The notes below the pieces were generated by a model. That model worked only from the letters and a program-made list of their open reading frames with translations, did no database searches and was not told where the DNA came from. A stretch of 51,469 bases of DNA, taken from the IMG/VR virus record IMGVR_UViG_3300005663_000061, positions 1 to 51,469 of that record, one strand, 5' to 3'. This DNA is from a virus. The position numbers were made by a program, and so were the translations under genes. Below are positions 1 to 51,469 of the stretch, one piece after another; position 1 is the stretch's first letter, and every line of letters starts with the position of its first letter.

Positions 1-556
1 GCGCGGCATCTTCCGGGGGGGTGCTGTTCTTCGGAGCACCAACGCCGCTCATCTTCAACACGGCAATAGCAGTCTTGGCCCTCACATTGGCAGATGCCTT
101 GCTGTCCTTCATCACCTCTGTAAGCGTCCTGACGGCCAGCGGGACTGACTCGGACAGCATGGCGTTACCGCTGATCAGGTTGCTGTGGAAGTCCTCTAGC
201 GCAAATTCCAGGTGCTCCGCCTTAGCCAGCTTAACTGCGTCAGCATGGTGGTAGAAGTACTTCTCAATCGTGTTGGGCAGGATCTCAAACTTCACAGCTG
301 CATCGTCAAACGCCTCATGCAAGGGATACCCACCGAACTTGAGTGCTATGATGTGACGTATGATGTTTGACTTGTGAAGGGTAATGCCGTCTAGCGGTTT
401 ACGGAGGTGGGAGCCATAGCTGAATTCGTTGCGTACCTGAATGGATCTACCGCTGGTATTCTTCTCAGCTACCTCTAATGCTACTTTGACTTCGGGGGTG
501 AGCTCAGGATCATGCTTGCCGTCGTTGTAGTCTTCCCAGGAACTATTCCCGTACAT
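1..556 (-). CDS. Small terminase subunit-like protein, N-terminal part (runs off the left edge)
   Basis: An open frame of 185 codons starts at ATG 554-556 and has no stop before base 1. It begins MYGNSSWEDYNDGK and contains SGNAMLSESVPLAV and ANVRAKTAIAVLKMSG. The latter is typical of small terminase subunits, which hold a helical DNA-binding N-terminus and a C-terminal oligomerisation segment and present DNA to the large subunit. An in-frame GTG at 569-571 is an alternative start. If the window is circular, it continues into the open frame at 51359-51469, giving a protein of about 220 residues directly upstream of the packaging genes. The family call is inferred from composition and predicted position, not from a search. 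Confidence 0.6.
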   Translation of the reverse strand, partial: MYGNSSWEDYNDGKHDPELTPEVKVALEVAEKNTSGRSIQVRNEFSYGSHLRKPLDGITLHKSNIIRHIIALKFGGYPLHEAFDDAAVKFEILPNTIEKYFYHHADAVKLAKAEHLEFALEDFHSNLISGNAMLSESVPLAVRTLTEVMKDSKASANVRAKTAIAVLKMSGVGAPKNSTPPEDAA

Positions 557-563
557 TGCCCAA

Positions 564-767
564 TCACCCACGGGACAACCGTGCGATTTCAGAGCCCTGC
601 TCTCGTATTGTGCGCTCAAGTAACGATATTCGTGCCTCTAGCACATGTCTGTCTTCGATTAGCGTCTCGTATAGGGTAGAGTAGGCATCCTCAGCAAAGT
701 GGCGTAGATCCACTATGGAGTCCCAAGGAGAGGGGTTAGGGGCGAAAGTGATAGAGCCTACTGGCAT
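564..767 (-). CDS. Small coiled-coil protein, function unknown
   Basis: This 67-residue protein has a proline-rich start (MPVGSITFAPNPSPWDS) followed by a charged helix with heptad-like leucines (EARISLLERTIREQGSEI). Its ATG overlaps the stop of the endonuclease VII gene (TAATG), so translation is probably coupled. It lies between that nuclease and the small-terminase-like gene. I do not recognise a family. Confidence 0.6.
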   Translation of the reverse strand: MPVGSITFAPNPSPWDSIVDLRHFAEDAYSTLYETLIEDRHVLEARISLLERTIREQGSEIARLSRG

Positions 768-1156
768 TACTGAAAATCCAATATATAATCAATTGCTGCA
801 TCTAAAATAGTCACATCCTCGTTGAAATGACCAAGGCCAATGTTGCACTTACGGCAGAGGAGCCCGCGAACCTCTCCGGTGGCGTGATTATGATCCACAC
901 AGGCAACCTCAACCCCGTCGCCGCCTCTGTACTTAGAGAGTTTTTTACAACAAATCCTGCACCTTCCGCCCTGTTGTGCATACATAGACGAATAGTCCCG
1001 ATACTCAAGCCCATAGTCGCTCTTTATTGCCCTTTTCCGAACTCGTCGCGGGTGATGCTGCGGAGATCCATACGCAAACGCGCAGGCACGACAAAAGCCA
1101 TCGAAGCATATTTCATCTTCAGGCTTCATTTCCTCACACGCAATACAGTTAGGCAA
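767..1156 (-). CDS. Recombination endonuclease VII (HNH, T4 gp49-like)
   Basis: This 129-residue protein carries the endonuclease VII signature: zinc ligands C66/C69 (CRICC) and C101/C104 (CRKC) flank VDHNHATGEVRG, the catalytic DHNH. An extra N-terminal CxxC pair lies near residues 4-7 and 22-25. The family cleaves Holliday junctions and branched DNA before packaging, and small phage members also act as nicking or homing HNH enzymes. A TTGACA/TAGTGT promoter lies just upstream. Gene order (nuclease, coiled coil, small terminase) fits a role in resolving concatemers for packaging, which is an inference. Confidence 0.85.
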   Translation of the reverse strand: MPNCIACEEMKPEDEICFDGFCRACAFAYGSPQHHPRRVRKRAIKSDYGLEYRDYSSMYAQQGGRCRICCKKLSKYRGGDGVEVACVDHNHATGEVRGLLCRKCNIGLGHFNEDVTILDAAIDYILDFQ

Positions 1157-1180
1157 TAGACAAGCTCCGGTTCCAGATTC

Positions 1181-1210
1181 ACACTAGCACAAAACACCCA
1201 TGTGTGTCAA
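1181..1210 (-). promoter_or_regulatory. Sigma70-like promoter, TTGACA-N18-TAGTGT
   Basis: On the minus strand the -35 TTGACA is at 1205-1210 and the -10 TAGTGT at 1181-1186. The spacer is 18, one base longer than in the sister promoters. It drives the endonuclease VII gene and what follows, and lies immediately after a terminator. Confidence 0.6.
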
Positions 1211-1222
1211 TATGATACACGT

Positions 1223-1254
1223 AAAAAAGAGCCGAATCTGCTAAGATTCGACTC
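1223..1254 (-). terminator. Intrinsic terminator after the small-gene/tRNA unit
   Basis: On the minus strand a 10-bp stem (GAGTCGAATC pairing with GATTCGGCTC, one G-U pair) with a 6-base loop is followed by six T residues. It ends transcription coming from 1305-5126 and sits just upstream of the promoter at 1181-1210. Confidence 0.8.
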
Positions 1255-1304
1255 AAGGTGTGCCATTATGTGACAGTGGTTACTAAATAAACACGCTACA
1301 CCGC

Positions 1305-1472
1305 TTACAAATCATCTAAAATTTCTTCTAGTTTAGCTTTTGTCTCGGAATCCCCCCAATAATCATCCGCATGGTCTGGATTATTTTCACTGTAGAATCC
1401 TTCTCTGAATCCTTCATCATAAGCATCCATTACCAGCACTCTTAGTTTATCTGCTGGATCTTGCCACATCAT
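1305..1472 (-). CDS. Acidic 55-residue protein, function unknown
   Basis: The frame reads MMWQDPADKLRVLVMDAYDE and ends AKLEEILDDL. An AGGAG site lies 3-4 bases before the first of two adjacent ATG codons. The protein is strongly acidic with a helical C-terminus. It lies between the Ser-tRNA fragment and a terminator. No family was recognised; the strong ribosome site and clean boundaries support it. Confidence 0.6.
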   Translation of the reverse strand: MMWQDPADKLRVLVMDAYDEGFREGFYSENNPDHADDYWGDSETKAKLEEILDDL

Positions 1473-1488
1473 TTTCTCCTAACTATCA

Positions 1489-1548
1489 TGGAGGAAGGCA
1501 GAGGAATCGAACCCCTATGCAGAGCATACCTACGGTTTTCGAGACCGC
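1489..1548 (-). tRNA. 3' half of a tRNA-Ser (anticodon CGA), 5' half missing
   Basis: On the minus strand the segment shows an anticodon arm GCGGT-CTCGAAA-ACCGT (5-bp stem, U33, anticodon CGA), a long class II variable arm built on TATGC/GCATA, a T arm AGGGG-TTCGATT-CCTCT, and acceptor GCCTTCC-T-CCA with encoded CCA. The expected 5' acceptor GGAAGGC and a D arm are absent: upstream bases encode the end of the 1555-1851 gene. It therefore cannot fold as a whole tRNA. It may be a relic, or a tRNA-derived attachment-site core of the kind some integrating phages carry. Confidence 0.65.
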
Positions 1549-1554
1549 TCAATC

Positions 1555-1851
1555 CTAAAAATCCCACTCTTTTTCTGTTAAGGTAGCCCCCTGTTCAATG
1601 AACCAAGGAACTAACTTGTGTTCAAAACAATGAGGACAAACATCAAACCCTGTAGTAGTACCACTGCCACCCTCTGGATAAGAAACCCCGTCCCTATAGG
1701 AAATCATAACCTCTGAAACATCAAAGCGATCTCCCCAAGCATGGTCATTATTCGGGAACTTCCTCTTTTTCCCACAAAGGTCACAGCATATCTCAGCAAG
1801 CCGATCTCGTTTATACGATGGAACAGTCACTTTGTCATATACTCTGCTCAT
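1555..1851 (-). CDS. Zinc-ribbon-like small protein, function unknown
   Basis: This 98-residue protein has two CxxC pairs, CDLC near residues 23-26 and CPHC near 73-76, separated by an aromatic and acidic stretch. The spacing suits one structural zinc site. The stop codon falls directly against the tRNA-Ser fragment. Many small early proteins of this phage have such paired CxxC motifs. No family was identified. Confidence 0.65.
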   Translation of the reverse strand: MSRVYDKVTVPSYKRDRLAEICCDLCGKKRKFPNNDHAWGDRFDVSEVMISYRDGVSYPEGGSGTTTGFDVCPHCFEHKLVPWFIEQGATLTEKEWDF

Positions 1852-1880
1852 TTCTTCCTCATCATTCCTAGATTAAGTTA

Positions 1881-1958
1881 TGGAGGGAGGGGTGAGGCTC
1901 GAACTCACGTCAGATGGGAGCCACAATCCCATGCTATTACCAGTTAAGCTACCCTCCC
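1881..1958 (-). tRNA. tRNA-His (anticodon GTG)
   Basis: On the minus strand all arms can be drawn: acceptor GGGAGGG/CCCTCCC, a D arm containing the GG pair, anticodon stem TGGGA/TCCCA with loop TTGTGGC (anticodon GTG), and T arm GTGAG-TTCGAGC-CTCAC. The CCA is encoded. There are 75 bases without CCA. Oddities: the base before the acceptor is G, as in His tRNAs, but the discriminator reads T rather than C, and the variable region is 6 bases. It is the only complete canonical tRNA I can draw here. Confidence 0.8.
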
Positions 1959-1963
1959 CAAAA

Positions 1964-2063
1964 AGGGGGTGCCCGGATTCGAACCGGGGTCTCCATCCAG
2001 AAGCTGGGGCGGATTCGAACCGCCAAATCGGGAATGACCCGTGACTTCCATAGTCACACCCCC
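1964..2063 (-). ncRNA. tRNA-like element with two T-arm motifs (degenerate or fused tRNA)
   Basis: On the minus strand GGGGGTG (2057-2063) pairs with CACCCCC (1965-1971), like a 7-bp acceptor stem followed by T residues. Inside, two perfect T-arm-like hairpins, GGCGG-TTCGAAT-CCGCC and CCCGG-TTCGAAT-CCGGG, stand about 36 bases apart. The second abuts the acceptor strand as in a tRNA. A GTGAC-TATGGAA-GTCAC arm is also visible. The ~100-base whole does not fit one standard tRNA. It may be a fusion of two tRNA remnants. Its end-pairing argues it still folds. Confidence 0.45.
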
Positions 2064-2119
2064 TATGGTTCAAAAAGTGGCCGTCACCCGAATAGGTGGC
2101 GTACCGCCCATAACTAAAA

Positions 2120-2237
2120 GAGCGGTGGCCGGATTCCCCACCCGGCAACCCTGGCGACATGGGCGTGGTATGCCATTTCTGCCCTGGCAGGGGTCATGTC
2201 GCTTTCAACCTTCCGACGCTGCCACGCCGCACCGCTC
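2120..2237 (-). ncRNA. Candidate structured RNA with a possible pseudoknot
   Basis: On the minus strand the ends pair over 8 bp (GAGCGGTG at 2230-2237, CACCGCTC at 2120-2127), followed by TTTT. Inside, GGCGTGG (2222-2228) can pair with CCACGCC (2162-2168), and GCGACATG (2195-2202) with CATGTCGC (2154-2161). These helices interleave, which would make a pseudoknot or a switch between two folds. A GCCGG/CCGGC hairpin lies against the 3' end strand. No protein-coding frame on this strand explains the segment, and it sits in the tRNA locus. The function is unknown. Confidence 0.4.
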
Positions 2238-2248
2238 AAAGCTATTTC

Positions 2249-2548
2249 TCATCCATCAATCTTTTCGTCTATATGCTTATCAGTCCAGAATTTGGTTGTT
2301 TCATATTGTTCCGATCTCCACGAAAAGTTTTCATCAGGTACAAAATTGTGTGTTATCCCATATCCATTCTTATGATGATTAATGATAAATTCAACGTTTG
2401 GTGACCTGTCATCGTTAACCCCACCACCAAACCAGTAGATAACATCCTCATCGGGACGACACGAGACCATCATGACGCTAGTAACGCCATCATGTATTGT
2501 GACGACCTTCAAGGATTCTCCACTGGCTCCTGATGTGTATATACCCAT
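2249..2548 (-). CDS. Hypothetical protein, 99 residues
   Basis: The chosen start (MGIYTSGASGESLKVV) has a GAGGGGGAAG ribosome site. An earlier in-frame ATG at 2710 would overlap most of the neighbouring 2568-2735 gene, so I prefer the later one. The protein has a beta-rich N-terminus and a His/Asn-rich middle (FIINHHKNGYG). Its stop lies just before the candidate structured RNA. No family was recognised. Confidence 0.55.
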   Translation of the reverse strand: MGIYTSGASGESLKVVTIHDGVTSVMMVSCRPDEDVIYWFGGGVNDDRSPNVEFIINHHKNGYGITHNFVPDENFSWRSEQYETTKFWTDKHIDEKIDG

Positions 2549-2567
2549 TTCTTCCCCCTCGCTCTTA

Positions 2568-2735
2568 TCACCCGCCGCCTTCAGTAAAACTAGACACATC
2601 CTCATTCTTATACCGTCGTCGTATCCAGACGAACGGAGTCCAGCGGTAGCCTTTATAATAGATCCGTTTACGAATGAATCGCCGCCCGGATGACCCACTC
2701 CATCGACCAAGCGATACTATCAATACCTTGTTCAC
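2568..2735 (-). CDS. Basic 55-residue protein with GTG start
   Basis: A GTG start overlaps the stop of the gene before it (GTGA) and has GGGGGAAGAA just upstream. The product begins MNKVLIVSLGRWSG and has a strongly basic aromatic core (RRFIRKRIYYKGYRW). The charge suggests nucleic-acid or membrane contact, but this is a guess. The competing reading frame here looks less protein-like. Confidence 0.5.
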   Translation of the reverse strand: MNKVLIVSLGRWSGSSGRRFIRKRIYYKGYRWTPFVWIRRRYKNEDVSSFTEGGG

Positions 2736-2992
2736 TTCTTCCCCCGCATAACCCCGGGGTTATGCGCGTCCCGCTCCTGTAGATGCCCCTCCAGCCTGTT
2801 TGCCAGGTTGACTACCTTGGTGGTCAGGGCAGCAATACTAAGCATAACTGCTTCAAGGTCGTTGGTTAACTCCTCGTGTATACGATCTAGTTTATCCTCT
2901 GCCTTGTCCACCCGAAGAGAAACCTCATCTTCTAGCGCACCAATCCTATCCTCTCTTGAATCAGCTAAATCATCAAAATAATCTCTGTTCAT
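2732..2992 (-). CDS. Small coiled-coil protein
   Basis: This 86-residue product (start MNRDYFDDLADS) is almost entirely charged helix with heptad leucine and valine positions (LEDEVSLRVDKAEDKLDRIHEEL). The GAGGG ribosome site supports this ATG over an upstream one at 3025. Its stop overlaps the GTG of the next gene, and its own ATG overlaps the stop of the 2989-3135 gene. It is probably an oligomeric accessory protein. Confidence 0.6.
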   Translation of the reverse strand: MNRDYFDDLADSREDRIGALEDEVSLRVDKAEDKLDRIHEELTNDLEAVMLSIAALTTKVVNLANRLEGHLQERDAHNPGVMRGKK

Positions 2993-3135
2993 GACACCCT
3001 CTTCTCCTTGCAGCATCGAAGACACTTTTCCAGGTAAAGATCATAGGCAAGCCACCTGTGCCCGCGGAAGAGGCAGATCACCGCTGCGAGCGTAAACCGG
3101 TGATAGCGATACGTTATGCCCATGTGCCCGCTCAT
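2989..3135 (-). CDS. 48-residue Cys/His-containing microprotein
   Basis: The frame begins MSGHMGITYRYHRF and ends LEKCLRCCKEKRVS. It has overlapping start and stop signals (ATGA) with both neighbours, a strong sign of a real gene. The layout GHRW followed by KCLRCC resembles tiny phage zinc-knuckle proteins. No function was recognised. Confidence 0.5.
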   Translation of the reverse strand: MSGHMGITYRYHRFTLAAVICLFRGHRWLAYDLYLEKCLRCCKEKRVS

Positions 3136-3365
3136 GATACCCTCGCAAAATCTGTAATATCCAACGCCGGTACGATAATCTTAGCCTCACGATGATACCA
3201 GAAAATATCCTCATTCTGACTGAATATCCCCAATGCGTGTCCATCATCATGGTCAATCCCGACCAGTGGCGGCTGTACCTCGATTAGCGTGACTCCGTTA
3301 ACGCCAACCTCGAACTTCGAGTCGCCTACGAGTACCTTGTATATGGTCCTTTCACCCTGTTTCAT
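3132..3365 (-). CDS. Hypothetical protein, 77 residues
   Basis: The product (start MKQGERTIYKVL) looks like a small beta-rich protein with an acidic turn DHDDGHALG. The start at 3363-3365 follows GAGAAGAGGG. An ATG at 3389 is possible but lies deeper in the upstream gene. It overlaps genes on both sides in a translationally coupled chain. No family was recognised. Confidence 0.55.
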   Translation of the reverse strand: MKQGERTIYKVLVGDSKFEVGVNGVTLIEVQPPLVGIDHDDGHALGIFSQNEDIFWYHREAKIIVPALDITDFARVS

Positions 3366-3630
3366 CCCTCTTCTCCCCATCCTCGTCATAGAAGATGTTC
3401 CGCGTTAGCATCGCCTCATACATCTCGTCAAGAATCTCACCTGGCTTGTTAGGGCTGATGTCCATATACTCCCCAATCGTGTCAAACCGCTCCTGTAAGC
3501 CCTTCATGACCATCGCACAGTGTACCTGCCCCGAAGCAACAAGACCAATTCTGGCCCTGTCTAAGCAGGTAGAACGCACATATTCGCCGCCGTCTAGCCA
3601 GTTGTCGAAGGCTTCTTCATTCCTGGTCAT
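3352..3630 (-). CDS. Hypothetical helical protein, 92 residues
   Basis: The protein starts MTRNEEAFDNWLDGGEY and is predicted helical with a hydrophilic acidic tail (YDEDGEKRDETG). It overlaps the upstream zinc-ribbon gene by 14 bases and the downstream gene by 14, so it belongs to the same minus-strand early operon. No conserved motif was recognised. Confidence 0.6.
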   Translation of the reverse strand: MTRNEEAFDNWLDGGEYVRSTCLDRARIGLVASGQVHCAMVMKGLQERFDTIGEYMDISPNKPGEILDEMYEAMLTRNIFYDEDGEKRDETG

Positions 3631-4258
3631 AAATCACCCACCCGTGGCCGCCACAGCAGTTACAAAAAAAGTCGTCGATCTCCCCAGACGGATCGTAGTT
3701 CTCGCCTTCGCCGCCGCACGCATCACACCGCTCGATGCCGAGCTTGTTGAATATGCGCTCAATGTCCAGATTGTTGTAGGGCCGGATCATGGCTTTCACA
3801 GCCTCAAAATAGGCCCATGCTTCGTTGACCTGGTCGTTGGTGAAGATGTGACAGCCGCTACACCTCTCGCAGCGGAAGATGCCGAGCTTACTTGCAGAAA
3901 TAAAGTCGCCGTCCCCAACTCGCGTTGCCCGTGCCGCGTTGATCATCTCGGGGGTGATGTAAGGGCCGTCAGCACACTTGCCAGTACGGATGTACCTGTT
4001 GTAATCATCCTTGTACTCCTTGGCGGTTTTGGCCCAGAAGTCTCGATCCTTCTTCAACCACTCATTCTCTTTAACCAGCAAGCACGGACACCCAACCTCT
4101 AGCCCCGTGGCTAAGTAATCGCCACCACAGTTTTCACAATGCGTTCGCATCTTGTTAAGCCGCTCGATCTCGTCAGCGGCCTCAGAACACAAGGAATTCC
4201 ACCCACTGTATTGCTCCGGGTAGCACTCATCACGAAGGTCGTTTATGATGTCACCCAT
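3617..4258 (-). CDS. Coiled-coil/zinc-ribbon paralogue (family A), 213 residues
   Basis: The N-terminus MGDIINDLRDEC and AADEIERLN match four or five other proteins in this window. Then follow a CxxC pair (CENC), a helical middle, and two C-terminal zinc pairs, CDACGGEG and CNCCGGHGWV, of the DnaJ-like CxxCxGxG type. The full-length layout (N-terminal helix, FRCERC, CxxCxGxG twice, GWV ending) makes this the most complete family member. The role is unknown. Zinc binding and protein contact are likely from the motif alone. Confidence 0.7.
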   Translation of the reverse strand: MGDIINDLRDECYPEQYSGWNSLCSEAADEIERLNKMRTHCENCGGDYLATGLEVGCPCLLVKENEWLKKDRDFWAKTAKEYKDDYNRYIRTGKCADGPYITPEMINAARATRVGDGDFISASKLGIFRCERCSGCHIFTNDQVNEAWAYFEAVKAMIRPYNNLDIERIFNKLGIERCDACGGEGENYDPSGEIDDFFCNCCGGHGWVIYDQE

Positions 4259-4302
4259 CCTCAGCCCCTAACTCCAAGATCCTCTTTGCTCAATTGTATC
4301 CC

Positions 4303-4557
4303 TCATTCTACCACCTCCGCAGAAAAGGCTACCTTGATCGGGCGGCCTATTGGAACAGTAATGCCAGTGAGCTTTTTAAATTCCTTGTTACATATAGAGG
4401 TATAGGCGCTAAAATCCTCCTTACAGTCAAACCACCCCAAATCACCACCAAGGAAGAAAACCAGTGTCGGAGCCGGACGCGCCAATCTCCACACCTCAAC
4501 GAAGCTCGGATCTGAGGGCTCCCGCGTCACCCATCGCCACGTTCTTTTCTTTCCCAT
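4303..4557 (-). CDS. Hypothetical protein, 84 residues
   Basis: The product begins MGKKRTWRWVTREPS and holds a hydrophobic beta-like core (TLVFFLGGDLGWFDC). GGAGGCGG lies just before the ATG, and a TTGACA-N17-TAGTGT promoter ends only about 20 bases upstream, so the mRNA leader is very short. No family was recognised. It could be the first gene of its own transcript. Confidence 0.6.
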   Translation of the reverse strand: MGKKRTWRWVTREPSDPSFVEVWRLARPAPTLVFFLGGDLGWFDCKEDFSAYTSICNKEFKKLTGITVPIGRPIKVAFSAEVVE

Positions 4558-4574
4558 GATCCGCCTCCAGAATC

Positions 4575-4603
4575 ACACTAGCAGATAGAGTCGGGTTTGT
4601 CAA
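4575..4603 (-). promoter_or_regulatory. Promoter TTGACA-N17-TAGTGT
   Basis: The -35 is the complement of 4598-4603 and the -10 the complement of 4575-4580, with a 17-base spacer. The -35 lies at the very end of the 4600-4791 gene. It belongs to the phage-wide promoter set. Confidence 0.7.
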
Positions 4604-4791
4604 GGCTTGAAATCATAGTCACCGCTCACCTCCTCGTTAAACTTAGACTGCCTGGTCACGACAACAACCTCGCCGTCTACTAGAACCACGCGTAGATCCA
4701 TCACTTTGAGAAGTGCGGCTACAACCTCGTACGTTGGCTTGACCACAGAATTGCCGTTCGCATCATGAAAAATCCACGCAATATCCGACAT
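4600..4791 (-). CDS. Hypothetical protein, 63 residues
   Basis: The protein starts MSDIAWIFHDANGN and has a hydrophobic beta strand stretch (LRVVLVDGEVVVV). It shares the MSDI opening with family A but nothing else visible. It begins three bases after the stop of the 4794-5126 gene, so the two are co-transcribed. Confidence 0.55.
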   Translation of the reverse strand: MSDIAWIFHDANGNSVVKPTYEVVAALLKVMDLRVVLVDGEVVVVTRQSKFNEEVSGDYDFKP

Positions 4792-4793
4792 GG

Positions 4794-5126
4794 TTAATCC
4801 TCCTTGTCGAGAGCGCGACGGGCAATGTCAACCGACGCATTCACACGACGCTCCCATCGAACTCTCAACCGGTCGTCGATGTCCGCGTCTTCACCCTCAC
4901 GGTAGAGTGAGTCGTATGCGGCGATCACTCCGATGAGCGCTCCCTCAAGACGGTCCGGGAGGTCTATCAGCAGCTCTGCGTTTACTTGGGTGGCGTTGTC
5001 TACCTCTTTTTCCAGCCGCTCGATCTCGGCTGCTGCTTGGTATCCCAGGCTGTCCTCAAGATTAAACTCACTTGTATAGCACTCGAAAAAAACCCTCGAC
5101 CTCAACCTATCTGGAATATCGCTCAT
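4794..5126 (-). CDS. Family A coiled-coil paralogue without zinc ribbon, 110 residues
   Basis: MSDIPDRLRSRVFFECYTSE followed by AAAEIERLEKEV matches the N-terminal module of the 3617, 15675, 16532 and 18442 proteins. The C-terminal CxxCxGxG part is absent. The rest is charged helix. It is the first gene of the leftward operon, about 20 bases below a TTGACA-N17-TAGGGT promoter, with GGAGGTGAG as ribosome site. Confidence 0.65.
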   Translation of the reverse strand: MSDIPDRLRSRVFFECYTSEFNLEDSLGYQAAAEIERLEKEVDNATQVNAELLIDLPDRLEGALIGVIAAYDSLYREGEDADIDDRLRVRWERRVNASVDIARRALDKED

Positions 5127-5143
5127 AGCTCACCTCCAAATAC

Positions 5144-5172
5144 ACCCTAACATCTGCCGAGTGTTTTGTCAA
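5144..5172 (-). promoter_or_regulatory. Leftward early promoter TTGACA-N17-TAGGGT
   Basis: On the minus strand the -35 is at 5167-5172 and the -10 at 5144-5149, with a 17-base spacer. It drives the leftward early operon. An upstream element identical to one at 14827-14835 lies exactly 17 bases beyond the -35. Confidence 0.75.
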
Positions 5173-5189
5173 GCCCTGTTACTCGACAG

Positions 5190-5217
5190 ATGAATCGTCT
5201 GGCCCCGAGCGCCAGAC
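5190..5217. promoter_or_regulatory. Upstream element ATGAATCGT with adjoining hairpin
   Basis: ATGAATCGT (5190-5198) is followed by a 7-bp inverted repeat GTCTGGC/GCCAGAC (5197-5203, 5211-5217) and ACGCA. The same ATGAATCGT, hairpin, ACGCA order occurs at 14827-14853, with the same 17-base distance to TTGACA. It is probably a binding site for a phage or host regulator. Confidence 0.5.
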
Positions 5218-5308
5218 GCAGCACACGGAAACACGTCTGTCAAGCGGCAATCTTCGGAGCGTCAAGTAGATCGCTTGCCGCAAACCGGGTTTTCATGGTC
5301 TCTTATTA

Positions 5309-5344
5309 CCTATTATACCTATTATACCTATTATACCTATTAGT
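5309..5344. repeat. Four 9-bp tandem repeats (CCTATTATA)
   Basis: CCTATTATA occurs three times without spacing and a fourth time as CCTATTAGT. A fifth partial copy precedes it (TTACC). The AT-rich iteron-like array could be a DNA-unwinding or initiator-binding site. Confidence 0.8.
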
Positions 5345-5391
5345 ATCCCTAGTATTATCCCTAGAAGTACCCCTTGGGGGTATTACCAAGT

Positions 5392-5420
5392 AAGAATTAC
5401 CCACCCAAAGGGTAATTCTT
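5392..5420. repeat. Perfect 11-bp hairpin
   Basis: AAGAATTACCC pairs with GGGTAATTCTT around a 7-base loop. There is no long T run on either side, so it looks more like a structural or protein-binding palindrome than a terminator. Confidence 0.7.
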
Positions 5421-5492
5421 TATACCTAAGAACAGTAGATATCTGTTGTTATCCTTGTAGTTATACTCTATAAGGGGGGTACAAAGAACCTT

Positions 5493-5529
5493 AGGGGTAT
5501 ACCCTGGGGATACTACTAGGTATACCCCT
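5493..5529. repeat. Interrupted 11-bp inverted repeat
   Basis: AGGGGTATACC (5493-5503) is repeated in inverse orientation as GGTATACCCCT (5519-5529) with a 15-base centre. Each arm contains the near-palindrome GGTATACC. Confidence 0.75.
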
Positions 5530-5808
5530 AGAAGACCTCCAGCACCCCAAAGAATGCGAATAAGAGCACCTGAGAGGTAATACGAGGGGGTTGGGCCATA
5601 ATGGAGAAAAATTGTGTAAATTGAGAGAGGGGGTGTATACGGGGTAGCCACCCGCCATTGGGGGCAACGGGGGTGGGGAAATTGGGGTGATTAGTGCCAG
5701 TCGGGCCAGGTTTACAGACTATACGTTATCGGACGCTGTAGCCCCATGTCCTTGTGTCTATGTGTAGTTAGGCAGAAGACCCTACATTATGAGTCTCAAC
5801 TAGACAGC

Positions 5809-5844
5809 GTATAAGGTGTTTACACCGTATAAACAGGGTATAAT
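5809..5844 (+). promoter_or_regulatory. Repeated GTATAA words with a perfect -10 (TATAAT)
   Basis: GTATAA occurs at 5809, 5827 and 5838. The last forms TATAAT (5839-5844), and TGTTTA lies 16 bases before it, so a rightward promoter is possible. The only frame after it is a 23-codon one without a ribosome site. Between 5660 and 5800 I see no gene or clear motif. Confidence 0.35.
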
Positions 5845-5931
5845 GTGGTCAACATGGCAGGTTTAAGGGCCTGGGGGCATATCGCACCAAAGGCTCATGG
5901 GCTTAGGTTAAATCTTTCTTACTGACCACAG

Positions 5932-5949
5932 CGTCCTAATTAGGTGACA
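5932..5949. promoter_or_regulatory. Operator-like inverted repeat O1
   Basis: CGTCCTAATTAGGTGACA is the first of three similar 18-bp sites in the control region. Its core CCTAATTAGG is a perfect palindrome. Confidence 0.6.
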
Positions 5950-5955
5950 CCCCAC

Positions 5956-5973
5956 TGTCCTCTTTAGGTGACA
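5956..5973. promoter_or_regulatory. Operator-like inverted repeat O2
   Basis: TGTCCTCTTTAGGTGACA matches O1 in the right half exactly and O3 in the left half exactly. It lies 24 bp from O1 centre to centre, close to two helical turns. Confidence 0.6.
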
Positions 5974-6010
5974 CATTACCATTCCTTATTCAAACGCTTG
6001 TTTAACACAC

Positions 6011-6028
6011 TGTCCTCTAAATAGGACA
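6011..6028. promoter_or_regulatory. Operator-like inverted repeat O3
   Basis: TGTCCTCTAAATAGGACA is a near-perfect palindrome (TGTCCT/AGGACA). It ends 19 bases before the TTGACA of the rightward promoter and is well placed to control it. Confidence 0.6.
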
Positions 6029-6047
6029 CTTATTTCCCTTCAGCCCC

Positions 6048-6076
6048 TTGACAACTCGTATATCATGCCCTACGTT
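6048..6076 (+). promoter_or_regulatory. Rightward early promoter TTGACA-N17-TACGTT
   Basis: The -35 TTGACA is at 6048-6053 and a weak -10 TACGTT at 6071-6076. A weak -10 with upstream operators suggests activator or repressor control. The first gene begins about 20 bases later. Confidence 0.5.
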
Positions 6077-6096
6077 GGCTAATGAAGGGAGACGGT

Positions 6097-6303
6097 ATGC
6101 ACTTAGATTATGATGATGACCTGATTGATGGCGTCGGCTTCTCAGATCCAGGTGGCACCAGCGCATTACGAGCAGCCACCAGGGACAATCCGCGCAATCT
6201 GCCTTGCCCGAATTGTGGCAGGGAGAACATGCTCACACCCATCGACCGGCAGCGGGGCTACCAGTGTGACAGCTGTGCCGATGAGCTTGAGATGGGCTGT
6301 TGA
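6097..6303 (+). CDS. Zinc-ribbon small protein, 68 residues
   Basis: The start MHLDYDDDLIDG follows GAAGGGAGA. An ATG at 6082 lies before that ribosome site. The C-terminal half has CPNC and CDSC, 20 residues apart, a classic zinc ribbon. It is the first gene of the eleven-gene rightward early operon. The acidic N-terminus plus ribbon is common in small phage regulators, but no specific family was recognised. Confidence 0.65.
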   Translation: MHLDYDDDLIDGVGFSDPGGTSALRAATRDNPRNLPCPNCGRENMLTPIDRQRGYQCDSCADELEMGC

Positions 6304-6343
6304 CACAGTACGACGATTAACCCCGCTAACCAGAGGAGACAGC

Positions 6344-6541
6344 ATGAAACGCTCAGCACAGCTAGAGGAGTTTGTCGATGGGTTCCGTCGTAGTGTGCTT
6401 GGGTGGGATGGTAATGAGGAACATTGTCCCATCTGTAACAAGCCGATTGGTACATTCAGAGATCCGCTTTCCGAAAGAGAGTACCAGATTTCTCATATGT
6501 GTCAGGCATGTCAGGATTCAATATTCGGAGGTGGAGAATGA
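6344..6541 (+). CDS. Zinc-finger protein of the CPIC...FRDxLSxREYxIS...CQxCQ phage family
   Basis: This 65-residue protein has an AGGAGA ribosome site. The C-terminal half reads CPICNKPIGTFRDPLSER followed by YQISHMCQACQDSIFG. This arrangement, two CxxC pairs with the FRDxLSxREYxIS link, recurs in many phage genomes without assigned function. It is probably one structural zinc site. Confidence 0.75.
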   Translation: MKRSAQLEEFVDGFRRSVLGWDGNEEHCPICNKPIGTFRDPLSEREYQISHMCQACQDSIFGGGE

Positions 6542-6762
6542 GGGGAGACATCGTGCCACAATTTGACCTGTTCAAAACCGAAGCCGCAAAGGTAATGAGC
6601 GATGCTGAGAGGTTAGCGGCATCGGTCAACGATGCCGAGTCATTCTACCGTAATGCATACTATGTCATGGAAACCGTAACGCGGCTCAACGGGAAGCTCG
6701 TAGAGATGTTAGCAAGTGAATCTCGCGCCATGGCCGGGCAGCTTTACAATAGACAGCGCTAA
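6538..6762 (+). CDS. Helical protein, 74 residues
   Basis: The ATG overlaps the previous stop (ATGA) and has GGAGGTGGAGA upstream. A GTG at 6553 with GGGGAGA is an alternative start. The product is a single long amphipathic helix region (EAAKVMSDAERLAASVNDAE). No family was recognised. Confidence 0.6.
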   Translation: MRGDIVPQFDLFKTEAAKVMSDAERLAASVNDAESFYRNAYYVMETVTRLNGKLVEMLASESRAMAGQLYNRQR

Positions 6763-6779
6763 CCCGAAAGGAGTACCCT

Positions 6780-7010
6780 ATGATCTTACGCGACAAGGCA
6801 TGGATTGACGAAGCGTGGAGACACACAAACCACCAAAACGATGATATGGGCATTGGGACCGGAGTTGCGCTAGCAGAACCCGGTATCAAGCGGTGTGCTG
6901 CGTGTAAAGGAAGCGGACACACAATGGCTCGGGTTACCATAGTTGAAATGCGGGAGCGGGAGTGTCCTGTTTGCCATCACAGGTGGGTGATTAAAGGGAG
7001 CACCCCATGA
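6780..7010 (+). CDS. Zinc-ribbon protein with DnaJ-like first half
   Basis: This 76-residue product contains CAACKGSGHT, then CPVCHHRWVIKG. The ending (CxxC, then WVIKG) resembles the family A C-terminus (CxxCxGxGWV), so it may be a stripped-down family member. The ribosome site is GAAAGGAG. It overlaps the next gene by ATGA. Confidence 0.65.
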   Translation: MILRDKAWIDEAWRHTNHQNDDMGIGTGVALAEPGIKRCAACKGSGHTMARVTIVEMRERECPVCHHRWVIKGSTP

Positions 7011-7195
7011 TCTTACTTGACGAGTGTACTTGCCCCGTATGCGGTATTGTAATCCATGTTGGAGACTCTACCAGATCACAGGATGACGAGCGTATTTGCC
7101 CGCTCTGTTGGCAATGGGCATTCAACGATCAGATCTTCGAGATGGCTTCAATGTTCTTAACTTCCCACGCGGTACACAGACGCAGGGAGGAGTAA
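7007..7195 (+). CDS. Zinc-ribbon microprotein, 62 residues
   Basis: It contains CPVC near residue 9 and CPLC near 31 with a helical C-terminus (QIFEMASMFLTS). Its start overlaps the previous stop and its stop overlaps the next start (TAATG). Its opening MILLDE resembles the MILRDK opening of the gene before it, hinting at local duplication. Confidence 0.65.
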   Translation: MILLDECTCPVCGIVIHVGDSTRSQDDERICPLCWQWAFNDQIFEMASMFLTSHAVHRRREE

Positions 7196-7389
7196 TGTCA
7201 AGGCTAACCCGCTATGAGACAAGCGCGCTAGATTACCTTTGGGACACGATCTTCTTTCATGCGATTAAGTTTATAGAGGCAGATGAATTTCGTTTCCCGT
7301 TTTCCTATGATGAGACAGGGGAAATCGCGGGGGTTGCTGCCGATGCTGCAAAGCTCAAGGCACATTGCTATCTTACAGAGGAGGACTAG
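7195..7389 (+). CDS. Hypothetical helical protein, 64 residues
   Basis: The start MSRLTRYETSAL follows GGGAGGAGTA. The protein is mostly helical with an aromatic centre (LWDTIFFHAIKFI). It is translationally coupled to both neighbours. No family was recognised. Confidence 0.6.
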   Translation: MSRLTRYETSALDYLWDTIFFHAIKFIEADEFRFPFSYDETGEIAGVAADAAKLKAHCYLTEED

Positions 7390-7614
7390 ATGCAAGGCCT
7401 AGAATCCGTTGTAGAGCGTGTTAACCTACGCTTAGCCGAGTTCGAGACGCTACGAGATGGCAATGCCGACTTAGTCCTACTGGACGAGCTCGCCAAGGTG
7501 GGCATTGACCAGATAGAGCTTGGGGAGGCTTACCCTACTGTTGACGGCTGGGTCTGGACAGCTTGCCACCTTGTACAATATGGCAGTGGCCGACTTGCAT
7601 TGATTGGGGGTTGA
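7390..7614 (+). CDS. Hypothetical protein, 74 residues
   Basis: It begins directly after the previous stop and has AGAGGAGG upstream. The first half is helical (LESVVERVNLRLAEFETL). The second half has several tryptophan and tyrosine residues and ends GSGRLALIGG. No recognised family. Confidence 0.55.
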   Translation: MQGLESVVERVNLRLAEFETLRDGNADLVLLDELAKVGIDQIELGEAYPTVDGWVWTACHLVQYGSGRLALIGG

Positions 7615-7615
7615 C

Positions 7616-7774
7616 ATGTGGTATGTCGAGAGGCAAAATAAAGGTTACAGTGAGACAGTAGATGAATTTGACACAGTAGCCGAAGCCCTGGAAATGGCAA
7701 CAGAATATACCATTAGTGATCCCGCGGCGCGTTTCCTGGTTACGGACAAGCCTACAGACGGCTGGGAGGATTGA
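7616..7774 (+). CDS. 52-residue protein, function unknown
   Basis: The frame runs MWYVERQNKGYSETVDEF to TDKPTDGWED. It fits exactly between neighbours, and its last codons carry the GGGAGG that serves the next gene. The pattern (W/Y start, EFDTVAEALEMA, then ARFLV) is typical of small phage alpha-beta proteins of unknown role. Confidence 0.55.
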   Translation: MWYVERQNKGYSETVDEFDTVAEALEMATEYTISDPAARFLVTDKPTDGWED

Positions 7775-7776
7775 CC

Positions 7777-8139
7777 ATGTCAACGCTATGGGACAATGAA
7801 GAGATAGAGGTATCCAATCACCTTGACGTACCATATTGGGTTGAACAAGATATCACGGCTGGCACGGTCGCAGCCGTCATACAGGGCGGTTGTGCATCCG
7901 GGGCTTACATGCCTGCCGTGACGTACTATGATGCAGGTAACACAATGGGCGAATACGGGGATGACGTTCTCGACTACATCCACGACGTGGGGTTCGTCCT
8001 GGAATTTGACTCCAGCGAAGATTCCTGGTTGGGCTTTGCATGCAAGGCATTGTCAATGGCAGTAGAGCTGTGGGCATACTCAATCGAGGATGAGTTGACA
8101 GATGCCATTGAAGAGATGCTAGAGGACAACGACGGATGA
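7777..8139 (+). CDS. Acidic protein, 120 residues
   Basis: It starts MSTLWDNEEIEVSNHLDV and is very acidic throughout, with a long C-terminal helix ending EEMLEDNDG. It has central Gly/Cys/Tyr-rich turns (GGCASGAYMP). High acidity could mean DNA mimicry or host-protein binding, but nothing proves this. It is coupled to the next gene by ATGA. Confidence 0.6.
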   Translation: MSTLWDNEEIEVSNHLDVPYWVEQDITAGTVAAVIQGGCASGAYMPAVTYYDAGNTMGEYGDDVLDYIHDVGFVLEFDSSEDSWLGFACKALSMAVELWAYSIEDELTDAIEEMLEDNDG

Positions 8140-8243
8140 CACGTCCCACGGTCGCCATCTGTATCCTTGCCATCATATTGCAGATCTTACCGTTGTTGAT
8201 CGTTCCGATTATTTTGATTGCAACCAGGAGGAAAAGACAATGA
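8136..8243 (+). CDS. 35-residue single-span membrane peptide
   Basis: MTRPTVAICILAIILQILPL begins a nearly complete hydrophobic helix, followed by the basic tail ATRRKRQ. Start and stop both overlap neighbouring genes (ATGA at each end). The basic cytoplasmic end predicts the N-terminus outside. Function is unknown. Confidence 0.6.
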   Translation: MTRPTVAICILAIILQILPLLIVPIILIATRRKRQ

Positions 8244-8473
8244 AATGCACACGCGCTCAAATCGACGCCCTGTATCAGGTCTACCTGCGTTGGCAAGACT
8301 TAACATCACACGCCATCATGCCGAAGGATTTAGAAATCGTAGAGGACGAGGAGTACGGAGACGGGGACTATATCGGCATATGGGTTGGTCCGTATAAAGA
8401 ATGTAAGGAACGGCCCGATAGAAAGGGTGCCATCTTCATTGGCATTGAAAAAGATGGACACGAACACAGCTAA
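8240..8473 (+). CDS. Hypothetical protein, 77 residues, last gene of the operon
   Basis: It has a very strong AGGAGGAAA ribosome site. The product starts MKCTRAQIDALYQVYLRW, then has an acidic middle and a KGAIFIGIEKDG strand near the end. No family was recognised. Transcription from 6048 probably ends in the hairpins beyond it. Confidence 0.6.
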   Translation: MKCTRAQIDALYQVYLRWQDLTSHAIMPKDLEIVEDEEYGDGDYIGIWVGPYKECKERPDRKGAIFIGIEKDGHEHS

Positions 8474-8492
8474 CCTTTAACCCCAACCGAAT

Positions 8493-8508
8493 AGGCAGTA
8501 AACTGCCT
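8493..8508. repeat. 7-bp hairpin (AGGCAGT/ACTGCCT)
   Basis: A perfect short inverted repeat with a two-base centre sits just after the last rightward gene. No T run follows, so it could be a processing or protein site rather than a terminator. Apart from this and the terminator, 8474-8866 holds direct TGTCGGTAT repeats near 8603-8621 but no gene I can support. Confidence 0.5.
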
Positions 8509-8648
8509 CTAAATCCAGAATATCCTTTATAAAGGGCAAAATATTGCCTGTAGAGCGCACCGAAGTTCGCACAGAGGTGTCACTGGTCAAAAGCCGACAA
8601 AGTGTCGGTATAACTGTCGGTATTTCGGTAGTACATACTTCGGTTTAG

Positions 8649-8676
8649 CCCCGGAAGCTATCCGGGGTTTCTCTTT
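8649..8676 (+). terminator. Intrinsic terminator of the rightward early operon
   Basis: CCCCGGA pairs with TCCGGGG around a 5-base loop and is followed by TTTCTCTTT. It lies between convergent operons, 176 bases beyond the last rightward gene. Confidence 0.75.
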
Positions 8677-8866
8677 GCCCCGATTCCTGGTGTTGACCAC
8701 ACCATACCTCGTGGAATGCCTCCAATGCCGCTTTAATGCCACAGTATGCCCTCTATACGCCCTTGCAAGATGTTCCGAGTAGGGTAGCGGCTTTAGGGTA
8801 TCACATCGCGGTATAGGGCCCATACTGTGCCTTATAGCGTATATGTACCATTATGGGACATAAGCG

Positions 8867-9232
8867 TCAAATATCAGGCAGATCCGCATATGCGTCCGCA
8901 TTCTCCCGTTCAAGTCTCTCCCGTTCAATCATGGCCTTCTTGACATACTGTGCTGCGTCAAGCAGTTTCTCGTAGAGATCCTGATGTGAATCCCTCCCGT
9001 CGAATGCCCCGAGCACCCCCCGCTCACGCAGGTCTTCTATCACCATGTCGGTAATTGTCTTCTCCCTGGCCTCCCCCGTTAGAGACACAACCCATGGAGT
9101 TATGCTGGGGTCTTTGGAAGAATATGATCCTATCTTAAAGTTCCCATCTTTGTCATGATGTGGGCCATACGCCTTAACCGTAAACTCTACGAACTGGAGG
9201 CCTTCCGGGTCTTTTGGATTATGTTTCATCAT
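8867..9232 (-). CDS. Hypothetical protein, 121 residues, last gene of the replication operon
   Basis: The start is the first of two adjacent ATG codons after AAGGAAG, giving MMKHNPKDPEGLQFVEFTVK. It overlaps the previous gene by 14 bases. The N-terminal half is beta-rich. The C-terminal half is a long charged helix (KKAMIERERLERENADAYAD). No family was recognised. Confidence 0.6.
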   Translation of the reverse strand: MMKHNPKDPEGLQFVEFTVKAYGPHHDKDGNFKIGSYSSKDPSITPWVVSLTGEAREKTITDMVIEDLRERGVLGAFDGRDSHQDLYEKLLDAAQYVKKAMIERERLERENADAYADLPDI

Positions 9233-9578
9233 TGTCTTCCTTTGGTGGCGGAATAGGTTCAAGCGTGTTCCTCGATGCGTGGTAGTCAAACCTCATACCA
9301 AGATGTTTAGCAACTAGCTTGATGGCCTCTGGCGCGTAGACGGTCTTAGGAGTAGGCTTCCGTGGGCAGAAGAGGCTGTCAAATGGGTCATACGGAGTGT
9401 AAACAGCCGTTTGACGACTCAGCTTTAACTCAAGCTCTGAAAGCCGCTCCTCCATGGAGCAAATGGTAGAATGTAGATCCCTGATCTCCTGCTTTCTGCT
9501 CTCTTGTTCCTTCTTTGTGGTAGTCAGCTTTTTCCGACCCCACGTCGTATTAACAAGATCGTTGTATAAATTACTCAT
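9219..9578 (-). CDS. Coiled-coil protein, 119 residues
   Basis: The start MSNLYNDLVNTTWGRKKL lies inside the end of the previous gene. A long coiled coil (RKQEIRDLHSTICSMEERL) fills the first half, and a proline-rich globular part follows. The C-terminal EAIKLVAKHLGM region may bind a partner. No recognised family. Confidence 0.6.
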   Translation of the reverse strand: MSNLYNDLVNTTWGRKKLTTTKKEQESRKQEIRDLHSTICSMEERLSELELKLSRQTAVYTPYDPFDSLFCPRKPTPKTVYAPEAIKLVAKHLGMRFDYHASRNTLEPIPPPKEDNDET

Positions 9579-9840
9579 CAGTCTTCTCCAGCTTGAACTT
9601 ATTCTGTCTCTTGATGTCCATGTCAAGATGTTCCATGATGGCAAGGATTGCCTCTCTTGACGTAACATACTCTCCATGTTTACACATCATGGTTGCTTCT
9701 TGCAGTTTGTCAATCACTTTCCACATTGCCTCTAGGTTTTTGTTTACGTGATCTTGTAATTCTCCCAACGTCTCTGACTTCATGTTAAAGGACGAATGAT
9801 TAAAGATCGAATGATAACTAATCAATTCACTAAACTTCAT
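9571..9840 (-). CDS. Small helical protein, paralogue of the 11174-11368 product
   Basis: The chosen start (MKFSELISYHSIF) has GGAG upstream. An ATG at 9891 is also open. Near the C-terminus AILAIMEHLDMDIKRQNKF aligns with IVLAILEHLELGVDGKPN in the protein on the other side of the helicase gene. The two paralogues therefore flank the helicase. A helicase-associated role is a guess. Confidence 0.55.
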   Translation of the reverse strand: MKFSELISYHSIFNHSSFNMKSETLGELQDHVNKNLEAMWKVIDKLQEATMMCKHGEYVTSREAILAIMEHLDMDIKRQNKFKLEKTDE

Positions 9841-9900
9841 GCCATTCTCTCCTGTCTTCCATGCTTTGTGACTTCCTATAATGAGATCCATGCTGTTCCA

Positions 9901-11172
9901 TCACCACCCCCTATTACTAAAGCTCGTTGTGTCCTTGTCAAAGTGCAGCGTAGTCTGCCCCAGTGGGCCATTACGGTTTTTGTCTATGAACACCTCCACC
10001 TTTGAAGTGTCACTAAGGTGGGGGTACCACATTAGGAGCACTTGGTCAGCGTCGCTTTCGAGCTGCCCGCTGCCCTTCAACCGGAACTTGTCTGGTCTCC
10101 TGGGTTCCTGTCCATATGGCCTCCTGAGCTGACTGCAAGCAAAAACCGGCACCCCCAGATCCTTGCCAATTGCCTTCAGTCTCTTGCTTACGATCGTTAC
10201 TGCAGTCTTGTCGTCATCATTAGGACAAAGTAGTTGCAAATAGTCCACAATGATCAGGTCAAGTCCTCGTGTCTTGTCCATCCATGCCCCTCTTGCATTG
10301 AGACGAATACTAGCCGTGGTTTGAGTTGAAGTATCATTTATCGTGATCATGCCAGGAAGGTCCTCAATGGTTGACTGTGCCTCGTTTATTTTCTTACGCT
10401 CTTCCTTGGTGAGTACAATGTCCTCGTTAGTTATCCTGGAGTACGGAACACGACTCTCCATAGACAGTAACCGCAGGCCAAGCTGAAATTGTGTCATCTC
10501 GGGCGTGAAAAAGAATACCTTACATCCACAGCCTGCCATGTTATAAGCCACTTGAAGGGCAAAGGCCGACTTGCCCACAGATGGCTGTGCCCCGAGAATC
10601 ATGTACTCAGCAGGCTTCAGCCCGCCCAATGAGGAGTCAAGCTCACTAAACCCTAACATAATACCGCCCTTGAGCCTGTCTCCGTTGATGATTGATGTCG
10701 TAATGCCAGCCGTCACTGATTCAATTGATACGTTTTTATTATGCGAGGACCGCTGATTCAAGTCAGAAAGCGAACCCTGAGCAACATCCATGCGCTTGTC
10801 AGGCGATACAGCACCGTCCATTAACCTACGCCCGATCTGCTTTAGTACACGCCCCTTGGATGCCTTTTCAATCCCCTTGGCATAATGTGTAACGTTAACA
10901 GTGTCAAACGGACTATCCATCAGAGTAGCGATGCCGGGTGAACCACCGGCACGGTCGAGGCAACGCTTCTCCCGCAATACGCCGACAACAGAAACCGGAT
11001 CTATGTTGACGCCGTCATTGGCCAGTGCTGTCATGGCCCGCCAGATCAGCCGGTGTTCCTCTCGGTACAGGTCTGACTCCTCGATGATGTTAGCTGCCTC
11101 CTGGTAGCACTCACCACGGGTGAGTATTGCACCGAGGACTGCTACCTCTTCATCGTCAGAGGGGTTCGACAT
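9901..11172 (-). CDS. DnaB-type replicative helicase
   Basis: This 423-residue protein begins with a DnaB-like N-terminal helical domain (about 1-110), then a RecA-like SF4 core. Walker A is LGAQPSVGKS at 193-202, Walker B DLIIVDY at 305-311, and the SQLRR sensor lies near 347-351. Family members are hexameric 5'-3' fork helicases. It is slightly shorter than bacterial DnaB (about 470). No separate loader, primase or polymerase is evident, so the phage probably relies on host replication proteins. Confidence 0.9.
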   Translation of the reverse strand: MSNPSDDEEVAVLGAILTRGECYQEAANIIEESDLYREEHRLIWRAMTALANDGVNIDPVSVVGVLREKRCLDRAGGSPGIATLMDSPFDTVNVTHYAKGIEKASKGRVLKQIGRRLMDGAVSPDKRMDVAQGSLSDLNQRSSHNKNVSIESVTAGITTSIINGDRLKGGIMLGFSELDSSLGGLKPAEYMILGAQPSVGKSAFALQVAYNMAGCGCKVFFFTPEMTQFQLGLRLLSMESRVPYSRITNEDIVLTKEERKKINEAQSTIEDLPGMITINDTSTQTTASIRLNARGAWMDKTRGLDLIIVDYLQLLCPNDDDKTAVTIVSKRLKAIGKDLGVPVFACSQLRRPYGQEPRRPDKFRLKGSGQLESDADQVLLMWYPHLSDTSKVEVFIDKNRNGPLGQTTLHFDKDTTSFSNRGW

Positions 11173-11173
11173 C

Positions 11174-11368
11174 TTAGGGGAACCTTTTTAGCAGATTCGG
11201 CTTACCGTCAACACCCAGTTCAAGATGTTCAAGGATGGCAAGCACAATTTTCTTCAATGGAAGTCTTTCAACTGTAGTAGTTTCCCCGTTCCAGTAGGTG
11301 GCTTGGACAGTAGTTGTATCTTCAAGCTGGAATATTCTTAATGACAAATCTTCCGTTGCCCTGCTCAT
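11174..11368 (-). CDS. Small helical protein, paralogue of the 9571-9840 product
   Basis: This 64-residue protein (start MSRATEDLSLRIFQLED) carries IVLAILEHLELGVDG, aligned to AILAIMEHLDMDIKR in the protein downstream of the helicase. It ends one base before the helicase start, implying tight coupling. No function was recognised. Confidence 0.6.
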   Translation of the reverse strand: MSRATEDLSLRIFQLEDTTTVQATYWNGETTTVERLPLKKIVLAILEHLELGVDGKPNLLKRFP

Positions 11369-11568
11369 TCTTGTTCCTCCAGGTCTTCTTCTTGTTTAAC
11401 AGCTAACCGTAAAAGGCGAAGAATCTCAATAGCGTTATTATAATCATCAATATGCGCAGCCTTTGCCCAGCATGCATCTTTGCCATAGCGTTCAACAAGA
11501 TCATAACCACCGCTAAGATTAACCACCAGATCATACTCAAACTCAAACTCTTCTACTACACCGTTCAT
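11365..11568 (-). CDS. Acidic protein, 67 residues
   Basis: The start MNGVVEEFEFEYDLVV follows a strong GAGGAGGAG site and overlaps the previous stop. The N-terminus is a run of alternating acidic and hydrophobic residues, and the C-terminus is an acidic helix (KQEEDLEEQE). No family was recognised. Confidence 0.6.
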   Translation of the reverse strand: MNGVVEEFEFEYDLVVNLSGGYDLVERYGKDACWAKAAHIDDYNNAIEILRLLRLAVKQEEDLEEQE

Positions 11569-11744
11569 TTTCTCCTCCTCTGCTCTGCCCATATCAGGCG
11601 CTTCTTGGATACCGCGTCGTCAAGGGAAGTGGGATCAGCGGAGATGCGCTCGTCCTGCCAGTCAATCAGCCTGCTAAGTTGATTGTTTGTTAAAGAACTC
11701 AGGTAGGACAGGAAGAACGCATCACCCGCCAATTCCATTGTCAT
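11565..11744 (-). CDS. 59-residue protein, function unknown
   Basis: The frame reads MTMELAGDAFFLSYLSSLT and ends LIWAEQRRRK. Its stop overlaps the next ATG (ATGA). The start region contains an 11-bp direct duplication (11734-11755) that creates two ATG-rich copies, only one of them in an open frame. The C-terminal basic tail could bind nucleic acid. Confidence 0.55.
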   Translation of the reverse strand: MTMELAGDAFFLSYLSSLTNNQLSRLIDWQDERISADPTSLDDAVSKKRLIWAEQRRRK

Positions 11745-11765
11745 TCCATTGTCATTTAGTTATCA

Positions 11766-11921
11766 CTAACCAAGGTCAACCATAAGAGATTCGACCTTTT
11801 TTAGGGCATCCTCTGCCTTTTCGTATACCCAGGACACTGCCCCTGTTCTCCGTGACCAGAGCCTCACGGTATATCCGCTTAGATGTCCAACTAACTCAAT
11901 TGTGTATTCTTCTTTAGCCAT
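11766..11921 (-). CDS. 51-residue protein, function unknown
   Basis: The start MAKEEYTIELVGHLSG follows GGAGGAG, placed in the end of the previous gene. The residues TVRLWSRRTGAVSWVYEKAEDAL suggest a small beta hairpin plus helix. Upstream in-frame ATG codons overlap the neighbour and are less likely. Confidence 0.55.
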   Translation of the reverse strand: MAKEEYTIELVGHLSGYTVRLWSRRTGAVSWVYEKAEDALKKVESLMVDLG

Positions 11922-11923
11922 GA

Positions 11924-12133
11924 TTACCACTCCTCCTTGGCATCTTCCGCCTTCTTGGCGGAGAACATCACCACTCGTTTTCCGCCCACTTTTCCTACCC
12001 AGTAAATCTTGCCGTCCTTCTCTCGCTCCCACAGCCCACCACTGCGGGTACGGTCCTTGCAGTCTATGTTGCCCTCGTCGTCACCTACGTACAGGTTGAA
12101 CTCTGGGGGACTAGGGACAAACTCATCAGTCAT
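11924..12133 (-). CDS. 69-residue protein, function unknown
   Basis: The product starts MTDEFVPSPPEFNLYVGDDE and has a Lys/Gly-rich beta core (KIYWVGKVGGKRVVMF) ending in a charged helix. GGAG precedes its ATG. It sits directly after the annealing-protein candidate. No family was recognised. Confidence 0.6.
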   Translation of the reverse strand: MTDEFVPSPPEFNLYVGDDEGNIDCKDRTRSGGLWEREKDGKIYWVGKVGGKRVVMFSAKKAEDAKEEW

Positions 12134-12136
12134 GTC

Positions 12137-12826
12137 TTACTCCTTTTCCACTTTGAATCGTTCATCTTGCATCTCTGCGAATCGCGCTAGTTCCTCTTTG
12201 CTCATGACGTCCACGGACTTACCCTCGAAGTAATTACCGCGAATCCTCCCATGCCAGATCTGATATATCTCCTTTCCTAGTCTGCTGGCCCCGATCTTAA
12301 CATTCTCCATGACGACTTTGAGGATGTCGTCTGGGATGTCACTCTTGGGTTCTATCGGCGTAATACGATCTGGCGTCTCGTCTACGAATGGTTTCTTCTT
12401 AGAAAACTCTTTCCGCATTTCCTCAACGTACTTGTTGTCGTCAAACTTGCCCTCGAACACATCTGCGTTGAACCCGAGCTTGGACAACGCCTTGGTGGTC
12501 AGATCAGTGAGGAGCTTCTTGCGGCTGTCACCACCCTTTCGCCAAGCGATATCAGTTGATATTTGAAACTCGCTCACCGGACAATAAAAGATAGCCTCAA
12601 GCCACACTTCCATAGATTCCTCATCAGCATCGCGGGTAAACGCTACAACTTTACCATACACGCAATCCTTGACCCCCCACTTGCCGCCATACGGCCCCCA
12701 AAGCTCAGTAGCTGTCCTAAGTTGGTACTGTGCGTCAATGGCCGTGAAGCCCCCCTTCTGGGAGACAGGCTTGGTCATTGCCGGGTCAGTCTTGCAGACT
12801 GAATTCCATAGGTCCATATTACTCAC
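12137..12826 (-). CDS. Single-strand annealing/recombination protein candidate
   Basis: I chose the GTG at 12824-12826, which overlaps the previous stop (GTGA). ATG 12817 is an alternative. The N-terminus MDLWNSVCKTDPAMTKPV followed by GGFTAIDAQYQLRTATELWGPYG is the pattern of phage Rad52/Sak-like annealing proteins, whose core begins with a similar T(A/E)xxGPxGxGW segment. The protein has 229 residues with a charged C-terminus. A RecE-like exonuclease a few genes upstream supports a recombination module. The assignment rests on motif memory, not a search. Confidence 0.5.
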   Translation of the reverse strand: MSNMDLWNSVCKTDPAMTKPVSQKGGFTAIDAQYQLRTATELWGPYGGKWGVKDCVYGKVVAFTRDADEESMEVWLEAIFYCPVSEFQISTDIAWRKGGDSRKKLLTDLTTKALSKLGFNADVFEGKFDDNKYVEEMRKEFSKKKPFVDETPDRITPIEPKSDIPDDILKVVMENVKIGASRLGKEIYQIWHGRIRGNYFEGKSVDVMSKEELARFAEMQDERFKVEKE

Positions 12827-13053
12827 ATCAACCCCCCGTCTTCCTCCCACAGGTCAACACACCCAAAAGCACACTCGTCAGAGAGAAATACCACGACTGG
12901 CGCTTGGTTATTCCCGTATTCGAACAGCCGGGAATATTCATCTAGTGCTTTGACGCACTCAACCGCTAGGTCAAAGTCGTCAAGAACCCTGGTTAATACC
13001 CCAACAGGGGTAAGAACCTCGTCAGACTCTTCTATGAACTCTTTATATGTCAC
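12823..13053 (-). CDS. Acidic protein with GTG start, 76 residues
   Basis: GTG 13051-13053 follows AGGAGG at a good distance. Upstream ATG codons overlap the neighbour. The product starts MTYKEFIEESDEVLTPVG and is acidic, with a hydrophobic strand (APVVVFLSDE). No family was recognised. Confidence 0.6.
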   Translation of the reverse strand: MTYKEFIEESDEVLTPVGVLTRVLDDFDLAVECVKALDEYSRLFEYGNNQAPVVVFLSDECAFGCVDLWEEDGGLM

Positions 13054-13061
13054 TTGGCCTC

Positions 13062-13247
13062 CTATTTGTAAAATGACCCATCTGTTTCTTGGTAAAACTT
13101 TTCTACTAGCCAACTTGCAAGCTGTCTGCTTTTTTCTTTCGTTTGTGCTTCATCTGAATATCCGCAGATTGCTTTTTCCTCCTCGTCCATTATTGCGTAA
13201 ATTAAAGAATCAAGAAAGTCTTGACCATATGACATAGAAATACTCAT
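13062..13247 (-). CDS. 61-residue acidic helical protein
   Basis: It starts MSISMSYGQDFLDSLIYAIM after the leader GGAGACGGTGACGTT, which is shared with other genes in this block. The body is helical (EKSRQLASWLVEKFYQETD). No family was recognised. Confidence 0.6.
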   Translation of the reverse strand: MSISMSYGQDFLDSLIYAIMDEEEKAICGYSDEAQTKEKSRQLASWLVEKFYQETDGSFYK

Positions 13248-13262
13248 AACGTCACCGTCTCC

Positions 13263-13448
13263 TTATTCTTCCCCGTATGGCCCTGAACCAAAGAAAGACT
13301 CTCTACATCCTAAAATCGCAGTGAGAGGCATGGCCCAGATCATGTGCCAGGGAAGTTCTCCAAAAAGGTAGAGGACAGCCCCCATGACTACTCCAAAGAG
13401 AATAACCACAACCCTGCCTTTGGTTTTAAGAGGTTTACATGTTTTCAC
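13263..13448 (-). CDS. Small membrane protein with GTG start, 61 residues
   Basis: After a basic start (MKTCKPLKTKGR) come two hydrophobic segments, about residues 13-30 and 34-46 (VVVILFGVVMGAVLYLF, then IWAMPLTAILG). The leader AGGAGGTGACGTT is a variant of the repeated one. Predicted inner-membrane topology has both ends inside. The role is unknown. Confidence 0.6.
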   Translation of the reverse strand: MKTCKPLKTKGRVVVILFGVVMGAVLYLFGELPWHMIWAMPLTAILGCRESFFGSGPYGEE

Positions 13449-13460
13449 AACGTCACCTCC

Positions 13461-13739
13461 TTATACATAGTATCTCGGAAAATCAAGCTCTACTGTTCCA
13501 AGCGCAGCCGTAGCCAGATCGCGAGAGTATCCACGCAAGACTTCATGGGAAGAATTACCGGCTGCGATTGTCCTTAGAACTGCTACATGAAGATCAGCTT
13601 CTATCGAGTGAGCAACTTCGTAGTCTCCACGGATTTCTTTGATGTATTTAATAACTACTTGTATGTCTTCCATCGAAACTTTATCAGATCTAACAATTTT
13701 TTCAGCCTGGTCGTAAAAACTTGAATCCCGATAGCTCAT
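13461..13739 (-). CDS. Hypothetical helical protein, 92 residues
   Basis: It begins MSYRDSSFYDQAEKIVRS after the repeated leader GGAGACGGTGACGTT. It has several helices and a conserved-looking HSIEADLHVAVLRTIAA core. No family was recognised. Confidence 0.6.
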   Translation of the reverse strand: MSYRDSSFYDQAEKIVRSDKVSMEDIQVVIKYIKEIRGDYEVAHSIEADLHVAVLRTIAAGNSSHEVLRGYSRDLATAALGTVELDFPRYYV

Positions 13740-13754
13740 AACGTCACCGTCTCC

Positions 13755-13952
13755 TTAATCGTCCCCTGATACAAGCGGCATTCTGTTTAGTGCGCCACAA
13801 GCAGGACATAATATTCTAGGGAATCTGCTGCCGTGTGGGATGCGATGTCTAAATGAACATCCACACCCTCCACAAACAATAGTAAACTTTGGCCCACCCG
13901 GATGAAATGAAAAACACCACCCATCCATTGCTGCTGGACTAACGATTTTCAT
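13755..13952 (-). CDS. Zinc-ribbon small protein, 65 residues
   Basis: The start MKIVSPAAMDGWCFSF follows the repeated leader GGGAGACGGTGACGTT. CGGCGC near residues 26-31 and CPAC near 49-52 (followed by GALNR) form a rubredoxin-like ribbon. An ATG at 13991 lies inside the exonuclease gene and before the ribosome site. It overlaps the exonuclease stop by ATGA. Confidence 0.65.
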   Translation of the reverse strand: MKIVSPAAMDGWCFSFHPGGPKFTIVCGGCGCSFRHRIPHGSRFPRILCPACGALNRMPLVSGDD

Positions 13953-14761
13953 AACGTCACCGTCTCCCTTCCGTAGCTTAAACCGTTCCATTTGTCGGAT
14001 GATAAGAGGTAATTAGAATACCTCTCAAGAGCCTCACGGTACTTGTCCCTGCCCTCCTGTAGTAACTCTAGGTTAATATCATAGATTGCTGTCAAGAAGG
14101 GAGGCTTAGAGCCCACCACTAGGAATACAAAGTTAGTTATCTTCATCCCATTCATCAGGGCTACATCCTGGTATAACGCTGATTGTACATTGTAGTTGTA
14201 CTTGTACACCGAATGGAGAAAGGCCCTAGAATGAGGAGCTATCGTAGATTTAAGATCATAGATAACACCATCAGAGACAAGATCAGGTCTTACCTTCAAG
14301 GTTAACCCTGTGATGGGATCTTTAACCCATATAGATACTTCTCTGAGGGTTGTCTTTTGACCTAGGATCTTTTTTATACTAGGATTATTATAAAGGGCAT
14401 CCCTCATGGAGTAAATATCATTTGATACACCACTGGTTATAACTGTCTTATGGGGATGGTCGAGTACACACTTTTTATGAGCCTTAGTAGCCTTACCTTT
14501 AGTTGGACCTACTAGGTAATTCTTCTTATACTCCTCTGGAAGTAATACCAGGTCATGGAAGGCAGACCCCTTGACCATCGGGTCAGTGGGCTTCTGGGGG
14601 GATGCCTTCATCATCTGGTACAGCGCAATGGACTCGTGTATCTGGCATATGGTGGTCTTGCTGAGGCCGTCTGATGCGTGGTACTCCTCGTTGGGCACCA
14701 GCTCGTAGACGTTGGGCATTACTTCGGTGTACTTACTGCGGATTTCTTTTGGTGCTGTCAT
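13949..14761 (-). CDS. RecE-like PDDEXK exonuclease (DUF3799/PF12684-type)
   Basis: The start MTAPKEIRSKYTEV (270 residues) lies just below a TTGACA-N17-TAGGGT promoter and GGGGGTGACGG. An upstream ATG at 14854 is inside the promoter. Nuclease elements are in order: GSAFH at 65-69, E141 (REVSIW), RPD at 158-160, D169-L-K171 and Q193 (NVQSALYQD). This matches the RecB/RecE-type PDDEXK fold of phage 5'-3' exonucleases. Such enzymes resect duplex ends for an annealing protein, here probably the 12137-12826 product. Confidence 0.8.
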   Translation of the reverse strand: MTAPKEIRSKYTEVMPNVYELVPNEEYHASDGLSKTTICQIHESIALYQMMKASPQKPTDPMVKGSAFHDLVLLPEEYKKNYLVGPTKGKATKAHKKCVLDHPHKTVITSGVSNDIYSMRDALYNNPSIKKILGQKTTLREVSIWVKDPITGLTLKVRPDLVSDGVIYDLKSTIAPHSRAFLHSVYKYNYNVQSALYQDVALMNGMKITNFVFLVVGSKPPFLTAIYDINLELLQEGRDKYREALERYSNYLLSSDKWNGLSYGRETVTL

Positions 14762-14780
14762 TTCCGTCACCCCCAGACAC

Positions 14781-14809
14781 ACCCTAGCATTTATTCCGCT
14801 GTTTGTCAA
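14781..14809 (-). promoter_or_regulatory. Leftward promoter of the replication/recombination operon, TTGACA-N17-TAGGGT
   Basis: The -35 is the complement of 14804-14809 and the -10 the complement of 14781-14786. It is the only strong promoter found for the 14-kb-to-8.9-kb leftward block. Confidence 0.75.
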
Positions 14810-14826
14810 GAGACCGAGCGGAATAA

Positions 14827-14853
14827 ATGAATCGTTGACCTTTGGCCAACGCA
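14827..14853. promoter_or_regulatory. Upstream element ATGAATCGT with hairpin, second copy
   Basis: ATGAATCGT (14827-14835) starts 17 bases after the TGTCAA that forms the leftward -35. It is followed by an imperfect hairpin (CGTTG at 14833-14837 with CAACG at 14847-14851) and CA, giving the same ATGAATCGT...ACGCA frame as at 5190-5220. Confidence 0.5.
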
Positions 14854-14879
14854 CCAGACGGGACGGGTTTTGTCAAGGC

Positions 14880-14908
14880 TTGACAGAATCGGTTTTATCT
14901 GTTAGGGT
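14880..14908 (+). promoter_or_regulatory. Rightward promoter TTGACA-N17-TAGGGT
   Basis: The -35 TTGACA at 14880-14885 and -10 TAGGGT at 14903-14908 are separated by 17 bases. The -35 is half of a palindrome TGTCAAGGCTTGACA, so an inverted -35 faces left. It drives the second rightward operon. Confidence 0.75.
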
Positions 14909-14925
14909 AAATCTGAAGGTGGCCA

Positions 14926-15267
14926 ATGGGTAAGAAAGAAAGAACCAAGGGAGCTGTCTACGAGAATGAAGTCTGTAAGGCGCTGTCCGCGTTCTGGCCT
15001 ACCACCAAGCGCAATCTGTCTCAATACCAGGGTAGCGACGGGCGTGACCTTGACGCCACCGAGCCGCTGTGCTTCCAACTGAAACGGCGTAAGAAGACCG
15101 CCCTGTCAGAGATCAAAATAGCCTACCTCGAAGCAGCCGAGTCGTTACAGGATGATTATGTCATCCCTGCCGCTTGCTGGCGTGACGACAATGGGAAGTC
15201 AATGGTAATACTGAGCCTGGATGACTTGGTTCTACTACTTTGTGGGATAGAGGATGGAACATTCTGA
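14926..15267 (+). CDS. PDDEXK nuclease, Hjc-like Holliday-junction resolvase candidate
   Basis: This 113-residue protein opens MGKKERTKGAVYENEVCKAL, with the early glutamate of the fold. It then has GSDGRDLDATEPLCFQLK and RRKK, giving the D...(Q/E)xK catalytic pair. Small size and the K/R after the motif recall archaeal Hjc-type resolvases and phage relatives. A GAAGGT site precedes the ATG. It would be a second junction-cleaving enzyme beside endonuclease VII. Confidence 0.6.
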   Translation: MGKKERTKGAVYENEVCKALSAFWPTTKRNLSQYQGSDGRDLDATEPLCFQLKRRKKTALSEIKIAYLEAAESLQDDYVIPAACWRDDNGKSMVILSLDDLVLLLCGIEDGTF

Positions 15268-15479
15268 TGAAGATTGTAAAAAGAACGTACTACAAATGTG
15301 ATGTATGCGACGAGGAAATACGCTCAGCCTGGTTTAGGCGCATCAGAACGAGGCGGGTGCTGTACTATTGTAGAAGCTATCCTATTAACAGTCTAAAGGT
15401 AGACCTTTGTGATCAGTGCTGGGATCGGGTTATTGAGACAATCCAAGCATTTGCAATGGAATGTCCTGATGGACCTTGA
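15267..15479 (+). CDS. Zinc-ribbon protein, 70 residues
   Basis: The ATG overlaps the previous stop (TGATG). The product begins MKIVKRTYYKCDVCDEEIRS and has a second pair CDQC near residue 50. The strongly basic centre (RRIRTRRVLYY) suggests nucleic-acid contact. No specific family was recognised. Confidence 0.65.
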   Translation: MKIVKRTYYKCDVCDEEIRSAWFRRIRTRRVLYYCRSYPINSLKVDLCDQCWDRVIETIQAFAMECPDGP

Positions 15480-15678
15480 CTTCAATCTGTGTATCGACGA
15501 CGAGTGCCCGTCCCGTGACTGGTGCTTCCGCTACACGGCATCCCCGGTGAAGCTCGGTCAGGCGTTCTTCCGTGAGTCACCCCACACAGGGGATGATACA
15601 GTCTGTATCATGTTCGTAAGCAACAAGAAGCGTGGTAAGCGCAGCACGTTTCACAAAAGGGTGGAGAAAATAAAATGA
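15469..15678 (+). CDS. Small Cys-rich phage protein (CxxxxCPxxxxC type)
   Basis: This 69-residue product starts MDLDFNLCIDDECPSRDWC, then FRYTASPVKLGQAFF. The CxxxxCPSRxxCxRYxA arrangement followed by Q and aromatic residues is familiar from many phage hypothetical proteins. The C-terminus is basic. It overlaps the previous gene by 11 bases and the next by ATGA. Confidence 0.65.
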   Translation: MDLDFNLCIDDECPSRDWCFRYTASPVKLGQAFFRESPHTGDDTVCIMFVSNKKRGKRSTFHKRVEKIK

Positions 15679-15989
15679 GTGACATCATAGACGCCCTTCG
15701 TGATGCGTTTGGGGATAACGAGGGACTTTGTTACGAAGCCGGTCATGAGATTTCGGTGCTGGAAGCCACGATTGAACGGCTTGAGTCTTGTGGTATCCAA
15801 GATATGCAAGAGGCGCTGGAATTTGCCCTCGAAGCTCCGGGGGAGATCCAGAAGATTATGACTGACAACAACCTTGTAATCGACGATCATGACGACAAGA
15901 TGCAGAAATTTGCTTTTACAATCTATACCAAGCTCGTTGCTGTTGCCGACAAAGCTGAACGTGCCTTGAAGGGAGATGAAAATGCCTGA
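15675..15989 (+). CDS. Family A coiled-coil paralogue without zinc ribbon, 104 residues
   Basis: MSDIIDALRDAFGDNEG and the following EISVLEATIERLE match the family A N-terminal module. The rest is acidic helix, and there is no CxxC. GGGTGGAG lies upstream. Its stop overlaps the start region of the next, zinc-bearing gene, so the two together carry the complete layout of family A. Confidence 0.65.
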   Translation: MSDIIDALRDAFGDNEGLCYEAGHEISVLEATIERLESCGIQDMQEALEFALEAPGEIQKIMTDNNLVIDDHDDKMQKFAFTIYTKLVAVADKAERALKGDENA

Positions 15990-16539
15990 CGAAATTCTAC
16001 GACACAGGGAACCCATGGTTGCGTTGCGAGAAAAATACAAAGAAGCGAAGGATCGGGTGGAGGGGCTGGAAAAGGAGAAGACCGCCCTCGGAAAAGAGCT
16101 TTACGCCGTGGTGAAGAAAAGAGACGAGGCCGATGCGCGGGTGGCGGCGCTGGAAACAGTCAACGCCGCCCTGAGAGACGCCACGTCCAATAATCTGGCG
16201 CGGATAGAGGAGTTGGAAAAGATCACGAACAACGCCGTCGGCATCGGACCCGGCGATACCGTCTTGTGTGGTACGGCGAAAGATTGCGAAATTGTATCCG
16301 AGTGGCTCGCTACGCACACCTACGAGGACGAGCAGATCGACGCGGCTGTGGACTATGCGAATACGCTTGCCACACCAGCCCCCGGAGATGATTGTGCCAA
16401 CGATGGCCCGTGGATTGCACTCAACATCCTCAACATCTTCCGCTGCGAGAATCGTCACCACAACATCAGGCTGAGGCCAATTGGGCCTTGCCCCGACTGC
16501 ACAGGCCACGGATGGGTGAAGGGAGCCGACAATGACTGA
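15982..16539 (+). CDS. Family A-related coiled-coil protein with C-terminal zinc ribbon, 185 residues
   Basis: The start MPDEILRHREPMVAL follows GGGAGATGAAA. A long coiled coil (KDRVEGLEKEKTALGKEL and onward to about residue 85) precedes a globular part with ILNIFRCENRHHN and the ending CPDCTGHGWVKG. The FRCE...CxxCxGHGWV ending is the family A C-terminus. It overlaps the next gene by 8 bases. Confidence 0.65.
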   Translation: MPDEILRHREPMVALREKYKEAKDRVEGLEKEKTALGKELYAVVKKRDEADARVAALETVNAALRDATSNNLARIEELEKITNNAVGIGPGDTVLCGTAKDCEIVSEWLATHTYEDEQIDAAVDYANTLATPAPGDDCANDGPWIALNILNIFRCENRHHNIRLRPIGPCPDCTGHGWVKGADND

Positions 16540-16909
16540 CATCTTCGACGACGCGCTAGCAATCACAGAGGAGGCGGTTGAGGCCCAAGTGGAGGAGGCG
16601 AGGATGAGTGATCTAGTAGAGAGGCTTAGGTATATGAGTGACAAGGGGGGATGGCTGAAAGAACTCCTGGCATCTGCCGCCGAGGAGATCGAGCGGTTGG
16701 AAAACAGGGCGAGAGATTTTTCACAGATAACCGATCTTGCACTTGCGGAGAGAGACAAGCTGCGAGCGCGGGTGGAGGAGTTGGAGCAGCTCGCAGCAAC
16801 CCTAACAGACATGTACACGAACACAGAGCGCATCTGTCAAAACATGATCACGATTAAAAGGCATTCGGCATCGAGCAGTGCGGGGGGTGTCACGGGGCAG
16901 GGATGGTAA
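16532..16909 (+). pseudogene. Family A paralogue, N-terminal part, apparently frameshifted
   Basis: The frame (125 codons) begins MTDIFDDALAITEEAVEAQV and contains an internal MSDLVERLRYMSDKGG and SAAEEIERLE, the family A module. After NMITIK it loses the family pattern and stops at GGVTGQGW. In another frame, entered just at the AAAA run near 16855, the DNA reads KAFGIEQCGGCHGAG and continues into CPACGGHGWVIK. This matches the ending of the 3617-4258 protein. One missing A, a sequencing error or programmed frameshifting would explain it. Confidence 0.6.
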
Positions 16910-16998
16910 AACGGCCAGTACCTACGTCAATGTATCCAGATTCCATTGTTGAGTCAGTCTGTCCCGCTTGCGGCGGTCACGGGTGGGTCATCAAGTGA
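16903..16998 (+). CDS. 31-residue zinc-knuckle peptide, probably the displaced C-terminus of the preceding paralogue
   Basis: From ATG 16903 the frame reads MVKRPVPTSMYPDSIVESV and ends CPACGGHGWVIK. Upstream in the same frame, CGGCHGAG is encoded back to a stop near 16856. It may be translated on its own because the ATG overlaps the TGGTAA end of the upstream frame. It is better read as the rest of a broken 16532-16998 gene. Confidence 0.55.
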   Translation: MVKRPVPTSMYPDSIVESVCPACGGHGWVIK

Positions 16999-18134
16999 AA
17001 CGCATCCTCACCATCGGCCTGCTGGCAATAGCAGTCACGGCATATGCTACTGACTCACGCTTCCGCAGGTTTCCACCTGATCTTAGTCTTAGCTGCCTTC
17101 TATGGGGCATCTGTGAGCCACCTCGGCGTCTAATCCCCATTGACCCGTGGGAGTACTACGTGCCGCGCAGCGTGGGTGTGAACCTGATGTCATGGGACAA
17201 GAGTATGGGTGCTGGTCAGGAGATGGACTGGTGGGACGTGATGGGGCCTCTGGGCACACCCAACTGGGAGACGGTGGAGTGGGCAAGAGATGAGTTTGGG
17301 CTGACTGCCATTGGCCTTATGCTGCGGGCGCACCCGTGGGACAACTACTATGAGAACATACGGAAACTGTTTCGTTTACCAGGAATCGACATCATCGTAT
17401 TCAGGCCGGAGTATTGGGGGTTTACAGACTATCGGTGTGACGGTAGCCTTGGTGTGCTGTGGGTTGAGTACCCAACGGGACCGAACGATAACTTCCCCTG
17501 GTACGAGTGGTCAGTATTTGACGGGTTGTACGGGTACTATGCCAACCAGGATAAAACAATCATTGTCACGAACATTGAAGCTGACTGGCAGCTACGGGGC
17601 GTGGGCTGCCGGGACGGTGAGCATCGTCCAGAGGATTACGAGTGGTATATGCTGCGTGAGTTTAATCGCAGGCAGGCGGCTGCTGAGCGGGCTAGAGAGG
17701 CTAATCCTGATGCAGCCCTGCGTGTCGATCATGGTATCGAGGTCAACTTCTTCGGGAATGAGGATTGGCAGGACAACACGATTCTGTGTGGGATTATCCC
17801 GCACATGGATAGCGAGCCTGATCGCATTGGCCTGAGCCTGTACGCAATGGCCGGTGATCCTGTTGAGGCCCTACACTACGCGATGGAGTGTACCGGGTTG
17901 CCAGCTAACAGGTTCTACATCAGCGAGGTTGGCTCCCGCCGTCTTGACAGGCAGTATGACAGGATCTATGACGTAACTGATACCCTGTTTAACGAGGGTG
18001 TGTCGTTTGCGTTGGTGTGGTCCCTTGATGTACTGCCAGAGGATACAGACTGGTCAGTGGTTGACCCGTATACTGGTACGTGGTGTGGTGGGATGGATGC
18101 GATACATGATCTTAACCTGAAGTGGAGGGAATGA
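16995..18134 (+). CDS. Secreted glycoside hydrolase-like protein (TIM-barrel type), function unproven
   Basis: A GTG at 16995 overlapping the previous stop gives MKRILTIGLLAIAVTAYA, a clear signal peptide. The 379-residue protein then has motifs at the expected strand ends of a TIM-barrel glycosidase: GVNLMSWDK, TNIEADWQ, ISEVGSRR and FALVWSLDV. The two glutamates are candidate acid/base and nucleophile. Its place among early zinc proteins, far from the virion genes, is unusual. It could act on host surface sugars after export. I cannot name a GH family. Confidence 0.55.
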   Translation: MKRILTIGLLAIAVTAYATDSRFRRFPPDLSLSCLLWGICEPPRRLIPIDPWEYYVPRSVGVNLMSWDKSMGAGQEMDWWDVMGPLGTPNWETVEWARDEFGLTAIGLMLRAHPWDNYYENIRKLFRLPGIDIIVFRPEYWGFTDYRCDGSLGVLWVEYPTGPNDNFPWYEWSVFDGLYGYYANQDKTIIVTNIEADWQLRGVGCRDGEHRPEDYEWYMLREFNRRQAAAERAREANPDAALRVDHGIEVNFFGNEDWQDNTILCGIIPHMDSEPDRIGLSLYAMAGDPVEALHYAMECTGLPANRFYISEVGSRRLDRQYDRIYDVTDTLFNEGVSFALVWSLDVLPEDTDWSVVDPYTGTWCGGMDAIHDLNLKWRE

Positions 18135-18442
18135 TGAATAGGAGCTTCCGAGTACGCATCTTGGGATGCGATTATGACCTGCGACCAGGGGAATCCGATG
18201 AGCTACATAGTAGGTGGGGATTCATGAGCATCCAAAAGAGGGAGATTGTTTACGCAACCCACATGGATGAATCCACGATTAAGGATACAGTGTTCCACGA
18301 GCTTATCCACGTCGCTGACTTAGCTACGTCAACAGAGAGCAACGAACTGACAGAACAGCAAGTCATGAGGATCGGTGCGGTGCTGTTTGGGATCTTGAGA
18401 GATCACGACAGCCTAGTAGAGTGGCTTTTGGGGGAGGAATAA
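18131..18442 (+). CDS. HExxH zinc metallopeptidase-like protein
   Basis: Two adjacent ATG codons follow GGAGGGA. The 103-residue protein contains FHELIHVADLA, an HExxH zinc motif, in the middle. The small size resembles ImmA/IrrE- or SprT-like phage proteins. Known ImmA proteins cleave repressors, and here the substrate is unknown. Its start overlaps the glycosidase-like gene and its stop overlaps the next ATG. Confidence 0.6.
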   Translation: MMNRSFRVRILGCDYDLRPGESDELHSRWGFMSIQKREIVYATHMDESTIKDTVFHELIHVADLATSTESNELTEQQVMRIGAVLFGILRDHDSLVEWLLGEE

Positions 18443-18891
18443 TGGGAGACATCGTTGAGCACCTGAAGTATCTATCGGAAGAGTATGAAAGTGATGAGTA
18501 TGTTGATATTTCAGCAACGAACTATTTTCAAGAAGCGCTTGACGAGATCGAGCGGCTACAAGTAGCTATGACCACATGGAAAGAAGAAGAGGGAGAGTGG
18601 AAAAAGATTGAGGCCGGGTTGTTGGCGCAGGTGAAGGAGTTGGAGCAGTTTCAGAGGAGTCTGCATCCGACTGAACTAAGAGATTACACGAAAACTTACT
18701 ATGTCATTGACGATGAGATGATCAACAAGGCATGGAACCGCAAGCCTGATCCCGCGCTGGCAACTCTGGCAATCTTCAACATCTTCCACTGTGAGAGGTG
18801 TCCAAGGAACGGGCTTGTTGATAGAACCGTGGACGACGATGGGATTTGTTCTGATTGTCATGGTCGGGGATGGGTGGTTGGAGGTAAATAA
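18442..18891 (+). CDS. Family A coiled-coil/zinc-ribbon paralogue, 149 residues
   Basis: The start MGDIVEHLKYLSEEYESD follows GGGGGAGG, with ALDEIERLQ in the N-terminal module. The C-terminus has IFNIFHCERC, then CSDCHGRGWVVGGK. It is a complete two-module member. Start and stop both overlap neighbours by TAATG. Confidence 0.7.
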   Translation: MGDIVEHLKYLSEEYESDEYVDISATNYFQEALDEIERLQVAMTTWKEEEGEWKKIEAGLLAQVKELEQFQRSLHPTELRDYTKTYYVIDDEMINKAWNRKPDPALATLAIFNIFHCERCPRNGLVDRTVDDDGICSDCHGRGWVVGGK

Positions 18892-18989
18892 TGGAAGTTG
18901 AATCTGTGATCTGCATTGCTCTTTGGATTGGTTTTCTGTTTGGTTTTTTGGCCGGGTTTGTCTATGCCAGAACCGGGAACTGTAAATAA
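18891..18989 (+). CDS. 32-residue single-span membrane peptide
   Basis: MEVESVICIALWIGFLFGF is followed by LAGFVYARTGNCK: one transmembrane helix with a short polar tail. GGAGG lies upstream. TAATG overlaps occur at both ends, so it is firmly embedded in the operon. Confidence 0.6.
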   Translation: MEVESVICIALWIGFLFGFLAGFVYARTGNCK

Positions 18990-19213
18990 TGGGAGACTGG
19001 GCAATCTGTAGTCGTTGCGGTGACGAGATATTACCCTGGATGGACAGTGGGGAGAAGCCCGTGTGTGGTTCATGCTACTGCATAGATGATCGAGAAAGGT
19101 TTGCTGCGCCAGAGGAGTCGAAGAGGATCTTAGAGGCAGAAGAGTACGAAGACAGCATTAAACTAGGAGACGGAACGCTTGCGGAGGAGGAAGACGATGA
19201 ACCCGAAGAATGA
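18989..19213 (+). CDS. Zinc-ribbon protein with acidic tail, 74 residues
   Basis: MGDWAICSRCGDEILPWM, then CGSCYC, forms a zinc ribbon. The C-terminus is strongly acidic (EEEDDEPEE). The acidic tail also encodes the GGAGGAGG site for the next gene. No specific family was recognised. Confidence 0.65.
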   Translation: MGDWAICSRCGDEILPWMDSGEKPVCGSCYCIDDRERFAAPEESKRILEAEEYEDSIKLGDGTLAEEEDDEPEE

Positions 19214-19565
19214 GGAGTATCTGTTCAACAACTTCACCCACCTGTACAAGAATCTCTACTGCCCTGTAAGCGTGTCCAACATGGCATTTGGCCTAGAGGT
19301 TGGTGACGGGTGGTTTGAACTCATCAAGGAATTGTCTGCCAAGCTGAATCCGATTGGGTGCGTAGCTTCGCAGGTAAAAGAAAAATATGGGACGTTGAGG
19401 TTTTATATTCATTCCGCTACTGATGAGGCATTCGACTTGGTTGACAAGGCAGAGGCTAAGTCAGAAACAACCTGTGAATGGTGTGGTAAGCCCGGTAAGC
19501 TGAGGGGCAAGGGGTGGATTACTGTTAGATGTGAGAGGTGTTACAATGACGATCAGAAGGGTTAG
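19197..19565 (+). CDS. Zinc-ribbon phage protein of the YGTLRFY...CExCG type
   Basis: This 122-residue product starts MNPKNEEYLFNNFTHLYK. It contains EVGDGWFELIKELS, then KEKYGTLRFYIHSATDEA, CEWCGKPGKL and CERC. This order, an alpha-beta domain with YGTLRFY followed by a zinc ribbon, recurs in many phage and bacterial hypothetical proteins. No function is established to my knowledge. Confidence 0.7.
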   Translation: MNPKNEEYLFNNFTHLYKNLYCPVSVSNMAFGLEVGDGWFELIKELSAKLNPIGCVASQVKEKYGTLRFYIHSATDEAFDLVDKAEAKSETTCEWCGKPGKLRGKGWITVRCERCYNDDQKG

Positions 19566-19761
19566 CGTAGAAACGATTAAAAGTAAGGATAACGAGGTTC
19601 TCAAACTGCTTAGACTTGGTGTTATTTGTAATGACCCACAAGGAGACTACATCCTGTTCCCGGTTGTTATTGCGCGTCGTCTTCTGTCCTATAACTGTCC
19701 AGAAGTAAAACAAGAGTTGAGATCCGCGTTAGCAGGATACGTTCACGAGCCCGAAGAGTAG
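19546..19761 (+). CDS. Hypothetical protein, 71 residues, end of the rightward block
   Basis: The start MTIRRVSVETIKSKDNEV follows GAGAGGTG and overlaps the previous gene by 20 bases. No motif was recognised. Its last 95 bases are also the end of the convergent spanin-like gene on the other strand, so the two mRNAs are antisense there. Confidence 0.55.
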   Translation: MTIRRVSVETIKSKDNEVLKLLRLGVICNDPQGDYILFPVVIARRLLSYNCPEVKQELRSALAGYVHEPEE

Positions 19762-20032
19762 CCACCACATCAGCGTACCATGCCTTTAGAGCCACCTGGG
19801 AGCCCCCGTAAGGCACTTCAGGCCAGTCCGGGTAGGTAAGGGTGGGTAGAATCTCAGGCTCGGGACAGGACAGGCTAGGCACATACACGGTGATTGTCTC
19901 TATTTCAGGTATACAAGGCGTGGTAGACACACACCCAAGACAGCTAATCAGGTAGCACAGAAAGATGACCGCAGCAACAACCCCACCAATAAGACCTTCA
20001 GCACCATGATCCAGGAATTTACCTAGTTTCAT
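19667..20032 (-). CDS. Outer spanin (Rz1)-like lipoprotein candidate
   Basis: The start MKLGKFLDHGAEGLIGG follows GGAGACAG. A hydrophobic segment (VVAAVIFLCYLISCLGC) ends in possible lipobox cysteines and is followed by a Pro-rich stretch (CPEPEILPTLTYPDW), then a helix. A lipid-anchored, proline-rich protein close to a phage lysis cassette fits an outer-membrane spanin, which would imply a Gram-negative host. The assignment is inferred. Confidence 0.5.
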   Translation of the reverse strand: MKLGKFLDHGAEGLIGGVVAAVIFLCYLISCLGCVSTTPCIPEIETITVYVPSLSCPEPEILPTLTYPDWPEVPYGGSQVALKAWYADVVATLRARERILLTRISTLVLLLDSYRTEDDAQ

Positions 20033-20201
20033 TAGGCTGTCTCCAAAGCGCATTGTATGCAACAGTTATATCATACAGCTTGCTCATCTTTTTCCATTCT
20101 TTCCATGATACAAAGGCGTATCTACCAGACTTGATCTCCCTAATTTCACGCGGACGTCCATCTTCCCACCGCATAATCTCAACTCTTGTTGCGCTGTTCA
20201 T
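20019..20201 (-). CDS. Basic protein, 60 residues
   Basis: MNSATRVEIMRWEDGRPREI starts a small basic protein with a Trp-rich middle (FVSWKEWKKMSKLYD). The ATG overlaps the previous stop (ATGA). GAGAGG lies upstream. No family was recognised. Confidence 0.55.
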   Translation of the reverse strand: MNSATRVEIMRWEDGRPREIREIKSGRYAFVSWKEWKKMSKLYDITVAYNALWRQPNETR

Positions 20202-20461
20202 TTGAAAAACCTCTCAACAACATCCTTAGCCCTTTCCAACCAAGCAACCTCCACCCGGGGGTCGATGGCATCAGACAAAAGTAGGCCGATCTCTTCCCAC
20301 TCCTCACGAGTAAGCAACACATCGTACGCATCCATCTCATTCCAGCCCTTCTTTTTAGCAAGAGGTTCAATGAAAGAGGTTTCAACATTCCCCTTTTCGT
20401 ACCATGATCCGCCAGTCGGGGGATCACCGAACGTATGACTGGTTATAAACACATCCTTCAT
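20198..20461 (-). CDS. Hypothetical protein, 87 residues
   Basis: The start MKDVFITSHTFGDPPTG overlaps the spanin stop (ATGA) and has GGAGATAG upstream. The protein is acidic and helical in its second half (WLERAKDVVERFFK). No recognised family. Confidence 0.55.
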   Translation of the reverse strand: MKDVFITSHTFGDPPTGGSWYEKGNVETSFIEPLAKKKGWNEMDAYDVLLTREEWEEIGLLLSDAIDPRVEVAWLERAKDVVERFFK

Positions 20462-20898
20462 TTCACTATCTCCTCCATGGCCAAGTGACACGCCTCTGAT
20501 GCGCTAAGCTCAGCCATGCGCTCACGTAAGTCATTAGCCTCATCTGCCATGTCACGCATCGCCGTGTTGTGTAAGGTGTTTAGCTGGCTAATCGCCGCAC
20601 GGCCCATCGCCCTGAGCTGTATAACCCTGGCCTTATATTCTTCACCCTGCTTTATAACCTCTGCGTTAGTTCTGTCTACCGTGTCCCTCAAGCCAAGCCA
20701 GTTAGAGTTGGATCTCTGTAGGCTCTCGTAGCACAGGTCGTAGTTGCTGTTAAGGGTGGCAATCTCAGTCTTGAGCTTGACGATCTTAGCAATACTCAGC
20801 TTGCCACGCACGTAGAACCCAGTAAAGAAGATTGACATAACGATAATCGTAAGTATACTACTCTTGATTAGCTTCGGAGTCAACCAAAGTGGCATCAT
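20458..20898 (-). CDS. Inner spanin (Rz)-like protein
   Basis: After two adjacent ATG codons (GGAGG upstream), one N-terminal transmembrane helix (SSILTIIVMSIFFTGFYV) precedes a periplasmic coiled coil (about 40-145). It ends SEACHLAMEEIVK. A single signal anchor, long coiled coil and C-terminal Cys/Ala pattern are typical of Rz. Such proteins link inner to outer membrane and disrupt the outer membrane at lysis with the Rz1 partner, perhaps the 19667-20032 product. Confidence 0.65.
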   Translation of the reverse strand: MMPLWLTPKLIKSSILTIIVMSIFFTGFYVRGKLSIAKIVKLKTEIATLNSNYDLCYESLQRSNSNWLGLRDTVDRTNAEVIKQGEEYKARVIQLRAMGRAAISQLNTLHNTAMRDMADEANDLRERMAELSASEACHLAMEEIVK

Positions 20899-21064
20899 GA
20901 TAAACCTCCTCCTCTATTTCTGTCAGTTGTTCCTTTATACACGTAAGGCATATCCACGCAATATCATCCCAATCATCATCCTTAGAAAATGAAAACGATT
21001 GGTCAAACGCACCAGCACTAGCACAGAAATTACACTTGGCATTGCTGTCATATCTGACAATCAT
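20858..21064 (-). CDS. Zinc-ribbon protein, 68 residues
   Basis: The start MIVRYDSNAKCNFCASAG follows the leader ATATGGGGGAAGTG. CNFC and CLTC lie 31 residues apart with an acidic Trp-containing middle. The C-terminus is acidic. It overlaps the Rz-like start by 41 bases. Its leader is almost identical to that of the 21250-21450 gene. Confidence 0.6.
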   Translation of the reverse strand: MIVRYDSNAKCNFCASAGAFDQSFSFSKDDDWDDIAWICLTCIKEQLTEIEEEVYHDATLVDSEANQE

Positions 21065-21106
21065 CACTTCCCCCATATCCCTTTTGCAAGGTTAGCCAAA
21101 ACGGAA

Positions 21107-21262
21107 TCATAGTCCCTCCGTCCTTTTTCTGTTTTCTCTTATGGCGATGTGGTCAGAAATCGCAGCCCCTATCCACGGCGCGGCAACGGCAAGAATGCAC
21201 AAGACGACACAGGCATAGATGAACATAAATATAAACGAACAGGCAACCATTAGAGCAACCAT
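21107..21262 (-). CDS. 51-residue membrane protein
   Basis: MVALMVACSFIFMFIYACVV continues as a long hydrophobic stretch with a short break (about residues 3-36), followed by a polar tail RENRKRTEGL. AGGAGGAA lies upstream. It starts inside the end of the previous gene. It may be an accessory lysis (antiholin-like) protein, but the only basis is position. Confidence 0.55.
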   Translation of the reverse strand: MVALMVACSFIFMFIYACVVLCILAVAAPWIGAAISDHIAIRENRKRTEGL

Positions 21263-21450
21263 CTATTCCTCCTCTTGCTTTCTTTAGACAGTTTTCTTTT
21301 TCTACGATTCTTTTCCTTGGACAGCTCTTTCCGAAGTCGTATCATTTTTAGCGCACATTCAGAAAGTTCCTCCGGGATTGGAAAGAAATCTTCTAGTTCT
21401 TCCGGCATAATTTCAGACCATTTACGAATTTCTCCAGTATCAGGATCCAT
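21250..21450 (-). CDS. Basic-tailed protein, 66 residues
   Basis: It starts MDPDTGEIRKWSEIMPEEL after ATATGGGGGAAGTA. The first half is acidic. The second half is a very basic Lys/Arg repeat (KEKNRRKRKLSKESKRRNRW). The strongly basic tail could bind nucleic acid or the membrane. No family was recognised. Confidence 0.6.
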   Translation of the reverse strand: MDPDTGEIRKWSEIMPEELEDFFPIPEELSECALKMIRLRKELSKEKNRRKRKLSKESKRRNRWLL

Positions 21451-21650
21451 TACTTCCCCCATATCCCCTTCACAACGTTAGCCCCAAGGAAACTGCCTAC
21501 CAGCATGCCCGTAATGCCCACCGCTTGTAAAAACTCTGAGCCGCTGATCTTTTCAGCATATAGTAACCAGCTACACAACCCAAGGACAACACCAGTGTAG
21601 CCAATCGTAACCGCGAACTTCCTCTTACCAGTCGGCGTGATCTCATTCAC
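21450..21650 (-). CDS. Holin candidate, 66 residues, GTG start
   Basis: GTG 21648-21650 follows GGAGGAAAT. The product starts MNEITPTGKRKFAVTIGY and has two hydrophobic segments (about 13-29 and 39-58), ending VVKGIWGK. Size, two spans, charged N-terminus and position downstream of the endolysin are right for a class II-type holin that releases the M15 endolysin. A remnant of the same C-terminus appears at 21070-21100. Confidence 0.5.
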   Translation of the reverse strand: MNEITPTGKRKFAVTIGYTGVVLGLCSWLLYAEKISGSEFLQAVGITGMLVGSFLGANVVKGIWGK

Positions 21651-21720
21651 GATTTCCTCCGGTGCTTGACCCCTTCGTTGGTAGCGTAATAACCCAAGCA
21701 AGCAGTGTGGTGTCATTCAT
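21643..21720 (-). CDS. 25-residue peptide before the holin candidate
   Basis: MNDTTLLAWVITLPTKG runs to GGNRE after a GGAGGAACG site. Its stop overlaps the holin region and its last codons supply the holin ribosome site. It may be a leader peptide controlling holin translation. Confidence 0.35.
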   Translation of the reverse strand: MNDTTLLAWVITLPTKGSSTGGNRE

Positions 21721-21740
21721 CGTTCCTCCATCAAATTGTA

Positions 21741-21947
21741 TCACGACTTCTCCTTGTTCTCCTTGAATGCCTTCTCAAGAATATCCGAGTAGATGTCACA
21801 CCACTCTTGTATCCCGCTCTTTACCCATCGCGCCAAGGCATCAGCAATCTCTCTAGTAGAAGCACCACGACCAATTCTCTTACCCAAGATGTAAACATAG
21901 AATAGCCCTCCGTCTTCGTTAACTTCGATGTCAATATCTGTTTCCAT
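21741..21947 (-). CDS. Hypothetical protein, 68 residues
   Basis: The start METDIDIEVNEDGGLFY follows GGAGGTAGTA. Acidic beta strands are followed by a helix with STREIADALARWVKSG. The pattern (short beta meander, Gly-rich turn, helix) is common in small phage proteins. No function was recognised. Confidence 0.6.
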   Translation of the reverse strand: METDIDIEVNEDGGLFYVYILGKRIGRGASTREIADALARWVKSGIQEWCDIYSDILEKAFKENKEKS

Positions 21948-21958
21948 TACTACCTCCA

Positions 21959-22699
21959 TCACGGATACGTCTGGATGTTCTTCATCAGTCTATTGCCAAG
22001 ACAGTGTTTCATGATGTTAAGTGTTACTCTAGCATCACTTTCACACCTGTCTACAATCATGTCCATTGCTTCTGTGTGTGCTGATGTACCAATGGTTTCT
22101 TTCTGTGCAGCCTGCCATACCGCATCAGGTACATCCATCTTCTGTTCATCCAGGCCAAGCACCTTGGCAACCACCTTCATGCTGCTCGACCTAAGCTTCA
22201 TGCCGCGCCAGCCCTTGTAGAACCACATTGGATCTATATGTAAACCAGGTTCTATCTTCCGTTCATCATTGAGGATGAGGCGCGTTTGTAGAAATGATAC
22301 ATCAAAGCCCTTGGAAAAGTACCCACACGATATCCAATGGCGTTCAACCTCGTCTCTGATAGCAACAGCCAACTGCCCATCGTTATTAAGCGAGCCCCCC
22401 ATGTTCTGATCAATCCGGTACGTTGTGATTTTCCCTGACGGATAGGACAGAATGCTACCACAGAGTAGGCGTCCAAAATCTGCTTTAAGGCCCGTTGTTT
22501 CAAGATCGTACACGGCGAGAAATGGATCATCATTGTGGCTGTTTTCGTACTCTCTTGCAAGTTCCCTCCGAAGTTCCCTCCGAAGTTCTCTTACCTTGTA
22601 CTCGGTGATACCAAGTACTTCAGCAAGGTCCGATCTGATTAGAAGGCTGTACTTCTTTGCCTTGGCTATGAGTGAGTCGGTCATCCATGATTCAGTCAT
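21959..22699 (-). CDS. DnaQ-like DEDD 3'-5' exonuclease with N-terminal HTH-like segment
   Basis: The ATG overlaps the endolysin stop (TAATG). Residues 17-50 form an HTH-like helix pair (LAEVLGITEYKVREL) ending in an in-frame 12-bp duplication that gives RRELRREL. The RNase-H-like exonuclease core follows: AVYDLETTG (D65, E67), KGFDVSFLQ (D133) and ESDARVTLNIM (D222). The family removes 3' ends from DNA or RNA. Placement in the lysis/late block, away from replication genes, is odd. No polymerase partner is encoded. Confidence 0.75.
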   Translation of the reverse strand: MTESWMTDSLIAKAKKYSLLIRSDLAEVLGITEYKVRELRRELRRELAREYENSHNDDPFLAVYDLETTGLKADFGRLLCGSILSYPSGKITTYRIDQNMGGSLNNDGQLAVAIRDEVERHWISCGYFSKGFDVSFLQTRLILNDERKIEPGLHIDPMWFYKGWRGMKLRSSSMKVVAKVLGLDEQKMDVPDAVWQAAQKETIGTSAHTEAMDMIVDRCESDARVTLNIMKHCLGNRLMKNIQTYP

Positions 22700-23082
22700 T
22701 AATAGCTCCACGCACCGGGACGTGGCAGAACACCATCCTCAGAAACGTCTATATGAATAAAGCTCTTTGCAACCCCGATACCACTAGCCCAACACAATAC
22801 AGCAAGGTCAAGCATCTTTCTCCTATCCTTCCCGCCACTGATATGAAGATCAGCGGCTTGCCCAATAGTGTGCGCCGAGTTGACAACACCCCTTACTACC
22901 GGTGATGCATTATACGTGGCGCATCTGTTCCCCGACTTAATGTGAATCGGGCCGTACTCCTCACGCATACGCTCTAGCAGGTTAAGTAGCTCTGAGGATA
23001 CGTCGCCGGGTCTAGTACCATAGCCACAGCCACAGGAACAGGCGAACTCGGACGTGTCAAAGTGATCGGATAAGTCACCCAT
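22699..23082 (-). CDS. Endolysin, peptidase M15-type (PF08291-like)
   Basis: This 127-residue protein contains SGNRCATYNA, then SAHTIGQAADLH (H71, D78) and FIHIDVS (H110, D112), the zinc and catalytic motifs of M15 D,D-/L,D-carboxypeptidase-type lysins. An N-terminal CSCGCGYG segment is typical of this family. There is no signal peptide, so it needs a holin. It has its own promoter (TTGACA-N17-TACAGT) just upstream and GAGGGAGG as ribosome site. Confidence 0.85.
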   Translation of the reverse strand: MGDLSDHFDTSEFACSCGCGYGTRPGDVSSELLNLLERMREEYGPIHIKSGNRCATYNASPVVRGVVNSAHTIGQAADLHISGGKDRRKMLDLAVLCWASGIGVAKSFIHIDVSEDGVLPRPGAWSY

Positions 23083-23100
23083 GGAACCTCCCTCAAAAAC

Positions 23101-23129
23101 ACTGTATCAGGTTATGGGGCGGGTGTCAA
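23101..23129 (-). promoter_or_regulatory. Promoter TTGACA-N17-TACAGT for the lysis block
   Basis: The -35 is the complement of 23124-23129 and the -10 the complement of 23101-23106. It lies in the 49-base gap between the giant virion gene and the endolysin. Confidence 0.6.
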
Positions 23130-23131
23130 GG

Positions 23132-26100
23132 CTAGTTGCCGACGGTGGTGCGGCGACGGATCATTGTGTTGATCTCCTTGTTGGCCGCACTTCGGTATTT
23201 CCCGTAGGTGGACCTTAGCATCTTCGCCTTCATCACGTCCGGTATGCTCTCCCAGCGGGCTGAGCTTATCACCCGTGATAACGCCTGCTTAGCCCTTGCG
23301 TGGTACTTGTCGTAGACGGCATACTCCTCGTTAGTGAGCTTGATGTTCTCGCCGTCAACACCACGAATACCGATGCGCTTGGTGCGCTTGGGCATTGCCG
23401 GTGGCATACCCTCGTAGCCTCTCAGCCGGTCGAACTCACGCTCGACCTCCGTATTAAGCCGTCCAGCAGACACCCCAAGTGGGTTGAATACAGACTGTAC
23501 CGCACTAGCACCTAGTGCAAGCGGACTCTCGGTGGACATGACACCCCAACGTTCGGCTTTCTCACCAAGGGCAGTGGTCCTCGCCGGCAGTGCCCTGCTT
23601 ACGAACGGTATACGGTATGCCAGGGCATCAGGAACGCCCGCAGCCGCGCCTAGCGGCTCTTGTACACGCTGGTACGGGTCAACTGCCTGTGCGACCTTAG
23701 AGAAGAACGTCGGCACGATGGAGCCTGCCATCTGACGGTAGTAGATGGACCCGGCTTGCTCAGGATTAGCAAACGCCTTGGCAAAGGACTCCAGACCATA
23801 GAGGAATGACTTGTCAGTCATGTTGTCTTTGACGATGGCAATGGCCTTGCTAGTCTTGTCATCCGATGCGCCGAACTCGGCAGCATCAGCAGCCAGCCCA
23901 AGGACCGTGCCGAGCGGCTCTAACCGCTGCATCTGGATGTAGGCATCACCGATCTTGATTGAGTATGGACGCCAGCCGGTGGCGAGTAGGTTCTGCCGGT
24001 CAGAGTAGTTGGCAGGCCCGCCTCCGGTGAGACCGCCCATCTTAGCCACGGTGAGCAACGCACCCCATACTGCCGTGCCCATTACGGTAGCGGTTACTTC
24101 TTTGTAGTACTCCTGCGGTGTTAGTTCGCGGCTCTCATACCTGCGCTTCAAACTGCCCCATCGGAGTAGTCCGATTGGGGAGCGAGCAATAGACTGCATA
24201 ACCACGTTCCAGGGGGTCTGCCAGAAGGGGATGACGAGTGTTCCGGGCTTGGCCTCGAAGCCCAGTATTGGAATCCTGACCGGGACTTCCCTCAGACCGG
24301 CGACGAGCCTACCTGCTGGGTGAGTAATCCGCTCAGTGAAGGTTTGGATCTCGGCCTCTTTCTTCATGGCTGCTAGGATGTCTGGGTGGGGTTCGCCGCG
24401 CCTAGATCCCTTTGGGACAATCCTTACTTGGTCCTGACTAAAGGCAACAATCTCATCCATTAGCGAGTCATCAACGCCGTCATAACCACGACGGATAAGT
24501 TCTTCTCGCATTTTGTTTCCGCCTAGCCCATAGCCAATTTCATCTAAAACTTCTCTTGGGGCGGGGTTTTTAATATCAGCAATAACCTCGTAAAGCCTGT
24601 CATTGCTCTTTTTCCCTTCTATTTTGGTATATTTGAGGGCAACATTTTGGTCCCTTGTCAAATATATTCCAGCTACTCTTTGATGTTCTCCTCTCCCTTC
24701 CCGGAGCCCCGCTAAACCAATTGTGGAAGAACCATGATATAACCGTTCGCCAGGGGGAAGCTCCCCCATCAACTCAGCAATCCTGCCCTCGATCTCAGTC
24801 GCCTTGATCTCTTTGTTACGGAATGCCTCATACGCCATGCGGGTTGACGTGTACGCAGCAGCCCGCTGTCCAGCAATGCCCTTGAAGTACAGGTCCATAA
24901 CCTGTAGCATGTTGCCGGGGATGCGAATGAAGCTCCCCAGCTTACCGGGGATTGCAGCCGTGGGATGATCCAGCTTGGTACGCTCAGCATACATCTTCAT
25001 GTGAACGTCGTTGTCGATCAACTCATTACGCCTGGCCTCACTGAACGTAGCACGAAGGAACTTCGGAAGCTGTCTTATGCCGTCTATGGCTGCTCTAAAG
25101 TCGGCACCCATGATCATAGCAACATCAGAGTGTTCTAGTTTAGTTCCCTTCGGGTCTTTGGCGCTCCTTGCAATCTCTACGTGTAGGCCAACCGTCTTCT
25201 CAACATGGTCAACACCCTGCCGCAATGCGTTAGACGATACGTTGACGGCCTGTGTGGTAGGACCAGAGAGTAACCCGTTGATCCAGTACTCCATCATGTA
25301 GTCCCACATCTTGGGAGTGTTGACGGCACGGGATATACGGGACAGCAACTCGGGGTTACCCTCGGACAGCACAGCAAGACTCTTTACCTGCTTGAATACG
25401 TTAGGACCAAGCGACTTCTCTAGTTGCCTCTCAACCTCAACCCACTCGGGGGTGTTCTCCTTTACCGTCCGCATGGCTCGCAGGATGCGACCACCCGTTG
25501 TGCCGGTGCCCATAAGCGGCTCGAATACAGCAGCCTCTTTTAACGCCAGTGCTTCTATCCTCTGCTGTATGATGCTTGCGGTCTCGGCATTACCCTCTTT
25601 CTCTGCCAAGAGCTTCTGTCTTGTCAGGTTAACCTTATCTCTCCAAATGGTGTTTAGCTTGTCACCAAAGCGCAACACATGCCAGTCACTAGCCTCTGCC
25701 AACTGTCTACCTTGGTCGTCAATGCCCATTCTCTGCGCGGCGCGACGCACCATGTCAACCGAGTGTGGACCTTGCTCAACCTGATTCCGTGCCAGCTCCC
25801 GCTGCGCTTCAGGCTCAAGCCGATCCCACATTTCCTTGAACGCCTCGGTACGCACGTCGGATTCGTATGGCGCTGATTCGCGGGCTACTTGCTCGGGGGA
25901 GATCGGCTCCCCAGGCTTAGCTGCCGTTACTTCCGGCTCAACCCCGGCCTTAGCCCTCTTCGCCTCAACCTCTTTAGCATAAGCCTCTGCCTCTGGACGC
26001 ATCTCGGCAAGTTTTCTCTCGGTCTTCCACCCCGGTTCATGGTACTTACCACGAGACAACAGACCAAGTAGACCTATTGTAGTACCGGCAGCAACAGACT

Positions 26101-26791
26101 CCTCTAAGTCGCCACCGTGTATCCCGGTCATGCCGCCGACGAACCCACCAACGGATGCGCCATGTAGCGCCTTGCGTTTGAACTGACTGCTAAGAGTGTT
26201 GAGACCAGCTTCCTCGGCTAAGCCTTGATAAACCTTAGCCTTCATCAACTGCATATCTCCACCGTGAGCGAGCATCGCCTGACGTTTGCTAAGCAGCCGC
26301 TCTGCGGCAGGGGAGACAAACTTGCCACCGGCCCATGCACCAAGTCCACCGAATACTGCACCCTCGGCAGCACCCTTTAGACCGTGGCCTATTGCGGACG
26401 GCAAGCCCTCGTCACCATGACGCACCGCGCTATGTGCGCCGAACCCGAGTGCCGGTCCTAATATCCTTCCACCAAGCGTCTTGGCGGCCATGCGACCACC
26501 GGCAACAGCCCCGCCGCCCCACATGAACGGGGCCATAGACGCCAGCGTTCCCGGTGCAGCACCGAGACCCTCTGTAATCTTCTCCAGCAAGCCCTCTGAC
26601 GTGCCCCCACCGCCCTCTAGGCGTAGACCCCTGGCTGCCTGATTACCCCAGTCTTTAAGGCGCTCTAAGGGGTCGTCAGGGCGATCTCCGGGGATGAGAG
26701 ATTCGAGTAGACCAGCACCACCGGCAACAAGCTCGGGGAACTCTGCCCAGCCGGACCACCAGCCACGACGTAGTGAGTCGAGAAGGGACAC
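23132..26791 (-). CDS. Large virion/ejection protein (1219 residues) with inserted ADP-ribosyltransferase-like domain
   Basis: The N-terminus is Gly/Ala-rich and amphipathic (GLGAAPGTLASMAPFMWGGG; GFGAHSAVRHGDEG), like internal virion proteins that cross membranes. Helical regions follow. Around residues 675-805 lies a different domain: RLYHGSSTIGLAGL, GIYLTRDQNVALKY, NDRLYEVIADIKNP, RRGYDGVDD and DEIVAFSQDQVRIV. This is the layout of ART-like domains in phage polyvalent proteins. Its DNA (about 24370-24770) looks AT-richer than its flanks. The rest ends as a tail- or ejection-like C-terminus. Confidence 0.6.
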   Translation of the reverse strand: MSLLDSLRRGWWSGWAEFPELVAGGAGLLESLIPGDRPDDPLERLKDWGNQAARGLRLEGGGGTSEGLLEKITEGLGAAPGTLASMAPFMWGGGAVAGGRMAAKTLGGRILGPALGFGAHSAVRHGDEGLPSAIGHGLKGAAEGAVFGGLGAWAGGKFVSPAAERLLSKRQAMLAHGGDMQLMKAKVYQGLAEEAGLNTLSSQFKRKALHGASVGGFVGGMTGIHGGDLEESVAAGTTIGLLGLLSRGKYHEPGWKTERKLAEMRPEAEAYAKEVEAKRAKAGVEPEVTAAKPGEPISPEQVARESAPYESDVRTEAFKEMWDRLEPEAQRELARNQVEQGPHSVDMVRRAAQRMGIDDQGRQLAEASDWHVLRFGDKLNTIWRDKVNLTRQKLLAEKEGNAETASIIQQRIEALALKEAAVFEPLMGTGTTGGRILRAMRTVKENTPEWVEVERQLEKSLGPNVFKQVKSLAVLSEGNPELLSRISRAVNTPKMWDYMMEYWINGLLSGPTTQAVNVSSNALRQGVDHVEKTVGLHVEIARSAKDPKGTKLEHSDVAMIMGADFRAAIDGIRQLPKFLRATFSEARRNELIDNDVHMKMYAERTKLDHPTAAIPGKLGSFIRIPGNMLQVMDLYFKGIAGQRAAAYTSTRMAYEAFRNKEIKATEIEGRIAELMGELPPGERLYHGSSTIGLAGLREGRGEHQRVAGIYLTRDQNVALKYTKIEGKKSNDRLYEVIADIKNPAPREVLDEIGYGLGGNKMREELIRRGYDGVDDSLMDEIVAFSQDQVRIVPKGSRRGEPHPDILAAMKKEAEIQTFTERITHPAGRLVAGLREVPVRIPILGFEAKPGTLVIPFWQTPWNVVMQSIARSPIGLLRWGSLKRRYESRELTPQEYYKEVTATVMGTAVWGALLTVAKMGGLTGGGPANYSDRQNLLATGWRPYSIKIGDAYIQMQRLEPLGTVLGLAADAAEFGASDDKTSKAIAIVKDNMTDKSFLYGLESFAKAFANPEQAGSIYYRQMAGSIVPTFFSKVAQAVDPYQRVQEPLGAAAGVPDALAYRIPFVSRALPARTTALGEKAERWGVMSTESPLALGASAVQSVFNPLGVSAGRLNTEVEREFDRLRGYEGMPPAMPKRTKRIGIRGVDGENIKLTNEEYAVYDKYHARAKQALSRVISSARWESIPDVMKAKMLRSTYGKYRSAANKEINTMIRRRTTVGN

Positions 26792-27919
26792 TTACTGACC
26801 AGCTTGGGTTGCGTTAACCATCGCCGTTTTACGGTATTCCGCAAACTGACGAGCGCCACTCTGTTCTCCATGCCGTTGTATCATCTCGTTAATCTCTGCC
26901 ATTATTCTGTCGATGTCTTCCTCACCCTCAATCCTCTTGGCATACTCGGGGAGCGCGGCAAGGATGTAATACAAGTAGGCGGTTACAGATTCCGGGGCAC
27001 CGCTCAGCTCTACATCTTGGATACTTTTCATGGTATCCTGCTGAAGCTGGGAAATCTGACGCTTGGCATGATCCTTACTCATCCCGATTGCAAATGCCGG
27101 CACCCTAAACCCCGCAACATCAAGTTTCATGGCAGTCTCGAATGGGATCTTTCCACCACTCTCAGTTAGTGAGTTGATAAGAGCTTCTTGGTTTGAGGTA
27201 CGCTGCTCCATCGTGGCAACTTGGCGGTCTTGTGTGCGCTGTGAGCGTAGACCAGTAAGGCTCTCCGCTGCCGTAGCGGCATACTGTGGATCGCGTCTAG
27301 CCTGCTCTGGACTAGCAGCAAACGCCATGTCACGCTCAGTCTGACCGCCAAGCCACTCGGCAGTCTCAGCCCCCCTGGCGGCAATCTCTGGGGTTAGCTC
27401 GCCCTGAGAGAACCCGCCACCACGCTTGCCAAACGACGCCATTGCGTAGTCCTCGCCAGTCGGCTCCACACCCGCACCAAGACTACCAGCCCTGCCCTTG
27501 GCTCTGGCCTGTGCCCGGATGCGAACAAGGGCATCTTGTGGCATGTCTAGCATGGCGTCAAGAGACGACTGGTTAGCCTCGCCAAGCAGGGCAGCCTTCT
27601 GCTGCTCCTCCGCTTCCTTGGCACCAGCTGCTGCTTGCTGTAGGCGTTCACGACCGGACGCAGCCTCGGCAACAACCCCTGCTTGTGGCTCGGGTTGACT
27701 AACAAGACCCGCCCCGGCAATAGATGCCGCCTGTGGGTCTTGGGCATAGGAGAGTGCCTGCTGAATGTCAGCGGAGAACTGCTGTAATGGCGGCGGCCTA
27801 GACAGGATGTCCTCACCCTTCTCCCTCAGTATACGCTGGTATCTATTAAGCGGAAGTTCATACTCGTCGTCGTATCCGCTCCAGTCCATGCCAGCAAGAA
27901 AGTCTTCAAGATACCCCAT
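26792..27919 (-). CDS. Ala/Gln-rich virion protein, ejection protein candidate (375 residues)
   Basis: The start MGYLEDFLAGMDWSGYDD overlaps the previous stop (TAATG). The earlier in-frame ATG at 28102 lies inside the neighbour. It is rich in Ala, Gln and Glu with a long helical middle (QQAAAGAKEAEEQQKAALLG). Composition and position between two other ejection-type genes resemble the middle internal core protein of podoviruses. No motif was recognised. Confidence 0.5.
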   Translation of the reverse strand: MGYLEDFLAGMDWSGYDDEYELPLNRYQRILREKGEDILSRPPPLQQFSADIQQALSYAQDPQAASIAGAGLVSQPEPQAGVVAEAASGRERLQQAAAGAKEAEEQQKAALLGEANQSSLDAMLDMPQDALVRIRAQARAKGRAGSLGAGVEPTGEDYAMASFGKRGGGFSQGELTPEIAARGAETAEWLGGQTERDMAFAASPEQARRDPQYAATAAESLTGLRSQRTQDRQVATMEQRTSNQEALINSLTESGGKIPFETAMKLDVAGFRVPAFAIGMSKDHAKRQISQLQQDTMKSIQDVELSGAPESVTAYLYYILAALPEYAKRIEGEEDIDRIMAEINEMIQRHGEQSGARQFAEYRKTAMVNATQAGQ

Positions 27920-28893
27920 TAGAACATCCCCCCGAGCAGGCCCATCAACATTTGCTGCTGGTTCTGATTCTGCTGTTGGTTCCAATAGTTCTGACCCTGG
28001 TTGTTCTGCATGCCAAACTGATTCTCTAACGCCCACTGATCGAAGCCCTGTCCCTGGTTGAACATCTGAGACTGCATGTCGCCCTGATAACCAGTCTGCC
28101 ATCCACCGAAGTCAAGCTGCGCAGCCTGCTGCTGCTGTGCCAGGTCGCGCTGTGCCTGTGACTGTGCTGCGTCATACTGGTACTGCATGGTAAGTGCGCT
28201 ACGGTCCTGTGACGCCTTACGTGCGGCTTCCCCAAGCTCGCCCATGTACGGGGTTGACATTGCGAACCCAGACTGACCGGCCCTGCCACCGGCACGAGCC
28301 ATGTCGGCTTCCATGCGCTCTTGCAATCCGTACTCTTGAGCCGCAATCACGGCAGAGGGGTCAATCCCTGAGCCGATTGCGCTATAGTCAAACTGCTGAT
28401 AACCTTCACCGGGGGTTACTTGACCACCCTGGTAGTCGGTCATGTTGTAGTTCTGATAACCACCGCCGCCTCCACCCTGCCCGCCAAATTGGCCCATGAG
28501 CAAGCCCGGATCAATCATCTGATTCCCGGTAGTCGGGTCAGTCCAGCTTAACATCCCGCCCTGCGCGTTACGCTGTCGCCCAAAGCCGGTTCCGGCACGG
28601 TCATTCCAGCCGCTTTCTCCGGTCATTGGATTATAATACTGATCCTGCCCAAGATGCCCTGGTGTGCCTCCCTGCATGGCAGCGGAGCTAGGAGCAAACC
28701 CCTGGTAATACTGATTCATTGGTGAGTTTTGGTCATACCAATTCCCAGTCGGACCCATTGGTCCGCCACCCATTCCAGGTGTACCACCAGCATAATCCTG
28801 GCTCTGCCACCAGTCGGGAGTTGGAGAACCACCACCATATTGCGTACCGCCACCCCAACTAAATCCACCACCACTGTTTGGATTAGTAGGCAT
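27919..28893 (-). CDS. Gly/Gln/Asn-rich virion protein (324 residues)
   Basis: The start MPTNPNSGGGFSWGGG follows GGGGG. The first third is Gly/Tyr/Pro-rich (GGGSPTPDWWQ, GGTPGHLGQDQYY) and the last third Gln/Asn-rich. It contains little regular sequence, typical of phage proteins exposed or packed in the tail. It ends MGLLGGMF, overlapping the next gene. No family was recognised. Confidence 0.5.
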   Translation of the reverse strand: MPTNPNSGGGFSWGGGTQYGGGSPTPDWWQSQDYAGGTPGMGGGPMGPTGNWYDQNSPMNQYYQGFAPSSAAMQGGTPGHLGQDQYYNPMTGESGWNDRAGTGFGRQRNAQGGMLSWTDPTTGNQMIDPGLLMGQFGGQGGGGGGYQNYNMTDYQGGQVTPGEGYQQFDYSAIGSGIDPSAVIAAQEYGLQERMEADMARAGGRAGQSGFAMSTPYMGELGEAARKASQDRSALTMQYQYDAAQSQAQRDLAQQQQAAQLDFGGWQTGYQGDMQSQMFNQGQGFDQWALENQFGMQNNQGQNYWNQQQNQNQQQMLMGLLGGMF

Positions 28894-28895
28894 AA

Positions 28896-29282
28896 TTATA
28901 TCCCCCACAGAGACAGTTGATTCTGTCCCCACTGTCTATTTCTATCTGCCCCGCCTTGTCTTTCCTGGGGAGTTGACCAAATATCAACAGCACCAAACCT
29001 TCTAGGTGGTGCGCCGCCCATTGCCTGCTGTGCAGCAAGCCATGTGAACGGGTTGCGGACTGACGTGTATGAGCCTTCGGGGAGTTGTTCGCCTTCGCGC
29101 AACTGGCGTCTGCTTCCAAGCTGCCCACGAAGCGCCTCGTCTTCCTTCTCGCCGGCAATTCGTCTTGCCTGTTTGTTCTCCTGCTTTCCGGCATACCCGG
29201 ATCGGGGAGACATCATTTGCTCAAGCAGCATATCGTAGTAGCTAATACCCGGGCTAAATTGCTCGTAGTTGAGCCTAGCCAT
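28896..29282 (-). CDS. Hypothetical virion-block protein, 128 residues
   Basis: The product starts MARLNYEQFSPGISYYDMLL, has a basic charged middle (KQARRIAGEKEDEALRG) and a Trp/Gln C-terminus. TAATG links it to the upstream low-complexity gene and it ends three bases before the next start. No family was recognised. Confidence 0.5.
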   Translation of the reverse strand: MARLNYEQFSPGISYYDMLLEQMMSPRSGYAGKQENKQARRIAGEKEDEALRGQLGSRRQLREGEQLPEGSYTSVRNPFTWLAAQQAMGGAPPRRFGAVDIWSTPQERQGGADRNRQWGQNQLSLWGI

Positions 29283-29899
29283 TAACCGATCCCCCCGCCT
29301 CCACCACCCATACCAGTCTGAGCCTGGAGGAGCATTGCGAGATAGGGGTTCTGCTGTAACGCAGACTGCGTACCGGGCTGGAACCCGGCAGACGTACCGG
29401 AGCCGATGCCCCTTGGCGCACCGCGACCCTGTGACAACTCACCCATACCCCGAGCATACTGCTCCATCTGACCACGCTGTAGCTCACGCTCTGCAGCCTG
29501 TAGCTGCATCTGAAGCTGCCCAATCTCCATTGGATTGCCACCCATCATTTGCAGACGCATCAACTCCTGACGCATCTGGTCAATGCGCTGCTGTCCACCT
29601 GAACCCTGCTGCTGTCCACCCGGACCCTGCGGCTGGAACTGGAGCATCTGCATCGGGTTAGCACCACCAGCCGGTCCCTGCGGTTGTGGAGGACCACCCA
29701 TCTGTTGCCCGCCCTGTCTCGGTGGCGGCATCCCCGGCCCACCTTGACCGGGAGGCCCCTGCGGCCCACCGCCACCAGGCTGGCCCATCGGGCCACCACC
29801 CATTTGCGGGCCCATTGGCTGCCCACCCATTTGGGGGTTGTTGTAAGGACTTCCGCCGAACCGCCCGCCACCCCCACCATACATGTTGTCAAAAGGCAT
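29282..29899 (-). CDS. Gly/Pro/Gln-rich low-complexity protein, 205 residues
   Basis: It starts MPFDNMYGGGGGRFGG and continues with repeated GGP, QMGG and GPPGQGG words. A short helix (RIDQMRQELMRLQMM) follows and the protein ends in Gly. The composition resembles disordered virion proteins, and with its neighbours it forms a run of low-complexity genes next to the giant tail gene. Function is unknown. Confidence 0.5.
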   Translation of the reverse strand: MPFDNMYGGGGGRFGGSPYNNPQMGGQPMGPQMGGGPMGQPGGGGPQGPPGQGGPGMPPPRQGGQQMGGPPQPQGPAGGANPMQMLQFQPQGPGGQQQGSGGQQRIDQMRQELMRLQMMGGNPMEIGQLQMQLQAAERELQRGQMEQYARGMGELSQGRGAPRGIGSGTSAGFQPGTQSALQQNPYLAMLLQAQTGMGGGGGGIG

Positions 29900-29901
29900 C
29901 T

Positions 29902-32900
29902 TTAACTCCCTGTTGCTTCCAGTATCTTTCTCCCCTGCGGGATGTGACCAATAGAAAGCCCAGTTATCTTTACAATCGTCGGGGCTGCGCTAGAACCGTA
30001 TTCCGGTATGACATATAAACGAATCAGGACACCCTCTACCAGCTTGCGTATGCCCAGCTTGGTTTCACCCTCGGCGTCCGGTATCTGAGTAGTCGGGTAA
30101 TGCGTGACCGTATCATCCCCGGTAGACAAGTAGTGGTCGAGCGTGATGTCCTGAGCCGACTCAATGGACGTCACCCTGTGGAATCCCTCGGTACTCTTGA
30201 ACATATCGCCAACAGCGACCCTGACCTCTGGAACGTTCTCCCAATATGCGTATAGCGTTTTAGTGGCCCCAGGAGCCGTTGTGAACGTGATCGTCTTGGC
30301 GGACGAGGTATAGGCCGTCTGAAGCGTTGAATCAAGGTAGACGCGCGCCTGAGAGCCCAGACAGGGTAGTGTGAAGGTCTTGGTAGACCCGTCGCACTGC
30401 TGTTGAGTAGATCCCGAGCTGGGACCGGCTATCGTCGTACTCCATGCCGTGCCGCTGCCGATCAGGGCAGAGGCGGACATCGCGGCTGTGCCAACAGAAT
30501 CACCGCTAGAATGCCATGCGGAGTCCTCAAGGGACTTGACTTCTACAGCGAGGCGCGGACGATCAGAGCCGTCTCCTACGGTTGCGGCTGAGTACGTTCT
30601 GACAATTAGGCTGTGCAGGGATGTCTTCTGGCCCTCTGGCACAAGGTAGAACTCACCAGTCTCAATAGTTGTGTACCAGTAGTTAGAAAAATAATCCCCG
30701 CCAGTGATCATCTTGTTGGCAGCTAGAGATGAAGTAACAACCGCATCAGTATCAGAAGAGTTGGGATGATAAGAAACTATAACCCGCTGGTCTGACGAGT
30801 CGCTGATTGACACAAGGCTTTTGGGTTCTTCACCAAGGTTGTCACTATCGGATAACACCGGAAGTCCAATCTTGGTTACGGCACCGCTAGACAGACTGAT
30901 CAAGTACCCAACTGGATTAGACTCCGCCGCAAAGAAGAAGTACGCAATCAGGGAGTTCATGGCACGGGAGTAGTCAAGCGAAATTGGCTTGTCTTCTACA
31001 AAGTCGTCGAACTCTGTGATGTCAAACGATGCACCAACCTCAGATGCGCTGATCCCATCTGTCTTCCAAAGCAGCCCGTCAGAGGCTATGAAGTAACAGA
31101 AGTCATCCACCACTACTGGGTTGCTTAGGAACCTGATGTTCTCCTTGATTATGTCAAAGTCCCACGGGTCTAACACGTCACCACGCGGGACAACAGAGCT
31201 GATGTCATTAGTCTCAAACACTACGATGCGACCGTTGACCGGCCTTGAGTCTAAGAACGCCCCCTCGCCATTGGCATCACCAACACCAGACCCAACTCCC
31301 TCAAAGTCGTTGTACGTCTTGGGGGCGGTCCAGCGTATTCTGCGCGGGTGTAATGTCCAGTTTGGCGGGGTTTCATCGTAGTACTTGTATGTGAATCCTG
31401 GGGTTGTCGCGCTCTTTAGAGTAAGAGTAGAGTTCGAGAAGTTAAGCTCGACAACCCCAGTGGAGTAATCAATCTTTCCGCTCTCAAGGCCCATCCCGGT
31501 AATCGTCTCAACCCCCGTATCAAGAAGATCCGTAGTAATGTCACTTCCGTCATTGTCAAGAACGATGGTAATTGTAACGCTACCGGGAACAATTCCGTTG
31601 TGTATCTGCAATAACACAGGGAACACAAAGTCGGTTTCAGTTCCGTCCGCGCCGGGATTGGGAGTCTTGTACTCGTTAGTTACTTCAACCTCTTCATCGG
31701 GGTCAAGCTCCCGAGTACCAATCAGCACGGTATAGCCGTCAAGCACAGAGAACGTAGCTGACCTGTAGATGGGACTTATCGGAACGAACTTCTCGATGTC
31801 CCACCAGTAGTAGGAGTACCGATTCAACACAAGGTTACGGAAGTAGTCTGCTCCACCGTCATACAGGGTCCACATAAGAAACCCAGAGTCCTGCATGATA
31901 TTAGTCGGGGCCTTGGAGGAGCCGGAATCTCCATACTGGTAGATTGGCTCAGCCGCCCATGCCGCATCACCAGCATCGTCTACAAACTCTTCAGTCCAGT
32001 ACACGGCATCCTGGGAGTTACAAACAAATCTCTTGCCAATGGTGTCATACATGATCCAGTTGACATCCTCATCAGAAATTACCGGGATTGACACAGAAAC
32101 CCAAGTTCCAGTTGCGGTGGTTGAGTACCACACCGTTCCATCAGCCTCGACAACGGCCCACTTGTTGCTGCCGTTGAACGCCAACGATTTAATGTCAGAC
32201 GCACCAGTGATTGCCTTCTTGGTAAAGGTTGTTCCGTCACCGTAGTACACACCGTTGGCAACCGTGATTATGAACTGTCCACCAAAGTAGTCAACCTTGG
32301 ATGTCCTGTCACCATCTGTAATGTAAGTCTGCCCACTAATGGTGGTGTCATTGAACGTGCTGCCAGAATCATCCGTGTATCTGACCACAACTCGGTCATC
32401 CGAGTCCCGCCAATAAAGAGCAACCACCCTGCCGGGAGATGCTGAATTCCATGCAGCGGAACACCCCTCGTAGTCGGCAGCCGCCTTGGTATCATTAGCA
32501 GCCCAGGTATACGAATCATCAGGATACATATTCCACGTTAAACCGAATGTATCAGTAGAAAATGCAAATCCCGGCTCACCACCGGCACCAGAAAGATCCA
32601 CAACAGCAGCAAGGTAGGTAGACCCATAAGCCTTGATACTGTTGAATAGTGCCGAGTGGTCGTCGTCTCCGTTTATTGACACCGTTCCCTCGTCAACGGG
32701 CGCGGTGTGAAACGAAACCTTTTCCCATGAATTGTTTCCGGCAATGCCGTAAGACAGGGCAAAGAAGCCACGACCAATGTTGTCTATGCCACCGGCGTCC
32801 TCAAGGTGCGGAAATACCTGAAGATACGAAAATGTAGACGTTGCAAGGAGCGGCTGTCTGTCAAACTGTACACCTTGACCATCAAAGTTGGAATCAGTTA

Positions 32901-35226
32901 TTACCTCGCCGGAATACTTCCAGTCACCTTTCTGAAGAGCGGCAAAGAACGGACCACAGATGTCTTCCTCGTTTATGTTGTCGTTGTTCATCGGGCCACA
33001 GTAGATCAGTCCCGCGTCATACGCTTGGATGTTCAGCTTGTAGTCAGCAATGAACGGGTTGTGGTTGTAGTAGAACGTTGGCGGTAATCCCTGCGTAGAT
33101 GAAAGGGCTTCACCGTACAACGACATATGAGTGTTGTCTGTTACGTGATCAACAAGGTAATAGTCGGAATCAGAAGCGGTGGCCCTGATGAAAACCTTTT
33201 TCGGAACTGTCTCGTTCGCTGTCCCTGTTCCGACAGCGCCATCTGGAGTTGACGTACTGTAGATGTACAAGGTGCTAAACCCAAGGGCGTCAGAATCCCC
33301 ATAGTCCCACTCGTTTACGGCAAGAGAATCAACCGTTCCCTCGGTGTACGTGAACCCGTCAACCTCAACAATGGGCGGGGCCGAGATAGACGGATCAGAT
33401 CCGTCAGTAAGTGTTACATACCACTCGTCAGACGTGCCCCCCTCGGTCCACTTGTACTTGCTTGCGTAAAGATTGAACTCATAGTTGGCAACAATCTCTA
33501 GCTGGATGGTGTCGGGATCTCCATCGTCAGAACGGACATAGATTGTATTTGGAGTAGAATCAGGTCCGTGATTACCAAAGCCCCACTCCTTGTCATTCAA
33601 GCTGCTGACTGTTCCTTTTGTAATAGAATCAGCATCTCCAGTGTATGACCCACCAACCGCAACATATTTTGGTAAGGTAAAAGCACTACCAAGAACAGAC
33701 CCGCCTTGCTGTGCAAGAAAATACTCATTAGTCCCACCAGCAGACGCCGACCAACTATAGCTTGAGCTTGCATAGTAGTGGTTACCGATAATCTCTATCT
33801 TGCGGCCAGTAAGAGATGGGTTGCCGTCTGGTGTTAAAACATAAATCGTATCATACCCAAGGTTGTCTAAGGTCGCATCACCATATCCCCAATATCCTCC
33901 ATGTGGACTAAAAAGTGCAAGCTGCTCTATACTAGCCTTGTTTTGTCTTTTCTCTTCTGCATACAAATATGTGGGGAAACGACTTAGCCCAAGCGCACCG
34001 CTAGATGCCTTGAGATAATATACATCATCTCCGACGGAAGACTGATGCCATGTAAAAATTCCAGCCTGAGTAATGTCCTTGTAGTACCCGACATTAACAG
34101 CACCGTATCCAGCGGTTATGAAAGATTTCCCTGTCGCCACCATCGCACCATCAGGATCACCAGCGTTGCCCCTGTAGTAGACAGTGTCAAAACCAAGGCT
34201 GTCGCTAGATGCGTCTCCGATCCCCCACTCACGGTTTGCAAGAGAGGAAACCGCACCAATAGATATACTATTGGTAGTTGTGAGACTATGGAATGAATTT
34301 CTTATACGCCTTTGATTAAGAGACCATTCTGGAGCATAACTACGGGTTTGAATTCTCATGTATGAAGGAACAGAGGACTCTTGACTTTGGTAGTCAGGAA
34401 CAAATATTGGAACCGTATTGTCTCTCTCGGTAACATAATACTCGTTTGTGCCGTCAATGCTGACGGTCCAATAATGATTAGCGCCAGAAATGTTTATTGA
34501 ATTTGTAAGCGTTGTCCACCCACTACGATCCCCGGATGAGTCTGATGGATCTCCACGCACGTACAAGGCCGTAAAACCAAGAGAGTCTTCATCGCCCCAC
34601 GCGGCAGTATCAGCAATGTCAAGGGAGCCAACTGTTCCCTGGTAAAGAGATACCCTGTCAGAGTTAGCCATGTAGATGCCAAGCAAGGGAACCTCGGCAC
34701 CAGCCAGTGTCGTCATGTAATACTCGTCTGAATCATTTGGGGAAACCGTCCACAGATAAGGAGATCCAGAATATGATGTCCCACTGTTCGCAACCTTTAG
34801 CACCGCCCCGCGATACGACTTCTCTAAGAACTTTGTGCCGCTTCCTGTAGCCTCTGGGCTGCCGGCTGTTAGGGAAATAAAACCATCATCGTGAGTGTCG
34901 CTGAGAATCCCCGGAATGCCGTTGTTAGCCCCATATGGGATATAGGTTGTGAAGTATGTAACCTGATCAGACCCGTAGAGGCCGTTGACAGAATTGATTG
35001 CGTCTCGGATAACGCTTGTCCCTGGCAGAGTCAGGTTGCCCGACATACCAAGCACAAAGTCTGGAGTTTTAACCCAGTCGGGACGTAGCGTTATAGAGGT
35101 ATCAGACCGCGCTGGGATGGCGTTCTCTATGTTAACCATACCGGGGGGCGTTACCTCTCTAGGATGCCTCCTGGCTATGATAGAAGCCTTGTCAAGCGGT
35201 ATGTAGTGGTACTGGACCTTAGACAT
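29902..35226 (-). CDS. Giant tail protein (1774 residues), T7 gp12-like N-terminus and tandem beta modules
   Basis: The N-terminus (VTPPGMVNIENAIPARSDTS) resembles tail tubular protein B of podoviruses. From about residue 100 to 700 a module of about 100 residues recurs, marked by NEYYVT- or EYF-type strands near 165, 262, 400, 500, 600 and 690, each tied to a WGxGD...LGFxTxYVRxxDGDP segment. From about 850 on, the protein contains propeller-like and sandwich-like beta sequence. T7 gp12 is about 790 residues, so this is more than twice as long. It probably forms the tail nozzle with decoration. Confidence 0.6.
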   Translation of the reverse strand: MSKVQYHYIPLDKASIIARRHPREVTPPGMVNIENAIPARSDTSITLRPDWVKTPDFVLGMSGNLTLPGTSVIRDAINSVNGLYGSDQVTYFTTYIPYGANNGIPGILSDTHDDGFISLTAGSPEATGSGTKFLEKSYRGAVLKVANSGTSYSGSPYLWTVSPNDSDEYYMTTLAGAEVPLLGIYMANSDRVSLYQGTVGSLDIADTAAWGDEDSLGFTALYVRGDPSDSSGDRSGWTTLTNSINISGANHYWTVSIDGTNEYYVTERDNTVPIFVPDYQSQESSVPSYMRIQTRSYAPEWSLNQRRIRNSFHSLTTTNSISIGAVSSLANREWGIGDASSDSLGFDTVYYRGNAGDPDGAMVATGKSFITAGYGAVNVGYYKDITQAGIFTWHQSSVGDDVYYLKASSGALGLSRFPTYLYAEEKRQNKASIEQLALFSPHGGYWGYGDATLDNLGYDTIYVLTPDGNPSLTGRKIEIIGNHYYASSSYSWSASAGGTNEYFLAQQGGSVLGSAFTLPKYVAVGGSYTGDADSITKGTVSSLNDKEWGFGNHGPDSTPNTIYVRSDDGDPDTIQLEIVANYEFNLYASKYKWTEGGTSDEWYVTLTDGSDPSISAPPIVEVDGFTYTEGTVDSLAVNEWDYGDSDALGFSTLYIYSTSTPDGAVGTGTANETVPKKVFIRATASDSDYYLVDHVTDNTHMSLYGEALSSTQGLPPTFYYNHNPFIADYKLNIQAYDAGLIYCGPMNNDNINEEDICGPFFAALQKGDWKYSGEVITDSNFDGQGVQFDRQPLLATSTFSYLQVFPHLEDAGGIDNIGRGFFALSYGIAGNNSWEKVSFHTAPVDEGTVSINGDDDHSALFNSIKAYGSTYLAAVVDLSGAGGEPGFAFSTDTFGLTWNMYPDDSYTWAANDTKAAADYEGCSAAWNSASPGRVVALYWRDSDDRVVVRYTDDSGSTFNDTTISGQTYITDGDRTSKVDYFGGQFIITVANGVYYGDGTTFTKKAITGASDIKSLAFNGSNKWAVVEADGTVWYSTTATGTWVSVSIPVISDEDVNWIMYDTIGKRFVCNSQDAVYWTEEFVDDAGDAAWAAEPIYQYGDSGSSKAPTNIMQDSGFLMWTLYDGGADYFRNLVLNRYSYYWWDIEKFVPISPIYRSATFSVLDGYTVLIGTRELDPDEEVEVTNEYKTPNPGADGTETDFVFPVLLQIHNGIVPGSVTITIVLDNDGSDITTDLLDTGVETITGMGLESGKIDYSTGVVELNFSNSTLTLKSATTPGFTYKYYDETPPNWTLHPRRIRWTAPKTYNDFEGVGSGVGDANGEGAFLDSRPVNGRIVVFETNDISSVVPRGDVLDPWDFDIIKENIRFLSNPVVVDDFCYFIASDGLLWKTDGISASEVGASFDITEFDDFVEDKPISLDYSRAMNSLIAYFFFAAESNPVGYLISLSSGAVTKIGLPVLSDSDNLGEEPKSLVSISDSSDQRVIVSYHPNSSDTDAVVTSSLAANKMITGGDYFSNYWYTTIETGEFYLVPEGQKTSLHSLIVRTYSAATVGDGSDRPRLAVEVKSLEDSAWHSSGDSVGTAAMSASALIGSGTAWSTTIAGPSSGSTQQQCDGSTKTFTLPCLGSQARVYLDSTLQTAYTSSAKTITFTTAPGATKTLYAYWENVPEVRVAVGDMFKSTEGFHRVTSIESAQDITLDHYLSTGDDTVTHYPTTQIPDAEGETKLGIRKLVEGVLIRLYVIPEYGSSAAPTIVKITGLSIGHIPQGRKILEATGS

Positions 35227-35893
35227 CCTGTAACGCTCTCCCTATGACTGATCCGGGGCTGGTGATGATGTAGGACGGGTGGTGTGTAACCGCCATTGCG
35301 TCACGGTCGTTCTCTTTAGAAAATGAAAGCCACTCTTTTGCAACACCAAGATCACCAAGCATGCGCCAACCACGAGACGTTGCACGACTCACAATGGAAT
35401 CGTCCCACGCCTCCGGGATCACAGTAGAAGTTGCAGTTGGAGATGTAACTAATTCTGTTGGCTTCTTGTTATAGTAAACGTTGATGGTATATGTCCCGGC
35501 CGGGGTTGGCCACAAAGTTAGGTTGAATCTATTGTTAGCACCAACTCCATCTATAAACCAATAAATCGGAGTACCGCTGCTTGAGCTTCCCTGAGTAAAC
35601 TTGCGATACTGGTCCTCGTTCATCGGATACATCTTATGATTATTTGTATCGTCCTCAAGATCATTTATTCTTGATACATCAGAGGCCGACAACTCATAAG
35701 ACGTAGTCCCACTAGACGTAGTTATCGTAATTGGTGTGGCGCTAAGCTGATCAAATTTAACTTTCGACGCAACCTGAAGGTAAGACTGGTTGACATAACG
35801 CAGTATGCGGATGTCAGAGATCGTCTCCGTGGTCTCACCACCAAGACAGTCCCGCACCATGTCAACCATGTCAGAGGCCGTTAGTCTAGCCAT
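35219..35893 (-). CDS. Tail/head-tail adaptor protein (gp11-like), 224 residues
   Basis: The sequence DIRILRYVNQSYLQVASKV, then TITTSSGTTSYELSASD, and LWPTPAGTYTINVYYNKKP, then IPEAWDDSIVSRAT is the pattern of the phage adaptor/tail tubular A group. These form the ring between portal and nozzle. Its neighbour is the gp12-like giant, the usual partner. GGAG lies upstream, and the stop overlaps the giant gene start. Confidence 0.65.
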   Translation of the reverse strand: MARLTASDMVDMVRDCLGGETTETISDIRILRYVNQSYLQVASKVKFDQLSATPITITTSSGTTSYELSASDVSRINDLEDDTNNHKMYPMNEDQYRKFTQGSSSSGTPIYWFIDGVGANNRFNLTLWPTPAGTYTINVYYNKKPTELVTSPTATSTVIPEAWDDSIVSRATSRGWRMLGDLGVAKEWLSFSKENDRDAMAVTHHPSYIITSPGSVIGRALQDV

Positions 35894-36697
35894 CTATATC
35901 TCCTGTGCCCATGTTTCGACAGGCTCGTCAATCGGTGATTCGTCGGTGCGGCCAAACCGCTCAGACTTGCTGAGGATGCGCTCGCGACAGCCGGAACAGA
36001 CCTTGCGGCTGGTTATCAGTTGTTGGTCTGATTGGTTAGAAACCAGAGATCCACTTGTACGAACAAAGTTCTCCGGTTCGCCAGTGGCTGTGCTTGACTC
36101 AATTTGCATCTCGTCAATCCACCATTTTCCAGCATTGGCAACTTGTACATACCAGTAAAACTTACGCTGAGATCCGCTAATTCCATAACCGTCGAGCGTA
36201 ACCGCCGACTCCGTAAACCATGCGCGAGATGTGCCGCTGGTTGTCAACGTCCTGATGGCCTGTTTGCTGGTTCCGTCACTGTTACAAATGCCAAGGATTA
36301 CAGTCATTGACGGTGAAGAGTTTTGTTCGTGAGGGCCAACCTGAACAGAAAATGTGACCTGAGACGATGTACTGAACTTGGGAGAAATGGTCTCTGTTCT
36401 CATCGTCCCGTTGCCGCTCCACGTTTGTACTCCGTTGACGTAACTCAAGTCATTGTCACCGTCGAGTGAGAGCCGCACGTTGTCACACCTGTTTCCATAC
36501 GAGACATTACCCTCGTCGGCGGCGTCGTCCACGACCCAGTACGTTCCTTCATATGAGGAATAATTAAGAAAGTTCTCTGCCCTCTTCTCAAGGAACTCCA
36601 CCTGTGTACGCACCAGATCGGAGCGGTGGTACTTGTCTCCGCATACGTCGCAACGGTCAAGCTGCCATGCGTTGGCTGGGGGTTTGTTACGATACAT
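35894..36697 (-). CDS. Zinc ribbon split by an inserted beta-sandwich (267 residues)
   Basis: The N-terminus WQLDRCDVCGDKYHRSDL and the C-terminus KVCSGCRERILSKSE together make the ribbon seen in short phage proteins (CDxCGxxxxxSDL...VCxxC). Between them lie about 170 residues with beta-rich lectin- or CBM-like character (DGDNDLSYVNGV, QRKFYWYVQVANAGKWWID). An outer-surface carbohydrate-binding domain seems to have been inserted into a small virion ribbon protein. This is inferred by eye. Confidence 0.55.
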   Translation of the reverse strand: MYRNKPPANAWQLDRCDVCGDKYHRSDLVRTQVEFLEKRAENFLNYSSYEGTYWVVDDAADEGNVSYGNRCDNVRLSLDGDNDLSYVNGVQTWSGNGTMRTETISPKFSTSSQVTFSVQVGPHEQNSSPSMTVILGICNSDGTSKQAIRTLTTSGTSRAWFTESAVTLDGYGISGSQRKFYWYVQVANAGKWWIDEMQIESSTATGEPENFVRTSGSLVSNQSDQQLITSRKVCSGCRERILSKSERFGRTDESPIDEPVETWAQEI

Positions 36698-36711
36698 CCA
36701 GACTCCAGATT

Positions 36712-38625
36712 CTAAGCACCAACATTAGGCCACGCATCAGATAAAGAACCAATCCATACGTTTGCAACCCTGACAAAAGAGGTTGAATTATTCAACCCAC
36801 CCCAAAATACATACGCCGTAGATGGCTTGGTCCAACTGGAAGTAAGAGCAAGCGTTTTGAAGCCCCCGGCACTTGCATTCCAAATAACTCTGTACTGAGC
36901 AATGAGTTCATCATCACCCGGCTTGTACTCAAACTGGAAGTGCCCCCACTGTTGCGGAAGAATGTCTTGTGACAAGTCAACCTGATTCTCGGTTGGCCAG
37001 TCGTCAACCTCCTGTGTTGACCACCGCTGATAGAAATCATTGTCGTCTTCGCGGAACAAGGCCATTACATTATGATCAGGAAGCCCCGGACTGGAACCAT
37101 CTGCATCTTCGTCACCAGCTAGACCAATATAAAAGTCCTCATTTGTGCCAGGACTCGGGAAGTAGCCGACAACCTCAACGCGAATCCCAGATGAGATGTC
37201 ATACTTGGAAGAACTTCTCCAATTATGGACGTGATTACCTGTTACAGTAGCAGTCTCTACCATTTTAGTAAGCCCGGTTGGCACACTGTTCACCTGAACA
37301 ATAGCCCTGACCGTAGACGTGTCTCCTGAATACATTGGAGTTACAGTTGGAGGTTGTCCAATAGTATCATTTTCCCAATTTATTGTATCCGGTAATTCAG
37401 CAGCCCCGGCCTTGCCAAGCTCGGTTTTTGATCCAATCGTGTCAATTTCATAATGAAAATCTATTTCTATCAATCCGGCGTCGTCATCATAGTCATCCGT
37501 TCCACCTGTGCTGGTGGCATCTCGGAACAGCCGACAAATCAACATAGAGCTAATCGTATGACCAGCCCCGACAATACCAGAAAAGTATGTTTTGTAATGC
37601 TTGTTAACAGTCAGTATCTCACTGGCCCCGCCGCTTTGTTCGTCTGCATAGACCAATGTCGTAGTGTCAAAGACTCCATTTATACTTGCCCACGTATATT
37701 CAAATCCCCAGCTTACATCAGTACCAGCCCCGACGGCGGTGTCGGCAGAAACCCAGTGAACGTGCGGCGTAATATTAGATCCCTCTTTCCAGCTATGCGG
37801 CATCTGAATAACAAGGTAAACCTGCTGTTCAGTGTTTGGATCAAACCAATATGCGAAAACACCAGTAGACCCGGAACCATCATCTCTGAATTGGGCAAAG
37901 TCCGGGGCACCAGCGGGACCAACCCTGAGTGCGGTTATAGGAACCCGAAGATCGTCAAAAACGGTGGCCGTACCGTTGAACTTTAATGTACCATCAGACT
38001 CGAACTCAGCATAGTTGGTTGTGCCACCATCACCAAAGTCTGATGCCCCGGCAGACACAGCCCCAACTGTTATTTTTCTTGCGGAACCGGCATCCCAATC
38101 ACCAGTCAAGGCACGAGTGCCATCCTTGTCAAGGTAACGAGTGTGGTCATCATCCCCCAAGCCGTCCTGCCCACCATGATCATGCTTGTGAAGAGTACTG
38201 GCCCCGGAGTCGGTTAGGTCTGTCCACTCGGTTCCAGTAAAGTTATCGGAAGCCAGATAGTATGTCCCCGTCTGAGAATCAAGAAGGTCTGCGTTAAGGT
38301 TCGACACCTTGGTAGTCGAAGCCACCGTCAGCGGAGCCGTACCAGTACTCACGTCAGACTGGAGCGTCTTAGCCCTGATCTTCTGACTACCGGCATTCCA
38401 GTCTGCTGTGAGCTTGGTGGTTCCATCGCGCTTCAGGAAGTTTGCAAAAGAGAATCCCCCACCGCTAGATCCCGATGTGTCATCACCACCCACAATCTTG
38501 TTGAACTCAGACTTGAACAGAACTCCGTCAAAGAACCTCGTCCACTCCCTAGAAGTAAGCTCCCCCACATTCTTGAGCATTGCAAGAAGAGACTTCTTAG
38601 ACGGTGCGCGAAGGAAGTCAGTCAC
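36712..38625 (-). CDS. Tail fibre-like protein (637 residues), GTG start
   Basis: GTG 38623-38625 overlaps the previous TAG. After a helical anchor (KKSLLAMLKNVGELTSRE) there are two copies of DGTxxLTxDWxAGSxKI, the common fibre repeat, and TLHKHDHGGQDGLGDDDH, an HxH segment like metal-binding fibre shafts. The rest is beta-rich and acidic, ending VANVWIGSLSDAWPNVGA. It is likely a trimeric receptor-binding fibre. Confidence 0.65.
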   Translation of the reverse strand: MTDFLRAPSKKSLLAMLKNVGELTSREWTRFFDGVLFKSEFNKIVGGDDTSGSSGGGFSFANFLKRDGTTKLTADWNAGSQKIRAKTLQSDVSTGTAPLTVASTTKVSNLNADLLDSQTGTYYLASDNFTGTEWTDLTDSGASTLHKHDHGGQDGLGDDDHTRYLDKDGTRALTGDWDAGSARKITVGAVSAGASDFGDGGTTNYAEFESDGTLKFNGTATVFDDLRVPITALRVGPAGAPDFAQFRDDGSGSTGVFAYWFDPNTEQQVYLVIQMPHSWKEGSNITPHVHWVSADTAVGAGTDVSWGFEYTWASINGVFDTTTLVYADEQSGGASEILTVNKHYKTYFSGIVGAGHTISSMLICRLFRDATSTGGTDDYDDDAGLIEIDFHYEIDTIGSKTELGKAGAAELPDTINWENDTIGQPPTVTPMYSGDTSTVRAIVQVNSVPTGLTKMVETATVTGNHVHNWRSSSKYDISSGIRVEVVGYFPSPGTNEDFYIGLAGDEDADGSSPGLPDHNVMALFREDDNDFYQRWSTQEVDDWPTENQVDLSQDILPQQWGHFQFEYKPGDDELIAQYRVIWNASAGGFKTLALTSSWTKPSTAYVFWGGLNNSTSFVRVANVWIGSLSDAWPNVGA

Positions 38626-38912
38626 TAGTTAATATCCCTGATCATCTGCTTGATCTCGTCCACGTCTTTACCTATCTGCTTAACCTGTTCTTTGGTAACC
38701 GCAACATCCTGCCTGATTACGCTCTGCTCCATGCGGAAATCATTGTATTGATTCGCATGTTTCTCCTCTGTGCTAAGTGTGTGCTTGTTGATCTGCTCAG
38801 CAGACACACCAGCAGCAATTTTTTGTATCCCAAAGAGGCCACTGGCAATAGCGCCTATGAGAACAAAAACTGCTATAAGCTCCTTAATCCCGATGCTGCG
38901 ATTAAAAGTCAT
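38625..38912 (-). CDS. Membrane-anchored coiled-coil protein (95 residues)
   Basis: One transmembrane helix (LIAVFVLIGAIASGLFGI) is followed by a coiled coil (KEQVKQIGKDVDEIKQM). GGAGGGGC is the ribosome site. It resembles XhlA-type holin-associated or superinfection-related phage proteins. Lying among fibre genes, it may be a second lysis or membrane factor. Confidence 0.55.
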   Translation of the reverse strand: MTFNRSIGIKELIAVFVLIGAIASGLFGIQKIAAGVSAEQINKHTLSTEEKHANQYNDFRMEQSVIRQDVAVTKEQVKQIGKDVDEIKQMIRDIN

Positions 38913-38927
38913 TGCCCCTCCAAGAAC

Positions 38928-39044
38928 TCAGAGTTGGTTAATAAAAAGAGCGGCCAGGGCAAGCCATGCTATGATTGCTGCGGCAAATACGCCGTTACTC
39001 ACATTCCAACTCTTGTTTAATCTATCGCGCCGAATACCCTTCAT
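38928..39044 (-). CDS. 38-residue membrane peptide
   Basis: The frame reads MKGIRRDRLNKSWNVSNG, then FAAAIIAWLALAALFINQL. A basic start and one hydrophobic helix suggest an N-in membrane peptide. It starts five bases after the previous stop, and the ribosome site is weak. With the 38625-38912 gene it forms a membrane-protein pair. Confidence 0.45.
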   Translation of the reverse strand: MKGIRRDRLNKSWNVSNGVFAAAIIAWLALAALFINQL

Positions 39045-39048
39045 TCTA

Positions 39049-40557
39049 CTAAACCAGTTTACTCGGAAGTAACCCGGAAACGTCTCGGGGAAAGAATTCG
39101 ATGGAATCGCAAATCCCGTCAGTTGCATCCGATCTCTTTCCAGCCACTCCAGCCACAACAGCAATAGTTGACGTTGTGCCAGCACTCGTGCCAGCAACGA
39201 AAATCTGACCATCGGAACCCTCACAGATAAGCGCGATGTCGTCCGCGTCTGTGACCGTGGCAGCTGCCGCGCTGATCTCTGTGTCCGCGTTGTCCAGTAG
39301 CACGATAGATCCATCTGAGGCTAACTGCAGCGTTATCTCATCACCGCCGGAAATGCGGAACTGGAACTCCATCGTACCGGAGGATGGTAGGGTGACGTTT
39401 CTGATGTACGCCAGGAAGTCTGCTGAGTGTGAATAGGTGTCGTCCTCCTGCGGGGCGATCACGCGATCCGTAGCGATGCCTAACGTCAAGGGGTGGGTGG
39501 ATAGCTCGATGTCGTTGGTAATGAGGTCGTGAACTACTTTGCCACCAGTGATATCCTGATAGTTTGCTGCGGCAACAGGTGTCTGTAAAACATTATCAAT
39601 ATACAATTTCGCGACTGCGCCCTCTACAACAAGATCAAATTTATAGCTAACCGCATCGGTAAGCTGTGATCCTGTCCAAAGGATTTGGTCGCCACCGCCA
39701 ATGTTGTAAGCCAGCCTCGGAGCCCTATTTGACAGGACTCTAAACATCATCCCATAGTGAGTATTGTCAACATACCGCGAAAAGACCTGAACAGCGCTTC
39801 CGTCTTCTACCGTGAACGAACAAACATAGGAATGATCAGCATCAGCATCGTAGGTTGTACCGCTTGCCGGATTCGTCTTAGAATCCGTCACCGTCGAGAA
39901 GTCTACGTCCCATTCGGCGTAGCCGTTGGCGAGGAGGGAGAGAAAACCAAAATTATCCGCTTCATATATCGTCGCGTGGTTGGCTATTCCTGGGTAGTTC
40001 AGTGTGGTCGTGTTCTTGTACACCCACACCAGTTTTCCATTTATCACCATCCACACACCAGCTTCTGTATCCGTTGACCGAAAAACCATCAGTGGGTGCA
40101 TCGGATAGGAGCACGCGCCACCAATTATTACAGCATTTGTTCCATCATTCACACGATAAATTGTACCCTCACGCATGTGGATGTTTGCACCCCCCATGCC
40201 GGCAGAAGGAGTTGCATCATTATTTATACCAAGTATTAAAGTGTTGTCGCCAGACGTAAATGAATCTATTTTTGCATGAATAGCAACCCCGGCAGTTTTA
40301 GTGAGGCCACCAACCGTAGCATCCATCAAGGCACTATATTCTGCAACATCAGCCGATGTGAGTTTTTTGCCAACAATCCCAAGTTGATTACTTGGCTGGA
40401 AGGCCGTCAACGTCCCAGGCCCCGGCTCACACGTTCTCGGTGACGTGATCGGCGCGGCGTCGGCAGTTGTGAACTCGTCATAGAGAAGCCAGATCAATCC
40501 ACCTCTAGCTCCTGCCGCCTGCTTCCATAGCGGCATTAGGGTACTTACTGTACCCAT
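39049..40557 (-). CDS. Beta-sandwich (LamG-like) tail/fibre protein, 502 residues
   Basis: The protein starts MGTVSTLMPLWKQAAGARGG. It includes repeated sandwich-like strands such as YVCSFTVEDGSAVQVFSRY and YKFDLVVEGAVAKLYIDNV, typical of concanavalin/LamG folds, and ends with a further beta domain (SSGTMEFQFRISGGDEIT). It is probably a surface-exposed fibre that binds host sugars. No exact family was confirmed. Confidence 0.55.
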   Translation of the reverse strand: MGTVSTLMPLWKQAAGARGGLIWLLYDEFTTADAAPITSPRTCEPGPGTLTAFQPSNQLGIVGKKLTSADVAEYSALMDATVGGLTKTAGVAIHAKIDSFTSGDNTLILGINNDATPSAGMGGANIHMREGTIYRVNDGTNAVIIGGACSYPMHPLMVFRSTDTEAGVWMVINGKLVWVYKNTTTLNYPGIANHATIYEADNFGFLSLLANGYAEWDVDFSTVTDSKTNPASGTTYDADADHSYVCSFTVEDGSAVQVFSRYVDNTHYGMMFRVLSNRAPRLAYNIGGGDQILWTGSQLTDAVSYKFDLVVEGAVAKLYIDNVLQTPVAAANYQDITGGKVVHDLITNDIELSTHPLTLGIATDRVIAPQEDDTYSHSADFLAYIRNVTLPSSGTMEFQFRISGGDEITLQLASDGSIVLLDNADTEISAAAATVTDADDIALICEGSDGQIFVAGTSAGTTSTIAVVAGVAGKRSDATDGICDSIEFFPRDVSGLLPSKLV

Positions 40558-40560
40558 TGG

Positions 40561-40977
40561 TTAACTCCAGCCCTCAAAATATACGTTTGTTCCCGTAATG
40601 GCCTGGGCCTGATCATTGCTGATCACAAACCGGGTCGAGGCCACCGGACGCTGTAGCTCGTCAATGTCATCGGCATCCCTGCTCGCAAGGATTGCGGCAG
40701 TATGAGCGGTGACAATCGCAATAACCTCGTAGTCATCCGTGGAGATGGTCCCGGCATCAGCTAACGCCCGAAGCTCAAAATATCCCTTTGGTGAGATATG
40801 CATCTCCATGTCGAAATCAATCACCCCACCAGAGTTTACCTCCCAGGAAACACGCTTGTCCGTCCAGCCACCTGTGTCCCACCATTCAGAGGTGGCGTTG
40901 TCACCAGTGCCAACAGCGGCAAGCGCCTCGTCAACAAACGGCAGCCATTTATTATGATTTACTTTTTGAATACTCAT
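40561..40977 (-). CDS. Hypothetical virion protein, 138 residues
   Basis: It starts MSIQKVNHNKWLPFVDEAL and is beta-rich, with DGTWW-like aromatic turns (SEWWDTGGWTDKRVSW). GGAG precedes the start. It lies downstream of a terminator, so its level may be lower than that of the capsid genes. No family was recognised. Confidence 0.55.
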   Translation of the reverse strand: MSIQKVNHNKWLPFVDEALAAVGTGDNATSEWWDTGGWTDKRVSWEVNSGGVIDFDMEMHISPKGYFELRALADAGTISTDDYEVIAIVTAHTAAILASRDADDIDELQRPVASTRFVISNDQAQAITGTNVYFEGWS

Positions 40978-40992
40978 TTATTCTCCAATAAA

Positions 40993-41016
40993 GGCCGGAG
41001 GGTGAACCCTCCGGCC
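40993..41016 (-). terminator. Terminator between beta-helix and fibre genes
   Basis: On the minus strand GGCCGGAGGG pairs with CCCTCCGGCC (10 bp, 4-base loop), followed by TTTATT. The short T run means it may be partial, letting some transcripts continue into the fibre genes. Confidence 0.7.
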
Positions 41017-41024
41017 AATATCAA

Positions 41025-41993
41025 TTAGGTACGAACAATCTGGGTAGCGCCATCTTCTTGATAGTTATGCGCCATAAGAATCGTGGTAGGAACCAACACG
41101 TTAGCAGCGGCACCAAATGTCTTACCAGTAATCCCAAACTGATTATCAGTCAATGAACCAACACATCCGGTTAGCACAAGAACATTAGTATTTGATCCGC
41201 TTCCAATTGCCGGAAAACACGGGAACACATTGCGATTAATATAAACGCCATCAATCCCACTACCACCGTTGAGAAGAAGATTTCCATCAACACTTCCTGC
41301 GGGACCAGAAAAAACATTGTCCTCAATCACAATGTCCTGGGGGCGTGAACCAGAGGTACCAACAAGAACGACATCAGCAACATTTTTATAAAACTTGTTG
41401 CCCTTGATAAGTCCTTGCCACGCTCCACCAGCAGACCCCCAATAAATTGCTCCACCAAGACTTCCATTGGTCGCATGGGCCTTACAATTCTTGAAGTGGC
41501 AATTGACAATAGAAAACCCAGCAGCGGCAGAAGTAGATCCACCATCATCAGTAAGTTTAATTCCACCGCCAGTAGAACTTATGCCATTGATCCCAATGTT
41601 CTGAATAGAAACACCAGGAGCCTTAATATCAAACATGACAGTAGAACCGGCCCCAATCTTAAACTGAGGAAGTCCGCCCTGCACCTTTCCGTTACCAACG
41701 CCAACGATAGAAACCTGCGGAGTTGTAATGCTCACGGTTTCGGCATATGACACAGGATCGGTACTAGTTGCAACCATGTCCTTAGGATAAACATAGATAA
41801 CATCACCAGTATCAACGGCGGCGAGCGCCAAGGTCAACGTGCTAAAAGCCTCGGTGGGCTTCTTGCCACTGTTTCCGGCAAGACCACTGGTTCCATCAAC
41901 AAACCATGCCCGTCCACTTGGAAACGGCTCTGGCCCACTCATTCCAACAGGAGATCCGCCCCACTGATAAACACCATCACCAAAAGTAGTCAT
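41025..41993 (-). CDS. Parallel beta-helix (pectate-lyase-like) virion protein, 322 residues
   Basis: Repeating strands with N/D/G turns (VSIQNIGINGISSTGGG, FSIVNCHFKNCKAHATNG, LIKGNKFYKNVADVVLVG, IVIEDNVFSGPAGS) are the pattern of a right-handed beta-helix as in phage tailspikes and polysaccharide lyases. It begins MTTFGDGVYQWGGSP. Because it sits near the capsid genes it may be a spike or a depolymerase. No catalytic residues can be assigned. Confidence 0.6.
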   Translation of the reverse strand: MTTFGDGVYQWGGSPVGMSGPEPFPSGRAWFVDGTSGLAGNSGKKPTEAFSTLTLALAAVDTGDVIYVYPKDMVATSTDPVSYAETVSITTPQVSIVGVGNGKVQGGLPQFKIGAGSTVMFDIKAPGVSIQNIGINGISSTGGGIKLTDDGGSTSAAAGFSIVNCHFKNCKAHATNGSLGGAIYWGSAGGAWQGLIKGNKFYKNVADVVLVGTSGSRPQDIVIEDNVFSGPAGSVDGNLLLNGGSGIDGVYINRNVFPCFPAIGSGSNTNVLVLTGCVGSLTDNQFGITGKTFGAAANVLVPTTILMAHNYQEDGATQIVRT

Positions 41994-42077
41994 TTTTTCT
42001 CCTTGTTATTAAATCGCGTATCCCTTATCGGATCAGAACTGCAAGAAGAACCATACGCATTGTGTGCCCCCGCCATG

Positions 42078-42692
42078 CTAACTTGCCTCGCATGATTGGG
42101 TAACGTAATTGTCGTTGTACCACTTGTCGTAAGCGGCACCGTCGAAGTTCAAATAGGCATGTTCTCCGAAGTGTTTATGGGCTGCCATGTCATAATAACA
42201 AGCGGCCTCTACCTCGGTCTTAAAATGCCCAAGAGTTATTTCTTTTCCATTGACTCTAATTTTAGATACCCAATACTTATATTTTGGCTCGCCCTTATAT
42301 TTGCAAACCTTTCTATACACCCCCTTAAAGCGGGATGATGTTGGTTTTCCATTAAAAGACTTCGCGCCACGGGAGTTCCAAGAATTCTGTTGGTTTGTTA
42401 CAATGCGAAGATTTTCTCTACGGTTATCAAGAGTATCATGATTTTTATGATCAACCTGTTCTTTTGGCTTTGCCTTCATAATTAGTCTGTGCATGTACAC
42501 AACCTCATAAGCATAACGCCCATTCGGAAGATTAACCCTAACTGCTGCACGGGCAACAACCCTGTCCCTCAACCTTCGACGCTTTATTTCATTGCTACTC
42601 TCTAGGGCATGCCAACTGTAAGTCATCAGCCAGTCATAATCCTCATCGTCAACCTTAACAACATACCCCTTCGTAAGCTCAATCTCTCTCAT
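42078..42692 (-). CDS. Free-standing HNH/AP2 homing endonuclease
   Basis: This 204-residue protein has an HNH_3-type motif (YMHRLIMKAKPKEQ, then VDHKNHDTLDNRRENLRIV) and an AP2-like DNA-binding domain at about 120-173 (SRFKGVYRK, then GHFKTEVEAACYYDMAA). Such genes move by cutting cognate sites in related genomes. It lies between the capsid gene and the next virion gene. It has its own promoter and leader terminator and a more AT-rich sequence, all signs of an inserted selfish gene. Confidence 0.85.
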   Translation of the reverse strand: MREIELTKGYVVKVDDEDYDWLMTYSWHALESSNEIKRRRLRDRVVARAAVRVNLPNGRYAYEVVYMHRLIMKAKPKEQVDHKNHDTLDNRRENLRIVTNQQNSWNSRGAKSFNGKPTSSRFKGVYRKVCKYKGEPKYKYWVSKIRVNGKEITLGHFKTEVEAACYYDMAAHKHFGEHAYLNFDGAAYDKWYNDNYVTQSCEAS

Positions 42693-42706
42693 GTCATCCT
42701 CCTTTC

Positions 42707-42733
42707 AAAAAGGGGCAGCACGGCGTCCCGTGC
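42707..42733 (-). terminator. Intrinsic terminator upstream of the homing gene
   Basis: On the minus strand GCACGG pairs with CCGTGC (6 bp, 4-base loop) inside a GC-rich arm and is followed by CCCCTTTTT. It lies after the promoter at 42745-42774 and just before the homing-gene ribosome site, so it could attenuate that gene or end capsid transcription. Confidence 0.65.
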
Positions 42734-42744
42734 CGCCATAGATA

Positions 42745-42774
42745 ATCATAACAGAAATCGTAAGTCCTTGTCAA
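42745..42774 (-). promoter_or_regulatory. Promoter TTGACA-N18-TATGAT before the homing gene
   Basis: The -35 is the complement of 42769-42774 and the -10 TATGAT the complement of 42745-42750. It differs from the TAGGGT class, consistent with arrival together with the homing gene. Confidence 0.55.
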
Positions 42775-42817
42775 GCCAATGCCCTATTGCGCAGTCTCAA
42801 CATGGATGAAAACTCGA

Positions 42818-42887
42818 GCCGCTCAATATCAGGGGCCTCAAACAGTCCCAAGACGAAGCTCGTCTTATCCAAGACGAAATGAGCGGC
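42818..42887 (-). repeat. Nested inverted repeats after the capsid gene
   Basis: An outer 8-bp pair GCCGCTCA/TGAGCGGC (42818-42825 with 42880-42887) encloses a 7-bp hairpin AAGACGA/TCGTCTT (42850-42856 with 42860-42866). It lies in the 200-base gap after the capsid stop. It may stabilise the capsid mRNA 3' end. No T run is present. Confidence 0.6.
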
Positions 42888-42897
42888 CCTAAGTCCT

Positions 42898-43806
42898 TTA
42901 TGCACCGGGGTTACCCACGATCCACAAGAAGTCGCGCACGCCTACGGCGAAACGCTGGTACGACCTGAACTTAACGCCCATACGGTCGAAGTCATCTTCC
43001 ATTGCCGTCTTGAGACCTTCACGAGAGAAGAACAAGAAGTCATCCTTGAACCTTGACCCAGCGATAAACCAGTGAGTCGTAGTCGTCAGGAATCGGCAGG
43101 AAATCGGAATCAGGTTATAGCCAAGAACGGTGTTCTTGTCATTATCCGCAGTACCCGGCTCAAGCTGGCTCTTCAGAATGGCCTGAACTTCCTTTTCCTT
43201 AGACGGGTGATAGATGAGGAATTTGGGGATGTCCCGTAGTGGGATGCCCATGTGCGTAACGGGAGCCGTCTCGAAATGGTTAATCATCAACCACAAGTTG
43301 TCAAAGGTGATTGAGGACGGACCAAGATCGTTATCGTAGGTCGCGCCATTTTTCATAGTATGGCTATCACACAAGTATGTGCTAGAACCTTCGTAGGTAA
43401 CGGTGGTGTCAAACGCGCCATACAGGATTGCCGCAATGGCAAGTTCCTTAATGTACGACTGAGACTCACCGGCCATCTTACCAGCCTCTGCCATCTGATC
43501 GGGCAGATGCCATGAATCCTCAATGAATTCATGTGAGAGCATAGTCGCCAAGGTTTTCTTGGTGACTGTGAAGGTCACGGCATCCAGCTCGGCTGCGTCG
43601 GCATAGTAAATCGGCTCTAATTCGTCGGTCTGACTAGCTGCCGGGAGGCCGGTAACTGGAAACACTTGTTCGGTTCCCCTTTTAGTTGATTTCTTAGAGA
43701 CAATCTTTTCCCAGGGCCAGGTTACTTGTTCTTTAGCCTGCCGAAATGGAGGCATATAGTCCGTTAAAGCTACGGACTTGGCATACGCAAAAGTGGTCTG
43801 TGCCAT
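42898..43806 (-). CDS. Major capsid protein (HK97-like fold)
   Basis: This 302-residue protein begins MAQTTFAYAKSVALTDYMP and has the general layout of phage major heads: a charged N-terminal arm, then VFPVTGLPAASQTDELEP, KTLATMLSHEFIEDSWHL, and a C-terminal DFLWIVGNPG. Its place after the scaffold-like and decoration-like genes supports it. GGAGG precedes the start. Ordinary codon use and no introns are seen, but a homing gene lies directly downstream. Confidence 0.75.
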   Translation of the reverse strand: MAQTTFAYAKSVALTDYMPPFRQAKEQVTWPWEKIVSKKSTKRGTEQVFPVTGLPAASQTDELEPIYYADAAELDAVTFTVTKKTLATMLSHEFIEDSWHLPDQMAEAGKMAGESQSYIKELAIAAILYGAFDTTVTYEGSSTYLCDSHTMKNGATYDNDLGPSSITFDNLWLMINHFETAPVTHMGIPLRDIPKFLIYHPSKEKEVQAILKSQLEPGTADNDKNTVLGYNLIPISCRFLTTTTHWFIAGSRFKDDFLFFSREGLKTAMEDDFDRMGVKFRSYQRFAVGVRDFLWIVGNPGA

Positions 43807-43817
43807 AATTTACCTCC

Positions 43818-44324
43818 TTACGCCGTACGACCAAAGTTGAGACTATTAGTTTCAACCTGGAAGATTCCTTCGTTAGTAGATGTGCCAGTAGAATCCAGCA
43901 CGGCGGCGATAAAGGTCAAGTTCTCGGTAGTTGCATGTTCAGAGTCAACCTCTGCATAGCAAACACCATCAATTTCCTCAATATCATAGGTAAGACCAGC
44001 CTTAAAATTGCTGGCCGCGGTCTCCGCAGCATCACTTGCGTCATAACAAGTAAAAACCATGCGGTCACCAGGGCGAATAATCTGCATCCGAGCAACGGTG
44101 TTGGCAGTGCCAGACGCATCCTCTTGTGCAATCCCGCCGATCAAATCACCACTGTCTGCAACAGGGCCGGTAACACGACCATTAGATGTGTCAAGATAAC
44201 ACAGCGCACCGGCCTTGTATGCCTGCGTAGCAGTACCTTCCTTAAACTTATAAATCGGGGCAATCCCGCCACCCGCATCAGTCAAGATGCGCGGGTTTTT
44301 GGGATTCCATGAACTAGCTGCCAT
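43818..44324 (-). CDS. Head decoration/stabilising protein candidate, 168 residues
   Basis: It starts MAASSWNPKNPRILTDAGG and is beta-rich and acidic, with a typical decoration-like core (ALCYLDTSNGRVTGPVADSG). It lies immediately upstream of the capsid gene in transcription. GGAG precedes the ATG. The assignment rests on position and composition. Confidence 0.5.
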   Translation of the reverse strand: MAASSWNPKNPRILTDAGGGIAPIYKFKEGTATQAYKAGALCYLDTSNGRVTGPVADSGDLIGGIAQEDASGTANTVARMQIIRPGDRMVFTCYDASDAAETAASNFKAGLTYDIEEIDGVCYAEVDSEHATTENLTFIAAVLDSTGTSTNEGIFQVETNSLNFGRTA

Positions 44325-44333
44325 TATTTCTCC

Positions 44334-44876
44334 TTACCAAGTGCCGCTCCCGGCGTCTTTACCTAGATTCGGCCCGCTTGTGCCTGATGCCTTCACCTGG
44401 CGTGTTGAAGATGTCGCTTCCGACAACTCCATAGCACGATCCCTCATCTTGTTCTTTTCAGGATCTTCCGGGTGTACATAAATTGCAGCTTCTTTTGCAG
44501 CCTGCTCTGCCCTTACGTTGGCTTCTTTGCGAGCCGGTAAAATAACCTCGTCTCTGTGACCTCGCGGCATCAGCATCACGTACTCGTCGCCGTATTTCAC
44601 GTTGTCAGAGGCATCTCTGTTAAGACCGAATCGGAGTCCGACCTTTGAGTTCCAATCATCAATATTCTCTATACCGAACATATCACCCGTGAGGTGTTTC
44701 CACCCAATAACGGTGACGCTCCCGATATCACTCTCAGAGAATTTCCCAAAAATATATGGTGTCGTATCTGGGAAAACTCTATGCATTTCCTTGTTAAAAT
44801 CAACTAGGAAGTTAAATCCTCTCGCTCCCGCGTTGTATACTGTTTCGCTCCAATCGGTCACTTTGGGAAATGTCAT
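44334..44876 (-). CDS. Head-region protein, function unknown (180 residues)
   Basis: It starts MTFPKVTDWSETVYNAGARG, and the middle has IGWKHLTGDMFGIENIDDW. The C-terminal third is a charged helix with KKEANVRAEQAAKEAA-like character. It sits between scaffold and decoration genes. No family was recognised. Confidence 0.55.
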   Translation of the reverse strand: MTFPKVTDWSETVYNAGARGFNFLVDFNKEMHRVFPDTTPYIFGKFSESDIGSVTVIGWKHLTGDMFGIENIDDWNSKVGLRFGLNRDASDNVKYGDEYVMLMPRGHRDEVILPARKEANVRAEQAAKEAAIYVHPEDPEKNKMRDRAMELSEATSSTRQVKASGTSGPNLGKDAGSGTW

Positions 44877-44885
44877 GTCAACCTC

Positions 44886-45773
44886 CTATCCCTCAAAGTC
44901 GTCAGCGGCGTCTGTTGCTATTCTGGCTTTGACAAGCCGTTCCCGATAAGCGGGACCAAGGCGCTTAATAGCTGCCTCGGTATCAGCGTCAAACTCAACT
45001 GACTGTTCAGCCACGGCGGAACGCGATGATTCCACGGTAGCCCCTTCAACCTGTAACGGCCCAACACCGGGGCTCGGAGTCCCCATTGAGCCACGAAGAT
45101 AACCTAGCGTTCCAGCAATATCAGCTTCGCTAAGATTCGACAATGTGTTAAGCCGGCTGAGGTTTCCTCCCCTGGCTTCGTATACTGCCGCATCTCGCAT
45201 CCCCTGAAGCGTAGCAGCAATCTTTTCCTGCATCGGCTTGCTTGAACGGAACGTAGCATCCTTGTTGAAGGTTTCATATGCTCGCTTGATTGACGCATTA
45301 ACCTTAGCGAGTCCTTCGTTAACTTGATTGTCCATCATCATGCCCATCATGTGCTGGACTGCTTGGGCTTGCTGCTGCATTGGACCAACCATGGCACCAA
45401 GCCTGCTGTCAATTTTGCTATTCGCCCACGCATCCGGGTTATCCACAAAAGCATTCAATGCCGCATCGCCAACAGGTGCCTGCGGCGGCATCTGGGGCTG
45501 TTGTGGATACATCGGTGGCGGCTGCTCGTAGTACTGCTGCTGCGGCTGTGCCTGCGGCGGCGGCTCTGTCGGTGCGCTGATCCAATCCGGCTCAACTATT
45601 GGCGCTTCTGGCTCTGGTTTCGGTTTCGTTTCCACGGAAACCACAGGCTCTACTATTGTTACTGGCTCTGGCTCCGGTTTGGTTTCCGGTTTGGTTTCCG
45701 GTTTCACTCCCTGTCGGAACATCTCTGCTTGCTCTGGACCTGATGTCTCTCTCGGTTTCAGTTCTTCTGCCAT
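44886..45773 (-). CDS. Scaffold protein candidate (295 residues)
   Basis: It begins MAEELKPRETSGPEQAEMFR. The first third is Pro/Glu/Lys/Gln-rich and disordered (KPETKPETKPEPEP, QQYYEQPPPMYPQQ). The rest is helical and ends EAAIKRLGPAYRERLVKARIATDAADDFEG, a short C-terminal helix as in capsid-binding scaffolds. Position between portal and capsid is classic. GGAGGAGTAAC precedes the ATG. Confidence 0.65.
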   Translation of the reverse strand: MAEELKPRETSGPEQAEMFRQGVKPETKPETKPEPEPVTIVEPVVSVETKPKPEPEAPIVEPDWISAPTEPPPQAQPQQQYYEQPPPMYPQQPQMPPQAPVGDAALNAFVDNPDAWANSKIDSRLGAMVGPMQQQAQAVQHMMGMMMDNQVNEGLAKVNASIKRAYETFNKDATFRSSKPMQEKIAATLQGMRDAAVYEARGGNLSRLNTLSNLSEADIAGTLGYLRGSMGTPSPGVGPLQVEGATVESSRSAVAEQSVEFDADTEAAIKRLGPAYRERLVKARIATDAADDFEG

Positions 45774-45774
45774 G

Positions 45775-45906
45775 TTACTCCTCCGTCTCATGGTTCATTA
45801 ATCTTGCCATCTCTCTCACCAATTCGTTATAAATCTGCTCACATGCGTTAACCCGCCCAATAAGCTCACTCCTTTCATCTTCATTGCTGGACAGGAGACG
45901 GCGCAC
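45775..45906 (-). CDS. 43-residue protein overlapping the portal end, GTG start
   Basis: The frame from GTG 45904-45906 gives VRRLLSSNEDERSEL and ends REMARLMNHETEE. Earlier in-frame ATG codons would overlap the portal gene even further. It ends just upstream of the scaffold start and supplies its GGAGGAG site. Its start is uncertain. Confidence 0.4.
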   Translation of the reverse strand: MRRLLSSNEDERSELIGRVNACEQIYNELVREMARLMNHETEE

Positions 45907-48001
45907 CGCCCTGTCCCTGTGGACCAGCACCCATAGGCATAGGTCCTTGTACGCCGGGTGGCGGGCCAGGTGGTCCTGCCATTGGCTGTCCCTGACCTGC
46001 GCCTGCTTGTAGTTGGGCATTGGCAGCTTGTAGTTGCTGATTCTGATTACCCAACTGAGCAATCTGTTGCTGCATCTGTTGCATAGCTTGCTGAATCTGC
46101 TTATAAACTTCAATTTCATTGATTAACTCCGGGTTCAAAGTGTCTTTCTTCCCGACCTCAAACTCTGTCAACATATTGTCCATTGCCACATAGAGACCGT
46201 TCATCAGCTTGGCAGCGATGATCGCACTTGGATTCATCGGGTCAGTCGCCACCTGCGCCATCTGCATCAGCTTGTCGAAGTACGGAATCAGCTTGTCGAG
46301 CAATGCCGTAAGTTCCTGCTTCCTAAGCTGCTTACTCATAGACGAGGACGACACCTTAGTTTCAATGATCACGTCACGCTCTATAGCGCCGTCGGGCCAC
46401 TGGAAGAACTGCTCTACAAGCTGAATCCCCTCCGGGTCTTCCTGCATGGTATAGAACTGTAACCCTTCCGGGTAGAACTGACGGTATCGGGCGAGACAAT
46501 GCTTACTAACCTCGGCAAGCGCAACACGGAATCTCTCAAGCATGATGTACTGTGGCTGCTTGGACTCCTCAATAATCTGGATCTGACCCGTGGCGGTGGG
46601 TCTGTCAATCTGCTCCTGACCAAAGGAGTAATCGGACAGACCGGCCAGCTTGTCAGCCTCACGTTCTAACTGTGCCTCAAGCTCAGGCAGTTGCGTGAAT
46701 TTGTTCTCCAAAGAGATGTCATGAAGCTCATCCTTCTTGATGCTTCCCTCTAAGAACGTCCCGCGCCACACACCGACATCGAGATTCTTTAAGTCAGAAC
46801 CAGGCGGAACAATGACAACCTTGGAGATAGCCAGAGAGGCAGCGTCCAACCGCTGGTTCACTGACGCAGAACGAGCTACATGTAGCGGCTCTAGTATGAA
46901 CGTAAGCGGAACACCAAAGATGCTACCAAGAACAGTCTCGTACTGATGTGCCACAAACGGACGCTTGTACGCATGGTAGAAGTTGTAGATGGCCCTCAGG
47001 ATCACCATGGACGACTTCTCGAAGGTGACGATGATCTCTACGGGCTCCTCTTCCTCATTAGGTGTCCACTTCAAATACGCCTCGCATATCTCGTACTGCT
47101 TGGCGGTGTCGTCTAACTCAAGATCCCTGTCACGCCGCTCAGTCAGCGTCAACAGTCGCTCACGGTCGGCCGCCGGCTCACCAAGGGCGTCCATGATGTC
47201 CTGGTCGCCGTCCTTCTTGTCATAGACCTTGGTCCTGATACGACTCTTGATGGTCGGCTTGGTCATCCAGATACGATGGATAACCCAGTCTGCTGTACGC
47301 ACATCCACGGTGGACATCGGTACGATAAAGTCCTCAAACGGGACCACCTCTGGGAAGGCACCCACGCGGACAGGAACCTCTTCGTCAACCTCCAGGTAGT
47401 ACTTCTCTGTCTTGTCCTTCAGCTTACGAAGAGTAACCTTCTGTTTGTCTAGCTTGCGTATGTTGTACTCATCCAGCGGGCCAAACTCTTCCCCGGTCTC
47501 CTCGTCTGCGTACCCTGTAAGCTCCTTCCATCTGATAATCCGTTCGGTCTCTTGGATGAAAGGAGTCTTCACAACCCCGAACGGGAATGTCTGAAACTGT
47601 TCGATCCACTCTCCGCACAGCGAGCGATACGGGATGTTGTCTGAGATGTAATCATTTAGCTTCTCAACGGCCCGTGCCATGTCTTCTACTACCGGATTAC
47701 GTGGTTTGGCGATAAACAGCACATCCTGCTGGAAGATGGGATTTAACAGACGGGCCGAATTCTGCATCATGCGCTGCCGCGTCAGCGGCATGTCAATGTT
47801 GGAATCACGCGCCTTCAGGTCAGTCCGCTGCCTGCGGGAGTTCGCCTGCTTAGCCCATGACTTACACTTGTCTAACAGCCTGCTGCGCTCACCCTCGGTG
47901 ACAGAAAGCTCTTGCTGAAGGTAGTGCCTTAGCTTGTCTTTCTGATCCCCGGTAAACTTGATCTTTTGAACCGAGTCACGAGGGCCTTCTATATTAGCCA
48001 C
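45881..48001 (-). CDS. Portal protein
   Basis: I chose GTG 47999-48001 (MANIEGPRDSVQKIKF, 706 residues). A TTG at 48013 is also open. Features include a long charged N-terminus (RLLDKCKSWAKQANSRRQRT), the wing core with ADWVIHRIWMTKPT, the YNFYHAYKRPFVAHQYE stretch and the C-terminal crown with Gln/Pro/Gly tail (QMQQQIAQLGNQNQQLQ). Size matches P22/T7-like dodecameric portals. It is the gate through which DNA is packaged and leaves. Confidence 0.85.
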   Translation of the reverse strand: MANIEGPRDSVQKIKFTGDQKDKLRHYLQQELSVTEGERSRLLDKCKSWAKQANSRRQRTDLKARDSNIDMPLTRQRMMQNSARLLNPIFQQDVLFIAKPRNPVVEDMARAVEKLNDYISDNIPYRSLCGEWIEQFQTFPFGVVKTPFIQETERIIRWKELTGYADEETGEEFGPLDEYNIRKLDKQKVTLRKLKDKTEKYYLEVDEEVPVRVGAFPEVVPFEDFIVPMSTVDVRTADWVIHRIWMTKPTIKSRIRTKVYDKKDGDQDIMDALGEPAADRERLLTLTERRDRDLELDDTAKQYEICEAYLKWTPNEEEEPVEIIVTFEKSSMVILRAIYNFYHAYKRPFVAHQYETVLGSIFGVPLTFILEPLHVARSASVNQRLDAASLAISKVVIVPPGSDLKNLDVGVWRGTFLEGSIKKDELHDISLENKFTQLPELEAQLEREADKLAGLSDYSFGQEQIDRPTATGQIQIIEESKQPQYIMLERFRVALAEVSKHCLARYRQFYPEGLQFYTMQEDPEGIQLVEQFFQWPDGAIERDVIIETKVSSSSMSKQLRKQELTALLDKLIPYFDKLMQMAQVATDPMNPSAIIAAKLMNGLYVAMDNMLTEFEVGKKDTLNPELINEIEVYKQIQQAMQQMQQQIAQLGNQNQQLQAANAQLQAGAGQGQPMAGPPGPPPGVQGPMPMGAGPQGQGGAPSPVQQ

Positions 48002-48324
48002 AAGACCCACCAAGCGATTTTAGATGTTCCATGAATTGCCTGATCGCCATTAGGATTTGTCCACCCCTCACACTTAGCAAAATCAGCAGCCCAATGAACC
48101 ACCAACTCAGCAATACCAAGCCAAACGCTCCCAGTTATCAACGCCACAACACCACCATGAATCAGGGAATGAGCGGTTAGCCAATAATACCAACACGGGA
48201 CATATTTCTGACCATCGGGAATCCAGTCCGGTTTATTCTTTCTGCTCTTTAGCTTCGCCATAACATCCGGCTGAAGCGCAAAATCAGCCAGAGCATGTCC
48301 AACAAAAAACAAGAATAAAACCAT
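47989..48324 (-). CDS. DUF3307-like integral membrane protein (111 residues)
   Basis: The start MVLFLFFVGHALADFALQPD lies in the tail of the previous gene. Motifs AHSLIHGG, LGIAELVVHWAADF and HGTSKIAWWVL match the DUF3307 family, known in bacteria and some phages but without an established role. About three membrane helices with conserved His and Asp residues are visible. Its last codons overlap the portal start. Confidence 0.65.
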   Translation of the reverse strand: MVLFLFFVGHALADFALQPDVMAKLKSRKNKPDWIPDGQKYVPCWYYWLTAHSLIHGGVVALITGSVWLGIAELVVHWAADFAKCEGWTNPNGDQAIHGTSKIAWWVLWLI

Positions 48325-48328
48325 GAGA

Positions 48329-48598
48329 CTACTCAATGTCGAATCTCCTGGTTCCCCTAACCCTATCTGGGTTTCCCTCTTTGTCTCTCCACATCTCTCC
48401 ACGCTCGATGTTGAGATCGTCCATAAGCATTTCAAGAGCCGCCCTGGTTGTTGGTTTCATCTCTCTTGCCTTCACGACTTCCTCAAGAATGCACTCGGCA
48501 CCCTGAGAGTTAGGCGCTCTATAGATGATCAAGTTACCAACCATGTCATCTCCGAACCACTCATCTACTGCGTTATGCACTTCTTCAATTGTCTTCAT
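48329..48598 (-). CDS. Hypothetical protein, 89 residues
   Basis: The start MKTIEEVHNAVDEWFGDD lies just after the previous gene stop. The sequence is acidic in the first half, then basic (ERGEMWRDKEGNPDRVRG). No family was recognised. Confidence 0.55.
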   Translation of the reverse strand: MKTIEEVHNAVDEWFGDDMVGNLIIYRAPNSQGAECILEEVVKAREMKPTTRAALEMLMDDLNIERGEMWRDKEGNPDRVRGTRRFDIE

Positions 48599-48602
48599 GG
48601 GA

Positions 48603-48857
48603 TCACTGGACAACTGCTGGAGATTGACTAACTGTCTCGTCAGCGTTGTCGAACGACCGGAGGTCTTCCCCGCGGTCGGTGCGGTCCATCGTTGCAAGGG
48701 TCGTCGCGTTCGGGATCCGGCTCCATGTCCCGCGCAAGATTTTCCGTGTCCACAACAAAAGTCGAATCACATTCACGACAGGTCGCCCCTTGACACGCCC
48801 CACCGGCCAGTCGCGCTTATCCAAAACTGCATCACTCCTCCTACTACTGATCTTCAT
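48603..48857 (-). CDS. Uncertain CDS; possible frameshift region
   Basis: The longest frame here gives 84 codons (MKISSRRSDAVLDKRDW), but a stronger ribosome site (AGTAGGAGGAGTG) serves ATG 48830-48832 in another frame, MQFWISATGRW. That frame soon stops. A third frame then reads CQGATCRECDSTFVVDTEN and onward to a stop at 48640, with two Cys pairs as in zinc proteins. A one-base change in the GGGG run near 48800 would join the second and third frames. I cannot decide between them. Confidence 0.35.
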   Translation of the reverse strand: MKISSRRSDAVLDKRDWPVGRVKGRPVVNVIRLLLWTRKILRGTWSRIPNATTLATMDRTDRGEDLRSFDNADETVSQSPAVVQ

Positions 48858-48882
48858 TATCGAACTACCACCTTTCGATTAT

Positions 48883-49248
48883 CTACCCTGTGTAGCCGCT
48901 ACCGGCCCTAGACGGCAAGGGGCCAAAGTCGATGTCTCCACCGCTGGGGCCCTTGTCTTTCCTGGTCATGCCAAGCTCCGGTCGCGGCCCGGATGTCATA
49001 AGACTTTCCAACAGCCACGCGAGAAACCTCTTATCCTCCGTACCAGCCGGGGTATCCGGGGCAGCAACATACGGCCCCATGTCAGATGCCCTCGGTGCCT
49101 TACCCGCACCGGATCTGTATCCCGCAATTCCCTGTCGGAGAGCGGGCCAACGATCCTCGCCAACTCGCCCCCTAAGTTGCGCAATGGACTCGGGAGACCA
49201 CTGGTCAAATCTGCCCAACTGTGAATGATCAAATCTGTTTTCCGGCAT
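48883..49248 (-). CDS. Hypothetical protein, 121 residues
   Basis: The start MPENRFDHSQLGRFDQW follows GGGGACAG. The N-terminus is helical, and the C-terminal part is Gly/Pro-rich and possibly disordered (KDKGPSGGDIDFGPLPS). It ends just before the uncertain CDS and begins just inside the large-terminase end. No family was recognised. Confidence 0.55.
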   Translation of the reverse strand: MPENRFDHSQLGRFDQWSPESIAQLRGRVGEDRWPALRQGIAGYRSGAGKAPRASDMGPYVAAPDTPAGTEDKRFLAWLLESLMTSGPRPELGMTRKDKGPSGGDIDFGPLPSRAGSGYTG

Positions 49249-49256
49249 CTGTCCCC

Positions 49257-50879
49257 CTATGTCACACACTCAAGCCCGTAGGCTCTGCCAACCTCGCCGA
49301 CAAACGAATCAAAATAATCAAGGTCGTCTGACTTCTCTATGTCGGGCGATTTACCACGCCAGTACTCCACGTGGTATGCCAAGCTGTCAGCCAGGTTGGG
49401 AGACTTCCCGATAACCTTGCCACCGACAACCTGTAGGTTAATCAACTCCTGGGTCAGCTTGCGCTGTCCCTTGGTGAAGTACACTTGCTGGTTGCGGATA
49501 AACGGCTGTAACGCATCCACGATACGCGACCCCTTGGACTTAGTTCCCGGTTTAACCGGCCTAATCGGGAAGTGTATCCCGCGCTCTATCATGGTTTTCT
49601 TCAAGGACCACTTCAGCGTCTTCTGGAAAGACACGTCTTCGGGACTCACCACATGCGGGTCCCACTCTTGCGCCATGTCCATGATCTTGTTGATCAGGTC
49701 AAACGGCAGGGCGCGGGCAGCCCATGCGTCAAGGACGAAGATAAGTCCGGTCTGCCTGTCATGTCCACAGACGGTGATAGCAGACTCGTCAGTGTTCTTT
49801 CCCTCTCCAGTGGCAGGGTCGATGGTCATGCTGCGGTAAAGTGCCTCTACAGGGCGTACAATGGTGTCTGTGGCCGTCTTGATGAGCACGGCAGGCTTGC
49901 CGAACCGGGTAGTGGTCCAAGAGAAGTTCTTGATGTCTTCCTTGCGGAAGCGGCGCATGTCATCTGAGACCTCAAGGTTGAGATACTGATGCACGAAGTC
50001 GTACTCAGATTCTTTGCGTATGTTGTCCAGGGTATCGTTTGTAAACCCACAATCACGCTCCTCGTCGTAAGGCCATATGGGCTCACCGTCCTCAAGAATG
50101 GTTACTTTCCCGATGCTCGCAAGAAAGTCCCTATAACGATGGTCAACATAGCAACCCAGGAGTAACACCTCATGGGTCTGACAAATGATTCCATCGGGGT
50201 CAAGCTCCCAATTGTAAAACTCTCCGGGCCATCTAGTCCCGACACCAACTCGAAGATCACGCGCCGGGCGGACAAACAGCGGGTTAGACCGCTTAATAAA
50301 GTTTACAGCCTTGGACTGTTGAACCTCGGAGTCGATCATCGTCTCGTCAATTAAATCGTCAAGCACATGGTCTGTAAAGTGACCACCAATTATTCTTGAA
50401 TCCGTGCCGTGAGCCTCAATAGTACCCTCACGATAGTTGCCGACGCGAGGAAGCCTGAGATAGTTCGCCCTGGACCGACATTTAGGATCACCAAAGTTAA
50501 GAACCCTATCAGGAAAAAAATGCTCCAGATTTTCACTAATGGCAAATGTATTTGTAACAGCCTCTAATGTTTTCTCTGCGTTCTTCGACGACGCCATCAT
50601 GTACAGGATTCTGGCCTCTGGGTCAGTCATCGCCCGCCAGGTGAGGAGCGATGTCCCAAAATAGCTGGTTTTCAGATGACCGCGCGGGGTTATGATAATG
50701 AACCTGCGCTTACCAGCAAGATACCTTGTCATAAACCACTCGTCCATCGCCTTGTGGAATGGGTTGTTAAGCCACGTGAGACCGCACATGAGGATGCCAG
50801 TCCACAGCGGGCTGCTAGTACACAGCTCTACTATCTCGTCATGGTCCTGCCCCACTCTAGCGCATTTCTCGCAATACAA
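49257..50879 (-). CDS. terL: Terminase large subunit
   Basis: The start is probably TTG 50877-50879 (MYCEKCARVGQDH, 540 residues), nine bases after GAAGAGG. Another TTG at 50897 lies before that site. The ATPase has a variant Walker A (TPRGHLKTS, about residue 65-73) and Walker B HVLDDLIDE (about 171-179). The nuclease follows with MTIDPATGEGKNTDESA and LIFVLDAWAARA acidic residues. The enzyme cuts concatemers and drives DNA through the portal. Confidence 0.85.
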   Translation of the reverse strand: MYCEKCARVGQDHDEIVELCTSSPLWTGILMCGLTWLNNPFHKAMDEWFMTRYLAGKRRFIIITPRGHLKTSYFGTSLLTWRAMTDPEARILYMMASSKNAEKTLEAVTNTFAISENLEHFFPDRVLNFGDPKCRSRANYLRLPRVGNYREGTIEAHGTDSRIIGGHFTDHVLDDLIDETMIDSEVQQSKAVNFIKRSNPLFVRPARDLRVGVGTRWPGEFYNWELDPDGIICQTHEVLLLGCYVDHRYRDFLASIGKVTILEDGEPIWPYDEERDCGFTNDTLDNIRKESEYDFVHQYLNLEVSDDMRRFRKEDIKNFSWTTTRFGKPAVLIKTATDTIVRPVEALYRSMTIDPATGEGKNTDESAITVCGHDRQTGLIFVLDAWAARALPFDLINKIMDMAQEWDPHVVSPEDVSFQKTLKWSLKKTMIERGIHFPIRPVKPGTKSKGSRIVDALQPFIRNQQVYFTKGQRKLTQELINLQVVGGKVIGKSPNLADSLAYHVEYWRGKSPDIEKSDDLDYFDSFVGEVGRAYGLECVT

Positions 50880-50880
50880 G

Positions 50881-51147
50881 CTAGATGGCCTCTTCAACTA
50901 TAGCTAAGATTTCATTCTCTTGAACCATTATATAGACTTCATCATCGATAGATAAATCAATCCCAGAAAATCTACCGATAAGAACAGACTGTTCCGGTGT
51001 TACGCCTGATTTTGGCCCAGTAAAAACAACCGTTGCCCTTATTGGTTTCTCACCGGCAATCTCTGGAAGGATAATACCGCTTTTAAGTTCCCGACAAACG
51101 GCGTCCCTCTTCAACAAAACTCTATTACCTAGCAGTTTTATGTTCAT
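50881..51147 (-). CDS. GroES-like co-chaperonin
   Basis: This 88-residue protein has the Cpn10 pattern: MNIKLLGNRVLLKRDAVC, then SGIILPEIAGEKPIRATVV and a conserved strand ending NEILAIVEEAI. The mobile loop is the GIILPE region. Phage GroES homologues such as T4 gp31 help host GroEL fold the capsid protein. Its ATG overlaps the upstream gene. It ends exactly where the terminase ribosome site lies. Confidence 0.8.
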   Translation of the reverse strand: MNIKLLGNRVLLKRDAVCRELKSGIILPEIAGEKPIRATVVFTGPKSGVTPEQSVLIGRFSGIDLSIDDEVYIMVQENEILAIVEEAI

Positions 51148-51362
51148 ATGGCCTCTTCCACCAAGCCCTCAGTGAAGGCATAGTCATCCCACTTCCTGTT
51201 GATCATGCGATACTGCTCGTCGTCAACCTCAAGCTCAAATACACAAAGATCACCAATAGAGTCATAATCCATCTTGATTAGCTTTACAGGCATGTCAAGG
51301 TTGTGCTGAGTCTGTACCATGTCCTCGATCTGGTCACATGAAACACTCAGTTCTAGCTTCAT
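51144..51362 (-). CDS. Hypothetical protein, 72 residues
   Basis: It starts MKLELSVSCDQIEDMVQTQ and ends FTEGLVEEAI. The ending VEEAI and its DNA (GAAGAGGCCAT) are shared with the GroES-like gene, so the same sequence supplies a ribosome site twice. The start overlaps the small-terminase stop by ATGA. No family was recognised. Confidence 0.6.
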   Translation of the reverse strand: MKLELSVSCDQIEDMVQTQHNLDMPVKLIKMDYDSIGDLCVFELEVDDEQYRMINRKWDDYAFTEGLVEEAI

Positions 51363-51469
51363 TGGACCTCCCTAACCACCTCGGCGTCCTCTGCGTCAAT
51401 AATGTGGCTGTCCTTTTCTTTGTTAAAATCGGATCTCATATCTTTAATCAGCTTCAAGCTCTCTAGCGC
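51359..51469 (-). CDS. Small terminase subunit-like protein, C-terminal part (runs in from the right edge)
   Basis: A frame open to base 51469 reads ALESLKLIKDMRSDFNKEKD and ends AEDAEVVREVQ. Counting the terminal GCGC once joins it in frame to the left-edge gene (...EDAA+LESLK...). If the ends abut without overlap, the left frame would instead stop after eight codons here. An internal ATG at 51437-51439 has no good ribosome site, so an independent 26-residue gene is unlikely. Confidence 0.5.
   Translation of the reverse strand, partial: ALESLKLIKDMRSDFNKEKDSHIIDAEDAEVVREVQ

What the first reader, a model, noticed from the sequence alone, without database searches (positions are those of the whole stretch)
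24362..24790. ADP-ribosyltransferase-like domain inserted in an ejection protein
Around residues 675-805 the sequence changes from Ala/Gly-rich structural helices to YHGSS...GIYLT...YDGVDD...DEIVAF, an ART pattern, with lower GC. Such a domain could be injected with DNA and modify host proteins at once, as T4 Alt does.
Basis: partly seen in the sequence, partly recalled or inferred. Interest (0 to 1): 0.65.

Follow-up and report, generated by a model that had tools for sequence, protein, structure and literature searches.

The report
ADP-ribosyltransferase domain inside phage ejection protein
In an uncultured short-tailed bacterial virus, a small enzyme domain of a known toxin-like family (one that attaches ADP-ribose to its targets) sits inside the large protein the virus probably pushes into the cell with its DNA, so each particle may deliver a ready-made host-modifying enzyme; this is a recognised strategy in a new arrangement.

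Summary
Residues 683-795 of a 1,219-residue minus-strand protein (window 23132-26791) match Pfam ART-PolyVal (PF18760; 32.2 bits, cut-off 31.2), invisible when the whole protein is scanned. An AlphaFold2 model (pLDDT 77, pTM 0.70) is closest to an ART-fold domain in the solved cyanophage A4 pre-ejectosome (9K3A) and to PARPs. The putative catalytic triad H686-Y710-E780 is intact. The flanks belong to the marine-podovirus "internal virion protein" family (phrog_6651). Fourteen relatives have 56-102 residues between two anchors where the window has 183, an excess equal to the ART domain. GC3 is 0.36 inside versus about 0.60 in the gene, beyond what amino acids explain, although one other phage gene is as low. 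Delivery and enzyme activity are inferred. ARTs in virion-delivered phage proteins are known (polyvalent proteins, vRNAPs, MuF fusions, A4 pre-ejectosome); new here is the insertion into a loop of this ejection-protein family. It is a variant of a known kind.

The parts
23132..26791 (-). Carrier gene: 1,219-aa internal virion (ejection) protein, phrog_6651 family
   Evidence: phrog_6651 E=1.2e-18 on aa 904-1028; tblastn to 'internal virion protein (D)' of marine autographiviruses
24407..24745 (-). ART-PolyVal domain core, aa 683-795
   Evidence: PF18760 over gathering score; AF2 model and fold matches to 9K3A chain B and PARPs
24734..24736 (-). Putative catalytic His686 (strand 1, YHG)
   Evidence: H in all 15 aligned ART-PolyVal domains
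24662..24664 (-). Putative catalytic Tyr710 (strand 2, GIY)
   Evidence: Y in 11, W or F in 4 of 15
24452..24454 (-). Putative catalytic Glu780 (strand 5, DEIVAF)
   Evidence: E in 12 of 15 aligned domains
24749..25429 (-). Upstream carrier segment, aa ~455-681, conserved in relatives up to the insertion point
   Evidence: blastp/MAFFT to KM23_C739, CRP113, ProddE and others
23657..24394 (-). Downstream carrier segment, aa ~800-1045 (PHPDIL..TFT..PF.QTP.N..LTGGGP)
   Evidence: best-conserved part of the carrier family

Best explanation
The gene encodes an internal virion (ejection) protein of a divergent podovirus into which an ART-PolyVal ADP-ribosyltransferase domain has been inserted at a loop between two conserved helical segments. 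Shown by computation: ART family membership, ART fold, an intact H-Y-E triad, carrier family and insertion boundary. Inferred: the protein is stored in the head, expelled into the cell with or ahead of the DNA, its C-terminal half reaches the cytoplasm as proposed for T7 gp16-C, and the ART then uses NAD+ to ADP-ribosylate one or more host macromolecules (a protein is most likely) in the first moments of infection, before any phage gene is expressed.
For: PF18760 over threshold; positive controls with the same pipeline score 33-136 bits. Top fold match 9k3a_B, cyanophage A4 pre-ejectosome (Foldseek E 6e-4, prob 1.0; Z 8.3 over 112 residues), then PARP2/tankyrase/diphtheria toxin; an earlier, weaker model gives 33 BFVD hits at E<=1e-3, many named PolyVal ADP-ribosyltransferase. 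A sequence profile of the domain family independently ranks 9k3a_B first (E 0.015). H/Y/E aligned across 15 phage-type domains. Carrier: phrog_6651; 65 phage records. Insertion: 183 residues between D633 and T817 versus 56-102 in 14 relatives; KM23_C739 aligns 455-684 and 807-976 with only 24 of its own residues between. Same-family ART domains lie in virion RNA polymerases, MuF fusions and giant phage proteins. Literature: PMC5512222, PMC9503650 (ARTs in virion-delivered proteins), PMC8954989 (gp16-C modelled in host cytoplasm).
Against: No virion proteomics, host or enzymatic data exist. The PF18760 score is only just over the cut-off. Foldseek E-values are modest and VIA Z is near 8. Single record, no close relative found, so purifying selection on the domain cannot be tested. 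The carrier has no detectable sequence homology to T7 gp16, so its topology in the cell is by analogy. Iyer et al. give D, not E, as the strand-5 residue of this family.
Confidence: 0.72

Rival explanations
1. The ART domain is real but no longer catalytic: it has been kept as a structural or binding module of the pre-ejectosome.
For: In the A4 pre-ejectosome homologue the strand-5 Glu appears absent (segment DTTLVINPDAV), and that domain is ordered in the solved particle, showing that such domains can be part of the core.
Against: In the window H686, Y710 and E780 are all kept, and relatives without the domain show that the core does not need it.
Confidence: 0.15
2. The domain acts on nucleic acid or nucleotides rather than on proteins (DNA/RNA ADP-ribosylation, NAD+ depletion or an anti-defence role).
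For: The ART superfamily contains DNA- and RNA-modifying members and NADases; the weak phrog_5470 (RNA 2'-phosphotransferase, an ART-fold enzyme) hit at E 0.1 and KptA structures in the fold list fit this. The carrier may contact the entering DNA, by analogy with T7 gp16-C.
Against: The best family match is ART-PolyVal, predicted to modify host proteins (PMC5512222); PARP and tankyrase folds rank above KptA.
Confidence: 0.25
3. The domain works during assembly or before ejection, or modifies phage proteins, and is not delivered to the host cytoplasm.
For: No delivery data; the topology of phrog_6651 proteins in the cell is unknown.
Against: Family members occur in several unrelated virion-delivered carriers (PMC9503650), which fits delivery better.
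Confidence: 0.12
4. The match is a chance resemblance in a helical structural protein.
For: PF18760 score is within about 1 bit of the cut-off.
Against: Independent profile, fold, active-site and indel evidence agree.
Confidence: 0.03

Closest known systems
ART-PolyVal domains of phage polyvalent proteins (PF18760; Tox-ART-HYD2 clade; Iyer et al. 2017, PMC5512222)
   Same: Same Pfam family; H in strand 1, Y in strand 2, acidic strand-5 residue; embedded in a large phage protein presumed to be injected
   Different: The carrier has no second recognisable effector domain; the strand-5 acid is Glu, where the paper gives Asp; embedded inside an ejection-protein family not reported for it in the passages read
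Cyanophage A4 (Anabaena phage A-4L) pre-ejectosome protein A4L_27, PDB 9K3A chain B (Hou et al. 2025, doi 10.1073/pnas.2423403122, known here only by citation)
   Same: ART-fold domain (aa 1419-1602) in a pre-ejectosome protein; top hit by fold and by sequence profile
   Different: No carrier homology to the window protein; C-terminal position; strand-5 Glu apparently not conserved; below PF18760 cut-off
N4-like virion RNA polymerases with ART (Roseovarius Plymouth podovirus 1; Dinoroseobacter phages)
   Same: ART of the same kind in a virion-delivered podovirus protein
   Different: Carrier is a virion RNA polymerase
T4 Alt
   Same: Works-like model: head-packaged, injected ADP-ribosyltransferase
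   Different: R-S-E active site, separate clade (PMC5512222); own protein, not a domain of an ejection protein
phrog_6651 internal virion proteins (P-SSP7 gp16, Syn5 gp45, KM23_C739, CRP-113)
   Same: Homologous carrier on both sides of the insert
   Different: All 14 examined have 56-102 residues, and no ART, where the window has 183

Membership tests
ART-PolyVal (PF18760) | Profile score at or above the curated gathering score (31.2 bits) | tested here: met
   32.2 bits, E 2.2e-7; 31.8 bits
ART-PolyVal (PF18760) | His in strand 1 and Tyr in strand 2 of the ART fold | tested here: met
   H686 and Y710, aligned over 15 domains; predicted strands at both sites
ART-PolyVal (PF18760) | Acidic catalytic residue in strand 5 (Asp according to PMC5512222) | tested here: inconclusive
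   E780 at the position where 12 of 15 aligned members carry Glu; D779 precedes it
ART superfamily | ART fold | tested here: met
   AF2 pLDDT 77.1, pTM 0.70; 9k3a_B Z 8.3 over 112 residues, PARPs Z 7.4-7.9
ART superfamily | NAD+-dependent ADP-ribosyl transfer | not testable with these tools
   needs enzyme assay
Polyvalent proteins | Several disparate effector domains in one polypeptide | tested here: not met
   Only the ART is recognised; remaining pieces of the protein give no Pfam domain
Internal virion protein family phrog_6651 | Profile match and homology on both sides of the insert | tested here: met
   phrog_6651 1.2e-18; both flanks align to KM23_C739 and others
T7 gp16 (phrog_342) | Sequence homology to T7 gp16 and N-terminal transglycosylase | tested here: not met
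   hhalign prob 0.1; T7 gp16 hits phrog_342, not 6651; no transglycosylase domain found
T4 Alt family | R-S-E active site | tested here: not met
   H-Y-E at the corresponding positions; clade definition from PMC5512222
Virion-delivered effector | Present in virion and transferred to host | not testable with these tools
   metagenomic record, no isolate; only family context

The most novel reading that the evidence does not exclude
A complete, active ART domain has been inserted into a loop of the DNA-ejection machine itself, so that the conduit doubles as an enzyme acting at the site of DNA entry on the cytoplasmic face, in a few copies per virion. Relatives with other N-terminal domains (L048, L049) suggest that phrog_6651 ejection proteins are a general platform for exchangeable effector cargo.
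Probability: 0.4. Interest if true: 0.6.

Novelty: new variant of a known kind. Interest (0 to 1): 0.42.

Why it matters
It ties a named enzyme family to a specific loop of a podovirus ejection protein and gives a small, clean construct (about 120 residues, three predicted catalytic residues) to ask what virion-delivered ARTs modify at the start of infection, a question the polyvalent-protein literature left as prediction. Uninserted homologues in culturable marine phages provide natural controls.

Tried and rejected
Whole-protein Pfam scan missed the domain. phmmer of the single domain against the PDB gave only weak hits with no bearing on ARTs. Close relatives of the whole protein, of the domain and of TerL in IMG/VR: none confirmed; portal relatives are 21-26% identical, and P0001 has no match in the five of their records that were searched. 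T7 gp16 homology of the carrier: not detected. T4 Alt membership: rejected on active-site class. An AF2 model of carrier plus insert was dropped because the only eligible relatives aligned poorly across the insertion. Transmembrane helices in the carrier: none at a simple Kyte-Doolittle cut-off. L048/L049 N-terminal HELGH and ART-like motifs are below Pfam thresholds and were not used as evidence. The 1,774-aa neighbour was scanned in pieces for effector domains: none.

Full report
What is there. The window is a 51,469-base virus record from IMG/VR of a podovirus-like phage. On the minus strand it has TerL (49257-50897), an SU10-type portal (45881-48013) and SU10-type adaptor (35219-35893), then several unknown genes, the 1,219-aa protein of the finding (23132-26791), an endolysin (22699-23082) and an RNase H-like gene (21959-22711). 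The phage is very divergent: TerL is at most 28% identical to the phages listed and the portal has no tblastn match in the phage collection.

The domain. Scanned alone, the segment matches PF18760 ART-PolyVal at 32.2 bits, E 2.2e-7, just over the gathering score; scanned within the whole protein it is missed. Controls through the same scan score as expected: F116 gp60 136 bits, Microbacterium phage Schubert MuF fusion 51 bits, Pseudoalteromonas phage Y3 34 bits. An alignment of 15 phage ART-PolyVal domains shows His of YHG in all, an aromatic residue in the strand-2 G-x-Y motif in all (Y in 11) and Glu of the strand-5 motif in 12; the window has H686, Y710, E780. From established knowledge of PARP1 (H862, Y896, E988) these correspond to the H-Y-E triad.

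Fold. With a seven-sequence alignment AlphaFold2 gives pLDDT 77.1 and pTM 0.70. Foldseek's best solved match is chain B of 9K3A, the cyanophage A4 pre-ejectosome (E 6e-4, prob 1.0), followed by PARP2 and other ARTs; VIA-align gives Z 8.3 over 112 residues for 9k3a_B 1419-1601 and 7.4-7.9 for PARPs and tankyrases. An earlier, poorer model (pLDDT 64.5) also put 9k3a_B first in Foldseek, ahead of PARPs, and gave 33 viral-model hits at E 1e-3 or better, many named PolyVal ADP-ribosyltransferase. A sequence profile also ranks 9k3a_B first in the PDB. The Z values are moderate by the tool's own calibration; the agreement of fold, profile and active-site positions carries the claim.

The carrier. Its C-terminal part matches phrog_6651 'internal virion protein' and 65 phage records, mostly marine T7-like podoviruses where it is often called internal virion protein (D). 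That label needs care: P-SSP7 gp16 was 'assigned by synteny and size', T7 gp16 itself belongs to phrog_342, and profile comparison finds no kinship between the two families. A review lists P-SSP7 among phages with gp16-like proteins, notes that its inner core disappears after attachment, and models T7 gp16-C in the host cytoplasm (PMC8954989). So 'ejection protein' is a well-supported family inference, not a demonstrated property of this protein.

The boundary. In KM23_C739 the window's residues 455-684 and 807-976 align to 516-720 and 745-901, with only 24 residues between. Between two conserved anchors (D633 and T817) the window has 183 residues, and 14 relatives have 56-102 (one of them, S45C18, is poorly anchored). 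The excess over the typical ~70 is about 113 residues, the size of the ART core. Downstream, PHPDILAAMKKEAEIQTFT lines up with NPTPEILAQADAFGARGTFT of ctQWt234 and NPTDDILTASTERAKEMTFT of MEP301, so the domain sits right at that loop. GC3 in the domain is 0.36 against an expected 0.62 for its amino acids under the rest of the gene's codon use (none of 1,000 simulations as low), consistent with later acquisition; but another gene of the phage has GC3 0.37, so foreign origin is not proven.

Mechanism. Shown: family, fold, triad, carrier family, boundary. Inferred: packaging, ejection, cytoplasmic location, ADP-ribosylation of a host macromolecule early in infection. The inference rests on the repeated occurrence of this ART family in virion-delivered carriers (vRNAP, MuF fusion, giant proteins; PMC5512222, PMC9503650) and on the A4 structure. 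The T4 Alt comparison is sound as a functional analogy only, because Alt is an R-S-E enzyme.

Novelty. ARTs in virion-delivered phage proteins have been predicted since 2017 and one ART-fold domain is already visible in a solved pre-ejectosome. New here is an intact-triad ART-PolyVal inserted into a loop of the phrog_6651 ejection-protein family. Two metagenomic relatives of the carrier (L048, L049) have long extra N-terminal regions, one with a phrog_2579 match, which hints that the family carries other cargo too.

Noticed in passing
L049:330-6200 (IMGVR_UViG_3300025669_001086): 1,956-aa carrier relative with a long N-terminal extension: HELGH motif at aa 375, phrog_2579 'ParB C-terminal domain' match at 553-701, and RGT...EEIIVLN ART-like motifs, before the phrog_6651 part; possibly a polyvalent ejection protein.
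   Followed up: partly
L048:1086-6239 (IMGVR_UViG_3300014208_000018): 1,717-aa carrier relative with an N-terminal HELGH zincin-like motif (aa 546), below Pfam thresholds.
   Followed up: partly
L054:20116-25269 (Anabaena phage A-4L, A4L_27): The ART-fold domain of the solved A4 pre-ejectosome keeps YHGT and GTYF but seems to lack the strand-5 Glu (DTTLVINPDAV), so it may be inactive.
   Followed up: partly
window 29902-35226: 1,774-aa minus-strand protein directly after the SU10 adaptor gene, with no Pfam domain even when scanned in 200-aa pieces.
   Followed up: partly
window 42078-42692: HNH endonuclease gene sitting between structural genes of the head module.
   Followed up: no
L031 (IMGVR_UViG_3300017911_001692): ART-PolyVal domain (80.7 bits) inside a 3,510-codon open frame of a 45.6-kb viral contig; the closest ART relative found (about 35% identical).
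   Followed up: no
L037 (PQ492659.1, Limnohabitans phage DC33): Record is filed under Inoviridae although it is 39 kb with a 9.4-kb ART-containing gene; the taxonomy looks wrong.
   Followed up: no
L003:1-2388 (AP013544.1): A clear homologue of the ejection protein lies in a stretch without annotated gene at the end of this record.
   Followed up: no
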